Origin: a virus
Strand: one strand, 5' to 3'
IMG/VR virus record: IMGVR_UViG_3300046718_000604
Location: 1 to 35,679 of that record
DNA length: 35,679 nucleotides
The notes under the pieces are model-generated. The model saw only the letters and a list, made by a program, of their open reading frames with translations. It was not told the origin of the DNA and made no database searches. Positions 1-35,679 of the stretch are shown here, one piece after another. The translations under genes were made by a program, and so were the position numbers. Position 1 is the stretch's first letter. Each line of letters opens with the position of its first letter.

Positions 1-473
1 AGCGTAAACGCGCCGACCGTCGTGCCGGAGACACGGACATCCAGCCGCCCGCCGAAGGTTTCGGTGTGGCCCGATTCCATCTGCACGGTCCAGCCCGCCT
101 GCGCGTCCGCGTCACTCCCGTTGTTATCTACCAGCCGCAGTGACCCATAGACGCTGGCCCGCTTCCCGCCAATCGCCCACGCCTTCGTCGTCACGGCCAA
201 GGCCAACGCGACGGTCACTTGAGCCGTCGGTGTGCCGCTATTCGCCGTGCCCGTGATCGCCACGAAGTTCCGATTCCCTGCCGTCGTGTCGTTAAACCAG
301 AGGACATGACTCCCGTCGGTCGCCACGCCAGCGAGGTTCGGGGATCCATCCAAGACCACTGTCGTCCCTGTCGAGACGCCCGCACTGCCAGTCAAGGCCG
401 TGGATGGGCCAGCCCCACTCGCGGCAGAATCGCTGCCCGTTGAAGAGTTGACCAGAATGGTCGGAACGGCCAT
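1..473 (-). CDS. Tail fibre/tail spike protein, N-terminal part (runs off the left edge)
   Basis: The reading frame opens with ATG at 473 and stays open to base 1, so about 157 residues of the N-terminus are visible and the C-terminus is missing. The start reads MAVPTILVNSSTGSD and is followed by a Gly/Ala/Ser/Thr-rich stretch, then VATDGSHVLW, WAIGGKRA and a later GWTV. This layout is typical of the head-binding or capping segment of phage tail fibres and spikes that continue into a right-handed beta-helix, which would lie outside the window. It is the last gene of the late strand visible here, five bases beyond the preceding gene. A role in host binding is inferred from this pattern; the receptor-binding part is not seen. 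Confidence 0.65.
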   Translation of the reverse strand, partial: MAVPTILVNSSTGSDSAASGAGPSTALTGSAGVSTGTTVVLDGSPNLAGVATDGSHVLWFNDTTAGNRNFVAITGTANSGTPTAQVTVALALAVTTKAWAIGGKRASVYGSLRLVDNNGSDADAQAGWTVQMESGHTETFGGRLDVRVSGTTVGAFT

Positions 474-476
474 CGA

Positions 477-800
477 CTATTTCACGGCAGGATTCGGCGC
501 CACGAGCAGGATGGAGGTCAGGGGCGCTCCACCGCTCGCCTCATACAACGTGATCAAGGCTTGGGCCTGCAAGATGATCGCATAGGCGTTGTCATTGGTG
601 ATCGGTTTCCGCCCGTCGGTCGCGGAGCCATCGCTGATGATGTTCACTGTATCGCCGGGGATGATCACCGCCGCGACGTTCTGGGCGTTCCAGTCGTTCA
701 CCAGCGCCTTCGCCATGTAATAGGCTTGCGCGAGGCGGTCCGCGCCGGGACGGATGCGACCGTTGGAAAAGGCAATCGCTTGCGGATTGGTATTCGGCAT
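477..800 (-). CDS. Hypothetical virion-associated protein (107 aa)
   Basis: The protein has no motif I recognise by name. It begins MPNTNPQAIAF, has an amphipathic helical first half (DRLAQAYYMAKALVNDWN), a short beta-like part (VAAVIIPGDTV) and a helical second half rich in Ala and Leu. It follows the zinc ribbon gene directly, with its ATG adjacent to that gene's stop codon, and precedes the tail fibre gene. Small proteins at this position between the adaptor and the fibre are often minor virion or tail components. That role is inferred from position only. Confidence 0.7.
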   Translation of the reverse strand: MPNTNPQAIAFSNGRIRPGADRLAQAYYMAKALVNDWNAQNVAAVIIPGDTVNIISDGSATDGRKPITNDNAYAIILQAQALITLYEASGGAPLTSILLVAPNPAVK

Positions 801-1073
801 CTAGTGACGCTCCCAGTGTGCGAGTTGTCGTTCCAGCGGGGTACAGACGCCGAGATCGTAGCAGGGCAGGCAGACCGGTTGGCTGCAGAGGTGACAGCCC
901 GCCCCGTCTTCCTCCGTCCAACGCCCGTCTCGATGAGGAATCAGGTAGACCGTCGAGAGGGTGTTCGGTTTGACGAAGACCACCTTCCCGCAGTGGCCGC
1001 AGGAGATGGTGTCCCGTTCCCACAGGGGGCGATCGGGATCGACGATGGTCGCCAGCCCGTGGGGGGATCGCAC
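801..1073 (-). CDS. Zinc ribbon protein (90 aa)
   Basis: The start is GTG at 1073, three bases after the previous stop, with no clear ribosome binding site, so translation probably depends on coupling. Two Cys pairs are visible: CGHC near residue 25, and CHLC followed by CLPC near residues 60-71, spaced like a zinc ribbon or a treble-clef pair. The tail reads CTPLERQLAHWERH. Compact proteins with this Cys pattern and a CTP(L/F)E end are, from memory, found in structural clusters of other tailed phages, where their role is unknown. Zinc binding is a prediction from the cysteines. Confidence 0.7.
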   Translation of the reverse strand: MRSPHGLATIVDPDRPLWERDTISCGHCGKVVFVKPNTLSTVYLIPHRDGRWTEEDGAGCHLCSQPVCLPCYDLGVCTPLERQLAHWERH

Positions 1074-1076
1074 AAC

Positions 1077-1526
1077 TTATTGCTCGTCGACCCAGACTTC
1101 AGCGGTGCTCGCAACGAGGCCACACGTTGGAGTCGCCACACCGATGCCGTTGCTGGCCGTAGCCGGATAGACGATCTCCTTGCCTTCACGGGCTGCCCAG
1201 CGGAAGGTGGCGCGTTGGTTCAAGGGGATGGTCAGCTGGATCTGGTTCGCCACGTAGGTTGGTTCGATCGTGTGGTTCTGACCGGCGTCGAACTCGGTTG
1301 CGGCATCAGCGGGATCCACCGGTTGCGGAGTCACCGAGGTGGAAGTCCCTGCCGCGGTGAATCGCTGGAACACCCACAGGAACGGATTGTCCGCGACCGT
1401 GCCTTCCGCACCGACGATCACGTCGTAGATCTTGCCACGGCGGGGGCGGGTGGCATCGGCAGCGACAGACCCTACCGAGAGCGTCGTGGAGGCCGTGCGT
1501 TGCATGCGTACTGCGTAGGCTGCCAT
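1077..1526 (-). CDS. Hypothetical virion structural protein (149 aa)
   Basis: The start at 1526 is chosen because a strong AGGAG sits eight bases upstream of ATG, even though the frame is open a little further. The sequence is mostly beta-prone, with Thr, Val and Ala runs (TASTTLSVGSVAAD, TIEPTYVANQIQLTIPL) and no cysteine motif or membrane segment. This is typical of small head- or tail-associated beta proteins, but I do not recognise the family. It lies between two other small proteins in the head-to-tail part of the late operon. Confidence 0.7.
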   Translation of the reverse strand: MAAYAVRMQRTASTTLSVGSVAADATRPRRGKIYDVIVGAEGTVADNPFLWVFQRFTAAGTSTSVTPQPVDPADAATEFDAGQNHTIEPTYVANQIQLTIPLNQRATFRWAAREGKEIVYPATASNGIGVATPTCGLVASTAEVWVDEQ

Positions 1527-1534
1527 CGGATCTC

Positions 1535-1846
1535 CTAGTAGGGAATGGTAAGGATATGGAGGACCCCGGAGGTCCCGATGACCCACAGGTCCGAGAGCTT
1601 CACGGGTCCATCGGGGAACGGGCCGATGTACAACGGTTCCATCGAGGCCGTCTGAGCAAAGATCTTGAACCCGTAGACCGAGGTTGTCAGGCTGCTGGAC
1701 GATCCGATGAAGCAGTCGGTCTCAGTCGTCAAGATGATCTGGCGACAGGCTTCGTCTGCAGACCCGCCCCGCTGGCTCGGACTCAGCACCGAGGAGAGCT
1801 GCTGGGCTACCGCGGTGATCGTCAGGTTGAAGGATCGCGCAGCCAT
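1535..1846 (-). CDS. Hypothetical virion structural protein (103 aa)
   Basis: It starts with MAARSFNLTITAVAQQLSS and continues with SQRGGSADEACRQIILTTETDCFIGSS and FKIFAQTASMEPLYIGPF. The pattern of alternating beta strands, with a segment that reads like a measured quantity plus offset (PLYIGPFPDGPVKLSDLWVIG), is seen in small phage proteins located next to head completion genes. The ATG abuts the stop of the 96-aa gene. The function is unknown; a virion location is inferred from the neighbours. Confidence 0.7.
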   Translation of the reverse strand: MAARSFNLTITAVAQQLSSVLSPSQRGGSADEACRQIILTTETDCFIGSSSSLTTSVYGFKIFAQTASMEPLYIGPFPDGPVKLSDLWVIGTSGVLHILTIPY

Positions 1847-2137
1847 TTATTTCTGATCGATCGTGCCGGGGTTGCGATCCGTCAGATCCGGTGGCGGCGG
1901 AGGATTGTCACTCGGTTCCCACCGGGCCGGTGTCGTGGGCAGGCCACTGATCGGGTTGGCGGTTTCCTTCTCGGGCGCCACCTCCACGATCTGTTCCTTC
2001 GTCCAGAAGTCGATCAGACCCGAGGTCCCGCCGAGATCGATCAGCGGATCGCCGCCACGGTCGGTGACCAAGTCGCCACCGAGGTCCTGTGTCGGGACCG
2101 GAGGATTCTGCCAGAGAGGGTTGAAGCTACCAGCCAT
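1847..2137 (-). CDS. Hypothetical proline-rich protein (96 aa)
   Basis: The protein is rich in Pro, Asp and Gly and has repeated short DLGG/DRGG elements (QDLGGDLVTDRGGDPLIDLGG), suggesting a flexible, acidic, largely disordered chain. No catalytic or binding motif is visible. It sits eight bases after the adaptor-like gene and directly before the 103-aa gene, in the same operon. It may be a small linker or assembly factor of the virion, but the sequence alone does not show this. Confidence 0.65.
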   Translation of the reverse strand: MAGSFNPLWQNPPVPTQDLGGDLVTDRGGDPLIDLGGTSGLIDFWTKEQIVEVAPEKETANPISGLPTTPARWEPSDNPPPPPDLTDRNPGTIDQK

Positions 2138-2145
2138 GAAGCACC

Positions 2146-3087
2146 TCAGATGTAATCGGCCACGGTGGCGTCGGTTTGGCGCAGCAGGGACGCGGTCGGG
2201 GCAATCGCACCGATACGGCGGGCCCAGTTGACCACGCTGAGCTGCTGCGGATATTCATTGTCGTCGATCAGGGTGAGTCGCTGCTTGGCGGCTTCCCACT
2301 GGGACGCTAAAAGCTGCGCCCCGGCTAGGCTATACGCCGGATTTTTGAGATCAGTGGTGCCGGGCCATTGAGCCGCCTGATAGCGAATGTAGGTCTTGAA
2401 CACATCCGACCGCCGAGCGAAGACTCCCGGGAGGACATCGGTATCGTTCAGGACCTGTGCCCCCTTCACGTAGAGGTAGGGGTAGGTTCTGACGGAGGTC
2501 GGAGCGGGCCAGTACTCATACTGGACTTGACCCACCGTGGCTGTGGCGGTGGAATACGCACGCGCTACGAGGTAGCGTGGCCCTGTGTCACTGATCAAGT
2601 GACCAGGATCGGAGGTCGCGATGTCATCCTGCGTCAGCCAGAAGGGGATCACCCGCTGGTAGTAGCGATCGAACACCACGAGGAACATCCGGAAGTCGGC
2701 CGGCATGGTCGCATAACAGTCTTGGATGGTGGCTGAAGCAGCCCCTGAGTCCTCCGTGTAGACCTCAGACAGGACCGCGTTGCTCGCGTCCGTCACCGTG
2801 TCGATGGTGTAGACCGGCAGGCGCGTCACCCGGATCTGTCGCCCCGCATCCGTGGAGAGGAAGCCTGCCGTGGAGGTGATCGCCTTGGAGCCTTGCGTGA
2901 AGGTCGTGGTCACGGTTCGTGCGGCCTGAATACTGATCGTACCTTCGCCGCGCAAGAAGGCCCAGTCCCAGTGATCGCAGACTTGGGTGAAGGCTTCCTG
3001 CGCCCATGATCGAACAAGGAGCGGAGGCACCGCTGGGAGTTCCAGATGTGCCCGCCGCCAGATGTCCGCGAAGGTCTCAGCCGCCAT
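2146..3087 (-). CDS. Head-tail adaptor/connector-like protein (313 aa)
   Basis: The N-terminus is helical (ADIWRRAHLELPAVPPLLVRSWAQEAFTQVCDHWDWAFLRGE), followed by a long beta-rich region and a helical C-terminal tail. A short helical N-terminus of the form 'TFxDIWxRxxLxxPxVPPLLxRxWAQxAxxxxCxxWxWAFLRG' followed by beta structure is what I associate with adaptor proteins placed after the major capsid gene in phages with P22-gp4-like or gp6-like connectors. Its position two genes after the capsid and decoration genes supports this. It would bind below the portal ring. The exact family is not certain. Confidence 0.55.
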   Translation of the reverse strand: MAAETFADIWRRAHLELPAVPPLLVRSWAQEAFTQVCDHWDWAFLRGEGTISIQAARTVTTTFTQGSKAITSTAGFLSTDAGRQIRVTRLPVYTIDTVTDASNAVLSEVYTEDSGAASATIQDCYATMPADFRMFLVVFDRYYQRVIPFWLTQDDIATSDPGHLISDTGPRYLVARAYSTATATVGQVQYEYWPAPTSVRTYPYLYVKGAQVLNDTDVLPGVFARRSDVFKTYIRYQAAQWPGTTDLKNPAYSLAGAQLLASQWEAAKQRLTLIDDNEYPQQLSVVNWARRIGAIAPTASLLRQTDATVADYI

Positions 3088-3399
3088 TTACTTCCCGATG
3101 ACTTCGATCCGCCCGCTGTAGGCCGAGATGTCCGTCGCGTTGGTCACCTCGGTGCCCGTGGCGGAGTACCAGAGGATCTTCTTGGTGGTGGGATTCCAGA
3201 ACCCCCAGAAGATCGCCGTGCCATTCGAGATGAGGAGACCGAGGACGGCTGCGATCATCCCGAGTTGGCACTGCTCCGGTGTGAGTGTGTCGCCCCCACT
3301 GGTGTAGGGGTTGGGACCGGTGTACGCGAGGATCCGACGCTCGTAGGCGCCGGACTTGTCGAATCCACCTTTGGTGACGTTACGGTCGAGCGTTGCCAT
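3088..3399 (-). CDS. Small virion protein, decoration/stabilisation-like (103 aa)
   Basis: The sequence contains TPEQCQLGMIAAVLGLLISNGTAIFWGFWNPTTKK followed by GTEVTNATDISAYSGRIEVIGK. The C-terminal pattern 'GxEVxNATDLSxxxGRxxxIGK' recurs, from memory, in small proteins encoded next to phage capsid genes. The stop is adjacent to the ATG of the adaptor-like gene. It is probably a structural accessory of the head. Nothing in the sequence suggests an enzyme. Confidence 0.6.
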   Translation of the reverse strand: MATLDRNVTKGGFDKSGAYERRILAYTGPNPYTSGGDTLTPEQCQLGMIAAVLGLLISNGTAIFWGFWNPTTKKILWYSATGTEVTNATDISAYSGRIEVIGK

Positions 3400-3410
3400 T
3401 CACGCCCTCC

Positions 3411-3965
3411 TTAGGTGGTTTGCGGGACGTCGAGGTCGACCACGCCCACGGTGTTCGTGGGATCGTAGACACCCGCCGAGACGCCCAGCGGTGGATAGGT
3501 CGCCGACGAGGCAGCCGCGAGACAGTCGGCCTTGGCGTTGGTCGCCGACGGAATGACGAACAGGCCCGCCACGGTGGGGGCTGCGGTCACCGCGTCGATG
3601 AACTTCACCGTGGCCGGTCCACCGGTCTGGATGCACCCGTAGTTGCCCGAGGTGATGGCGTTCTGGAACACGCCCGCGATACGACCGCGGCCGAGGGTGG
3701 TGACGGTCGTGGTCACCACGTAGCCGGTTTTGTCCGACCACCACGCCACGGCTCCCACGAAGGGGGCGACCGTCATGGTGGAGTCGGTCTTGACGATCTG
3801 GTAGGTCTTGCTGCGGCCAGATTCCGCGCCCGGTGCGGAGCGGGTGGGCTGGATGACGGTGAACCGCATGCCCAGCTGACCCGGGTAGGCGAGGGTCGGG
3901 GTGTTTTCTTGTTCGGGATCACCAGACTGTAGAAAGACTGGCTGCATCCCCCAATTGTTCGGCAT
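3411..3965 (-). CDS. Putative head decoration protein (184 aa)
   Basis: The gene is the first one downstream of the major capsid gene, the usual place for a head decoration or capsid stabilising protein. The protein is Thr/Val/Ala/Gly rich and beta-prone (KTDSTMTVAPFVGAVAWWSDKTGYVVTTTV, VSAGVYDPTNTVGVVDLDVPQTT), and the middle resembles proteins that report surface-exposed values on capsids (GLFVIPSATNAKADCLAAASS). The start at 3965 follows GAGGAG about seven bases upstream. A hairpin separates it from the capsid gene. The function is inferred from position and composition. Confidence 0.55.
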   Translation of the reverse strand: MPNNWGMQPVFLQSGDPEQENTPTLAYPGQLGMRFTVIQPTRSAPGAESGRSKTYQIVKTDSTMTVAPFVGAVAWWSDKTGYVVTTTVTTLGRGRIAGVFQNAITSGNYGCIQTGGPATVKFIDAVTAAPTVAGLFVIPSATNAKADCLAAASSATYPPLGVSAGVYDPTNTVGVVDLDVPQTT

Positions 3966-3991
3966 CAGATACTCCTCTAAGTTTGAACCAG

Positions 3992-4007
3992 TGGAGCGTG
4001 GGCTCCA
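3992..4007 (-). terminator. Stem-loop after the major capsid gene
   Basis: TGGAGC and GCTCCA form a perfect 6-bp stem with a 4-base loop, just beyond the capsid stop codon (4014-4016). There is no U tract, so it is better read as an attenuator or mRNA end-stabiliser that could lower expression of downstream genes relative to the capsid. Confidence 0.4.
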
Positions 4008-4013
4008 GTCTGA

Positions 4014-5087
4014 TTACGCAGTGATCCCGTGCATGACGCGGCTCAGGCGTAGTGCCTTGACCAGTGGCCCGTTGCCGCCGAAGAGAATCTGACCCGACAC
4101 CTGGTTGTCGTCGCGAGCGCCCTTGAAGCCGGTGAAGCCGAACGCGAACTTCGCCGACTGCGCGATGTAGAGGCGGATGTAGGCGTCGTCACCCTGAGGA
4201 CCGAAGTTCAGCCACCAGAAGGTCTCGCCGGCCGTCGCGAGGTAGTTGCCCAGATCCGCGTCGTTGGTGCCATCCTGCCCCGGGCAGTAGTCGGACATCA
4301 TGATCGTGGCGCGGTCGAACTTCATGCCCGGCCATGCGATTTCCGGCTGCATCGTGTCGATGACCTGATGGGGGAGGAAGTTCTCCGAGATGAACCCCAT
4401 GGCTCGACGAGTGGTCAGGCCGACTCCCGGTGCTTCGTTGCCGATGCAGGCCGAGAGGTAGGAGTGACGCAGGATGCGGTAGGAGATCGACCCGAGGTAG
4501 GGCGAGGCTGCGATGTTCGGGGTGGAGATCTGACCGAGCGGAGGCGTCAGCGCGGGAGCCACGTCGGTTCGGGTCTGTCCACCGTAGCTCGGGAACAGGT
4601 TGCCGGCCCATGACGCATTCACACCGTCGTTCAGGGCTTCCTCGAGGCCGTTCAGTTCCAGCGAGCGGTTGTCACCCACGAGGGCTTGACCGTGGTGGAA
4701 GGCCGCGATTTCGAGGATCGCACTCATGGTCAAGCTGGCCTGCGCCATGTCCGTGCGGATCACGCTGAAGGCTGCCCTCGGGCCCGCCATCTCGACTTCG
4801 AGATCTTCCAGGAACTCCGTGACGTTCACCTCGTAGTACCTCGGGGTGAACAGCATGCCCGTGCGGGTCTGCCGACGGGTGACGTCGAACGAGCCGCCCT
4901 TGCCGTAGGACCCGCCCTTCATCGGCTTGTACATGAAGTTTTCCTGAATCGTCGGGCCGACCCACTTCCGGGTGAAGCGAGCCTTGCACATGGCGATCAG
5001 GGGACCGGCCTTGAAATAGCCGTCGACCACGCCGGGCGCAATTTCCTTGGTAACGACGGTGTTGACATCATCGAGCTGAATCGCCAT
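4014..5087 (-). CDS. Major capsid protein (357 aa)
   Basis: This is the main shell protein. Its length (357 residues) and its place between the scaffold-like gene and the decoration-like gene fit an HK97-fold capsid protein. The N-terminal part has the extended arm and long helical region expected of that fold (TKEIAPGVVDGYFKAGPLIAMCKARFTRKW), followed by a G-rich loop (KGGSYGKGGSFD) and a typical FTPRYYEVNVTEFLEDLEVEMAGPRAAF segment, which suggests the E-loop to spine-helix transition. A strong AGGAG lies six bases before the ATG. I cannot align it, so the fold assignment comes from pattern and context. Confidence 0.8.
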   Translation of the reverse strand: MAIQLDDVNTVVTKEIAPGVVDGYFKAGPLIAMCKARFTRKWVGPTIQENFMYKPMKGGSYGKGGSFDVTRRQTRTGMLFTPRYYEVNVTEFLEDLEVEMAGPRAAFSVIRTDMAQASLTMSAILEIAAFHHGQALVGDNRSLELNGLEEALNDGVNASWAGNLFPSYGGQTRTDVAPALTPPLGQISTPNIAASPYLGSISYRILRHSYLSACIGNEAPGVGLTTRRAMGFISENFLPHQVIDTMQPEIAWPGMKFDRATIMMSDYCPGQDGTNDADLGNYLATAGETFWWLNFGPQGDDAYIRLYIAQSAKFAFGFTGFKGARDDNQVSGQILFGGNGPLVKALRLSRVMHGITA

Positions 5088-5117
5088 TGAGACTCCTGTA
5101 TGCCAACACCACGGTCA

Positions 5118-5879
5118 CTAGCCGCGAGCCGACTGCAGCCGATCGTACTCGGCTACGGCGGTGTCGACGGTGTGATCGGTCGGCTTGCGATCGGGTTGTT
5201 CAAGAATGTCGAGGACCGAGGGCGAGGAGTTTTTCAGGGGGAAGGGCTGATCCCCACCCGACCGCTTCCGCTCCTCCACGAGCTTGGCCTCGACGAGTTT
5301 GTTGATACGCAGATCTTCCTGTTCCTGGGCCTTCTTCTGCAGCGGTTCGGCAAACTTCTGCTGATAGGCGTCGAGAATCGGGAGGCGTGACTTCTGGGCG
5401 AAGACCACGAGGTCGTTCAGATCGAGGACATCACCAAAGGTCTGGAAATGCTTCAGGCTGAGCGCATTCGTGGTGTTGAAGTAGGTCGCCGCCGCCCGCT
5501 CGCGTTCCTCGATCTTCTTGTCGAAGTCGGCATCGGTCATCCCAGCGGGTTTGTCATCCCGAACGACAGTCGGAGGCTGTCCCTTGAGCCGCGCCACTTC
5601 AGCGGCCAGCGCGTCGTAGCCTTCTGCCTTCGGTTTGATCGTTTCGAACCAGGTGTTGAGACGGTCGAAGTCGGAGGTCAGGGTTTCCTCCTTCACCCGG
5701 AGGTCGTCCATCATCTTGCTGTAGTCGGCCCGGGCGAGCACACCGTCTCCCACAGCGGTGAGAGCGTCGGCAGCCTCCGGGGCGGTAAACGCAGATCGAG
5801 CAGACTCCCTCAAGTTTTCTGGCAACTTGGCGAGGACTCCCTCAATAAATGCTTTGCCGCTGTCGAGTGCTTTAGCCAT
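5118..5879 (-). CDS. Putative scaffolding protein (253 aa)
   Basis: The protein is highly charged and predicted mostly helical, with heptad-like regions (YDALAAEVARLKG, DADFDKKIEERERAAATYF, PLQKKAQEQEDLRINKLVEAKLVEERKRS) and a disordered acidic C-terminus. It lies immediately upstream of the major capsid gene in transcription order. Coiled-coil, charge-rich proteins of 200-300 aa at this position act as internal scaffolds during capsid assembly and are later removed or cleaved. No protease motif is visible. Confidence 0.65.
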   Translation of the reverse strand: MAKALDSGKAFIEGVLAKLPENLRESARSAFTAPEAADALTAVGDGVLARADYSKMMDDLRVKEETLTSDFDRLNTWFETIKPKAEGYDALAAEVARLKGQPPTVVRDDKPAGMTDADFDKKIEERERAAATYFNTTNALSLKHFQTFGDVLDLNDLVVFAQKSRLPILDAYQQKFAEPLQKKAQEQEDLRINKLVEAKLVEERKRSGGDQPFPLKNSSPSVLDILEQPDRKPTDHTVDTAVAEYDRLQSARG

Positions 5880-5891
5880 GAGAACCTTCTC

Positions 5892-6287
5892 TTATACGGC
5901 GCCAGCTCCGGCGATACCTCGGTCCATGCCACCTCCGGGGAAACCCGGGCCAGTGGCGGTTGGACTCACAGGGCCAGATCCTGCCTGCATAAGTTTTGCG
6001 AGGACAGCCGCGAGGCCATCCTTCAACTGGGCCCAGTCCGCTGCTAGATCGGGAGTGGCTTGGGCATAACTGTCGAACATCTGCGCGATCGTCTGGGCCG
6101 ACTGCATGATCCCCGTCAGCATCTCCGGAGGCATTTGATTGCTCGGGACGGCTGGAGGGGTCAGGGCGGCGAGACTGAACGGAGTGGCAGATCCTGTGGG
6201 ACCGGCGCCGTTGGCCTGAGGGGATGGCGGAGGTCCGTCCAAGGCGGAGGAACTCTGCGGCATCGGCGGGGCCATCGAGGGACCCAT
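5892..6287 (-). CDS. Hypothetical low-complexity protein (131 aa)
   Basis: The protein is Pro/Ala/Gly/Ser-rich at both ends (MGPSMAPPMPQSS, PGFPGGGMDRGIAGAGAV), with one helical core (GIMQSAQTIAQMFDSYAQATPDLAADWAQLKDGLAAVLAKLMQ). Its start overlaps the previous stop as TGATG. It is the first gene upstream of the scaffold candidate. It may be an assembly accessory or internal head protein; the sequence gives no direct function. Confidence 0.65.
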   Translation of the reverse strand: MGPSMAPPMPQSSSALDGPPPSPQANGAGPTGSATPFSLAALTPPAVPSNQMPPEMLTGIMQSAQTIAQMFDSYAQATPDLAADWAQLKDGLAAVLAKLMQAGSGPVSPTATGPGFPGGGMDRGIAGAGAV

Positions 6288-6496
6288 CAGCGTTTGCCTC
6301 CGTGAATCGTGCGGGACATGATCCCCACGGCTCGCTTCACCTTCTTGTGATGCTTCCGCACGCCAGCCATGCGCTTGGGATCGGCTTGGATCTCGGCAGC
6401 GCGACCCATCGTGCGGTGATCATCCTCGGCTTGGTAGTCGTGCTCGTGCATCGGACCCGCACCGATGGAGGAACAGGAGGCCATTTTCGATCCCAT
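6287..6496 (-). CDS. Small basic protein of the head gene cluster (69 aa)
   Basis: The C-terminal half is basic and helical (RAAEIQADPKRMAGVRKHHKKVKRAV), and the N-terminal half carries a His-rich acidic stretch (MHEHDYQAEDDHRTM). Very short proteins with an 'AEEIxxDPKRxxxxxK' type core occur, from memory, next to portal and scaffold genes in many tailed phages. The start overlaps the previous stop as TGATG, in an identical CGCTGATG context to three neighbouring junctions. Its charge suggests binding to DNA or to the portal; the function is unknown. Confidence 0.65.
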   Translation of the reverse strand: MGSKMASCSSIGAGPMHEHDYQAEDDHRTMGRAAEIQADPKRMAGVRKHHKKVKRAVGIMSRTIHGGKR

Positions 6497-6669
6497 CAGC
6501 GTTTCCCTGTCGACGCCCGAGCGGGGAGATTCTTCCGCTTGGTCGCCGCGAAATCGTGGAGTTGGGTGTGGGACATCTTGAGCAGCCCCTTGTTCTTCGA
6601 CTGGAGCTTCTCGGGATCGTGTTCGGCAATCGCCATCGCGGCCTGTTGAGCCTTGGAGACGGCAGGCAT
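6496..6669 (-). CDS. Small protein with VSKAQQ start, DUF3008-like (57 aa)
   Basis: The frame is 57 codons long and begins MPAVSKAQQAAMAIAEHDPEK. It then reads MSHTQLHDFAATKRKNLP. The combination of an N-terminal VSKAQQ, a helical middle and a C-terminal 'DFAxTKxKxLP' matches the pattern I know for the DUF3008-type family of small phage proteins. Their role is not established. Both neighbouring junctions are TGATG overlaps, so the gene is translated in a chain with its neighbours. Confidence 0.7.
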   Translation of the reverse strand: MPAVSKAQQAAMAIAEHDPEKLQSKNKGLLKMSHTQLHDFAATKRKNLPARASTGKR

Positions 6670-6902
6670 CAGCGGGTCACCTTCCGCTTCGGGAGACGAG
6701 GATCCACCCGGCCACGGTTCGGCAGGTTGATGTCCTTGGCGGCGGGAGATTTTCTCGTGGGGATCTTCGAGGCGATCAGCTGTTTGCCGCTGTCGATCGC
6801 GTTCTGGGTGACCTCGCCGACCTTCGCGATGCCTTGGCCGATCCGCATGAAGGGATCGCTCAGGGCGAGGTTTAGACCGAGGTCGGTCATGTCGTTGGGC
6901 AT
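6669..6902 (-). CDS. Small basic hypothetical protein (77 aa)
   Basis: The start at 6902 (MPNDMTDLGLNLALSDP) overlaps the previous stop by one base (TGATG), which is why the longer open frame to 7130 is not used. The N-terminal half is helical (GIAKVGEVTQNAIDSGKQLIASK) and the C-terminal third is very basic (NLPNRGRVDPRLPKRKVTR). Basic tails of this kind often contact nucleic acid or the acidic inner face of a capsid. I do not recognise a family. Confidence 0.65.
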   Translation of the reverse strand: MPNDMTDLGLNLALSDPFMRIGQGIAKVGEVTQNAIDSGKQLIASKIPTRKSPAAKDINLPNRGRVDPRLPKRKVTR

Positions 6903-7060
6903 CAGCGGCCGTGAACCTTCCGCAACCGAGGATTCCGCTTCTTCGCCACAGACGAGGCATGCCGGGAGGAATTGGCGAGGATGGCTCCGGCGCGATCCTT
7001 CGACACCCCTTCCTTGGCGGCGATCTTCGCTTGGACGGCTTTGAAACCGGGATGATCCAT
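6902..7060 (-). CDS. Small head-cluster protein (52 aa)
   Basis: ATG at 7060 and a stop at 6902-6904 bound 52 codons encoding MDHPGFKAVQAKIAAKEGVSK followed by DRAGAILANSSRHASSVAKKRNPRLRKV. The 'PGFKAVQxxIAxKxGVSxxxAGAILAxSSRxAS' pattern recurs, from memory, as a short protein encoded near phage portals and capsids. It is basic and predicted helical. The stop overlaps the next gene as TGATG, the first of four consecutive such junctions. Its function is unknown. Confidence 0.7.
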   Translation of the reverse strand: MDHPGFKAVQAKIAAKEGVSKDRAGAILANSSRHASSVAKKRNPRLRKVHGR

Positions 7061-7086
7061 AATTCCAGCCCCTGTACGCACAAACA

Positions 7087-7115
7087 GCCCAGAGACCGGT
7101 AGGGGTCGTCTGGGC
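7087..7115 (-). other. Stem-loop in the intergenic gap before the small head genes
   Basis: GCCCAGA-GACC pairs with GGTC-GTCTGGGC with a one-base bulge and a short loop, in the gap 7061-7204. There is no U tract. It could be an RNA processing or attenuation signal between the portal-proximal gene and the small head genes. Confidence 0.35.
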
Positions 7116-7171
7116 CGGAGGCGGTGGCACCGCGATGGTCTGCGGGCGCGTCTGTGGGCTACTGAGCGGCT

Positions 7172-7200
7172 AGTGTGCGGGAGGAGGCTGAGGTTGTCAA
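7172..7200 (-). promoter_or_regulatory. Possible minus-strand promoter in the 7061-7204 gap
   Basis: On the minus strand a perfect TTGACA (plus-strand 7195-7200) is followed after 17 bases by CACACT, a weak -10 (three of six consensus positions). A transcript from here would feed the small head genes, scaffold and capsid. The weak -10 makes this tentative. Confidence 0.25.
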
Positions 7201-7204
7201 GCGG

Positions 7205-7402
7205 TTAGGGTGTGAGTTTGATCTGTGGGGCGTCGAACTGGGCGATCTTAGCCTCTCCGTTGTGGAAGTGGAGGGTGATCGGACCCGTGTATTTCCGATC
7301 ATGGAGGGCTTGGAGGAGCGTACTGAAGTCGGACTCCACAGACCTCGGTGGGGCGAGGAGTTGATCCAACCGATCGAGTAGAACGAAGGTTGGAGGGCTC
7401 AT
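7205..7402 (-). CDS. Hypothetical protein (65 aa)
   Basis: The ATG overlaps the portal stop as ATGA, so it is translated with the portal. The protein reads MSPPTFVLLDRLDQLLAPPRSVE, followed by a helix (FSTLLQALHDRKYTG) and a beta-like end (ITLHFHNGEAKIAQFDAPQIKL). No motif is recognised. It is followed by a 144-base gap, the longest within the structural genes. Confidence 0.65.
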   Translation of the reverse strand: MSPPTFVLLDRLDQLLAPPRSVESDFSTLLQALHDRKYTGPITLHFHNGEAKIAQFDAPQIKLTP

Positions 7403-9525
7403 TTCTTGGAGGTGGAAATGGTCTGCCGCCCGCCGGGTTTGTCACCCTTGGTTTCACTATGGGCGGGTGCCTCGTTGGTGGCCTTCCGCCCCTGAGCATT
7501 CGCCACCATACCAATACCCAACATCTGCTGAGCCTGTAACCGTTCGGTGATGGTCGTCGGGATGCGGATCTCCAGGATCTGTCCAGACGGGTCAAGGAGG
7601 TACTGTTTCCCGCTGGCCGGGTCCACGTAGGGCGAGGGCATCTGGCCTTGGAGCAACTGTTGCTGGGCCTGCATCTGCATCGCCATGACGATCTGGGGGT
7701 CTACAGGCCGCAGCGGCGGCAGTGGAATGGCGGGCGGTGCACCGACATTGGGCGTTTCCATCACCTCGTGGAAGGTCCAGAAGTCCACGTAGCCCATGGT
7801 GGCCTGCTGCATGGTCTGCATCTTCCGCTCGGTCGCGTGCATGGCGAGGATCGAGTTCGGGGCGGCGACGAAGATGAACTGCTTCGTCATAAACTGGGCA
7901 CGTTGATCCGCGGTGGTGAGATCGACGTCCAGTTCGGGGACATAGCCGGACTGACCGGGTTTCATGGCCGGGACGAGCTTGCCTGGGTCGAAGTCGAAGT
8001 CCTCCAGCACCACACCGGCGTCACCGAGGATCATTCTCCGTTTGGTCTGATCCAAGTACTGGAAGTAGTTGACCTTGGTCATCTCGGCCAGATCGCGCAT
8101 GAAGGCTTCGACCTGACGGGCCTCCTGACGGATCTCGGGGGTCAGGGCTTCGTAGTACTTTTCGATGGTGTCAGCTGACGGAAGCTGTCGCAGCTGGAGC
8201 AATGCTGCGAGGTTCGCTGTCCCTGACAGGTCATTATGTTTGGTGGTGAGTTTGTCCCACAGTTCACTACAGAGTTGGAGGGCTTGGGCCGAGGGACCCT
8301 CCTGCCGCTTGTAGGCATCACCGAAGGAAGGATTCACCTTGATTCTCTTACCCGGACGCCGCGGGTCCAAGCCACGCATAGTGGACTCGCTGACCGCGTT
8401 CCGGTTGTAGATGACATCCGGGTCGATCCACTGCTGGATGCCTAATCTCAGGTCGTTCACCGTGTCGTTGATCGCATCCTGCACAGGCAGCAGATCATTA
8501 AACAGAGGAATCCCGAGGAGTTGCCACGGCACACTCCACAACCGCAGTCTGCACACTGGGAACATCCCGTGGCCATAGGTGTTGGGGCCATCGTAGAGAA
8601 TGATCTCGTCGGTCGAGACCACCAGTCGGCCTCTGGGGTACATCGGGGCGTTCGGCTGGACGGTGTAGGCCCAGGCAGCCCCCGGAGTGCCCATCACGAT
8701 CGAACGGTTGGTCAGGTTGCGGGTGCGGTCGTGGAAGTAGGTCCGGTAGAGGCAGACAGAGCCGGCTCGAGCCTGACGACTGTGGGTACCCGCTTGGCCG
8801 AGCGCATCCAGCGGATCGGCCGGGGTGAGCAGTCTCGAGGCCGCTGTACGGAACTTGCCCATGACCCTGCCGAGGGCCGTGTCAGTCGCCGGGCGGAAGT
8901 AGGGAGCCTTGGTCGGGTACATCCCGCGGAGGGCGTTGACGGTGTGTTCTTCTCTGAGGGTCACGCCTTCCCAGAGTTGGAGGCTCCTCGACTGGGAGGG
9001 GCGGATCGGTAGGGTGTCCCGAGGATCTCTTGCCGAGAGAGCGTTGGCCCCACCGAAGGGAGCATGGGGATCCCAATCCACCACGAGGTCGCCCGTGCCG
9101 GCGGCGAGGCCGTATTTGATACAGTCGCCTAACTCCAGGTCTGCGAGGGTGGTGACCCATTCCGCCACAGCATATTTATTCAGGAGATCGGCTTGGACCT
9201 CGTAGGCCGGGTTCATGGTCTTCCAGCCGAAAACAGGCCGAATATCGGTCAGGGCGGAGACATGCGCCTGCACAGCCTTGCGGGATTCGTTGATCACGAC
9301 CTGTGGGAGGTACTTCAGCCGCTGGCGTTCAGGGCTGAGCTGTTCTCCAACGATGTAGGACAGACTCCGGCTGATCTGATCGTAGGAGGGATCCGCCCGG
9401 TTGATCCGGTCACCGTCCTGCACCGCCTCCTTGATCCACCCCAACACGCGGGGATCACCTCTCAGGAGGGATTCGGCGGTGGTCGGGGGCAGATCGAGGA
9501 TGCCGGAGCTACTGAATTCGGCCAT
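7399..9525 (-). CDS. Portal protein (708 aa)
   Basis: The portal forms the dodecameric ring at the vertex through which DNA enters and leaves. It is 708 residues long, within the range of large portals, and follows the terminase by two genes. The N-terminal half is helical with a typical early region (SYDQISRSLSYIVGEQLSPERQRLKYLPQVVINESRKAVQAHVSALTDIRP), the middle is beta-rich with GYVYDGPNTYG-like strands (DEIILYDGPNTYGHGMFPV), and the C-terminal third contains a long helical stretch (ALTPEIRQEARQVEAFMRDLAEMTKVNYFQYLDQTK) and a Gln/Met-rich tail (IVMAMQMQAQQQLLQGQMP). The start is fixed by the adjacent upstream stop codon. The call relies on length, pattern and synteny. Confidence 0.8.
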   Translation of the reverse strand: MAEFSSSGILDLPPTTAESLLRGDPRVLGWIKEAVQDGDRINRADPSYDQISRSLSYIVGEQLSPERQRLKYLPQVVINESRKAVQAHVSALTDIRPVFGWKTMNPAYEVQADLLNKYAVAEWVTTLADLELGDCIKYGLAAGTGDLVVDWDPHAPFGGANALSARDPRDTLPIRPSQSRSLQLWEGVTLREEHTVNALRGMYPTKAPYFRPATDTALGRVMGKFRTAASRLLTPADPLDALGQAGTHSRQARAGSVCLYRTYFHDRTRNLTNRSIVMGTPGAAWAYTVQPNAPMYPRGRLVVSTDEIILYDGPNTYGHGMFPVCRLRLWSVPWQLLGIPLFNDLLPVQDAINDTVNDLRLGIQQWIDPDVIYNRNAVSESTMRGLDPRRPGKRIKVNPSFGDAYKRQEGPSAQALQLCSELWDKLTTKHNDLSGTANLAALLQLRQLPSADTIEKYYEALTPEIRQEARQVEAFMRDLAEMTKVNYFQYLDQTKRRMILGDAGVVLEDFDFDPGKLVPAMKPGQSGYVPELDVDLTTADQRAQFMTKQFIFVAAPNSILAMHATERKMQTMQQATMGYVDFWTFHEVMETPNVGAPPAIPLPPLRPVDPQIVMAMQMQAQQQLLQGQMPSPYVDPASGKQYLLDPSGQILEIRIPTTITERLQAQQMLGIGMVANAQGRKATNEAPAHSETKGDKPGGRQTISTSKK

Positions 9526-10032
9526 TTACGGTTTCAAGTGATCGAGTGCCGAGGTGTTGGAGTCGTTTACGCCCGGACCATACGAGTGCTTCGGCTCTGC
9601 CTCACCACCGAGCACCTTCGTTGCTCCACGGAGACCCCATTTCCGCTTGGCCTCGGCAGAAGGCTTCTCCTGGGCCACGTCGCCGAAGGTGTTGTCGAGC
9701 CGATTGCCTCGGGTTTGGGAGTAGTTTCTGAAGACGACCTGCTGGCCTTCACCGTTTCGGGCGAGATCCTCAGATTCCTTCTCGACCTGACGGAGCTTTC
9801 TCAGGGAATCGATCTCGACCAGCTCGTTTCGACCATCCCGGCAGGTAAATTTGGGGATCTGGCTCTGTTCCGAATCCGACCGGCAGTCGAACTGAGCCTG
9901 CGGAACCCAGTCCATCGGCCGGCCACAGTCGGGACAGACTGGCGGAGTTGCCTGACCGCCCTCCTGTACTGATCGGTACTGATCAATGACGGCCACTCGG
10001 CAATTCCCGCAAAAATAGTCGTGGTTGGGCAT
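9526..10032 (-). CDS. FmdB-like zinc ribbon protein (168 aa)
   Basis: The first 45 residues form a zinc ribbon: CGNC near residue 8 and CPDCG near residue 33, in the arrangement MPNHDYFCGNCRVAV...PPVCPDCGRPM used by the FmdB/putative regulatory zinc ribbon family. The rest is hydrophilic and helical, with no known fold. It lies directly upstream of the portal in transcription order, with the portal ATG abutting its stop. The position suggests a packaging or assembly accessory; a regulatory role is also possible. Confidence 0.7.
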   Translation of the reverse strand: MPNHDYFCGNCRVAVIDQYRSVQEGGQATPPVCPDCGRPMDWVPQAQFDCRSDSEQSQIPKFTCRDGRNELVEIDSLRKLRQVEKESEDLARNGEGQQVVFRNYSQTRGNRLDNTFGDVAQEKPSAEAKRKWGLRGATKVLGGEAEPKHSYGPGVNDSNTSALDHLKP

Positions 10033-10569
10033 CTAGGACGACCAGATGTCCTGACAAATTTTGTCAACGATCTGTTTCACGAGGGATTCCACCGAAATTC
10101 CCCGTTTGGTGGCGCGGTGGGCCAGTTCTTCCCACTGGCCAGGAGTGAAATCCACGTCGATGGTGCCGATCGTCAGGTGAGCAAGGCGTGTGGCCGCGGT
10201 AACGAGGTGCTGAGGAGTGTCGGTGGATCCAAACCCGAGGGCGCGGGCCACCTCGGCGCGATCCGCTCCGGTCAGGGTCAGGGCGTGCTCGTCGACCGGG
10301 ATGTATTCCTGCTGGTAGACGTCGGTCGGGAGGACCGCGAGGACGGTGGATCCCCGGCTGATGACCCAGTTGCCGGGATGGCCGAGGGAGTTCATCCCGT
10401 TGGCGAGGACGAACCGGCCTTCTGCCTCGAGCTGGGTGGCGGTCAGGGGTTCCACCTGGATCCGTGGACGAACCTGCTTCTTCAGCGGGACCGTCTTAAG
10501 CGGAGGAGCGGTCGCTGCCGAAGTAGAGGCTGTCGGGGGCGTCATCGTCGATCCCTTCTCGGGCATCAT
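10033..10569 (-). CDS. Putative RHH-domain protein (178 aa)
   Basis: The C-terminal 45 residues (IGTIDVDFTPGQWEELAHRATKRGISVESLVKQIV) look like a ribbon-helix-helix: a beta strand, then two helices joined by a short turn of the GISVESLV type, as in Arc/MetJ-like repressors. The middle has a PGNWVISRGSTVLAVLPTDVYQQEY segment resembling the PGD-type domain found in phage proteins of unknown role. The N-terminus is low complexity. It starts with two in-frame ATGs behind AGGAG and overlaps the terminase by 74 bases. DNA binding is plausible but unproven. Confidence 0.6.
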   Translation of the reverse strand: MMPEKGSTMTPPTASTSAATAPPLKTVPLKKQVRPRIQVEPLTATQLEAEGRFVLANGMNSLGHPGNWVISRGSTVLAVLPTDVYQQEYIPVDEHALTLTGADRAEVARALGFGSTDTPQHLVTAATRLAHLTIGTIDVDFTPGQWEELAHRATKRGISVESLVKQIVDKICQDIWSS

Positions 10570-12760
10570 CCACTCCTAAGTTCTGATCCTCGGCTGTCGA
10601 TGCGGAGTTTCGAAAGTCTCGCTTGGGTCCACCGGTGGTGGCCAGATGCGCCACCATGGCGTCTCTCCGCCGCCGACGTTCAGCGACGGGTTCGGCTTCA
10701 CCACCCGCGGCTTGATGAGCCACATAGTAACCGATCGCACTGGAAAAGATGGCGTCATCGTGCTGGCCCCGGGCGTGCTCAGCATCCTCCAAGGCCCCTT
10801 CGGTCACGAAATGGTGGAGTTCTCCACGGGTGACGGTGGAATTCAGCCGGAAGTCGGCCACACCGCTCAAGGGGTCTCGGGTGGTCACGGCATCGTGGAA
10901 CTTCTCGATCAGGAGCGGTCGGGTGCGAGCAGACGTGAGCCACCCTATTCGTCGAGTAAACCTCGACGAGGCGTCGGCGGCATCGACGACCTCCCAGATG
11001 TAGAAATTGGAGTAGCCAAGGTGGAGTTGGAGGAGATTCTGGACCACGGCGCCGTGCTTCTCCAACTCGATCGCGGCGAGGGCTTCGAGGCCGTCTTCAT
11101 CCGTGTAGAACCGGCCGATCGCATCGGCGATGAACGCGATCTGGGCGGGCCGAATCGTATTCGACACATACTGGGCCACATCCTCGGCGGGTTCTTCGAT
11201 CGTGGGCTCTCGCACCACGGTAATGACCGTGTAGTCCTGCCCGATCCCGTCGCCCGCGTCCACCGCCATGTAGTAGCGACGTCTCCCTCGGGCCCGGGGG
11301 TATTCGAAGATCGTCAGGACCGAGGCTCTCAGGGATGGAAGTTCCTGGAGTTCGGGACCGCTGATCCGTCTGAAGCCATAGCCCGGGGGCACAGGGTACT
11401 GCTCCGCTTCTCGGACTGGCATTCGCGTGCTGAGTGGGGCAGCCGGGCGTGTGTCGGCGTGGAGAGCTGCGGCTTTCGGGTCGTCCAGATCGGCATGGCG
11501 GAGTTCGGCGATCTCTCGGCTCGGTTCCACCGCCCAGACATCGCGGATCGGTCGGGCAGACTGATCGATCGCTTGGAGTTCGTCGAGGGTGAACACACTT
11601 CTCCCGGCGTACTGGAAGGATTCCTCGGGATTGGAGGGGAATTCCTTCAGGAAGGTGTGGAGGTTGCCCTTTTTGAGGTAGTAGGCCCGGGTAGATTCAT
11701 ACCAATACAGTTGGTCCCGGGTGAGATCGAGCTTCCTGCCGATCCAGCGGGGACAATCTCTGTCGAGTTGCGCGGCGACCTTCAGGGTCTCGGTCGACGG
11801 ACTCCAGTCAGTCGGTGCTGGCGAGGAGTATTTGCTCGCCTCCACACACCACGGGATGAACTGGTTGACGAACCGGCCTTCCCCGTCTTCAGCGGCCAGC
11901 CACTGCTGATGCCACCAATCGCCTGCGAGTTCGGCGGTGGATTCAAAGAGGACCAGCACATCGGGGTTGATCGGGATGCCGGGGAGGAGGGAGGAGTCGA
12001 GCTGTTCGGGGTTGTCCCAGGTGGCTAACTCAGAGATGTGGACTACCGAGTTGGTACGGCCTCTCTCGATATTGCCCTTCTTCCCGCCAACTTCCTGCAG
12101 GGCTCCACGGGTGGTTTTGCCCCACGCGGTTTTGATCGACGAGTGGTTGGTGAGATGGAGTTCTCGACCGGCGCTGTAGGGCACGGCCCGTTCGGGTTTG
12201 AGGAACCACGGGAGGTGGTCGTAGATCCGTTCGACCATCCGGAAGAGGTAGCGGGCCTGTTCCTCGGTGTCGGACCCGGCAATGGCGCGGATGTACGGCT
12301 GCTGGAAGATCCGCTGGCTCACCAAGGCCATTCCGAGGGTACTGATGCCCAGCTGACGGGCTTTGAGAATATTCAGCAGGAGTCCATCGCGAGACTTCGT
12401 ACGATACCGCTGCATCTCCAAGGTGGCCAGCCGGTCGAGAACAAACTGCTGCGATTCCCAGAAGGGGTAGAGCGGCCGAATCCCGTGGCCCTCCTCGTCA
12501 ATCACCACGAAGGTCTGGAGGTAGAAGGGGGTGTCGTAGGTCGCCCGTAGCTTGGCGGTCGCAGCGAATTGCTCCTCCTCCTCGGTGAGGGATCGCATCG
12601 GTTCTCCGGCGCCATCGCGACTCGCGACGATCTGGGCCGTCAAGGCTCGAGCGTCATCGACGCTGTAGGTGGGGAATCTCCCCGAGGGAAAGAGCGACCC
12701 GAAACGAGGATCCCGAAGGATTTGTTCGTCCCGGGCCGCGATGAGGCGGGGATGGTACAG
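10496..12760 (-). CDS. Terminase large subunit, packaging ATPase/nuclease (754 aa with CTG start)
   Basis: This is the motor that packages DNA into the prohead. Counting from CTG at 12760, a Walker A-type KARQLGIST lies near residues 133-141 and a Walker B-type VVHISE near 239-244; the RNase H-like nuclease is marked by MAVDAGDGIGQDYTVI near 499-514 and HDD near 667-669. The start is unusual. The first ATG, GTG or TTG in frame is TTG at 12643, which has no ribosome binding site. The frame is open upstream to a CTG at 12760 placed five bases after AGGAG, right after the upstream stop, and the extra 39 codons look coding (ARDEQILRDPRFGSLF). ATC at 12739 is a second, weaker possibility. Confidence 0.9.
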   Translation of the reverse strand: MYHPRLIAARDEQILRDPRFGSLFPSGRFPTYSVDDARALTAQIVASRDGAGEPMRSLTEEEEQFAATAKLRATYDTPFYLQTFVVIDEEGHGIRPLYPFWESQQFVLDRLATLEMQRYRTKSRDGLLLNILKARQLGISTLGMALVSQRIFQQPYIRAIAGSDTEEQARYLFRMVERIYDHLPWFLKPERAVPYSAGRELHLTNHSSIKTAWGKTTRGALQEVGGKKGNIERGRTNSVVHISELATWDNPEQLDSSLLPGIPINPDVLVLFESTAELAGDWWHQQWLAAEDGEGRFVNQFIPWCVEASKYSSPAPTDWSPSTETLKVAAQLDRDCPRWIGRKLDLTRDQLYWYESTRAYYLKKGNLHTFLKEFPSNPEESFQYAGRSVFTLDELQAIDQSARPIRDVWAVEPSREIAELRHADLDDPKAAALHADTRPAAPLSTRMPVREAEQYPVPPGYGFRRISGPELQELPSLRASVLTIFEYPRARGRRRYYMAVDAGDGIGQDYTVITVVREPTIEEPAEDVAQYVSNTIRPAQIAFIADAIGRFYTDEDGLEALAAIELEKHGAVVQNLLQLHLGYSNFYIWEVVDAADASSRFTRRIGWLTSARTRPLLIEKFHDAVTTRDPLSGVADFRLNSTVTRGELHHFVTEGALEDAEHARGQHDDAIFSSAIGYYVAHQAAGGEAEPVAERRRRRDAMVAHLATTGGPKRDFRNSASTAEDQNLGVDDAREGIDDDAPDSLYFGSDRSSA

Positions 12761-12768
12761 ACGGGCTC

Positions 12769-12942
12769 CTACTGAGGCGGAATCGCAGCCAGTGCTGCTG
12801 CGGCGTCGTCTACGGAGGTACCGAGGGCATCGACTTCAGCCTGTGTGGCGATCGGAGCTGGTCGAGCCGCGATAGCGGCAGCGAGAGTGTCGATGGAGGT
12901 CTTCAAGGCGGCGAGTTTGGCAGCGACATCAGCAATCGTCAT
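12769..12942 (-). CDS. Small Ala-rich helical protein (57 aa)
   Basis: The start at 12942 has a strong AAGGAGAG seven bases upstream. The protein reads MTIADVAAKLAALKTSIDTLAAAIAARPAPIATQAEVD and ends in AAAALAAIPPQ. It is a simple two-helix or coiled-coil pattern with heptad-like Leu/Ala spacing. It precedes the terminase; the terminase AGGAG overlaps the end of this gene. No function is visible. Confidence 0.65.
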   Translation of the reverse strand: MTIADVAAKLAALKTSIDTLAAAIAARPAPIATQAEVDALGTSVDDAAAALAAIPPQ

Positions 12943-12980
12943 GAAATCTCTCCTTCTGAGGAAGATGAAGCCAAAAAAGG

Positions 12981-13082
12981 TCATGTGATCTGTCGTCCAG
13001 TGACTAAACGATGCCACGATTCATACGCAGCCCGCCACTGGAGAATGGCTGCCCACGTCGTCGGCCAGATAATCACGCCCAT
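12981..13082 (-). CDS. Possible very small protein with a membrane-associated profile (33 aa)
   Basis: A 34-codon frame (ATG at 13082, TGA at 12981-12983) fills the gap between the lipoprotein gene and the 57-aa gene. Its ATG touches the upstream TAG (TAGATG). It encodes MGVIIWPTTWAAILQWRAAY and continues to WHRLVTGRQIT, with four Trp residues in an amphipathic N-terminal segment. No ribosome binding site is clear, so translation would depend on coupling. Frames this short occur by chance, so this is tentative. Confidence 0.4.
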   Translation of the reverse strand: MGVIIWPTTWAAILQWRAAYESWHRLVTGRQIT

Positions 13083-13445
13083 CTAGGCGCCGATCGTGGC
13101 GAGCACAATTTCAATCGCGGCAAAACTGGCCCAGACGGCGGGTCGATTCAGGACCTCTGGTGGAAGTTGTGAGTACAACTCGGTCAGCAGCGTCCGGACG
13201 ATCTCGCCCCACGAGTGGCCCGTCACATCCTGCGCGATGGCGGTCTGGGCATCGGAGATCGCGGCGAGGGCGAGCGGATTCACGTTCTGACTGCGGAGGA
13301 CCATCGACAGGGCCCCGAGGCCATTGGTCAGGGCGGCGGCAGCGGTGGGGGTCAGGACTGGTGGGTTGTGGGAGCAGGCCGAGACGCCGAACACCACACC
13401 ATCCCACAGCGCGAGACAGCACACGATCACCAAGAGTTTTTTCAT
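13083..13445 (-). CDS. Putative lipoprotein (120 aa)
   Basis: The N-terminus MKKLLVIVCCLALWDGVVFGVSAC is a bacterial signal peptide with a lipobox (VSAC), so Cys24 is the likely lipidated residue after signal peptidase II cleavage. The mature part is helical (NGLGALSMVLRSQNVNPLALAAISDAQTAIAQ, GEIVRTLLTELYSQLP) and ends with a hydrophobic segment. The start overlaps the previous stop as ATGA. Its place beside membrane proteins suggests a lysis role such as an outer-membrane spanin, or superinfection exclusion. Both are inferences. Confidence 0.65.
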   Translation of the reverse strand: MKKLLVIVCCLALWDGVVFGVSACSHNPPVLTPTAAAALTNGLGALSMVLRSQNVNPLALAAISDAQTAIAQDVTGHSWGEIVRTLLTELYSQLPPEVLNRPAVWASFAAIEIVLATIGA

Positions 13446-13642
13446 CTGGCCTTCTTTCCGGTGACGATGACTTCCAAGGCGGTCAGGCGGCGAATGACTG
13501 TGTCCAGCAGATCGCTCAGGTTGGTCAGCCGGTGATCGAGGGAGCCCGCCCGATTGATCAGGAGGTCTTTGGCGATCAGTTCTCGCTTCTTGAGCGCCCG
13601 CAGGTTACGCCCGGTAAGATCGGCTGGATTCTTTTTCTTCAT
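13442..13642 (-). CDS. Small basic coiled-coil protein (66 aa)
   Basis: The N-terminus is basic (MKKKNPADLTGRNLRALKKRELIAKD) and the second half is a probable coiled coil (LDHRLTNLSDLLDTVIRRLTALEVIV). It lies between the holin-like and lipoprotein genes, with its ATG adjacent to the upstream stop. It has no membrane segment. The function is unknown; a partner of a membrane protein is possible by context. Confidence 0.65.
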   Translation of the reverse strand: MKKKNPADLTGRNLRALKKRELIAKDLLINRAGSLDHRLTNLSDLLDTVIRRLTALEVIVTGKKAR

Positions 13643-13993
13643 TCACGCCCCTCTGAACATGGGAAATTTCTGATCGAGTTTGGCGAGGAGTTCGCCGGTG
13701 TTTTGGAGTGCACAGATCACCGCGGTGGCCGAGGCGATCACGAGGATCTCGCGGATCTTGATGTGATCGAGAACCTGGAGGTTGATCACCGTGCCGGCAA
13801 TCCCGAGGCCCGAGGTGGCCAGTAGCGATTGGATGAAGGCCCGCCCCGAGCGGATCAGGATCGAGGCAATCGGGGTGATCGTCTGGTAGATGATGTTCGG
13901 TTCGTGCTCGCGGGTTTCGATGATCCCGGTGATGGGCTGATCGTCTCGGCGCACACCGGTCACGACAATGGACGGTTCAGTCGTCGAGGCCAT
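13643..13993 (-). CDS. Putative holin (116 aa)
   Basis: The middle and second half carry two hydrophobic segments (IQSLLATSGLGIAGTVINL and ILVIASATAVICALQNTGE) between a polar N-terminus (TTEPSIVVTGVRRDD) and a short charged tail. The pattern of two short membrane passes with an aromatic and Gly/Ala-rich first helix and a 'LQN' end fits small phage holins. It lies among other membrane protein genes and shares a TGATG junction with the upstream gene. A holin would form the inner-membrane lesion that releases the lysin; this is inferred from topology and context. Confidence 0.5.
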   Translation of the reverse strand: MASTTEPSIVVTGVRRDDQPITGIIETREHEPNIIYQTITPIASILIRSGRAFIQSLLATSGLGIAGTVINLQVLDHIKIREILVIASATAVICALQNTGELLAKLDQKFPMFRGA

Positions 13994-14190
13994 CAGGTGT
14001 CCTTCACCGGGAACTTCTCTTCACACTGGTGACAGTGGGCCGTGCCGTCCCGATGGAGAGTGATTCTACGTGACCCGGCGGTGTTTGCACAGGTACACGC
14101 GGGACAGACGAGGCTCACTTCCTTCGCCTCCCGCACATCATCCTGTGCGAAGGGAAATTCTCGTCGAAAGGCTTCGGCGAACTGGCTCAC
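13993..14190 (-). CDS. Zinc ribbon protein (65 aa)
   Basis: The start is set at GTG 14190, one base after the upstream stop; an in-frame GTG at 14217 would add nine residues over the previous gene, and neither has a good ribosome binding site. The cysteines form CPACTC near residue 29 and CHQC near residue 53 (VCPACTCANTAGSRRITL...CHQCEEKF), a two-pair zinc-binding layout. The N-terminus contains a helix (FAEAFRREFPFAQDDVREAKE). The function is unknown. Confidence 0.6.
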   Translation of the reverse strand: MSQFAEAFRREFPFAQDDVREAKEVSLVCPACTCANTAGSRRITLHRDGTAHCHQCEEKFPVKDT

Positions 14191-14191
14191 G

Positions 14192-14383
14192 TTACCAGGG
14201 GGCGGGGGGTTGTCCACCGAAGAAGGCGTAGACCACCGCGATACCCGCGATGCAGATCCGGATCAGTTCCCACAGGGGTCCACCAATCGGGAAGCCCACC
14301 ACTTGGGCGAACAGCGGGATGATTGCGAGGGCCAGCACGACGCAGATCACCGCGTAGACGACACGCCAGAGGAAGGCTTTCAT
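14192..14383 (-). CDS. Small two-pass membrane protein, holin-like (63 aa)
   Basis: The start at 14383 is chosen because the protein then begins MKAFLWRVVYAVICVVLALAI, a clean membrane entry. Two hydrophobic segments are visible: the N-terminal one and IRICIAGIAVVYAFFGG near the end. At 63 residues, with a short polar loop (GFPIGGPLWE) between the passes, it fits the topology of small class II-type holins or pinholins. It lies between the glycoside hydrolase and the zinc ribbon gene. Confidence 0.55.
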   Translation of the reverse strand: MKAFLWRVVYAVICVVLALAIIPLFAQVVGFPIGGPLWELIRICIAGIAVVYAFFGGQPPAPW

Positions 14384-14384
14384 G

Positions 14385-15542
14385 TCAGGTTCTCCTAAAG
14401 AGGGTGAGTCCGACCGAAGGACCCGGGGTCTCGACCTCCCAGCCGGGACACTCGGTGGGATGATCACGCTGGGTTTGGACTTGGGTCACCCAGCAGCGGG
14501 GTTCGATGATTTTGCCATAGCTGCGGGTTTCGATCTGGTCGCTGTGATGACAGATCGCCGGGGCATCGCCCGGGGCGTAGGTCCAGTGACAGCCGCCATC
14601 GCCCTGTTCTTCTCCACGCATGAACAACTCGATCTGGGTCTGTGGAGGCACCCATGCGGCGGCTTGGAAGAAGGCCACGGCACAGGATCGCTGGACCGGT
14701 TGGAGCGGTCTCGACAAGATCCCGCTGTCGGAGTGGAAGGTCGATCCGGCACCCTCGAGTTGTCCCACCGCGGCGGCATCGGCGAAGTTCCCCGGGTCCG
14801 TGTCACGCTTCCCGTCGATCGGGAATTCCGCCGCCCCCATGATTTCATCGGAGACCACCGGCACATGGGCGATCTGTCGGACGTCCAGTTCATCTTTCAG
14901 GTGCCTCGGCCAGTCAGCTGATCGGGGAGGGTGGATCGTGACCCAGTCCCCTGCGTAGGATCCGTCACCGGCTCCTGTGGCGATCATGCGGCCGGGACCT
15001 TTGATCCGCTGGTAGATCGCATACGCCCGGGCATCGCCACCATTCAGGTTGCTGTGCTGACTCGGTTCGTTGGCGACTTCTCCGAAGGCGTTTGGCTCAT
15101 CGAGAATCTCAGCGGCCCGATCGATATGGGCATCCAGTTCCGCGTCGGACATGATGTCGGCACTGTCGGCGCAGAACACAAACGAGAAGCGGCAGCTCCA
15201 GCGGGAGAAGAGGTAGCGAGCGAAGGGTTTGAGTTCGGTGTAGTACGTCTCACCCCAGTCTTGTGGATGGAGACGAGCGAAGGAGTTCACCATCCCGAGG
15301 ACCCGCATCGTATTGGGGCCGGGATTCAGCGAGAGATAGTCGGCCATGGTGGGATCGATTGCGGCGGGACCGCCCATCAGCCAGAGCTGGTAGAGGAGGA
15401 AGTTGGTCATGCCGCGGTAGGGCCAGATCACGCCGGTCTCATCCTTGAAGACGAGGCCGTCAATGTGGATCCGGCCGGTCTGTCCAGTCCCGGATCCGCC
15501 GCCACTGCCGCCGAGGATCACATGGGCGAGCGCGGGTCTCAT
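14385..15542 (-). CDS. Glycoside hydrolase-like protein, clan GH-A pattern (385 aa)
   Basis: A Gly-rich linker (VILGGSGGGSGTGQTG, residues 8-23) leads into a chain of alternating helices and strands like a TIM barrel. The motif EVANEPSQH carries Glu159 as the probable acid/base of the NEP type, and VVSDEIMGAAE has Glu233 as the candidate nucleophile, with a spacing of about 74 residues. Such enzymes cleave beta-glycosidic bonds in polysaccharides. The ATG overlaps the previous stop as ATGA. There is no signal peptide. It may act on capsule or exopolysaccharide as part of the virion, or at lysis; the substrate cannot be told from sequence. Confidence 0.6.
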   Translation of the reverse strand: MRPALAHVILGGSGGGSGTGQTGRIHIDGLVFKDETGVIWPYRGMTNFLLYQLWLMGGPAAIDPTMADYLSLNPGPNTMRVLGMVNSFARLHPQDWGETYYTELKPFARYLFSRWSCRFSFVFCADSADIMSDAELDAHIDRAAEILDEPNAFGEVANEPSQHSNLNGGDARAYAIYQRIKGPGRMIATGAGDGSYAGDWVTIHPPRSADWPRHLKDELDVRQIAHVPVVSDEIMGAAEFPIDGKRDTDPGNFADAAAVGQLEGAGSTFHSDSGILSRPLQPVQRSCAVAFFQAAAWVPPQTQIELFMRGEEQGDGGCHWTYAPGDAPAICHHSDQIETRSYGKIIEPRCWVTQVQTQRDHPTECPGWEVETPGPSVGLTLFRRT

Positions 15543-15823
15543 AGCATCGTCAGTCCGGCGCCGGGAATGATCGTACCCGGGCAGTTGGGCCGGTCAGGCA
15601 CCATCAGCAGGTTGCCGTTCACGATCGAGTAGATCGTGAAGCCGCTGACCTGATCAGGTGGGACGGCTTCGAGTCTCACCGGGGTCTCGGTGAAGAAGGT
15701 GGCGAGAATGGTCGCGGATCCGCGTGGGTAGTGGACACAGACCTTCCCGGGGATCCGGTTCCCGTCGCTGTTGATCGCGGGAAACAGTTGATCCTGGAGA
15801 ATGATGTCGACGTGATCGATCAT
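15539..15823 (-). CDS. Hypothetical beta-rich protein (94 aa)
   Basis: The protein begins MIDHVDIILQDQLFPAINSDG and continues with VCVHYPRGSATILATFFTETPVRL and IYSIVNGNLLMVPDRPNCPG. It appears beta-rich, with no cysteine pair or membrane segment. It overlaps the DUF5675-like gene by four bases and the glycoside hydrolase gene by four bases, so the three are translated in a chain. It may be a fibre-tip or accessory protein of the hydrolase; there is no direct evidence. Confidence 0.6.
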   Translation of the reverse strand: MIDHVDIILQDQLFPAINSDGNRIPGKVCVHYPRGSATILATFFTETPVRLEAVPPDQVSGFTIYSIVNGNLLMVPDRPNCPGTIIPGAGLTML

Positions 15824-16215
15824 GCCACCGCTCCTTCTGGGACAGTTTGGATCGTGAGTCGGACGTCTTCGTGACTCGCCAGTGCCTGTGCGATCATGCC
15901 TTGGACCTTGGTGAGGGCGATCCGGGATTCACTCAGGCTGTCCACGAGGACTCCACGCCCGACGAGGATACACCCATCGGTATCCAAGTCGGTATTGCCG
16001 GCGTGGATGCGGATCCCTGATCGGCCTTCGACATTCTCCACGAGCGGGAGGAGACGACCGAATCGTGTGGAGGGGGTGATCACCACCGGATACGTGCCGA
16101 GGGGGATCATGCGGGAGGATTTTTCAAGGGTGAAACAGATCCACACGCCGTCGATCAGGAGATCGCCCAGGACGACCCCGTCCGCCGGCACTTGACGAGT
16201 CAACGTCAATCTCAT
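15820..16215 (-). CDS. DUF5675-like protein, candidate lysis enzyme (131 aa)
   Basis: The start at 16215 (MRLTLTRQVPADGVVLGDL) overlaps the upstream stop as ATGA. Key landmarks are CFTLEKSSRMIPLGTYPV near residue 27, RSGIRIHAGN with His71, and DTDGCILVG with Cys82. The His-Gly...Gly-Cys arrangement resembles the catalytic signature of L,D-transpeptidases, which act on peptidoglycan. The family (DUF5675) is common in phages and its activity is not firmly known to me. It is encoded with membrane and lipoprotein genes and no other lysin candidate is visible, so a lysis role is plausible. Confidence 0.65.
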   Translation of the reverse strand: MRLTLTRQVPADGVVLGDLLIDGVWICFTLEKSSRMIPLGTYPVVITPSTRFGRLLPLVENVEGRSGIRIHAGNTDLDTDGCILVGRGVLVDSLSESRIALTKVQGMIAQALASHEDVRLTIQTVPEGAVA

Positions 16216-16553
16216 TTCTCCCGCTCCGCGAAGTTGAAGCACCGACGACGTTCCTCATCCCCCTTCGCCAGGTTGATACAAATGGCAAAGAGCGTCTGCC
16301 CGTTGCGTTCGGTCGCGTGCGCGTGATCGTTCACCAGCCGGATGATCGCCTTCTGATTCTCGACGATGGTCACGTCAATCCCCTGCTGTTGTTGCACCAT
16401 CTCCAGGATCTGTTGTTGGGATCGCCGGAGGTCCTGCATGTCCCGGGACACGACCCAGGTGAGAAAGAAGGTCAGCCCACAGGCGATGGCCGCGGGCACG
16501 CCGACCTGGATGATAAATCGGAGGTACCATGGATCATCGATCCGGTTATTCAC
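16212..16553 (-). CDS. Single-pass membrane protein with coiled coil (113 aa)
   Basis: A short polar N-terminus (MNNRIDDPWYLRF) precedes one hydrophobic segment (IIQVGVPAAIACGLTFFLTWVV), then a Gln/Glu/Arg-rich coiled coil (RDMQDLRRSQQQILEMVQQQQG, IDVTIVENQKAIIRL) and a soluble tail with a cysteine near the end. This topology (N-terminal anchor plus periplasmic coiled coil) suits an inner-membrane spanin or another lysis accessory. It lies two genes upstream of nothing but regulatory and terminase-like genes, in one operon with the lysin candidate. Confidence 0.6.
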   Translation of the reverse strand: MNNRIDDPWYLRFIIQVGVPAAIACGLTFFLTWVVSRDMQDLRRSQQQILEMVQQQQGIDVTIVENQKAIIRLVNDHAHATERNGQTLFAICINLAKGDEERRRCFNFAEREK

Positions 16554-17304
16554 ACGCGGGAACCGGCACGACAGGATCCTCCTCGGGGAGATCGATCGGT
16601 TGACGCAAAATCCCGCTCAGGGCATCGTGCAGCCGATCGAGGGTGCCGCCGGGTCTCCCACCACTCGCGGTGGCGATCACGTTCGTTTGGACGTTGGTGT
16701 TGACGTTGACACTGCCACCCTTCTGGAGGAAGCCCAGCAGACCCAACACGACTTTTTGATGATCAAGGCTGCTCGCCACCACCACCGATCCTGATCCTTT
16801 GCAGACCCGACAGTCCTTGGATTCGATCTCACCTGAACCTTCACAGTCCGCACAGGGCTGGGTGGTGGTCTGACATTTGTCGAGGATGTCCTTCACAATC
16901 GCCGGGACTTGATCCGCGATCTCACTGATCGCCTGCACATGGGCTCGAGCGAGATGTCCACGCTTGTAGGCATCGAAGAGTTGTCCCACCGTGCAGTCCG
17001 CTTCCACACAGAGTTCGACCAGCGGAAGAGACTTGAGTGTGGAGGTCGCGAGTTTGTTGACGAGGCGCTGTTCGAACGGCTGGAGCTTCGGGTTCGATTC
17101 GATCACCGCCACGAGCTGGGCTCTCCCGCCGACGGTATCCTCGAAGGTGGCGAGTGCATCCTCAACGGGTGACGGAGGGAAGTCTTCCGGATCGATCACC
17201 GCCAGCGATTGCGGTTCGGACTGCTGCGGGCGTCGATGCCCTCGTCCCCCGGTCAGCCCGGGACCGTGCATATTGCCGCGGGGGGTTTGCATGAGGACTT
17301 TCAT
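16546..17304 (-). CDS. DnaJ-type zinc finger protein, terminase small subunit candidate (252 aa)
   Basis: The C-terminal half carries a DnaJ-like CxxCxGxG pair (CADCEGSG and CRVCKGSG near residues 150-170), which binds zinc. The middle has a helix-turn-helix-like region (VELCVEADCTVGQLFDAYKRGHLARAHVQAISEIADQVPAIVKDIL), and the N-terminus is flexible. A short DNA-binding domain joined to an accessory domain, at the upstream end of the late operon that contains the large terminase, is consistent with a small terminase subunit that recognises packaging sites. The large subunit is four kilobases away, so the link is tentative. Confidence 0.4.
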   Translation of the reverse strand: MKVLMQTPRGNMHGPGLTGGRGHRRPQQSEPQSLAVIDPEDFPPSPVEDALATFEDTVGGRAQLVAVIESNPKLQPFEQRLVNKLATSTLKSLPLVELCVEADCTVGQLFDAYKRGHLARAHVQAISEIADQVPAIVKDILDKCQTTTQPCADCEGSGEIESKDCRVCKGSGSVVVASSLDHQKVVLGLLGFLQKGGSVNVNTNVQTNVIATASGGRPGGTLDRLHDALSGILRQPIDLPEEDPVVPVPACE

Positions 17305-17621
17305 TGAACCCGCAGACCGCCTGTGCCTAACTTTTCATCGAGGAAGTCCACGATCTCCTGCTCCGTCGGAATATGTCCCGTTTGTTCGTAGACCTTCTGG
17401 GTGAACGCGGCGATGGCCACCTGTTCAGCATCTCTGGAGTAGGTGATATTGGTGACTTCTTTCACGGCCACATCATCCAGTGGTTCCTCGGGCATCGGGA
17501 TCAGATAGGGCGCGAGCTTCTCCAGCAGCAGCGTTTGTTTCCGCTGTGACTCCGCGAGCGATTCGACAGCGCGAATCATCCTCCGCGTCTGGAACAGGCT
17601 GGCGAACCGCGGCAGTTTCAC
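17301..17621 (-). CDS. Hypothetical helical protein (106 aa)
   Basis: The GTG at 17621 overlaps the upstream stop as GTGA, with a GGGAGGG ribosome binding site before it, so this start is preferred to a longer frame. The N-terminus is basic and helical (LPRFASLFQTRRMIRAVESLAESQRKQTLLLEKL). A C-terminal segment (AFTQKVYEQTGHIPTEQEIVDFLDEKLG) also looks helical. There is no catalytic or metal motif. It sits second in the late operon. Confidence 0.6.
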   Translation of the reverse strand: MKLPRFASLFQTRRMIRAVESLAESQRKQTLLLEKLAPYLIPMPEEPLDDVAVKEVTNITYSRDAEQVAIAAFTQKVYEQTGHIPTEQEIVDFLDEKLGTGGLRVQ

Positions 17622-17800
17622 TCCAACCCTCCCTTCGCCACATGAAACTGGACCACGCACGCGGCACAGTGACACCGTCCTCGACCAATCCAGGTCAACT
17701 TCTTCTCCTGAATCAACAACAGCACCTCTTCCTCACAGAAGATACACCGTTTATGGATCAGTTCGTCTCCACCAATGAGCGTCTCAACGAGGGTGGTCAT
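17618..17800 (-). CDS. Small zinc-binding protein at the start of the late operon (60 aa)
   Basis: The start at 17800 (MTTLVETLIGGDELIHKR) is preferred; a longer frame reaches 17881 but adds a tail without a credible start context. CIFC near residue 19 and CHCAAC near residues 44-49 give a probable zinc-binding pair. The gene is the first of the late strand, behind a TATACT -10-like element, and its stop overlaps the next gene as GTGA. Confidence 0.65.
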   Translation of the reverse strand: MTTLVETLIGGDELIHKRCIFCEEEVLLLIQEKKLTWIGRGRCHCAACVVQFHVAKGGLE

Positions 17801-17818
17801 GGAGAATCTCTGCCGGAG

Positions 17819-17824
17819 AGTATA
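17819..17824 (-). promoter_or_regulatory. Candidate late -10 element
   Basis: On the minus strand TATACT (five of six consensus bases) lies about 19-24 bases upstream of the ATG at 17800. No TTGACA-like -35 sits at the right distance, so the late promoter may need an activator or a phage-specific sigma factor. Confidence 0.3.
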
Positions 17825-17857
17825 GAGGGAAGTGGGGAAATGTGGATCACAGGGGGG

Positions 17858-17880
17858 TGCACACAAAAATATCTTGTGCA
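17858..17880. other. Small inverted repeat
   Basis: TGCACA (17858-17863) pairs with TGTGCA (17875-17880) around an A/T-rich loop of 11 bases. It is upstream of the first late gene and may be a protein-binding site or a weak hairpin. Confidence 0.3.
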
Positions 17881-17998
17881 AAGCTGAATAAAAAATATCG
17901 GAGGGGTCAGTTCACGGACAGCCACCCCCCACCCCACCCTCCCGGACAATTAGCCCGCCTATCGTCGACGGCCGCGGGACAGTCGAGCGGGACTAGAC

Positions 17999-18053
17999 AG
18001 CTGTCGACACTCGACCTCGAGCTAGTGAGCTGTCGACACTGCCGGCTCGAGCT
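17999..18053. repeat. Tandem 29-bp repeat built on GTCGAC
   Basis: AGCTGTCGACACT at 17999-18011 recurs at 18028-18040, 29 bases later. CTCGAGCT follows each copy at 18016-18023 and 18046-18053. GTCGAC itself occurs four times in the region. Two phased, near-identical copies in a divergent promoter gap suggest a bound regulator or an origin element. Confidence 0.5.
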
Positions 18054-18085
18054 GTAGATCTGTTGGTGGTCGACCGATAGTCTAA

Positions 18086-18109
18086 TTGACAGGTTGACAG
18101 GTTGACAGG
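18086..18109 (+). repeat. Triple TTGACAGG direct repeat
   Basis: TTGACAGG occurs three times in a row at 8-bp spacing (18086, 18094, 18102). The middle copy is at the correct distance from the -10 at 18117 to act as its -35; the others could be alternative -35 elements or regulator half-sites. Confidence 0.6.
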
Positions 18110-18122
18110 ATGTATGTATAGT
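18094..18122 (+). promoter_or_regulatory. Early promoter 1
   Basis: TTGACA (18094-18099), 17 bases, then TATAGT (18117-18122): a near-consensus sigma70 promoter. The expected start near 18129 leaves a leader of about 12 bases before the ATG at 18141, which holds GGAGGTAGGG. Confidence 0.65.
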
Positions 18123-18140
18123 TGGATTGGAGGTAGGGAG

Positions 18141-18362
18141 ATGAGACGAGCTAAGTTTGACGGCGGCCGTTATCACGTGGTCATTGTTGACGAACAAGAT
18201 CTAAACGCGGTCGAGCCCGAGTCTGCACTGATCGAAAAGGACGATTTGGAGTTGTGTAAGAACATCCTGGCGGAATATCTCAGTGATACTGCCGGCATTG
18301 TTCGGGCGTTTATCGAGGATTCGACCACAGGTAAACACGTCTATACCTGGATTAGGAACTAA
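18141..18362 (+). CDS. Hypothetical early protein (73 aa)
   Basis: The start at 18141 has GGAGGTAGGGAG immediately upstream. The protein begins MRRAKFDGGRYHVVIVDEQDLNAVEP and ends DSTTGKHVYTWIRN. The 18-bp sequence coding GKHVYT (18330-18347) recurs exactly at 19110-19127 in the 164-aa gene. As the first gene behind the strongest early promoter, it may be an early regulator or host-takeover protein, but no domain is recognised. Confidence 0.65.
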   Translation: MRRAKFDGGRYHVVIVDEQDLNAVEPESALIEKDDLELCKNILAEYLSDTAGIVRAFIEDSTTGKHVYTWIRN

Positions 18363-18376
18363 CTACTCCCAGTGAT

Positions 18377-18410
18377 GACAATTTTTGTCACGACTGACAC
18401 TTTTTGTCAC
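18377..18410. repeat. Paired inverted repeats TGACA-N5-TGTCA
   Basis: TGACA-ATTTT-TGTCA (18377-18391) is followed, 19 bp centre to centre, by TGACA-CTTTT-TGTCA (18396-18410). A third inverted pair (TGTCA-GGT-TGACA, 18417-18429) overlaps the -35 of early promoter 2. The three sites look like operators; the first two could also form short hairpins. Confidence 0.5.
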
Positions 18411-18423
18411 TTACCTGTCAGGT

Positions 18424-18452
18424 TGACAGACTAGGACGAATAGACTAGACTG
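18424..18452 (+). promoter_or_regulatory. Early promoter 2
   Basis: TTGACA (18424-18429), 17 bases, then TAGACT (18447-18452), four of six -10 positions. It shares TTGACAGA-TAG with the promoters at 22745 and 23117. It would drive the 151-aa gene. Confidence 0.55.
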
Positions 18453-18469
18453 CACACCTGGAGGTCAGC

Positions 18470-18925
18470 ATGAATCAGAACCTATCGGCGCGCGGATGGT
18501 ACCGGACCGATCTTGAGAATCCCTACAACGTTCAGCCGATCGTCGACGTGCAAAAGCTGGCAGACGCCCTGCCACATGGATCCGGTATTGATGGATCTTG
18601 GCTGATCCAGGTGCGAAAGAATGGAAACCTGAGAATCAGCTCTGACGTACATCGCATGGACGAACACGGATCCTACTGTGGCTGGGTCGGGTTCAGCTTC
18701 AGAATTGAACGTGTGAAGGCTGATGAACTCCATCCGCTGTCCGGACCGTGCGCGGGCAAGGTTCAGGTACTGTGGCGCAAGGGCGATATCCGTATGACGG
18801 CCGTGCGTGGTGGTCGAGACTACAACGAATACCTCGACGAAACGATCGCGTACTCGCTTGAGAATATCGGCCTATCGAAGATGGGTATGGAAACCATCGA
18901 AGCACCGATCGTGTCTGTCAGCTAA
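18470..18925 (+). CDS. Hypothetical protein (151 aa)
   Basis: A GGAGGT ribosome binding site precedes ATG at 18470. The protein contains an N-terminal MNQNLSARGWYRTDLENPYNV and a central beta-rich part (DGSWLIQVRKNGNLRISSDVHRM, GSYCGWVGFSFRIERV), with an acidic C-terminus. No domain is recognised and it is not strongly hydrophobic. It lies behind early promoter 2 and starts a run of small genes. Confidence 0.65.
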   Translation: MNQNLSARGWYRTDLENPYNVQPIVDVQKLADALPHGSGIDGSWLIQVRKNGNLRISSDVHRMDEHGSYCGWVGFSFRIERVKADELHPLSGPCAGKVQVLWRKGDIRMTAVRGGRDYNEYLDETIAYSLENIGLSKMGMETIEAPIVSVS

Positions 18926-18941
18926 CAGGAAGGATTAGATC

Positions 18942-19436
18942 ATGGACTACGGATTTACACACGAAGGTAAGGTCTATACCCCGAACGGCACGATCGGAGT
19001 CTCACCAGCTGAGAATGCCGATCGAAACCAACAGCTGACTCGAGTGGAGCTGGCACGGTGGGCGGAACAACCCGATCGCCAGCTGGCCTACTTCCATTTT
19101 CCGCACGAAGGTAAACACGTCTATACCCCACAGATCGGGCGACTGTACCTGCCGGATGATTGCGTGCACTGTGACAAACCCAAGGCCGATCATGGGGCAC
19201 TAGAACCCGATCGCGCACGGCCGTACCGATCAGCATTCTATCCGCGGCGTACCGATGCCACCGTCACAACCTGGACAGGCGAGGTCCTCGGGGCGATTAC
19301 CTCCGCTCGCGTCTATCCGCATAACTTCGGCGGGCGGTTTGTGGCGATTACCGTGAAGGGTACCAACGGGGCGATCTATCACGGTCGAGCGTCATACGAC
19401 AACGCGTCGTGTATCTGGTTGAGGAAAGCCCGGTAA
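18942..19436 (+). CDS. Hypothetical protein with repeated HEGK(H)VYTP motif (164 aa)
   Basis: The protein contains two near copies of one motif: THEGKVYTPNGTIG near residue 6 and HEGKHVYTPQIGRL near residue 56, which suggests an internal duplication. CVHCDKPKADHG (near residue 77) could bind a metal. The rest is beta-rich (TDATVTTWTGEVLGAITSARV, FVAITVKGTNGAIYHGRASY). AGGAAGG precedes the ATG. Function unknown. Confidence 0.65.
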   Translation: MDYGFTHEGKVYTPNGTIGVSPAENADRNQQLTRVELARWAEQPDRQLAYFHFPHEGKHVYTPQIGRLYLPDDCVHCDKPKADHGALEPDRARPYRSAFYPRRTDATVTTWTGEVLGAITSARVYPHNFGGRFVAITVKGTNGAIYHGRASYDNASCIWLRKAR

Positions 19437-19453
19437 CTTTTCCTATCTTGCGT

Positions 19454-19482
19454 CAACTCCGGAACCTGATCGCCCGGAGTTG
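19454..19482 (+). other. Perfect 9-bp stem-loop before the 75-aa gene
   Basis: CAACTCCGG (19454-19462) pairs with CCGGAGTTG (19474-19482) around an 11-base loop, just after the 164-aa gene. There is no U tract; the ribosome binding site of the next gene follows directly. It may modulate translation or act as a weak terminator. Confidence 0.45.
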
Positions 19483-19498
19483 AGCGGAGGGTATGAGC

Positions 19499-19726
19499 AT
19501 GACTAAGGCGCCAGCAGTCGGCACGCGGGTACGGCTTACGGGCGAATTCTTACGCAATACGGGACAGATCGCCGGAGGTGAAGGACAGAGCAAGTGGACT
19601 ACGGTCGCGTGCAGCTGTGGACTCTGTCAGGGCGGGCGGTTTGTCGCGGTGGATCAGCCGTCGACCGATGACCCGACACGATCGCGTCATATTCACGCGG
19701 GGAACCTCGAAAGGTGCCGATCATGA
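19499..19726 (+). CDS. Hypothetical protein with a Cys pair (75 aa)
   Basis: The second in-frame ATG (19499) is preferred because GGAGG lies eight bases upstream of it but only two before the first ATG (19493). The protein has MTKAPAVGTRVRLTGEFLRNTGQIAGGEG and CSCGLCQGGRFVAVDQP, a CxCxxC that may bind zinc and sits in a beta-barrel-like context (TGEFLRNTGQIAG). Its stop overlaps the next ATG (ATGA). Confidence 0.65.
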   Translation: MTKAPAVGTRVRLTGEFLRNTGQIAGGEGQSKWTTVACSCGLCQGGRFVAVDQPSTDDPTRSRHIHAGNLERCRS

Positions 19727-20076
19727 CCTTCACCGATACGACCTATACCCCGAGTACCCGAGCACGGATCGAAACCTTTACAGACTGGTTCATACGGTCA
19801 GAGCACAGTCAGATCTGGGGACAGAGCAGCGACGACTGGATCAATGATCCGGAACGGGCGGAACGGTGCCTAGATGCCGCGGAAGTTGGCGCGGACGGTT
19901 CAACCCACCGGGAACATATTCAGGACTGGCGAGACGCCTTCAAGTACTGGATCCAGGATCGGCGCCGCGGACGGTGGACGACTCCGGATCGGTTTATCGC
20001 CGCGGTCGAGGCGTACTTCGATCAGGTCGAGCAGTGGCACGAGACCAACGGAAGCCTAGACGAAGAGATCGGATAA
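19723..20076 (+). CDS. Hypothetical protein (117 aa)
   Basis: The ATG at 19723 overlaps the previous stop and has AAAGGTG upstream. The protein is rich in Trp and acidic residues (ETFTDWFIRSEHSQIWGQSSDDWINDPERAERCLDAAE, DWRDAFKYWIQDRRRG, AYFDQVEQWHETNGSLDEE), mostly helical, with no motif recognised. Confidence 0.65.
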   Translation: MTFTDTTYTPSTRARIETFTDWFIRSEHSQIWGQSSDDWINDPERAERCLDAAEVGADGSTHREHIQDWRDAFKYWIQDRRRGRWTTPDRFIAAVEAYFDQVEQWHETNGSLDEEIG

Positions 20077-20077
20077 C

Positions 20078-20096
20078 TCGACCGGCGCACGGTCGA
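20078..20096 (+). other. Stem-loop after the 117-aa gene
   Basis: TCGACCG (20078-20084) pairs exactly with CGGTCGA (20090-20096) around GCGCA. Like the stem-loop at 19454, it is followed by the ribosome binding site of the next gene and lacks a U tract. Confidence 0.4.
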
Positions 20097-20116
20097 CACT
20101 GAGGGAGGGTAGCAGA

Positions 20117-20785
20117 ATGACGAAGGCACAGAAGGCCGAACAGCGGGAAGCGATCGATCAGCTTAGACAGTGGATCAAACCAGGCGACACGGTGTACACG
20201 ATCCTCGATCATGTCAGTACGAGCGGCATGTCTCGAGCCATTCGGGTACTCGTCCCCAGCTGTCAGGATGGATCGGTCGATTTCATTCACCCGAACTACG
20301 CCACAGGCAAAGCGTTAGGGCTGAGGCATTGGAAGCGGAACGGACACGAACAGGACGCGTTAGTGGTCGGCGGGTGCGGGATGGATATGGGGTTTCATCT
20401 CGTGTACGAGCTGTCGAGCGTGCTGTACGGTGGCCGGCTCACGACCGATATTTACAAGGATGAAGCCTCCCACGACAAGCCCGGAGGCCAACTGTTGACG
20501 CGGGACGGAGCCCCAGAAGGCCAAGTGTACATCGGGGGCTATCACTGTCTGGGCAAGGGGAAATGCCCCAGCAATTACCACAACAACCACAGGGATACGA
20601 TCCAGTGCTACGGCACAGAGGAGCATCCGCGGTGCTCGTGGACTCGTGGCGTCGGTTGGGTACTGGACGATGGATCGATCTGTCCGACCTGCAAGGGCGA
20701 AGGGCGGATCCCGAATCCTGACGGCCCGGAGCGGTTCGATCTACTGCACACGGACGGGTACGCCCTCCGCCATAGGTGGTTGTAA
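20117..20785 (+). CDS. Conserved phage hypothetical with HVSxSGMSR motif (222 aa)
   Basis: The N-terminal half has KPGDTVYTILDHVSTSGMSRAIRVL, and GMDMGFHLVYELSSVLYGG follows; the 'HVSxSGMSR...GMDMGFxxVYxLSxxL' pattern occurs, from memory, in small proteins of many phages and prophages and its function is not known. The C-terminal part reads CPTCKGEGRIPNPDG, a probable zinc finger, after a Cys-rich insert (YHCLGKGKCPSNYHNN). A GGGAGGG lies before ATG. The TAATG junction couples it to the next gene. Confidence 0.7.
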   Translation: MTKAQKAEQREAIDQLRQWIKPGDTVYTILDHVSTSGMSRAIRVLVPSCQDGSVDFIHPNYATGKALGLRHWKRNGHEQDALVVGGCGMDMGFHLVYELSSVLYGGRLTTDIYKDEASHDKPGGQLLTRDGAPEGQVYIGGYHCLGKGKCPSNYHNNHRDTIQCYGTEEHPRCSWTRGVGWVLDDGSICPTCKGEGRIPNPDGPERFDLLHTDGYALRHRWL

Positions 20786-21024
20786 TGCCCATAGTCTGGA
20801 CGGGCGACGAACGCACACAGGCACAACAGGATCGATCAGTACTGATCAGTACGAAGAGACGGATCCATCCTTCTGTCCAGTCAGGTGGAGGGACGGATCC
20901 GGCCTGGCGAGCGGATCAGGACAGGCGGAAGCAGGATCGATCGGTTCAACGGTGGATCGAGGTCGGGATCGGGGTGGGAATTCTGTTGGGTCTGGTGATG
21001 TGGGAGACGTGGATCCATAGCTAA
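20785..21024 (+). CDS. Small membrane protein (79 aa)
   Basis: The start at 20785 overlaps the previous TAA (TAATG). The N-terminus is polar and basic (DERTQAQQDRSVLISTKRRIHP), and the C-terminus has one hydrophobic helix (IEVGIGVGILLGLVMWETWI). It carries one copy of the GTACTGATCAGTAC palindrome inside its coding sequence (20839-20852) and GATC is frequent here. It may be a small anchored regulator; function unknown. Confidence 0.6.
   Translation: MPIVWTGDERTQAQQDRSVLISTKRRIHPSVQSGGGTDPAWRADQDRRKQDRSVQRWIEVGIGVGILLGLVMWETWIHS
20839..20852. repeat. Palindrome GTACTGATCAGTAC, copy 1
   Basis: A perfect 14-bp palindrome, part of a 19-mer (20834-20852, two GATCAGTAC steps 10 bp apart) that recurs exactly at 26329-26347. 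This copy is inside the small membrane protein gene. Confidence 0.6.
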
Positions 21025-21038
21025 AAGGGGGTAGGGGT

Positions 21039-21311
21039 ATGAGGAACGAAGCACTAGACGTCGAACGCTACAAGGGCCATTTACCGTACAACGTGATGAT
21101 CCTACCGAGTCAGGACGGGCAGGATCATGCCTACGCGATTCTTTATCCTGAGACGTGGAGCACAGACGAGGCAGACGCGAAGGCCGAAGCGGTGTTCGAC
21201 GCAGTAAAAGAGGCCGATCCTGGTGAGTGGGACTGGGACGACTGCGAGGAACCGCTACAGGCGGCAGGGTTTGTCATTCCACTGTGGCACCACGGGCCGA
21301 TCTGGGATTGA
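21039..21311 (+). CDS. Hypothetical acidic protein (90 aa)
   Basis: A GGGGGTAGGGGT precedes ATG at 21039. The protein is acidic (DEADAKAEAVFDAVKEADPGEWDWDDCEEP) with a beta-like start (HLPYNVMILPSQDGQDHAYAILYPE). No known fold. It is the last plus-strand gene before the convergent gap. Confidence 0.65.
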   Translation: MRNEALDVERYKGHLPYNVMILPSQDGQDHAYAILYPETWSTDEADAKAEAVFDAVKEADPGEWDWDDCEEPLQAAGFVIPLWHHGPIWD

Positions 21312-21326
21312 GTAGACTTTCGCCTA

Positions 21327-21364
21327 TCGTCAAATACTTGACGAGAGGACCCCTTAATGGGGGT
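21327..21364. terminator. Two hairpins after the 90-aa gene
   Basis: TCGTCAA-ATAC-TTGACGA (21327-21344) is a perfect 7-bp stem with a 4-base loop. ACCCC pairs with GGGGT at 21349-21364. AAAAA follows after three bases (21368-21372), which on the minus strand is a short U tract preceding the hairpins. These could stop transcription from both sides. Confidence 0.4.
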
Positions 21365-21380
21365 TAGAAAAAGTGGCATT

Positions 21381-21492
21381 TTGGCAGTAACCTACTGTAC
21401 CTGTTAGACCTTCGGTTACTGCCAACCTTCTGCCAGATCGGAGATGGCAGCAAAAGTTACTGCCAGTACTGCCATTGGCAGAAGTTTGGCAG
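21381..21492. repeat. TGGCAG/CTGCCA repeat cluster, candidate origin or operator array
   Basis: Exact TGGCAG or CTGCCA hexamers occur at 21382, 21419, 21430, 21445, 21460, 21469, 21476 and 21487, in both orientations. TTGGCAGTAACC (21381-21392) and GGTTACTGCCAA (21414-21425) are a perfect 12-bp inverted repeat, and CTGCCA-T-TGGCAG (21469-21481) is a perfect palindrome. Clustered short repeats next to an A/T-rich stretch are typical of iteron origins or of multi-site operators. Confidence 0.6.
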
Positions 21493-21584
21493 CAATTATA
21501 GATCTATTAGTACGTACAGGTTAGAGGCTAAATGGGGGTATAAATCTACCCTAGTCAGGTACCGTCTCCAGCTCAGCTATAGAT

Positions 21585-22562
21585 CTAGGAGGGTTTCGCC
21601 CTCTTATAGATGCCACGAGCGACCTTGATCAGGCGTCCGGACTTCATCAGGCTAGAGACCATGCGTGCAGCGGTACGCGTGGGGAGTTTCAGTTCCTTTT
21701 CAGCCTTGGCGAGGAGTTGAGCGGTCGTGATGCCTAGATCGTCGTATGGGACAAGGGCTAACACGGCCTCTTCCATGTCCATATCGCGGTAGAGGTCGTA
21801 CGGGACGAATAGGCCGGACTTCTTGTCTCGGGCGAAGCGGAACTCCTCCGGGCTCGAATGGCGGGGGACCCAGCCGAGAATGTAGGCCGGTTCCTCGGGG
21901 TTGGGGTCGACCAGATACATCTGGGTATCACTGAAGCCGGCGAAGGCGTGAGAGCCGGCGATACGATCTTGGGGTCTCAGATACAGCTCGTTTGGGTCAG
22001 CCTTCTGCTTACCCATGTGGGCGGAACAGGTGATGTTGACGTGACGTTCACGACACAGGCGGGAGAGGCGGAGAAGCGATACGGCGACGTCCCTCGAGCG
22101 GTTGGGATCGCCAGCGATGAACAGCGGCGACACGGGGTCGACCATCAGATGGCAGCCGGGCTGAGGGTTCAGCTTGTTGAAGCAGTACAGGAAGGATTTA
22201 TAGGCTTTGTCGGTACGCTGCAACTCGACGAGGTCGAGATCCTGATCGTCGGCGACCGAATAGTGGGGGATGTCGTCGAAGCCAACGGCCTCGAACCACT
22301 GGGCATGCGACTGCCACTGGCGATCGGCCGCGAGGAAGGCGAAGGACCGCGGGCGGTTGGTGGGTTTGCCGCAGATGGTCAGGCCGTCTCGCCAGCGCCG
22401 GCACCATTCGGCCAGCATCGTGGTCTTGCCGACACCAGGTGCCCCGGAGAACAGCGTGAGCGTGCCGAACGGGATAATTCCTGGAATGGGGTCAGGATAG
22501 GGCTGGCGGGCCGCAGGAGCGACTTGACCGTCTGGAGGCAGGGGTGGTAGGCTGTCCGGCAT
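21585..22562 (-). CDS. RepA-like AAA ATPase/replicative helicase-type protein (325 aa)
   Basis: The start at 22562 (MPDSLPPL) is preceded by GAGGT; an alternative ATG at 22589 has a poorly spaced site. GAPGVGKTT at residues 40-48 is a Walker A motif, LMVDP at 139-143 a Walker B-like strand, and CSAHMGKQ a likely sensor element. The core matches RepA/AAA-25-type hexameric ATPases of plasmids and phages. The C-terminal part (TTAQLLAKAEKELKLPTRTAARMVSSLMKSGRLIKVARGIYKR) looks like a winged helix. It lies on the opposite strand to its neighbours, adjacent to the repeat cluster, so a replication role is plausible. Confidence 0.7.
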   Translation of the reverse strand: MPDSLPPLPPDGQVAPAARQPYPDPIPGIIPFGTLTLFSGAPGVGKTTMLAEWCRRWRDGLTICGKPTNRPRSFAFLAADRQWQSHAQWFEAVGFDDIPHYSVADDQDLDLVELQRTDKAYKSFLYCFNKLNPQPGCHLMVDPVSPLFIAGDPNRSRDVAVSLLRLSRLCRERHVNITCSAHMGKQKADPNELYLRPQDRIAGSHAFAGFSDTQMYLVDPNPEEPAYILGWVPRHSSPEEFRFARDKKSGLFVPYDLYRDMDMEEAVLALVPYDDLGITTAQLLAKAEKELKLPTRTAARMVSSLMKSGRLIKVARGIYKRAKPS

Positions 22563-22647
22563 GTGAGACCTCAATGAGCGGTGCGGCATTCCCTCCGTAC
22601 CCCTCGGTTATTCCCTGTTCGTCCCTTCAACTCTTGCCGCCAGTCAG

Positions 22648-22678
22648 CGCCCGATCAGGACACCCCCCCGGTCGGGCG
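22648..22678 (-). other. Inverted repeat in the leader of the ATPase gene
   Basis: CGCCCGA (22648-22654) pairs with TCGGGCG (22672-22678). The gap 22563-22780 is the divergent region between the ATPase and the 115-aa gene. I see no convincing -10/-35 for the minus strand. It may be an attenuator. Confidence 0.3.
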
Positions 22679-22744
22679 TTCGACTGTACGGAAGCCGAGA
22701 CTCTACCACAGAATCAGTCCTATTCCAATCTGCCACTTGACAAT

Positions 22745-22773
22745 CTGTCAGACTAGCAGTAGTCTCATAGAGT
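22745..22773 (+). promoter_or_regulatory. Early promoter 3
   Basis: CTGTCA (22745-22750), 17 bases, then TAGAGT (22768-22773). It is about 75% identical over 26 bp to the promoter at 23117 (GAYTAGCAGTWGTC core), and a TTGACA sits eight bases further upstream with its own inverted TGTCA (22737-22750). The ATG at 22781 falls at the expected start of transcription. Confidence 0.5.
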
Positions 22774-22780
22774 CCTAACC

Positions 22781-23128
22781 ATGAAAGTCACCGCGCAGCA
22801 CAATCTCGAGAGCAAAACCGCCCTGCAGAAGGCCGCGGAACTCTCGCCCCACGAGATCCGGATCCGTATCCAACCCGGGGTGTACCAGAAGGATAACGGC
22901 AATTACCTCAGCTGGCGGGATGTCAGCTGGACGGTGATCGTGGAGTCCGAGCGGGAGGCGCAGAGGTTCCGGTCTGCGCTGGCTGCCTTCTTCGTCAGAC
23001 TCGACCGGGTGGGGCTCGATGTGGTGCGTATGGAACTCGAAGCCACCAACCGCGGGCTGACGTCGAGTCAAGTCGAGGAGCTGCTGAAGGATAAGGATGA
23101 GTCTGAGATCGTCAGCTTGACAGATTAG
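22781..23128 (+). CDS. Hypothetical protein (115 aa), probably leaderless
   Basis: ATG lies seven bases after the -10 (TAGAGT) with no ribosome binding site, so the transcript may be leaderless. The protein is helical and acidic/basic mixed (MKVTAQHNLESKTALQKAAELSPHEIRIRIQPG, SEREAQRFRSALAAFFVRLDRVGLDVVRMELEA) with a C-terminal SSQVEELLKDKDESE. No domain is recognised. It could be an early DNA-metabolism accessory by position. Confidence 0.6.
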   Translation: MKVTAQHNLESKTALQKAAELSPHEIRIRIQPGVYQKDNGNYLSWRDVSWTVIVESEREAQRFRSALAAFFVRLDRVGLDVVRMELEATNRGLTSSQVEELLKDKDESEIVSLTD

Positions 23129-23145
23129 CAGTTGTCCTGTAGAGT
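23117..23145 (+). promoter_or_regulatory. Early promoter 4
   Basis: TTGACA (23117-23122), 17 bases, then TAGAGT (23140-23145), overlapping the end of the 115-aa gene. It is followed by a leader with GGAGGTGGT before the ATG at 23173. It would drive the recombination module. Confidence 0.55.
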
Positions 23146-23172
23146 GTCGTCAGTTGTGGTGGTGGAGGTGGT

Positions 23173-24570
23173 ATGCAGACGTTGTGGTTGACCGACAGAA
23201 CACGATACTCAACCGGCACCGGCCGCTGTGCCCAGGAACGCTACCTCACCAACCATTTCGGTCCCACCGGTTACGGGATCGTGCCTCGATCAGACTCCCT
23301 CCCACTGGCCACCGGGATCTACGGGCACAAGGCCCTCGAGACCCTGTTCCAGCACCTCGCCGAGACCGATACTTTCCCACCGCTGACCCTGATTCGATCA
23401 GCCATCCAGAAGGCGAGTGACGACTACGAAGCCAAGATCGAAGGATCCGGCTACCGTGGGCTGCTGGCGTCGGAGTCCTCGAGTCGAATCGTCCAGGAAC
23501 AGAAACTCCTCCTGGCCGGGCTGATCTATGCCCTCTGTCGCCAGCTCCTGCCGTGGCTGTGGAGGAACTACCGGGTGTTGGAGGCGGAGACCGAGTCGAT
23601 CGTGGTGCTGGACTGCACCTGTGGACTGGGATCGACCACGGTGGAAGGCTTGAACGCCTCCACCCATGCCGAGCGCGGGTGTCTCGGGATCGGTCAGATG
23701 CTCAGGCAGGATGTGATCGCCGAGCACCGGGAGACCAAGCGGTTGGCCTACTTCGAAGCCAAGACCACCGGGCAGGCTGGAGAATCGTGGGCGCCAGCGT
23801 GGGAGACCAAACCTCAACTTGGCATCGGGACCTTCGGGATCGAGGCGAGATACGGCAAACCCGTCTCCGAGTTCTACATCATCGGGTTGTACAAAGGTCG
23901 ACGTCAGAAGGTGGAGGATCCCTTCGAGGGTACCTGGTATCGACAGGATTCACCCTTCTGCTACGGGTTCTGTCGACCGGGGAATCCGCCACTAGCACCT
24001 GACGATTGGCTGCCGGCCTACGAGTGGACGAATGCGGAGGGGGAGACCAAGCGAGCGGGCAGGACCTATCAGAAGCGGTCGATCGCTGACCTGGCCAACA
24101 GTGATTGGCCCACATGGATCGAACGAGCGGATCAGGCGATGACCCCGGGTGAGTTCTGGATCAACTTCCTACCCCCGTCGGTGGTGGAGAAGCAGGTCTT
24201 CCTGGTCGGACCCCTGATCCCGCAGCAGGCCCAGATCGAGACCCTCAAGCATGCGATCGTGGGCGAGGAGCGGAAGTGGCAGGACATCCTGTGGAAGCTG
24301 TACGAGTACCAACAGGAACATGCTTGGAACTCACCGGAGTTCCAAAATCGACTAGCCTCGCTAGTCTCCCCGAGTTTCGAGTGCAGGAGATTCGGGCTGC
24401 GGCATGAGTGTGCCTTCGTCCCGATCTGTTTCAAGCAGGCTGGCTGGGAGGATCCGCTGGGCGGTGGGAAGTATGTCCCCAGACGTCCACACCACCAACC
24501 AGAAATTGATCAGGCCGTTGAGCGTGGCTTGCTGTTGGACGAGGCAGCGGAGAGTGAGGAGGAGGAATGA
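23173..24570 (+). CDS. RecB/Cas4-like PD-(D/E)XK nuclease with probable Fe-S cluster (465 aa)
   Basis: The nuclease fold is marked by GIYGHKALE (His52), D180 in LRQDVIAEH and the E-x-K pair FEAKTTG (Glu195, Lys197). Cys19 near the N-terminus and Cys404, Cys413 and Cys419 near the C-terminus form the split four-cysteine layout of AddB/Cas4-type iron-sulphur clusters. Such enzymes resect or process DNA ends. It is encoded a few genes before an ERF annealing protein, which suggests a phage recombination pair. The metal-binding residues are seen; the activity is inferred. Confidence 0.7.
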   Translation: MQTLWLTDRTRYSTGTGRCAQERYLTNHFGPTGYGIVPRSDSLPLATGIYGHKALETLFQHLAETDTFPPLTLIRSAIQKASDDYEAKIEGSGYRGLLASESSSRIVQEQKLLLAGLIYALCRQLLPWLWRNYRVLEAETESIVVLDCTCGLGSTTVEGLNASTHAERGCLGIGQMLRQDVIAEHRETKRLAYFEAKTTGQAGESWAPAWETKPQLGIGTFGIEARYGKPVSEFYIIGLYKGRRQKVEDPFEGTWYRQDSPFCYGFCRPGNPPLAPDDWLPAYEWTNAEGETKRAGRTYQKRSIADLANSDWPTWIERADQAMTPGEFWINFLPPSVVEKQVFLVGPLIPQQAQIETLKHAIVGEERKWQDILWKLYEYQQEHAWNSPEFQNRLASLVSPSFECRRFGLRHECAFVPICFKQAGWEDPLGGGKYVPRRPHHQPEIDQAVERGLLLDEAAESEEEE

Positions 24571-25067
24571 GCCCGGTAGAAGGATCACGATTCGGCACCA
24601 ACCGCCCAGCCCCTGCTGCGATCCTCTGGCACTGCCCCGCCTGTGGACAGGAGCAGAGTGGGCCGGTCGAACTCGGCTGCACCAGCTGTGGGAATGGCAC
24701 CCCCGGGAGGCATAGCGGGGAGACGACGCCAGCGGGGAAGCGGAGCGATCCCGGTCCACTGCGGGAGATGTCTGACGTTGATACAGCCTTCACGTACTGG
24801 TCGGCCGATCGGATCGTGCCCAAGACGCAGGCTGATACTGCCCTCGTCTATCAAGCCTTCAAAGCCGGCTGGGAGATCGCGATGAGTCAGCAACAGGTGG
24901 CCGCGAGCGTCTCTCCACTGACTGGGACGATCCAATCCCGCACCATCCGTGCCGCCTTGGAGTTCTTCCGGGAACAGATTCTCACCGCCCAGCCCGAAGA
25001 GGTCACGACCGGGGAGTGGCTGAGTGCGGATCAGGTCACCGAGCTGTTGAAGGAGTACGGATCATGA
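24567..25067 (+). CDS. Zinc-ribbon protein (166 aa)
   Basis: The ATG overlaps the nuclease stop (ATGA). The N-terminal part has HCPACGQEQSG and CTSCGNG, two CxxC pairs of a zinc ribbon, in a Pro/Gly-rich context. The C-terminal part is helical (DTALVYQAFKAGWEIAMSQQQVAAS, AALEFFREQIL). It may be an accessory of the nuclease or a small DNA-binding protein. Confidence 0.65.
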   Translation: MSPVEGSRFGTNRPAPAAILWHCPACGQEQSGPVELGCTSCGNGTPGRHSGETTPAGKRSDPGPLREMSDVDTAFTYWSADRIVPKTQADTALVYQAFKAGWEIAMSQQQVAASVSPLTGTIQSRTIRAALEFFREQILTAQPEEVTTGEWLSADQVTELLKEYGS

Positions 25068-25294
25068 TCGACGACTATCTCGATCCCGAAGGGGCCGTTA
25101 GCTTCCCCCGTCGGTACAATCCGTGGCACGAACTGGACATGCTGAACCACGCGAAGGTCCCCACGGAGCATCCAGGGATCGTGATGCTGGGCGAACTACG
25201 ACAGGGCGAGCGCTCTGCCAACCATCGGGACTGCCTCGGCCCGAGTCTGACGCAACTCTTCGAGGAGGAAGGAGATCGTCATGGACGGGACTGA
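25064..25294 (+). CDS. Hypothetical protein (76 aa)
   Basis: The start at 25064 overlaps the previous stop (ATGA). The sequence MIDDYLDPEGAVSFPRRYNPWHELDMLNHAK is polar with no recognised motif; the C-terminus is EEEGDRHGRD. It overlaps the next gene by 14 bases. Confidence 0.55.
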   Translation: MIDDYLDPEGAVSFPRRYNPWHELDMLNHAKVPTEHPGIVMLGELRQGERSANHRDCLGPSLTQLFEEEGDRHGRD

Positions 25295-25511
25295 GTTGGC
25301 GAAGCATATCTTTGACACGGGCGTGAGCATGAACCGCGTCTTGGCACGGGCGGTGGCGGACGGTGGAGGGGGACTACTGCCCCACATCTACCTGCTGGAG
25401 GGCAGCCTGAGCTACGCAGCCCTCGGCGTGTTCTCGACGCGAGCGAAGGCCGAGGCCGTGCAGCGGAATCTCGACTTCCCCACGACCATTCGGGAAGAGG
25501 TGGTGTACTGA
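25281..25511 (+). CDS. Hypothetical protein (76 aa)
   Basis: ATG at 25281 has a GGAGGAAGGAG upstream. The protein starts MDGTELAKHIFDTGVSMNRVLARAVADG and contains a short hydrophobic-like stretch and a beta segment (LSYAALGVFSTRAKAEAVQRNLDFPTTI), with no motif I can name. It is coupled to the ERF gene by TGATG. Confidence 0.6.
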   Translation: MDGTELAKHIFDTGVSMNRVLARAVADGGGGLLPHIYLLEGSLSYAALGVFSTRAKAEAVQRNLDFPTTIREEVVY

Positions 25512-26329
25512 TGGAGAATGGACTGAGCCCCGTCGGAAAGATCCCCCTCGCGACCCCTATCCCGGCGTCCACCCCGGAAGTACCGGGATCGCCTAGCAAG
25601 GTAGGGTCCGTCGGGAGCGGAGGAGCTGGGACCGACGGGGCTCCTCGCCCTCCTACTGGGGAGGAGATCAAGCAGCAGGCTGCCAGGGAGCGGGAGGAGC
25701 AGATCAAGGCGGCTCAGGAGGATGCTCGACTGGGTGTCCGACGGTCTGCCACGATCGGCAAGCTGGTCCTCGCGCTATCGAAGGCGCAGGGCCAGATCAA
25801 GCCGGCGCTGCGGAAGTCGGACAATCCCTTCTTCAAGTCGAAGTTTGCCGACCTCGCCGCGACGTGGGATGCCTGTCGGGCTGCACTGGCGGAGAACGAG
25901 ATCGCGGTGATCCAGCCGGTGAAGACCTCGGGGACCGTCGTGGTGGTGACCACCCTGCTGGCTCACAGCTCAGACGAGTGGGTGGAGGAATCTCTCACCA
26001 TGCTGGCGGCACAGAACACCCCGCAGGCCATCGGGAGCACGATCACCTACGCTCGCCGATACGGCCTCGCAGCGATGGTGGGGGTGGCACCGGAGGATGA
26101 TGACGGGCAGGCAGCCTCCACCGATCTCCCACCGAGTGTGAAGCAGGACACCGGAGTCAGGAGCAACCTGCAGCGGTCAGCGGGATCTGGTGTCAGCGAT
26201 GAGATCCAGACGCCACAGGCCGCGGTCGTCAGTCGGCCGATCGCCTCACCTCGTCCCATGGTCAGTGCAGTCGGGAATCCACCCCCACCACCCGGACCCA
26301 AACCGCCTGAACGGGCACCAGGATCGTAG
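25511..26329 (+). CDS. erf: ERF family single-strand annealing protein (272 aa)
   Basis: The ATG at 25511 shares the TGATG junction. The core has the ERF landmarks: LRKSDNPFFKSKFADLAATWDACRAAL near residues 100-126 and AIGSTITYARRYGLAAMVGVAPEDDDG near residues 173-199. The N-terminus is Pro/Gly-rich and the C-terminus Pro-rich and probably disordered. ERF proteins anneal complementary single strands during phage recombination. It follows a RecB/Cas4-like nuclease and precedes an uncharacterised protein, a common grouping. Confidence 0.9.
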   Translation: MENGLSPVGKIPLATPIPASTPEVPGSPSKVGSVGSGGAGTDGAPRPPTGEEIKQQAAREREEQIKAAQEDARLGVRRSATIGKLVLALSKAQGQIKPALRKSDNPFFKSKFADLAATWDACRAALAENEIAVIQPVKTSGTVVVVTTLLAHSSDEWVEESLTMLAAQNTPQAIGSTITYARRYGLAAMVGVAPEDDDGQAASTDLPPSVKQDTGVRSNLQRSAGSGVSDEIQTPQAAVVSRPIASPRPMVSAVGNPPPPPGPKPPERAPGS

Positions 26330-26333
26330 ATCA

Positions 26334-26347
26334 GTACTGATCAGTAC
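26334..26347. repeat. Palindrome GTACTGATCAGTAC, copy 2
   Basis: This copy directly follows the stop of the ERF gene and sits within the 19-mer at 26329-26347 that is identical to 20834-20852. The position just after a stop codon suggests a terminator, operator or mRNA-end element, although without a U tract. Confidence 0.6.
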
Positions 26348-26389
26348 AGTAGCTAGTCGTCAACCTCGTGAAGTGTAGGAGTTCAAGTT

Positions 26390-27025
26390 ATGAGTGGCAA
26401 GAGTCTGAGTGAATTGGAACTGAAAGAAGAAACCCTCCCGGCGCAGGCATTCGACGATCTCCCGGACTTCGGGGCCTTCACCCCACCGCCCCAGCCCGGG
26501 CCGTACCGGTTCACCCTGCCGGCCGATCTGTCGAAGACGTGGGATGTCTACGAGACCACCAAGGGACAGCGGGTGAGACTCGTGTTGGATCGTGACGCTC
26601 CGCTGACGATCGTCGCCAGCCCGGGCAACAAGGCGAACGGCGACAGCTTCCAGACCCGCCTGTCGAATCAGGAGCGGAAGCGCGGCAACGTGGAGGCGTC
26701 CGATCTCGACTACCTCCTCCGAGCGTTCGGGGTGAAGACACGTCCAGCGGGGAACAAGGCCACGGTCGAAGTGGTCTCGGGATTCGCGGGGAAGACCTTC
26801 GGGGCCGACATCACCTATTCCTTCGGCTGCAACGACACCAAGAATATTCGGGTGGTCGGGGCGGATGGGAAGCTCGAGGAGGTCCAGGGTCGTCTGGGCT
26901 GCGGGAAGAAGTACTACCAGAAGGATCTCTCCAAGGATGCCCAGGGGAACTATCCCGATCAGGTGCAGTGTGCCTGTGGAGCCGTCTTGAGGGTCTTTGC
27001 CAACCTTGACAACCTGAGAGCCTAG
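26390..27025 (+). CDS. Hypothetical protein, ssDNA-binding partner candidate (211 aa)
   Basis: AGGAG precedes ATG at 26390. The N-terminus is acidic (ELELKEETLPAQAFDDLPDFG), the middle has alternating strands (YRFTLPADLSKTWDVYETTKGQRVRLVL, GKTFGADITYSF), and the C-terminus holds GCGKKYYQKD and CACGAVLRVFAN, a possible zinc ribbon. A gene after ERF often encodes a single-strand DNA-binding protein; no OB-fold motif is sure here. It lies between two copies of the 14-bp palindrome. Confidence 0.5.
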   Translation: MSGKSLSELELKEETLPAQAFDDLPDFGAFTPPPQPGPYRFTLPADLSKTWDVYETTKGQRVRLVLDRDAPLTIVASPGNKANGDSFQTRLSNQERKRGNVEASDLDYLLRAFGVKTRPAGNKATVEVVSGFAGKTFGADITYSFGCNDTKNIRVVGADGKLEEVQGRLGCGKKYYQKDLSKDAQGNYPDQVQCACGAVLRVFANLDNLRA

Positions 27026-27038
27026 ATCAGTACCTACT

Positions 27039-27052
27039 GTACTGATCAGTAC
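27039..27052. repeat. Palindrome GTACTGATCAGTAC, copy 3
   Basis: A third exact copy follows the stop of the 211-aa gene (27025). Its half-site GATCAGTAC also occurs at 27025-27033. Two of the three copies sit right after the genes at 26329 and 27025. Confidence 0.6.
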
Positions 27053-27107
27053 TGAACAGCCGTGTGGTCCCGAGCGGTGGGTCGGGGCACCCTTGAAGGA
27101 GTTGTGT

Positions 27108-27335
27108 ATGCCGCGCACCGCACCCGATCCGATCATCCCGTGTCTCCGGTTCTTCGAGGAACAGCCGCTCGATCTCGCCCAGCAGGCCCTGAGCCTGGCC
27201 AAGGAGATCCTCCGTCGACGTCATACGGGCGAGTCGGTCCTCACCGCGAAGGGGCCGAAGATTGATCCGCCCAAACGGAAGCGGACACCACCGGCGCAGC
27301 TCAACGATGGTCCGTTGGAACTCGCGAAGGAATGA
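27108..27335 (+). CDS. Hypothetical basic protein (75 aa)
   Basis: The start at 27108 (MPRTAPDPIIPCLRFFEEQP) is preceded by AAGGAG. A helical middle (DLAQQALSLAKEILRRRHTG) and a basic Lys/Pro tail (GPKIDPPKRKRTPPAQL) are visible. It overlaps the glycosyltransferase gene by four bases. Function unknown; DNA binding is possible from charge. Confidence 0.6.
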   Translation: MPRTAPDPIIPCLRFFEEQPLDLAQQALSLAKEILRRRHTGESVLTAKGPKIDPPKRKRTPPAQLNDGPLELAKE

Positions 27336-28489
27336 CCAAGACCCCCTTCATGCTCGTCGGCGACGGACCTGCAGACCCGACCGGCCTCGGCCGCATCGCG
27401 AGGGATTTGGCCGGGCTAATCGTGGCGAGCGACCTACCGGTGGAGTTTGTCCAAGTTGGAGGGAGCTGCCCACCTCCATGGACCGCGTGGCGACACTTCC
27501 CCCTCGATCGATCAGACGACTGGGGAGCCGCCTGCACCGCGAGGTACTGGCAGGATCTCTTCGGGACACAACCAGGGATTCTGTTCACCGTGTGGGATCC
27601 AGGGAGGTTGGTTGACTACGCCAACCTCGATCTGCCGGTGCAGAAGTGGGCCTATACGGCCATCGATGCCACGAATAGAAATGGGGTCATCAATGGTCCC
27701 GCGGCAGCAGCCCTGAGCCGGTTCGATCGGGTGCTGGCGTATGGACGGTGGGGGGCTGAGGTCCTGAAGGCCACCTACGGGAAGGAGATCTCCTACCTCC
27801 CCCACGGGCTAACACCTGTGGTGTTCGCGGCACCTCCGAGTCCGGAGGAAGCGAAATGGGTCGCAGCCACGCTCGGGCCCCATGTGGGTACTGCTGACGT
27901 GTTGGGAATGGTGGCTGCGAACCAACCGAGGAAGGACTTCTCGATCTTCTTCGAGACCCTCGCCCTCCTCCGCCACCGCGGTCGGCATGTCTACGGCTGG
28001 CTCCATACCGATACCCCCGTGAAGGCATGGGCGGTGGCGCAGCTCGTGGAGGACTGCGGGCTGCAGCAGCGGATCACCCTGACCTTGGATCAGTTCACCG
28101 ACCGGCAACTGGCCCTGCTCTATCAACGCTGTGGCTGCACGATGCTGACCTCACTGGGAGAAGGCTTCGGGTATCCGATCGTGGAGAGCCTCGCCAGTGG
28201 AACCCCAGTGGTCAGTGGTGAGTGTGCGGGAGGGCGTGAACTCCTGCCCAAGGCCGCATGGAAGGTGCCCGTCAGGATGCAGCGCACCGAGAGTGTCTAT
28301 GCCCTCAAACGGCCGGTGTTCCTCGTGGAGGACTGGGCCAATGCGGTCGAGCGGGCGATGGGGTGGAAAGCACAGGTTGGGGCTGAGGTAGCTGGAGCAT
28401 ACTGCAGAGGCGCCGTGGCTCACCTTGACTGGGCGGCGTTATGGCCTCGCTGGAGAGGCTGGATTCGTCAAGGGTTGGAGGGCCGATGA
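27332..28489 (+). CDS. Glycosyltransferase, GT4/GT-B type (385 aa)
   Basis: The C-terminal domain has the EX7E signature EGFGYPIVE (Glu277 and Glu285), a PHGL element near residue 157 and ANQPRKDF near residue 196, the usual landmarks of GT-B family 4 enzymes that use nucleotide-sugar donors. The N-terminus starts DGPADPTGLGRIARDLA, a donor- or acceptor-side loop. There is no membrane segment or signal peptide. It opens the sugar cassette on the early strand. Confidence 0.8.
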   Translation: MTKTPFMLVGDGPADPTGLGRIARDLAGLIVASDLPVEFVQVGGSCPPPWTAWRHFPLDRSDDWGAACTARYWQDLFGTQPGILFTVWDPGRLVDYANLDLPVQKWAYTAIDATNRNGVINGPAAAALSRFDRVLAYGRWGAEVLKATYGKEISYLPHGLTPVVFAAPPSPEEAKWVAATLGPHVGTADVLGMVAANQPRKDFSIFFETLALLRHRGRHVYGWLHTDTPVKAWAVAQLVEDCGLQQRITLTLDQFTDRQLALLYQRCGCTMLTSLGEGFGYPIVESLASGTPVVSGECAGGRELLPKAAWKVPVRMQRTESVYALKRPVFLVEDWANAVERAMGWKAQVGAEVAGAYCRGAVAHLDWAALWPRWRGWIRQGLEGR

Positions 28490-28761
28490 CCACGACGTCT
28501 CGTATCAGCGGGAAAGCCATCCTGATCAACTTCGACGAACTGAGCGGGGAACAGGCCCTGCTGGCAGAGATCACCATCGACTGTCCGCACTGTGGCAATC
28601 ACAGCCTGCGGATCGCGGGGCATCACCTCCGCACCCTGCAGCGCCTGCTCGCGGAGTGGATTGAAGACTTTCCTGATCTCACCGGGAATGAATCCGGGAT
28701 CGAGGTCATCAACCGCATGAAGTACGGGGGCACTCCGCCAACCGAACCGAGGATGAACTAA
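28486..28761 (+). CDS. Zinc-binding hypothetical protein (91 aa)
   Basis: The ATG overlaps the glycosyltransferase stop (ATGA). CPHCGNHSLRIAGHHLRTLQRLLAEWIED carries a CxxC with following histidines that could complete a zinc site. The start MTTTSRISGKAILINFDELSGEQALLAEITI is beta-like. Function unknown. Confidence 0.65.
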   Translation: MTTTSRISGKAILINFDELSGEQALLAEITIDCPHCGNHSLRIAGHHLRTLQRLLAEWIEDFPDLTGNESGIEVINRMKYGGTPPTEPRMN

Positions 28762-29108
28762 TGGGCCAAGAGAGTCGTTTGAATCCGTTCGCCAAGGAAC
28801 ACCGGGATCTCACGATCACCCCCGGACAGGTCCACGATGCCTTCAACCGGGTACTCCACGAAGGGGATCTGATCTTCCTCCAGGTGGCCGTGCCGCCGAT
28901 CTTCCGGGTGCACCGGATCACGAAGCCGCTCGATCCCAGCGCGCCGGCGAATCTATTGGAGATTACGGTCTCCAGCACGCTGAAGTTCGCCGCGCCACAG
29001 GGGCAGGTCAATCAGGAGTTCGTGCGGGTAATCGAAGCCAGCGAGGCTCAGCCACCCACCGCCAAGCCGAGTCTGGAGATCGTCCGGCCGGAGGAGCCGA
29101 CCCTATGA
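28761..29108 (+). CDS. Hypothetical beta-rich protein (115 aa)
   Basis: The start overlaps the previous stop by one base (TAATG). It contains DLTITPGQVHDAFNRVLHEGDLIFLQVAVPPIFRVHRI and LEITVSSTLKFAAPQG, a small beta-barrel-like pattern. No catalytic residues are recognised. Its stop overlaps the GT2 start. Confidence 0.6.
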   Translation: MGQESRLNPFAKEHRDLTITPGQVHDAFNRVLHEGDLIFLQVAVPPIFRVHRITKPLDPSAPANLLEITVSSTLKFAAPQGQVNQEFVRVIEASEAQPPTAKPSLEIVRPEEPTL

Positions 29109-29935
29109 GCCTGACCTTGGCGATTGTCACGGCCTCGACCAATCTCGAGCGGGCCAAGCCGTGTCTGCAGTCGTGGCGGAAGGATGACGAGGTCCCACTG
29201 ATCATCGTGCTGCAGACCGACGCTGACGACTGGAGAACGGTCGTCACGGCTACTCACGTCGTGAGTCGAGATTATCTCGGCACCGTGCCAGCCTTTCGGT
29301 TGGGGGTGGACTATGCCCTCCGCGAGACCGATGCCGACATCATCGCCTGTCTCCATGATGATGTGGAGCTGCTCCAGCCGGATTGGATCCAGCGGACGAT
29401 TCGACATTTTGAACTGACCGAGAACTGTGGGCTGCTCGGGTTTGGTGGGGCCATTGGCCTCGGAGCCGATGACATCTACAAGAAGCCCTACGACCCGATG
29501 CAGCTGGCGAGGATTGGATTCCGGTCGAATCTGGTCGATGCCGAGGTGCACGGACTGCGAAGTCTGTTGGCTGAACCAGTCGCGTGTCTCGATGGATTCA
29601 GTCAGGTCGGGCGGAGAGCCTTCTTCGAAGGAGACGCCAGCCCCCACACGCCCTCGTCTCAGGACTACGAACGCCCGTGGAGCTATCTGGAGGATCACGG
29701 GATTGTCCACCACCTCTACGACGGTCTCCTCGGGGCCCTCGCCGCTCGCCAAGGCTGGGAAGCGTGGTATCTGCCTATCCGGTGTCGACATCTCGGTGGG
29801 CAGACGGCCGTGGGCGATCAGGGCTATGGGGATTGGGCCAAGCAGCAGATTCCTGAAGGGGATCACGGCTTCTGGCAGGCGTCCCACAAGATCGGCTATG
29901 CGTTGTTCACCGATGTCCTTCCGTTGAGGGTGTGA
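29105..29935 (+). CDS. Glycosyltransferase family 2-like (276 aa)
   Basis: LAIVTASTNLERAKPCLQSW is a GT-A N-terminal donor-binding strand, and ACLHDDVELLQPDW (HDD near residues 84-86) is the DxD-type metal motif. GFSQVGRRAFFEG and WYLPIRCRHLGGQ resemble the acceptor-side elements of this family. It is the second sugar transferase in the cassette. The substrate cannot be read from the sequence. Confidence 0.75.
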   Translation: MSLTLAIVTASTNLERAKPCLQSWRKDDEVPLIIVLQTDADDWRTVVTATHVVSRDYLGTVPAFRLGVDYALRETDADIIACLHDDVELLQPDWIQRTIRHFELTENCGLLGFGGAIGLGADDIYKKPYDPMQLARIGFRSNLVDAEVHGLRSLLAEPVACLDGFSQVGRRAFFEGDASPHTPSSQDYERPWSYLEDHGIVHHLYDGLLGALAARQGWEAWYLPIRCRHLGGQTAVGDQGYGDWAKQQIPEGDHGFWQASHKIGYALFTDVLPLRV

Positions 29936-30198
29936 TGGCGCATATCAAACAGCGACGAGAAGCTCTGGAGGCCCAGCCTGATCCTGATCGGGTCCTCGGC
30001 AAGATCGCCCGGGTGTTCCCGCTGAAGGGCTTCGGGTTTCTCAAGGATGAAAACGGCGAGGAGTACTTCTTCCACCGGTCGGAGGTGCTCAGCGGCGGGC
30101 CGTTCGATGATCTGCAGGAGGGCTGGCGAGTCCAGTTCGTGAAGGGTCAAGGGCCGAAGGGGCTGAGAGCGTCAGAGGTTACAGTGCAGCGTCCCTAG
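29935..30198 (+). CDS. Cold-shock domain protein (87 aa)
   Basis: The start at 29935 shares TGATG with the GT2 stop. KGFGFLKDENGEEYFFHRSEV (residues 31-51) contains the two RNA-binding motifs (KGFGF and FFH) of a cold-shock domain. The N-terminus is a charged helix (HIKQRREALEAQPDPDRVLGKI). It may bind single-stranded RNA or DNA and regulate early expression. It lies inside the sugar cassette. Confidence 0.85.
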   Translation: MAHIKQRREALEAQPDPDRVLGKIARVFPLKGFGFLKDENGEEYFFHRSEVLSGGPFDDLQEGWRVQFVKGQGPKGLRASEVTVQRP

Positions 30199-30205
30199 TA
30201 CGTAC
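30196..30205. repeat. TAGTACGTAC element
   Basis: This 10-mer overlaps the cold-shock stop and occurs also at 21508-21517 in the convergent gap. Like the GTACTGATCAGTAC copies, it is a GTAC-rich element; here it too follows a gene end. Confidence 0.35.
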
Positions 30206-30256
30206 GTCTAAGGCCGTCTAGGCCGAAGACGGACGCATAGGTGGAGAAGGAGTGTT

Positions 30257-30451
30257 GTGGTGGCAAAAACAGCCGTCGTCAATCGAGCGAAAGCGTTACT
30301 GGCCTCACGGGTGAGCGGGCTGGCCTTCATCGACACCGCGATCATCGTGGACTTCCTCGCACTGGTGGAGAAGTTGCGGAAGGTGGCGAAGCGGGATCGG
30401 GAGCAGATTCGGAAGCTGAAGTATGCCCTCCATCATCGGGGGAAGAAATGA
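30257..30451 (+). CDS. Small basic protein (64 aa)
   Basis: Two GTG codons in a row (30257 and 30260) follow AAGGAG; either may be used. The protein is helical and basic (NRAKALLASRVSGLAFIDTAIIVDFLALVEKLRKVAKRDREQIRKL) with a tail KYALHHRGKK. No domain is recognised. Its stop overlaps the next ATG (ATGA). Confidence 0.6.
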   Translation: MVAKTAVVNRAKALLASRVSGLAFIDTAIIVDFLALVEKLRKVAKRDREQIRKLKYALHHRGKK

Positions 30452-31266
30452 TCTCGGTGACCTTCCCCGGACGAGCAGGCGATCTGCTCTGGGCCCTTCC
30501 AACTGTCAGAGCCCTCGCCGAGATCCACGGACCCGTGTCCCTGAGAATAGCCGGTGAGTTCGCCAGCATGCTGCCCCTGCTGCAGCAACAGCCCTACCTC
30601 AAAGTCGTGGTGGCCGATCATGCGTGGAGTCTCACCCCGCCGAATGACTGGCAGCCTCCTGTCGTGGAGGAGGGAGAGATTCATCTCGGCTACCGCGGCT
30701 GGCCGGATCAACCGCTGGCGCAGTACATCTACGGCACCTTGAAGTACCACTATCCCCATCTGGCGGTAGCAGGACTCGATCTGGAATCTCCGTGGATCAC
30801 GATTCCTCCGTTACCCAATTCATGGGGCACGACCTGTACCCCGGTCGGCTTCACCGAGGCGTGGTTCGAATTGAAGGTCGGCCTACTCCAGCTCTTGCAG
30901 CAGGAGTTTGCATGGACACAAAACCGGGAGGATGTCGGCTGGCCCACGACTGCCCTGATGCAGATGGCCACTCCGGGTGGTCGATGGGTCCTCGCAGGGT
31001 GGAGACCGTACACATGGGTAGAAGCCGCCGAGTTCATCACGGCGAGTAGCTTGTTCGTGGGGGACTGTTCAGCCCTCCATGTCCTCGCGGTGGCCTGTGG
31101 GACTCCGGTGATCGTAGTGGAACCGATGGAGGCGAGGTGGAATGGGATCTTCTATCCAGTCGGGAAGGTGGGGCGCGTACACCTGGTTACCGGCAACGAC
31201 GGACTCCCCACATTCGACGCTCGGCATGTCGCAGACACGATTCGAGGGGCGCTTAATGGGCGATGA
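30448..31266 (+). CDS. Glycosyltransferase, GT9/heptosyltransferase-like (272 aa)
   Basis: The start at 30448 (MISVTFPGRAGDLLWALPTVRALAE) opens with the GDxLxxxP strand typical of GT9. The C-terminal SSLFVGDCSALHVLAVACGTPVIVVEP fits the 'xGDSGxxHxAxAxGTPxVxxxEP' donor-binding region. GT9 enzymes add heptose or similar sugars, usually to cell-surface glycans. It is shorter than typical heptosyltransferases (about 340 aa), and the centre is atypical. Confidence 0.6.
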   Translation: MISVTFPGRAGDLLWALPTVRALAEIHGPVSLRIAGEFASMLPLLQQQPYLKVVVADHAWSLTPPNDWQPPVVEEGEIHLGYRGWPDQPLAQYIYGTLKYHYPHLAVAGLDLESPWITIPPLPNSWGTTCTPVGFTEAWFELKVGLLQLLQQEFAWTQNREDVGWPTTALMQMATPGGRWVLAGWRPYTWVEAAEFITASSLFVGDCSALHVLAVACGTPVIVVEPMEARWNGIFYPVGKVGRVHLVTGNDGLPTFDARHVADTIRGALNGR

Positions 31267-31957
31267 AGTCGTCACCACTCCGTATGGGAAATTCTTCGTC
31301 GACCCCGAGGACTGCATCGGTGGCACGCTGAAAGCCGGCACCATCTGGGACGGACCAGGATTCCTCCAAGTAGTCCTCAAGGACTACACGACAGTCGGCA
31401 CGACTGTCATTGACATCGGGGCCAACTTCGGCAGCTTCACGGTCTACTGTGCCTCCAAGGGCTACAAGGTGATCGCGGTCGAACCCATGCCGGAGACCCT
31501 ACGCTACCTCCGCGCCACCCTCGACCTGAACCAAGCCTCGTGTGCGGACAAGGTGATCCTCCTGCCGTTCGCGGCCTATGATAACCGCTGCTACCTCACG
31601 AATCGCGATTTCGTCCCGCACAACTTCGGCAGCCCGAGCTTAGTACCTATTCTGTTGGGCGAGATCTCGAATGAGCAGCTTGAGGCGGCTCCCCTCGACG
31701 ACTACCGGATGCTGTTCGGCACGGTCGGCCTGATCAAGGTCGATGCCCAAGGGTGTGACGCCGCGGCCCTCCATGGTCTCTCGACCACGATCCGTAAGCA
31801 GCACCCGGTGATCGTCTTCGAATGGGAGGAGGACATGGCCACGCCCCACGGCTACACACTGGAGCACACCCTCGCGTGGCTGGTGGAGTTGGGCTACCAA
31901 GTCATCCAGTGGCCGAGCCACCGGTCGAACTATCTCGCGGTCTGGGGGACACGGTGA
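31256..31957 (+). CDS. FkbM-family methyltransferase-like (233 aa)
   Basis: The start at 31256 has GAGGGG upstream and overlaps the GT9 gene by 11 bases. VIDIGANFGSFTVYCASKG (near residues 51-69) is the SAM-binding GxGxxG-type motif I and KVIAVEPMPETLRYL is the acidic motif with the following helix. LIKVDAQGCDAAALHGL further down fits the FkbM/Methyltransf_21 pattern (K-x-D-x-x-G). These enzymes often O-methylate sugars. It lies between two glycosyltransferases. Confidence 0.8.
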   Translation: MGDEVVTTPYGKFFVDPEDCIGGTLKAGTIWDGPGFLQVVLKDYTTVGTTVIDIGANFGSFTVYCASKGYKVIAVEPMPETLRYLRATLDLNQASCADKVILLPFAAYDNRCYLTNRDFVPHNFGSPSLVPILLGEISNEQLEAAPLDDYRMLFGTVGLIKVDAQGCDAAALHGLSTTIRKQHPVIVFEWEEDMATPHGYTLEHTLAWLVELGYQVIQWPSHRSNYLAVWGTR

Positions 31958-32367
31958 GACTGAAGAACTACGGAGCCGGCGAGGTGAGTGATCGACTGTC
32001 CATTCTCGCCCTGAAGCGGCTGTTCGGAACTGAGGCAGGCAAGGACGTCAAACACTTCGAGGCGGAAGGGGCCGTCCTCCTCAGCGAGATTCGGACCCGA
32101 ACCCTGAACGGCAAATGGTTCACGGCCTACACCGATCTGGCCGCGGTGAATGCCGCCCTCTGGCATGCGGAGGATGATCTGCGGAGTTGGCGGGAGAAGT
32201 ACAAAGATCAAACCCCGATCGACAAGGGCACCGCGATCTATAACTGGATGGAGGTGGGGAAACTCGCCTTTCGAATTCAATTTCTCAACGACCGTCGCGC
32301 CGAGCTGATCGGCCTGATCAACCACGATGCTGGTGATGTGTTGGGAGACGAGAAAATCAATGGCTAA
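31954..32367 (+). CDS. DUF6165-like protein (137 aa)
   Basis: The start is GTG at 31954 (GTGA overlap). The protein begins MRLKNYGAGEVSDRLSILALKRLFGT (GTG read as Met) and ends with KLAFRIQFLNDRRAELIGLINHDAG and GDEKING. The pattern 'xLAxxxxxxNDRRAxLxxxIN...EK' is what I associate with DUF6165 proteins, which are usually encoded among glycosyltransferases; their function is not known to me. The context agrees. Confidence 0.55.
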   Translation: MRLKNYGAGEVSDRLSILALKRLFGTEAGKDVKHFEAEGAVLLSEIRTRTLNGKWFTAYTDLAAVNAALWHAEDDLRSWREKYKDQTPIDKGTAIYNWMEVGKLAFRIQFLNDRRAELIGLINHDAGDVLGDEKING

Positions 32368-33307
32368 CCCCCTCCATGTGCTGCTGGTCACCTCGTGGGG
32401 TCAGCCCCAATGCGGCATTCAGGCGCATAGCGAGCAGCTGATCGACTACGTGAAACAGGCCGATCCCGACATCGTGATCACCCCGTCCGCCGACTCCCTC
32501 GATCCAGTCGAATGTGGAAAGCAGCCTCCACCGGTCGATGTGATCCACCTGAACTGGCACCGGGCCCTCCACTCCCGCTGGAGTCCGGCGTGGATTCGTC
32601 AATACCAACAGCTCGGAGTGAAATTCGTCGTGACCTGGCACGATACGATGGGCCATGAATCTCCCGATCAGTTGTCGAAGGAGGTCCACGACGTCGCGGA
32701 TGCCTTCATCGTCCACGAACCGGTCATCGGGCTGGAGCAGGCGATCTACTGGCGACAGGCGGTCCCGGAGATGAATGGCTACCAAGCAGACCGTACTGGG
32801 ATCTATGGGCGTCCCTTCGTGGGCTCGGTGGGGTTCGACTTCGGCTGGAAGAATTACGATCGCCTCTGTGAGATTGCCTATGCTGTGGGCTGGGGAGTCG
32901 CCCTGTGTGTGCCGGAGATGTCGAAGGATCGAGAGGCCGATCTCCGTCAGCGCAATCCATGGCTCGTCGTGCGGAGGAACGAAGGACTGCAAGAGGTCCT
33001 CGCCCTCCTCCATGTCTGCCAAGCGACCGCCTTCCTCTACGTGAATGGCAACTCAGGCACCTCGGCCGCGATCCGCATCGGGATTGGGGCGAGGAAGCCG
33101 GTGATCGCCATGGCTGGCCAGCGGCAGTTCAGGGATCTCCACGATGAGATGGCTATTCGCTGGGCCACGAGCATGGAGCACGCACAAGATCTCCTCGTGG
33201 GTCTGCGCTGTGGTGACTGGGATGGACGGACGGTCGAACTCGCGAATCGTGACAGCTGGAGACACGCGGGGCGGAAGCACGCCGAACTCTACAGGAGCCT
33301 CGTATGA
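32360..33307 (+). CDS. GT-B-type glycosyltransferase-like protein (315 aa)
   Basis: The start at 32360 overlaps the previous stop (ATGGCTAA). HVLLVTSWGQPQCGIQAHSEQLIDYVKQ is a GT-B N-terminal segment, VDVIHLNWHRALHSRW and KFVVTWHDTMG follow as in family 4 transferases, and AIRIGIGARKPVIAM marks the C-terminal domain. The clear EX7E pair of GT4 is missing, so the enzyme may be divergent or non-catalytic. It closes the cassette. Confidence 0.6.
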   Translation: MANPLHVLLVTSWGQPQCGIQAHSEQLIDYVKQADPDIVITPSADSLDPVECGKQPPPVDVIHLNWHRALHSRWSPAWIRQYQQLGVKFVVTWHDTMGHESPDQLSKEVHDVADAFIVHEPVIGLEQAIYWRQAVPEMNGYQADRTGIYGRPFVGSVGFDFGWKNYDRLCEIAYAVGWGVALCVPEMSKDREADLRQRNPWLVVRRNEGLQEVLALLHVCQATAFLYVNGNSGTSAAIRIGIGARKPVIAMAGQRQFRDLHDEMAIRWATSMEHAQDLLVGLRCGDWDGRTVELANRDSWRHAGRKHAELYRSLV

Positions 33308-33480
33308 GTCCAGCCCTCCGCCACGCCTGTGCCGACCGGCAGCGACGACTCTACAACCGCCGACGGGCCAAACAGGTCTGTCCCAAATGTGGGGTGAAGA
33401 CCCAGAAGTTTGTCTACTGTCTCCACCACCGTACATTACATGCCGAGGTCGATCGACGCAGACGAGCACTGGAGCATTGA
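33304..33480 (+). CDS. Small zinc finger protein (58 aa)
   Basis: ATG at 33304 overlaps the glycosyltransferase stop (ATGA) and TGA ends at 33480. The basic N-terminus (RQRRLYNRRRAKQ) precedes CPKCGVKTQKFVYCLHHRTLH, a CxxC...CxxH zinc finger. A DNA- or RNA-binding role is possible from charge. It is the last gene in the GATC-rich DNA. Confidence 0.6.
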   Translation: MSPALRHACADRQRRLYNRRRAKQVCPKCGVKTQKFVYCLHHRTLHAEVDRRRRALEH

Positions 33481-33482
33481 GT

Positions 33483-33827
33483 ATGCCGAGGACCCCCGCC
33501 CCGCTCACCGTGCGACACCACGTCGGCGCTGACCGAGAGTGGACGATTGTCGAAGACCCGACAGGAATGCTGATCGCCAGCTTTCGAGAACCGGCCGATG
33601 CCCGCGCCTTCGTGGCGCTGCCCGCGAAGGATGAAGCGTTGAAAGTGCTGGCTGGATGGGCTGGTGGCGCGATCAAGGTATTTCACATGGAACAGTTCGA
33701 CGACACCGTGAACATAGATGCTGAAGACTGGGGCCATACGACGCCGTTCGATACGTGCTCACATAGCGCCTGTTCATCGGTGCGCGCCGCCCTCGCGCAG
33801 GCCGACGGCCCCTCCCCCAAGGAGTAG
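33483..33827 (+). CDS. Hypothetical protein (114 aa)
   Basis: The start at 33483 follows the previous stop by two bases. The protein reads MPRTPAPLTVRHHVGADREWTIVEDPTGMLIASFREPADARAFVAL and later DWGHTTPFDTCSHSACSS, so it has an ASxF(R)-like strand/helix pattern with two C-terminal Cys residues. The family is unknown. It is the first gene past the GATC density break, and its end (ADGPSPKE) resembles the ends of the next genes. Confidence 0.6.
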   Translation: MPRTPAPLTVRHHVGADREWTIVEDPTGMLIASFREPADARAFVALPAKDEALKVLAGWAGGAIKVFHMEQFDDTVNIDAEDWGHTTPFDTCSHSACSSVRAALAQADGPSPKE

Positions 33828-33831
33828 CGAG

Positions 33832-34077
33832 ATGAAACCGACAACCTACGGCGATCTGAAGCGTATCGTGGCGCATGAACCGCGTGGGGACTATCCGAGT
33901 CACGTCAATCCATCTCTGACGCATTCGCATGCGTTGAAGGTGCTCGCGGAAGGTCTCGCTACGCACCTAGATGATACGCGGCTCGATACAAGTCGGCATG
34001 GCGAGATCTACACCAAGAATGTCTTGCGTGAATGTGTGAGTTTTGGGGCGGACGGCCCCTCGCAGGAGCAGGGATGA
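33832..34077 (+). CDS. Hypothetical protein (81 aa)
   Basis: ATG at 33832 has a GGAG nine bases upstream. The protein contains MKPTTYGDLKRIVAHEPRGDYPSHVNPSLTHSHALKVLAEGLATHLDDT, helical and polar, ending in GADGPSQEQG. No motif is recognised. Confidence 0.6.
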   Translation: MKPTTYGDLKRIVAHEPRGDYPSHVNPSLTHSHALKVLAEGLATHLDDTRLDTSRHGEIYTKNVLRECVSFGADGPSQEQG

Positions 34078-34448
34078 GCACCCAGACGTGGAAGCTGAAG
34101 CGCACGACGCAATGCGCGAAATGTCCGTGGCGCGTGGACGTGGACCCGCACGACATCCCGAACGGCTATTCGGTGGACAAGCACTGCGCCCTTCGTTCCA
34201 CGATTGCGAAGCCGGGAGACGTGTCCACCTTGCGCGATTCGGTGCAGCGCGTGATGGCCTGTCACGAGACACAGGACACGCACTGTCTCGGCTGGCTGAT
34301 GAACCAGATCGGTCCCGGCAATAACATCGCGCTCAGGATTCAGATGATGCGTTGCGCGAACATGAAGGACGTGCGGCTAGTTGGCGAGCAGCATCGACGG
34401 TTCCAAGATACCTTACCGGCCCCTGACGGCCCCGAGGAGGCGCGATGA
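34074..34448 (+). CDS. DUF6283-like protein (124 aa)
   Basis: The start at 34074 overlaps the previous stop (ATGA). CAKCPWRVDVDPHDIPNGY, MACHETQDTHCLGWLMNQIGPGNNIALRIQM and a helical end fit the DUF6283 pattern (CxKCPW...PxxIPNGY...MxCH...CxGWLxNQxGPGNNIAxR), with cysteines and a histidine that could bind a metal. Family members occur in phages; their function is unknown. Confidence 0.75.
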   Translation: MSTQTWKLKRTTQCAKCPWRVDVDPHDIPNGYSVDKHCALRSTIAKPGDVSTLRDSVQRVMACHETQDTHCLGWLMNQIGPGNNIALRIQMMRCANMKDVRLVGEQHRRFQDTLPAPDGPEEAR

Positions 34449-34696
34449 GCCGAGAGGTGAAGTTGGGCGTTATCGAGTTTCACAGCGAGCGTGTGAACCC
34501 CGGCCTAATCAAGCGGTTCTACGCCGTGCGTGACGATTTGACGGCCGCTGGCTGCATTATCGACTTGTGGTTGCTGGACATCGCCACGGTGCTTAGCGAG
34601 TTTGGCTACACGATGACCGTGACGACCGAGAAGCCGCTGCCGATTCCCTGCTACCAACTGGAGGCGGCTGGCACTGAGAGGACCGACCCCGCATGA
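34445..34696 (+). CDS. Hypothetical protein (83 aa)
   Basis: The start overlaps the previous stop (ATGA). The protein contains MSREVKLGVIEFHSERVNPGLIKRFYAVRDDLTAAGCIIDLWLLDIATVLSEFGYTMTVTTEK, an alternating helix-strand chain without a recognised motif. Confidence 0.6.
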   Translation: MSREVKLGVIEFHSERVNPGLIKRFYAVRDDLTAAGCIIDLWLLDIATVLSEFGYTMTVTTEKPLPIPCYQLEAAGTERTDPA

Positions 34697-34860
34697 GCAC
34701 GCCAGCACATGAACACTTCTGCTACCTGTGTTATGGCCGGAAGACAAACGGTCAAACGTCAGGATGGTTTCGCTGCACGAACAAAAAATGCACGAAACTG
34801 GAGAAGTGTCTGTGTCCTAAGCATTTCCAGCGAAAGATTGGCGAGGTAGCTGATGTCTGA
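34693..34860 (+). CDS. Small zinc finger protein (55 aa)
   Basis: ATG at 34693 overlaps the previous stop, and TGA ends at 34860. CYLCYGRKTNGQTSGWFRCTNKKCTKLEKCLC is Cys-rich, enough for two zinc sites. Its 3' end lies inside a 35-bp repeat shared with 35312-35346. Confidence 0.6.
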   Translation: MSTPAHEHFCYLCYGRKTNGQTSGWFRCTNKKCTKLEKCLCPKHFQRKIGEVADV

Positions 34861-34877
34861 GTCCCGCCCCCCAACTC
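34843..34877 (+). repeat. 35-bp repeat, copy 1
   Basis: An exact 35-bp copy of 35312-35346. It spans the end of the 55-aa gene, the ribosome binding site and the first codons (MSESRPPT) of the 91-aa gene. Confidence 0.8.
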
Positions 34878-35128
34878 CAGACGAACGCTACCAAGTTAGG
34901 AACGCCGACATTGAGCGTGCGCTGAAGACGCTGGCGACGTTGATTGATGAGGAGACGCCGGAAGGATGGGCATGGGGCTTGTTTCTCGTGCCGTTTGGCG
35001 TCAACGAAGCCGAGCCGAAGGGTAAAGGAGCTGTGTTCTGGATTTCGAACGCCGACCGCGCCGGGATGATTGACGTCGTGAAGGGCTGGATTACGGACAA
35101 CGAACGCCGACAGGCGAAGGGAGGCTGA
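34853..35128 (+). CDS. Hypothetical protein (91 aa)
   Basis: ATG at 34853 has GAGGTAGC upstream, inside the 35-bp repeat. The protein has RYQVRNADIERALKTLATLIDEETPEGWAWGLFLVPFGVNEAEPKG, and IDVVKGWITDNERRQAKGG. A helical start and a beta middle (GLFLVPFG, GKGAVFWISNAD) are visible. No family is recognised. Confidence 0.65.
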   Translation: MSESRPPTPDERYQVRNADIERALKTLATLIDEETPEGWAWGLFLVPFGVNEAEPKGKGAVFWISNADRAGMIDVVKGWITDNERRQAKGG

Positions 35129-35129
35129 T

Positions 35130-35318
35130 ATGGACATCAGAACCGGAGAAACCTACGAGACGAAGGCCGATGCGCTGGCGGCTGGCGTGCCGGAAAGCGA
35201 CATCGCAGAGGTTGTCAGACATGACGACTCGGTGCCTGTCGTGCGATTCGCATCAGGCCCGTTCAAAAACCGTCGTTACAAGAAGATGCCGAATGGTCAA
35301 CTTGTGCGGGTGAGGTAG
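35130..35318 (+). CDS. Hypothetical protein (62 aa)
   Basis: GGAGGCTGAT lies before ATG at 35130. The protein MDIRTGETYETKADALAAGVPESDIAEVV and VRFASGPFKNRRYKKMPNGQLVRVR is a short basic-tailed chain without a recognised motif. Its stop lies at the start of the second copy of the 35-bp repeat. Confidence 0.65.
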   Translation: MDIRTGETYETKADALAAGVPESDIAEVVRHDDSVPVVRFASGPFKNRRYKKMPNGQLVRVR

Positions 35319-35346
35319 CTGATGTCTGAGTCCCGCCCCCCAACTC
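35312..35346 (+). repeat. 35-bp repeat, copy 2
   Basis: An exact copy of 34843-34877, again carrying ribosome binding site, ATG and the codons for MSESRPPT, here followed by a premature stop (see the minigene at 35322-35363). Confidence 0.8.
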
Positions 35347-35363
35347 TAGAAGGGTGCTTATGA
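35322..35363 (+). CDS. 13-codon minigene from a duplicated start
   Basis: The second repeat copy opens MSESRPPTLEGCL and stops with TGA at 35361-35363, overlapping the next ATG (35360) as ATGA. It may be a remnant of a duplication, or a translated leader coupled to the downstream gene. Confidence 0.45.
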   Translation: MSESRPPTLEGCL

Positions 35364-35679
35364 GCATCTGGCATTGCAAAGAGCATGGCATTCAAGGGCC
35401 GAGTAAATGGAACGTCTGCCCGACTTGTGGTGTAGGGATGACGAGAGCCGAGGTGCAACCGATGACCGCCGCGTCCCGCCCCCCTGACGACACCCCGCAA
35501 CAGGTGCTCCGCGATGTCGTGGAGCAGTGGGGACCGTGGCACGATGAGGACTGCCCCGGCGATGATACGTGCCGCTGCTCAGCGAAGCCACTGCACGACC
35601 GGATCAACGCTGCCTGTCAGCCGCCCGTCGCCCCTGACGACACCCCGCCGCAACAGGAGCAGAAGATGCCTGACACGGT
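35360..35679 (+). CDS. Zinc-finger protein (partial, runs off the right edge)
   Basis: ATG at 35360 follows AGAAGGGTG and the frame is open to 35679. MSIWHCKEHGIQGPSKWNVC continues to CPTCGVGM, then a Pro/Asp-rich region with two near copies of DDTPQQ/DDTPPQQ and a Cys/His cluster (CPGDDTCRC). The C-terminus is missing. The 5' part suggests a zinc ribbon; the repeats suggest expansion of a linker. Confidence 0.6.
   Translation, partial: MSIWHCKEHGIQGPSKWNVCPTCGVGMTRAEVQPMTAASRPPDDTPQQVLRDVVEQWGPWHDEDCPGDDTCRCSAKPLHDRINAACQPPVAPDDTPPQQEQKMPDT

Follow-up and report, generated by a model that had tools for sequence, protein, structure and literature searches.

The repeat array and the neighbouring ATPase gene

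The window analysed here is a complete IMG/VR record of 35,679 bases (IMGVR_UViG_3300046718_000604) and likely represents a phage fragment. In a gap between convergent genes, 3' of an ATPase gene, it contains eight exact copies of the hexamer TGGCAG/CTGCCA within 111 bp (21382-21492), in both orientations. Repeat 1 (21382..21387, plus strand; TTGGCAGTAACC) pairs with repeat 2 (21419..21424, minus strand) in a perfect 12-bp inverted repeat (21381-21392 and 21414-21425). Repeat 3 (21430..21435, minus strand) is spaced 11 bp, or one helical turn, from repeat 2, and is followed by repeat 4 (21445..21450, plus strand) and repeat 5 (21460..21465, minus strand; TGGCAGTAAC). Repeats 6 (21469..21474, minus strand) and 7 (21476..21481, plus strand) together form a further perfect inverted repeat with a single central base, CTGCCA-T-TGGCAG (21469-21481), and repeat 8 (21487..21492, plus strand) is again spaced 11 bp from its predecessor.

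When the hexamers of both strands were counted in 120-bp windows of the 35.7 kb record, TGGCAG came out on top with its 8 copies, and the runner-up reached 4. Outside the array, no hexamer exceeded 5 copies in any 220-bp window, a value also reached by Markov shuffles. The whole record contains 28 copies of TGGCAG/CTGCCA versus 19.4 +/- 4.0 expected; therefore, the excess is the array cluster itself. Iteron origins are expected to show a cluster of short repeats well above chance, which this array does, and an A/T-rich element beside it. Such a stretch borders the array on the side that faces the ATPase gene (approximately 21493..21530, with AGTACGTAC). It may serve as an unwinding element, but unwinding itself is inferred. 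The array region forms the 220 bp with the lowest GC content of the record (0.45 vs 0.61).

A first-pass annotation, made from the sequence alone, had listed the eight hexamers, the 12-bp inverted repeat, the 21469-21481 palindrome, the A/T-rich DNA that follows and a RepA-like ATPase on the opposite strand, and all of these held. It had named an equal density of the hexamer elsewhere in the genome as a refutation, which the counts rule out, and a GC-skew switch as a check. No such switch was seen at the array, where the cumulative skew climbs steadily across the region, so that the origin proposal gains no support here. The skew of this record tracks gene orientation and is thus confounded; it would be a supporting sign only, not a defining one for an iteron origin.

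The longest ORF of the ATPase gene spans 21585-22589 on the minus strand (334 aa, AAA_25 / RepA-like), but comparison with relatives points to the ATG at 22562 as the likely start (21585..22562). AAA_25 was the sole Pfam family above the cut-off (E 3.3e-16). A search for a DnaB_C profile match in this protein was negative, and its C-terminus showed a sub-threshold match to AbiEi_4, a winged-helix regulator family. The AlphaFold model (m504ed652f6ef; pLDDT 83 overall) consists of a RecA core (residues 34-263) and a C-terminal winged helix (residues 264-334 in the 334-aa numbering; 21588..21800, minus strand), the latter mostly at pLDDT 85-95. The recognition helix, which carries R305 and A308, comprises residues 304-317 (21639..21680, minus strand; pLDDT about 90). 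This model comes from a run with 17 sequences of relatives; a two-sequence run (pLDDT 45) was discarded. A Foldseek search with the core returned RadA as the top match, along with KaiC, Twinkle, the T7 gp4 helicase and DnaB. The Walker A residues G49, G54, K55 and T56 are invariant, and the protein thus has both the RecA fold and the Walker A motif by which AAA_25 / RepA-like ATPases are recognized. The model accordingly predicts a RecA-type AAA_25 motor joined to a winged helix; a hexameric state and helicase activity are inferred.

Exchange and conservation of the array among phages

We found a single close relative of the window, L002 (IMGVR_UViG_3300046535_001151, a 76-kb contig); a search of annotated phages and plasmids yielded no close relatives. 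Most aligned segments of the two share roughly 85-96% identity. Of the genes adjoining the ATPase gene, the 115-aa one (22781-23128) is 100% identical and the 465-aa one (23173-24570) 94% identical, yet the ATPases themselves are merely 37% identical. In the same place beside its ATPase gene, L002 carries eight copies of TGGCCT, as dense as the eight TGGCAG of the window and mostly in one direction. The alignment breaks over 21042..22612, a block that holds a small ORF, the array and the ATPase gene and is flanked by sequences of 88-89% identity. Since this break spans both the array and the ATPase gene, and both differ in L002, the two have been replaced together. The small ORF of the block differs as well (21039-21311 in the window, a 157-aa ORF in L002), and no relative of it was found in the other loci described below. 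The 115-aa protein cannot be the reader of the array, because the two phages share it at 100% identity although their arrays differ.

The first-pass annotation had also listed a further CTGCCA at 22730, upstream of the ATPase gene. We rejected it as a ninth member of the array: L002 keeps TGGCAG at this place despite its TGGCCT array, and the word therefore belongs to the promoter region and not to the array.

Some other features of the window were recorded in passing. At 18430-20773 (29956-31934 in L002), the window has another block that shows no nucleotide similarity to L002, between flanks of 88-92% identity. The 115-aa and 465-aa genes adjoin the ATPase gene in many related phages; cysteines cluster at the C-terminus of the 465-aa protein, which gave no match in Pfam and might be a RecB/Cas4-like nuclease. 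An ERF single-strand annealing protein (25511-26329) is also found in L002, but was absent from the nine other related records searched. Glycosyltransferase-like genes share one region (27332-28489, 29105-29935 and 32327-33307, the last with a weak match), and the record ends in a small repeat region (35312-35652) whose short words, e.g. CCCTGACGACACCCCGC, match several places in L002.

Searches with successively enlarged ATPase alignments gave 24 non-redundant loci from different phages (the window included) in which a repeat array lies 3' of the ATPase gene. In most of them it follows the gene directly; the exceptions are L016, L032 and L022, in which a small gene, some 370 bases and a longer gene, respectively, intervene. 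The format of the array is shared: TG followed by four variable bases (TGNNNN), in 3-8 copies and mostly in both orientations. The repeat sequence itself mostly differs from locus to locus and includes TGGCAG, TGGCCT, TGACCC, TGATAG, TGCGGG, TGGAAC, TGGGAC and TGAGAT as well as TGAGAC, TGAGCC, TGAGCT, TGTCCC, TGTCCT, TGCACT and TGACAC. When the top hexamer was chosen without regard to TG, about 18 of the 24 loci (ties counted) yielded one that reads TG at its start in one orientation. A scan of 22 loci found that the hexamer count of the array was unmatched by any other window of the locus in 11. The arrays of L021, L023, L026 and L048 have only three exact copies each and are weaker for that reason.

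According to the first-pass annotation, its reading would have been refuted if related phages kept the ATPase gene without the array. This is not the rule: the array is kept while its sequence differs. There are exceptions, namely L035, which has no clear TGNNNN array and instead a different palindrome (GGTTATAACC), and L058 and the very distant L037, in which no array was found. We also noticed a dense array of six TGTCCA in L038 (5090-5374) after a far more distant ATPase gene (26% identity over the core, within a 634-aa ORF), and the arrangement may extend beyond the family of the window ATPase. L032 was the sole match from a genome collection, a 16-kb contig of an Ardenticatenales (Chloroflexota) MAG. 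It could be a weak hint at the host, or a misbinned phage contig.

The array lies within the lowest-GC 220 bp of its locus in nearly all loci, and in 23 of 24 the minimum-GC stretch is closer to the ATPase gene than most repeats are. None of the arrays contained a DnaA box of the form TTATNCACA. GTAC words were observed 81 times near these arrays (30.8 expected), often in the A/T-rich stretch, as at 21508-21516 of the window within AGTACGTAC; they may constitute a second conserved element.

Covariation of the recognition helix with the repeat

Using the 24 loci, we ranked 280 columns of the ATPase alignment as predictors of each repeat base, with leave-one-out validation. The top predictor of C at base 5 was residue 308 (17/19 correct): K, Q and H mostly occur with C at this base, and A, F, Y, D and I with A. 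For A at base 3 it was residue 305 (21/23), and for T at base 3 residue 303 (18/18). All three residues are located at or beside the start of the recognition helix.

Raw mutual information also lifts columns that merely mark clades to a high rank, and the tree-aware test is therefore the one to weigh. Its tree was built from the RecA core alone, and the residue and base classes each change about 6 to 9 times on it. Dependent change was preferred for residue 308 with base 5 (p=0.0004) and for residue 305 with base 3 (p=0.0024). After removal of six loci with ambiguous repeat orientation, the p values were 0.00014 and 0.022, respectively. A Mantel test of motif against recognition helix, controlled for the core, was also significant (r 0.18, p 0.019), while motif against the whole winged helix was not (p 0.12). 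As an example, the cores of L016 and L044 are distant, yet both share the helix start K-T-T; their repeats are TGGAACTTT and TGGGACTTT.

The residue classes, and the orientation of some repeats, were fixed post hoc, with the data already seen, and several repeats were assigned on few copies. Of two rules stated in advance, A305 with TGA held on the later loci L022, L033 and L055, and R305 with TGG/TGC failed on the later loci L052 and L034. There are no hold-out loci for residue 308; a search for hold-out loci in 400 genomes of the phylum of L032 returned only the genome already known.

The covariation between helix residues and repeat bases is strong, and together with the joint exchange it points to the ATPase as the putative reader of the array. 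Considering also the conserved arrangement, we regard it as very likely that the window ATPase itself recognizes its repeats, although physical binding is inferred.

A probable iteron-type origin, rival explanations and known systems

We regard the array as a likely replication origin of the iteron type, belonging to a tailed phage; the ATPase encoded next to it would be the cognate initiator and probably also the replicative helicase. The start of replication, binding, melting and helicase activity are all inferred; no experiment and no read-depth data underlie this reading. No DnaB_C match was found in ten related records, and the genomes checked also lacked matches to DnaG_N and Prim-Pol, which makes the window ATPase the obvious candidate for the replicative helicase. 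Nine of ten relatives contain a match to DNA polymerase A. In the mechanism we propose, the C-terminal winged helix would bind the TGGCAG repeats in either orientation, and the bound repeats would gather several RecA-type motor domains beside the A/T-rich stretch. This stretch would melt, the motor would assemble as a ring on the strand exposed there and unwind the DNA, and synthesis would begin through host priming and a phage or host polymerase. The first-pass annotation had suggested either an origin that the ATPase or a partner recognizes or an operator with multiple sites; this suggestion is supported, with the ATPase as a well supported reader and origin activity remaining an inference.

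The main rival accepts that the ATPase binds the array but takes the site to be partition-like, recombination-loading, superinfection-exclusion or autoregulatory, and not an origin. It is true that covariation demonstrates reading and not replication, that RecA-core ATPases also work in recombination (RadA being the top Foldseek match) and that an ERF annealing protein is encoded in the neighbourhood. However, the A/T-rich stretch with its fixed polarity is origin-like, and the genomes checked yielded neither a DnaB-type helicase nor a DnaG/Prim-Pol primase. The rival is further opposed by the location of the array after the end of the gene, in a convergent gap in most loci with no promoter to control; a sigma-70 scan of 21200-22900 found none. 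We consider this rival unlikely.

Still less credible is that another phage or host protein reads the array and the ATPase is merely a neighbour. A different small ORF does lie inside the exchanged block as well, but it lacks relatives in the other loci, the 115-aa neighbour is excluded by its identity beside different arrays, and the residues linked to specificity sit in the recognition helix of the ATPase and come first among 280 columns for three base classes. It seems even less probable that the inverted repeats are a two-way transcription terminator or another hairpin element between convergent genes. The window array folds better than its shuffles (z -4.9 as DNA, -3.9 as RNA), but some relatives show only a weak hairpin surplus (L029, z -1.2; L033, z -1.6) and the L002 repeats mostly run in the same direction. 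Moreover, a scan found no intrinsic-terminator-like site at the array, and covariation with the ATPase helix would not be expected of a terminator. Finally, TGGCAG is frequent in this genome (28 copies), and one might think of chance clustering of a common hexamer. This can be practically dismissed, given 8 copies in 111 bp against 4 for the runner-up hexamer and the recurrence of the arrangement in 23 other loci.

Beyond the preferred reading of an iteron origin with its cognate ATPase, a bolder one can be formulated, which we are inclined neither to favour nor to discount. The window ATPase would represent a family of phage initiators, not described so far, that recruit themselves: replicative helicases of RecA type, each equipped with its own winged-helix origin reader. 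The TG-plus-four-base repeats would diversify rapidly in step with it, following a partly readable code that pairs residue 305 with base 3 and residue 308 with base 5, and the cassettes would be swapped between otherwise near-identical phages. Such swapping could conceivably provide an escape from origin-directed nucleases or satellites. We searched the open-access literature and found nothing that recognizably deals with a helicase of RecA type fused to an origin reader and paired with a cognate array, but an earlier description cannot be excluded.

Origins of uncultured tailed phages can seldom be identified by sequence alone. The comparison presented here yields a candidate origin, its putative initiator and a partial recognition code, with predictions that are open to simple binding assays. 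The roughly two dozen candidate cognate protein-DNA pairs offer a natural series for studying the evolution of winged-helix specificity and the swapping of phage origins.

Several known systems resemble parts of this arrangement. RSF1010 RepA and GP46 of Lactococcus phage F13 are RepA/AAA_25-type helicases (PMC8965321) and share the P-loop class, with a RecA-type hexameric 5'-3' helicase core. Unlike the proposed initiator, RSF1010 RepA depends on another protein, RepC, to melt the origin at which it is loaded (PMC8965321), and for GP46 neither an iteron origin nor a fused DNA-binding domain is described in the bearing passages of PMC8965321. The alpha protein of phage P4 is a primase-helicase (PMC8965321). 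It binds repeats at its origin via a C-terminal domain, and it has a primase and a helicase type different from that of the window ATPase.

In the PLE satellites of Vibrio, which face an origin-directed nuclease, the RepA domain and the origin are exchanged together as a module, and escape from this nuclease is the proposed pressure (PMC8263062). As at our locus, the DNA-binding part of the initiator and the iterons covary and move as a functional module; by analogy, nuclease escape might also have caused the exchange seen here. PLE RepA differs in carrying a RepA_N domain at its N-terminus and in its longer repeats of about 30 bp, compared with a C-terminal winged helix and repeats of about 6-10 bp in the window.

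SaPI Rep and SCCmec Cch2 offer close parallels in design: in these initiator helicases, a C-terminal domain recognizes iterons located immediately downstream of the helicase gene (PMC7581432). The window locus likewise combines a C-terminal DNA-binding domain with repeats downstream of the gene in a putative cognate pair, as judged by prediction and sequence. Their motors are DUF927 or Primase_Cterm/D5_N, for neither of which the window ATPase gave a match, whereas its own motor is a RecA-type AAA_25. It is therefore not a member of the SaPI Rep or Cch2 families, despite the same putative way of working. The design of a helicase fused to an origin reader has apparently arisen on a RecA-type motor too, besides the motors of SaPI Rep and Cch2.

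Follow-up and report, generated by a model that had tools for sequence, protein, structure and literature searches.

Uncultivated soil phages carry a cassette of glycosyltransferase and methyltransferase genes that, with a confidence no better than evenly balanced, we read as a virus-dedicated pathway that puts a methylated oligosaccharide, made from host nucleotide sugars, on a virion protein. The cassette was studied in an IMG/VR record of a tailed soil phage, whose 35,679 bases constitute the window, i.e., the whole stretch of DNA analysed. Late genes of the window lie on the - strand and early genes on the + strand, and the cassette is on the + early/replication strand. The relevant features are as follows.

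7399-9525, - strand: portal, late gene
10496-12643, - strand: terminase, late gene
25511-26329, + strand: Erf annealing protein, early gene
27332-28489, + strand: GT4-family (GT-B fold) glycosyltransferase (PF13692, phrog_2170, conserved residues)
28486-28761, + strand: small Zn-ribbon-like protein, backbone gene with a homologue in cassette-less relatives
28761-29108, + strand: small conserved protein between GT4 and GT2
29105-29935, + strand: GT2-like (GT-A fold) glycosyltransferase (PF13712, predicted structure)
29935-30198, + strand: cold-shock-domain protein (PF00313, 4.6e-11), backbone gene also in cassette-less relatives
30257-30451, + strand: 64-aa short ORF overlapping the GT9 start, status uncertain
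30448-31266, + strand: GT9-fold (heptosyltransferase-like) glycosyltransferase (predicted structure)
31256-31957, + strand: FkbM-family SAM-dependent O-methyltransferase (PF05050, TIGR01444)
31954-32367, + strand: DUF4254/DUF6165-like glyco-accessory protein with a GTG start (PF14063 in family)
32360-33307, + strand: second GT-B-type glycosyltransferase (GTB2; weak GT4 N-domain matches, virus-only family as far as searched)

By portal and terminase, the isolates closest to this phage are the Tunturiibacter phages Tunturi_1 and Tunturi_2, which infect Acidobacteriota and are also of soil origin; Tunturi 1-3 are reported to be podoviruses (PMC11924767). With an identity of only 23% in portal and terminase, a host among Acidobacteriota or other soil bacteria is a guess. 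The annotation covered for Tunturi_1/2, 50 kb out of 63 kb, includes no such cassette.

A sequence-only reading of the window had named GT4, GT2, cold-shock and FkbM genes, and matches to Pfam, PHROGs and NCBIfam bore these out. The GT4 protein matched PF13692 (3.6e-11, 44 bits against a cut-off of 27) and phrog_2170 (2.3e-23), and its K201 and the EX7E-type glutamates E277 and E285 were invariant in 20 homologues. The GT2 protein matched PF13712 (6.9e-7); its HDD motif at 84-86 was nearly invariant, with N at the middle position in one of 20 homologues, and its predicted structure (pLDDT 92) has a GT-A fold. FkbM matched PF05050 (3.5e-15, 57 bits against a cut-off of 22.7) and TIGR01444 (76.8 bits against 37.7). 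A search with the proposed GT9-like protein found no Pfam family at E<=1 and no NCBIfam family at E<=0.01. Its structure model, built with 12 homologues (pLDDT 80), aligned with 241 residues of E. coli WaaC (VIA Z 18.1, far above unrelated rows) and also resembled the GT9 structure 3tov (Z 17.7), and D12, E141 and K143 were invariant among homologues. The GT9 fold was confirmed at the level of this model.

The protein at 31954-32367 had been labelled DUF6165-like. All 11 members of its family matched DUF4254 (PF14063; best 9e-8), the protein of the window itself scoring below the cut-off, whereas DUF6165 (PF19662) was matched by one of the 11, at E 0.014 and without reaching the cut-off. By these profile matches the protein is closer to DUF4254 and should be labelled DUF4254-like. 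A literature search for DUF6165 and DUF4254 returned nothing beyond incidental mention. The second GT-B protein that the same reading placed at 32360-33307 held up: its GT4 N-domain matches are only weak (E 0.008), but the family is conserved in 13 genomes. PDB sequence searches with the GT2, GT9 and GTB2 profiles gave no significant match.

In the run that begins with an 80-aa ORF at 27093 and ends with an ORF whose start is 33304, nearly every gene overlaps the next by 1-11 bases, with one 58-base gap (counted with the corrected starts 30448, 31256, 31954 and 32360). A promoter and terminator scan, which included terminators inside the cassette, revealed nothing above chance. Because the genes overlap and no internal terminator stood above chance, co-expression is predicted, and the cassette genes are predicted to be translationally coupled. 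The earlier proposal of a sugar-modification set on the early strand is supported, and the set is real and co-ordinated. No homologues of GT2 or GTB2 were found in isolated phages. In a comparison of the window with G001, a 76-kb relative whose GT4, GT2 and GTB2 proteins are ~97% identical, dN/dS was 0.06-0.14 for the four glycosyltransferases, while FkbM and the DUF protein each gave 0.23. Judged from these ratios, the glycosyltransferase genes are under purifying selection.

The cassette comprises nine genes and is cut by the end of the window, which contains its first two thirds. In G001, G003, G005-G009 and G013-G015, the next genes of the set encode a sugar C-methyltransferase (in G001, PF08484 1e-54 and PF08421 2e-11) and a second GT2 (GT2b), with a third GT-B in G001 and G009, before a UDG-DNA polymerase A fusion is reached. 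The pathway had been called complete, which was not sustained because the window cuts the set and relatives add the C-methyltransferase and GT2b. A search for the gene set in other phages, which had been recommended, found the order GT4-GT2-(helicase)-GT9-(FkbM)-DUF-GTB2-C-MTase-GT2b-UDG/PolA in at least 12 of them, as far as the contigs extend. This common order, together with dN/dS of 0.06-0.23 and the invariant catalytic-type residues, argues that the cassette is not a chance finding.

The UDG domain fused to a family A DNA polymerase (L013:10929-13937 in G001, and equivalents) closes the cassette region where carrier contigs extend that far, and non-carriers have homologues at the corresponding end. 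Macro-domain-like proteins were seen by eye amid the cassette genes (G003:20506-20952, G013:28349-28966, G015:21387-21980), as were YpsA-like proteins in G003 and G007; a role related to NAD or ADP-ribose is possible for these genes. No nucleotide-sugar synthesis gene is visible in the window, as had been noted from its sequence. The divergent relative G009 has a GDP-L-fucose-synthase-like enzyme inside its cassette (NF047922 2e-52, below the curated cut-off), the sole epimerase-family enzyme among 20 genomes. Genes beside GT4 homologues of greater divergence gave PHROG matches that include nucleotide-sugar epimerase (3) and aminotransferase (2).

When viral contigs were scanned with a GT4 profile, 55 loci emerged, about 50 of which belong to the family by HMM score, and most GT4-family loci had a GT2 relative within ~5 kb. 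In 84,980 species genomes, GT2 and GT4 pattern scans detected neither a cellular homologue nor a prophage copy, and a cellular source of the cassette was rejected on this basis. Because the first loci had been recruited through glycosyltransferases, a second scan was performed with the portal protein. It yielded 12 long contigs (46-72 kb) not recruited in that way, 11 of which were without GT2 and GTB2; six of the 11 are ~70 kb, and the shorter ones may miss the cassette region. Recruitment through glycosyltransferases had suggested that the cassette is a core gene set of the clade, but the portal scan gave near-full relatives without it.

The five cassette-less relatives whose slot between ssb and the polymerase was read kept the backbone there (Zn-ribbon or cold shock, helicase, and a methyltransferase relative), while the glycosyltransferases were absent. 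The cold-shock gene is therefore a backbone gene, and the cassette is interleaved with the backbone rather than being one inserted block. The sequence-only reading had correctly located the cold-shock protein inside the cassette, but it is not a member of the pathway. GT2, GT9, GTB2, GT2b and the C-methyltransferase were present in 11 of 11 carriers and in none of 10 non-carriers; the corresponding carrier counts were 10/11 for the DUF protein and, with two contigs that start inside the cassette, 9/11 for GT4, again against 0/10. Carriers were defined by GT2/GT4, and the informative part of these counts is the co-occurrence of the remaining genes. In this comparison of relatives, the cassette is either inherited as a whole or missing as a whole.

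On the portal tree, the cassette trait needs two changes, compared with a mean of 7.8 after shuffling. The deep rows are all carriers, the two deepest on long branches; one clade lost the cassette, and G015 within that clade has it. The probable history is an ancestral cassette with loss in a single clade. Two carriers have a tyrosine integrase in their cassette/replication slot, as do four of the five non-carriers whose slot was read (G005:3186-4313, G015:22271-23374, G054:15159-16451 and others), and part of the clade may be temperate.

As to the acceptor, the host surface, the virion and DNA had all been suggested. DNA looks unlikely, the host surface is without its usual membrane partners, and the virion is favoured by analogy. 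In the proposed pathway, the enzymes would be made in the early/replication phase, and the soluble GT4, GT2, GT9-fold and GTB2 enzymes, with GT2b in longer relatives, would act in turn on nucleotide sugars presumably taken from the host. The resulting short oligosaccharide would have its sugars altered by the FkbM O-methyltransferase and by the sugar C-methyltransferase encoded just beyond the window. This glycan would then be added in the cytoplasm to a putative virion acceptor protein before assembly.

Glycosyltransferase and sugar-methyltransferase genes are clustered here as they are in phage virion glycosylation systems. In addition, another glyco-module (GT2-TPR, PIG-L/MTase fusion, DUF6625 and C-MTase) lies on the late strand of the close relative G001, adjoining a gene for a collagen-like GPT-repeat fibre. 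The fibre, GT2-TPR, PIG-L/methyltransferase and DUF6625 genes are present twice as diverged copies (L011:4262-10116 and G001:70209-75917, - strand), which suggests that the module is a duplicated fibre-glycosylation unit; the sugar C-methyltransferase follows the first copy. Precedent and this module favour a virion acceptor. However, the cassette lies in the early/replication module and not among virion genes, and no virion gene tracks it perfectly across carriers. The best three late genes were present in 7/11, 7/11 and 6/11 carriers and 0/10 non-carriers; they follow phylogeny and are missing from the carriers G015, G009 and G008, and the search for a tracking late virion gene thus gave no candidate. 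Two late genes at 801-1586 of the window (- strand), encoding a zinc-finger-like and a ~150-aa protein, are present in most carriers and absent from non-carriers and from G015, G009 and G008. Glycosylation of collagen fibres was rejected as a general role because, of 48 cassette or GT4 contigs, just 5-6 had such fibres. The fuller reading is offered tentatively, as a possibility well short of probable: a virus-only, vertically inherited protein-glycosylation pathway with a gene content unlike known phage systems, in which a GT9 heptosyltransferase-like enzyme contributes to an O- and C-methylated oligosaccharide on the virions of a large uncultivated soil-phage clade, with block loss in one lineage.

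Remodelling of the host surface during infection or lysogeny is a doubtful alternative that still deserves weight. A surface glycan would be changed or extended, resulting in a superinfection block or an altered receptor. LPS core and O-glycans are the usual products of the GT9 and GT4 families, the GT9 model is nearest to WaaC, and WaaC-type enzymes do not require a membrane span. The integrases in the same slot of some carriers and of most cassette-less relatives read also suit temperate phages; however, no integrase was seen among the window genes searched, and the pattern scan found no prophage copy of GT2 or GT4. Moreover, the cassette is without a membrane glycosyltransferase, flippase, polymerase or acetyltransferase. 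Kyte-Doolittle analysis revealed no cassette protein with a clear transmembrane stretch, the GT9 protein (1.75) and the 64-aa ORF (2.08) being borderline. Conversion of the gtrABC type relies on a membrane flippase and a bactoprenol glycosyltransferase with transmembrane helices, and the cassette has neither; the lack of a clear membrane protein argues against classical O-antigen conversion.

An unlikely target is a host protein, cofactor or small molecule, modified for takeover or signalling, in place of the virion, DNA or envelope. The early-strand position of the cassette would suit such a target, as would the conserved class I methyltransferase and the Macro/YpsA-like genes amid the cassette genes of several relatives. 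However, at least five glycosyltransferases with O- and C-methyltransferases would be a large outlay for a small-molecule product, and direct support is lacking.

Least probable is hypermodification of phage DNA, in which the glycosyltransferases would decorate modified bases and allow escape from restriction. It would fit the interleaving of replication genes with the cassette and the UDG-DNA polymerase at its end. However, a thymidylate-synthase-family dCMP/dUMP hydroxymethylase was found in 0/13 carriers, several on incomplete contigs, while nine control genomes were positive, and a C5 cytosine methylase was found in only 1/14. A TET/JBP dioxygenase search matched 0/13 carriers and no control genome either. 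T4 DNA is glucosylated, whereas T7 DNA is unmodified. With these two phages of one host as controls, the log2 O/E of 6-base palindromes was -0.12 for T4, with none strongly avoided, and -1.59 for T7; carriers ranged from -0.27 to -1.53 and non-carriers from -0.72 to -1.39. Avoidance was slightly weaker in carriers than in cassette-less relatives (p = 0.054, relatedness not corrected), which slightly favours DNA modification, but carriers avoid palindromes like unmodified phages and therefore look restriction-sensitive. DNA glycosylation by the cassette is thus unlikely. AAGCTT, TTCGAA, GAGCTC, CTCGAG, AGGCCT and CAGCTG are strongly avoided across carrier genomes; as a footprint of host restriction, this avoidance could be of use in tracing hosts. 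Inspection by eye recognised no replacement DNA-modification system in cassette-less relatives, where the slot holds an integrase, excisionase-like and small genes.

If the proposed reading is right, roughly one tenth of the genome is given over to sugar-coating some target in an entire clade of soil phages, and our searches found no cellular relatives of the enzymes. Similar phages (~65% portal identity) with and without the cassette form natural pairs, whose comparison could address the role of phage glycans in the environment, including stability, adsorption and escape from host defences.

Several known systems resemble the cassette in part. In T4, the b-gt, a-gt and gene 42 genes for hmC DNA glucosylation are likewise early and near replication genes, but the hydroxymethylase gene adjoins b-gt, whereas cassette carriers are without a hydroxymethylase and keep restriction-site avoidance. 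The GT9-like protein resembles the GT9 heptosyltransferases WaaC (Z 18.1) and TibC (Z 15.2) in fold, but it is shorter, 10-15% identical and without a Pfam GT9 match. The Pontimonas phage phiPsal1 has a GT4 with 25% identity, after which come a SAM methyltransferase and a GT2, but its set comprises three genes only and belongs to the structural module, flanked by capsid and neck genes. For the mycobacteriophage Corndog, O-methyltransferase and glycosyltransferase genes have been proposed to modify the capsid (PMC4351075), and virion glycosylation of actinobacteriophages is reported in work cited in PMC13313380. These sets (Corndog gp35-gp38 and the others cited there) likewise consist of clustered phage-encoded glycosyltransferases with an O-methyltransferase. 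However, the Corndog genes sit between portal and protease, whereas the present cassette is in the replication module and is larger than Corndog-type sets, with at least five glycosyltransferases, a GT9 fold, a C-methyltransferase and a DUF4254-like protein. The enzyme families and phage virion glycosylation are thus known already; the gene content, the virus-only sequence families, the site in the replication module and the inheritance as a block are previously not described, as far as our searches extend.
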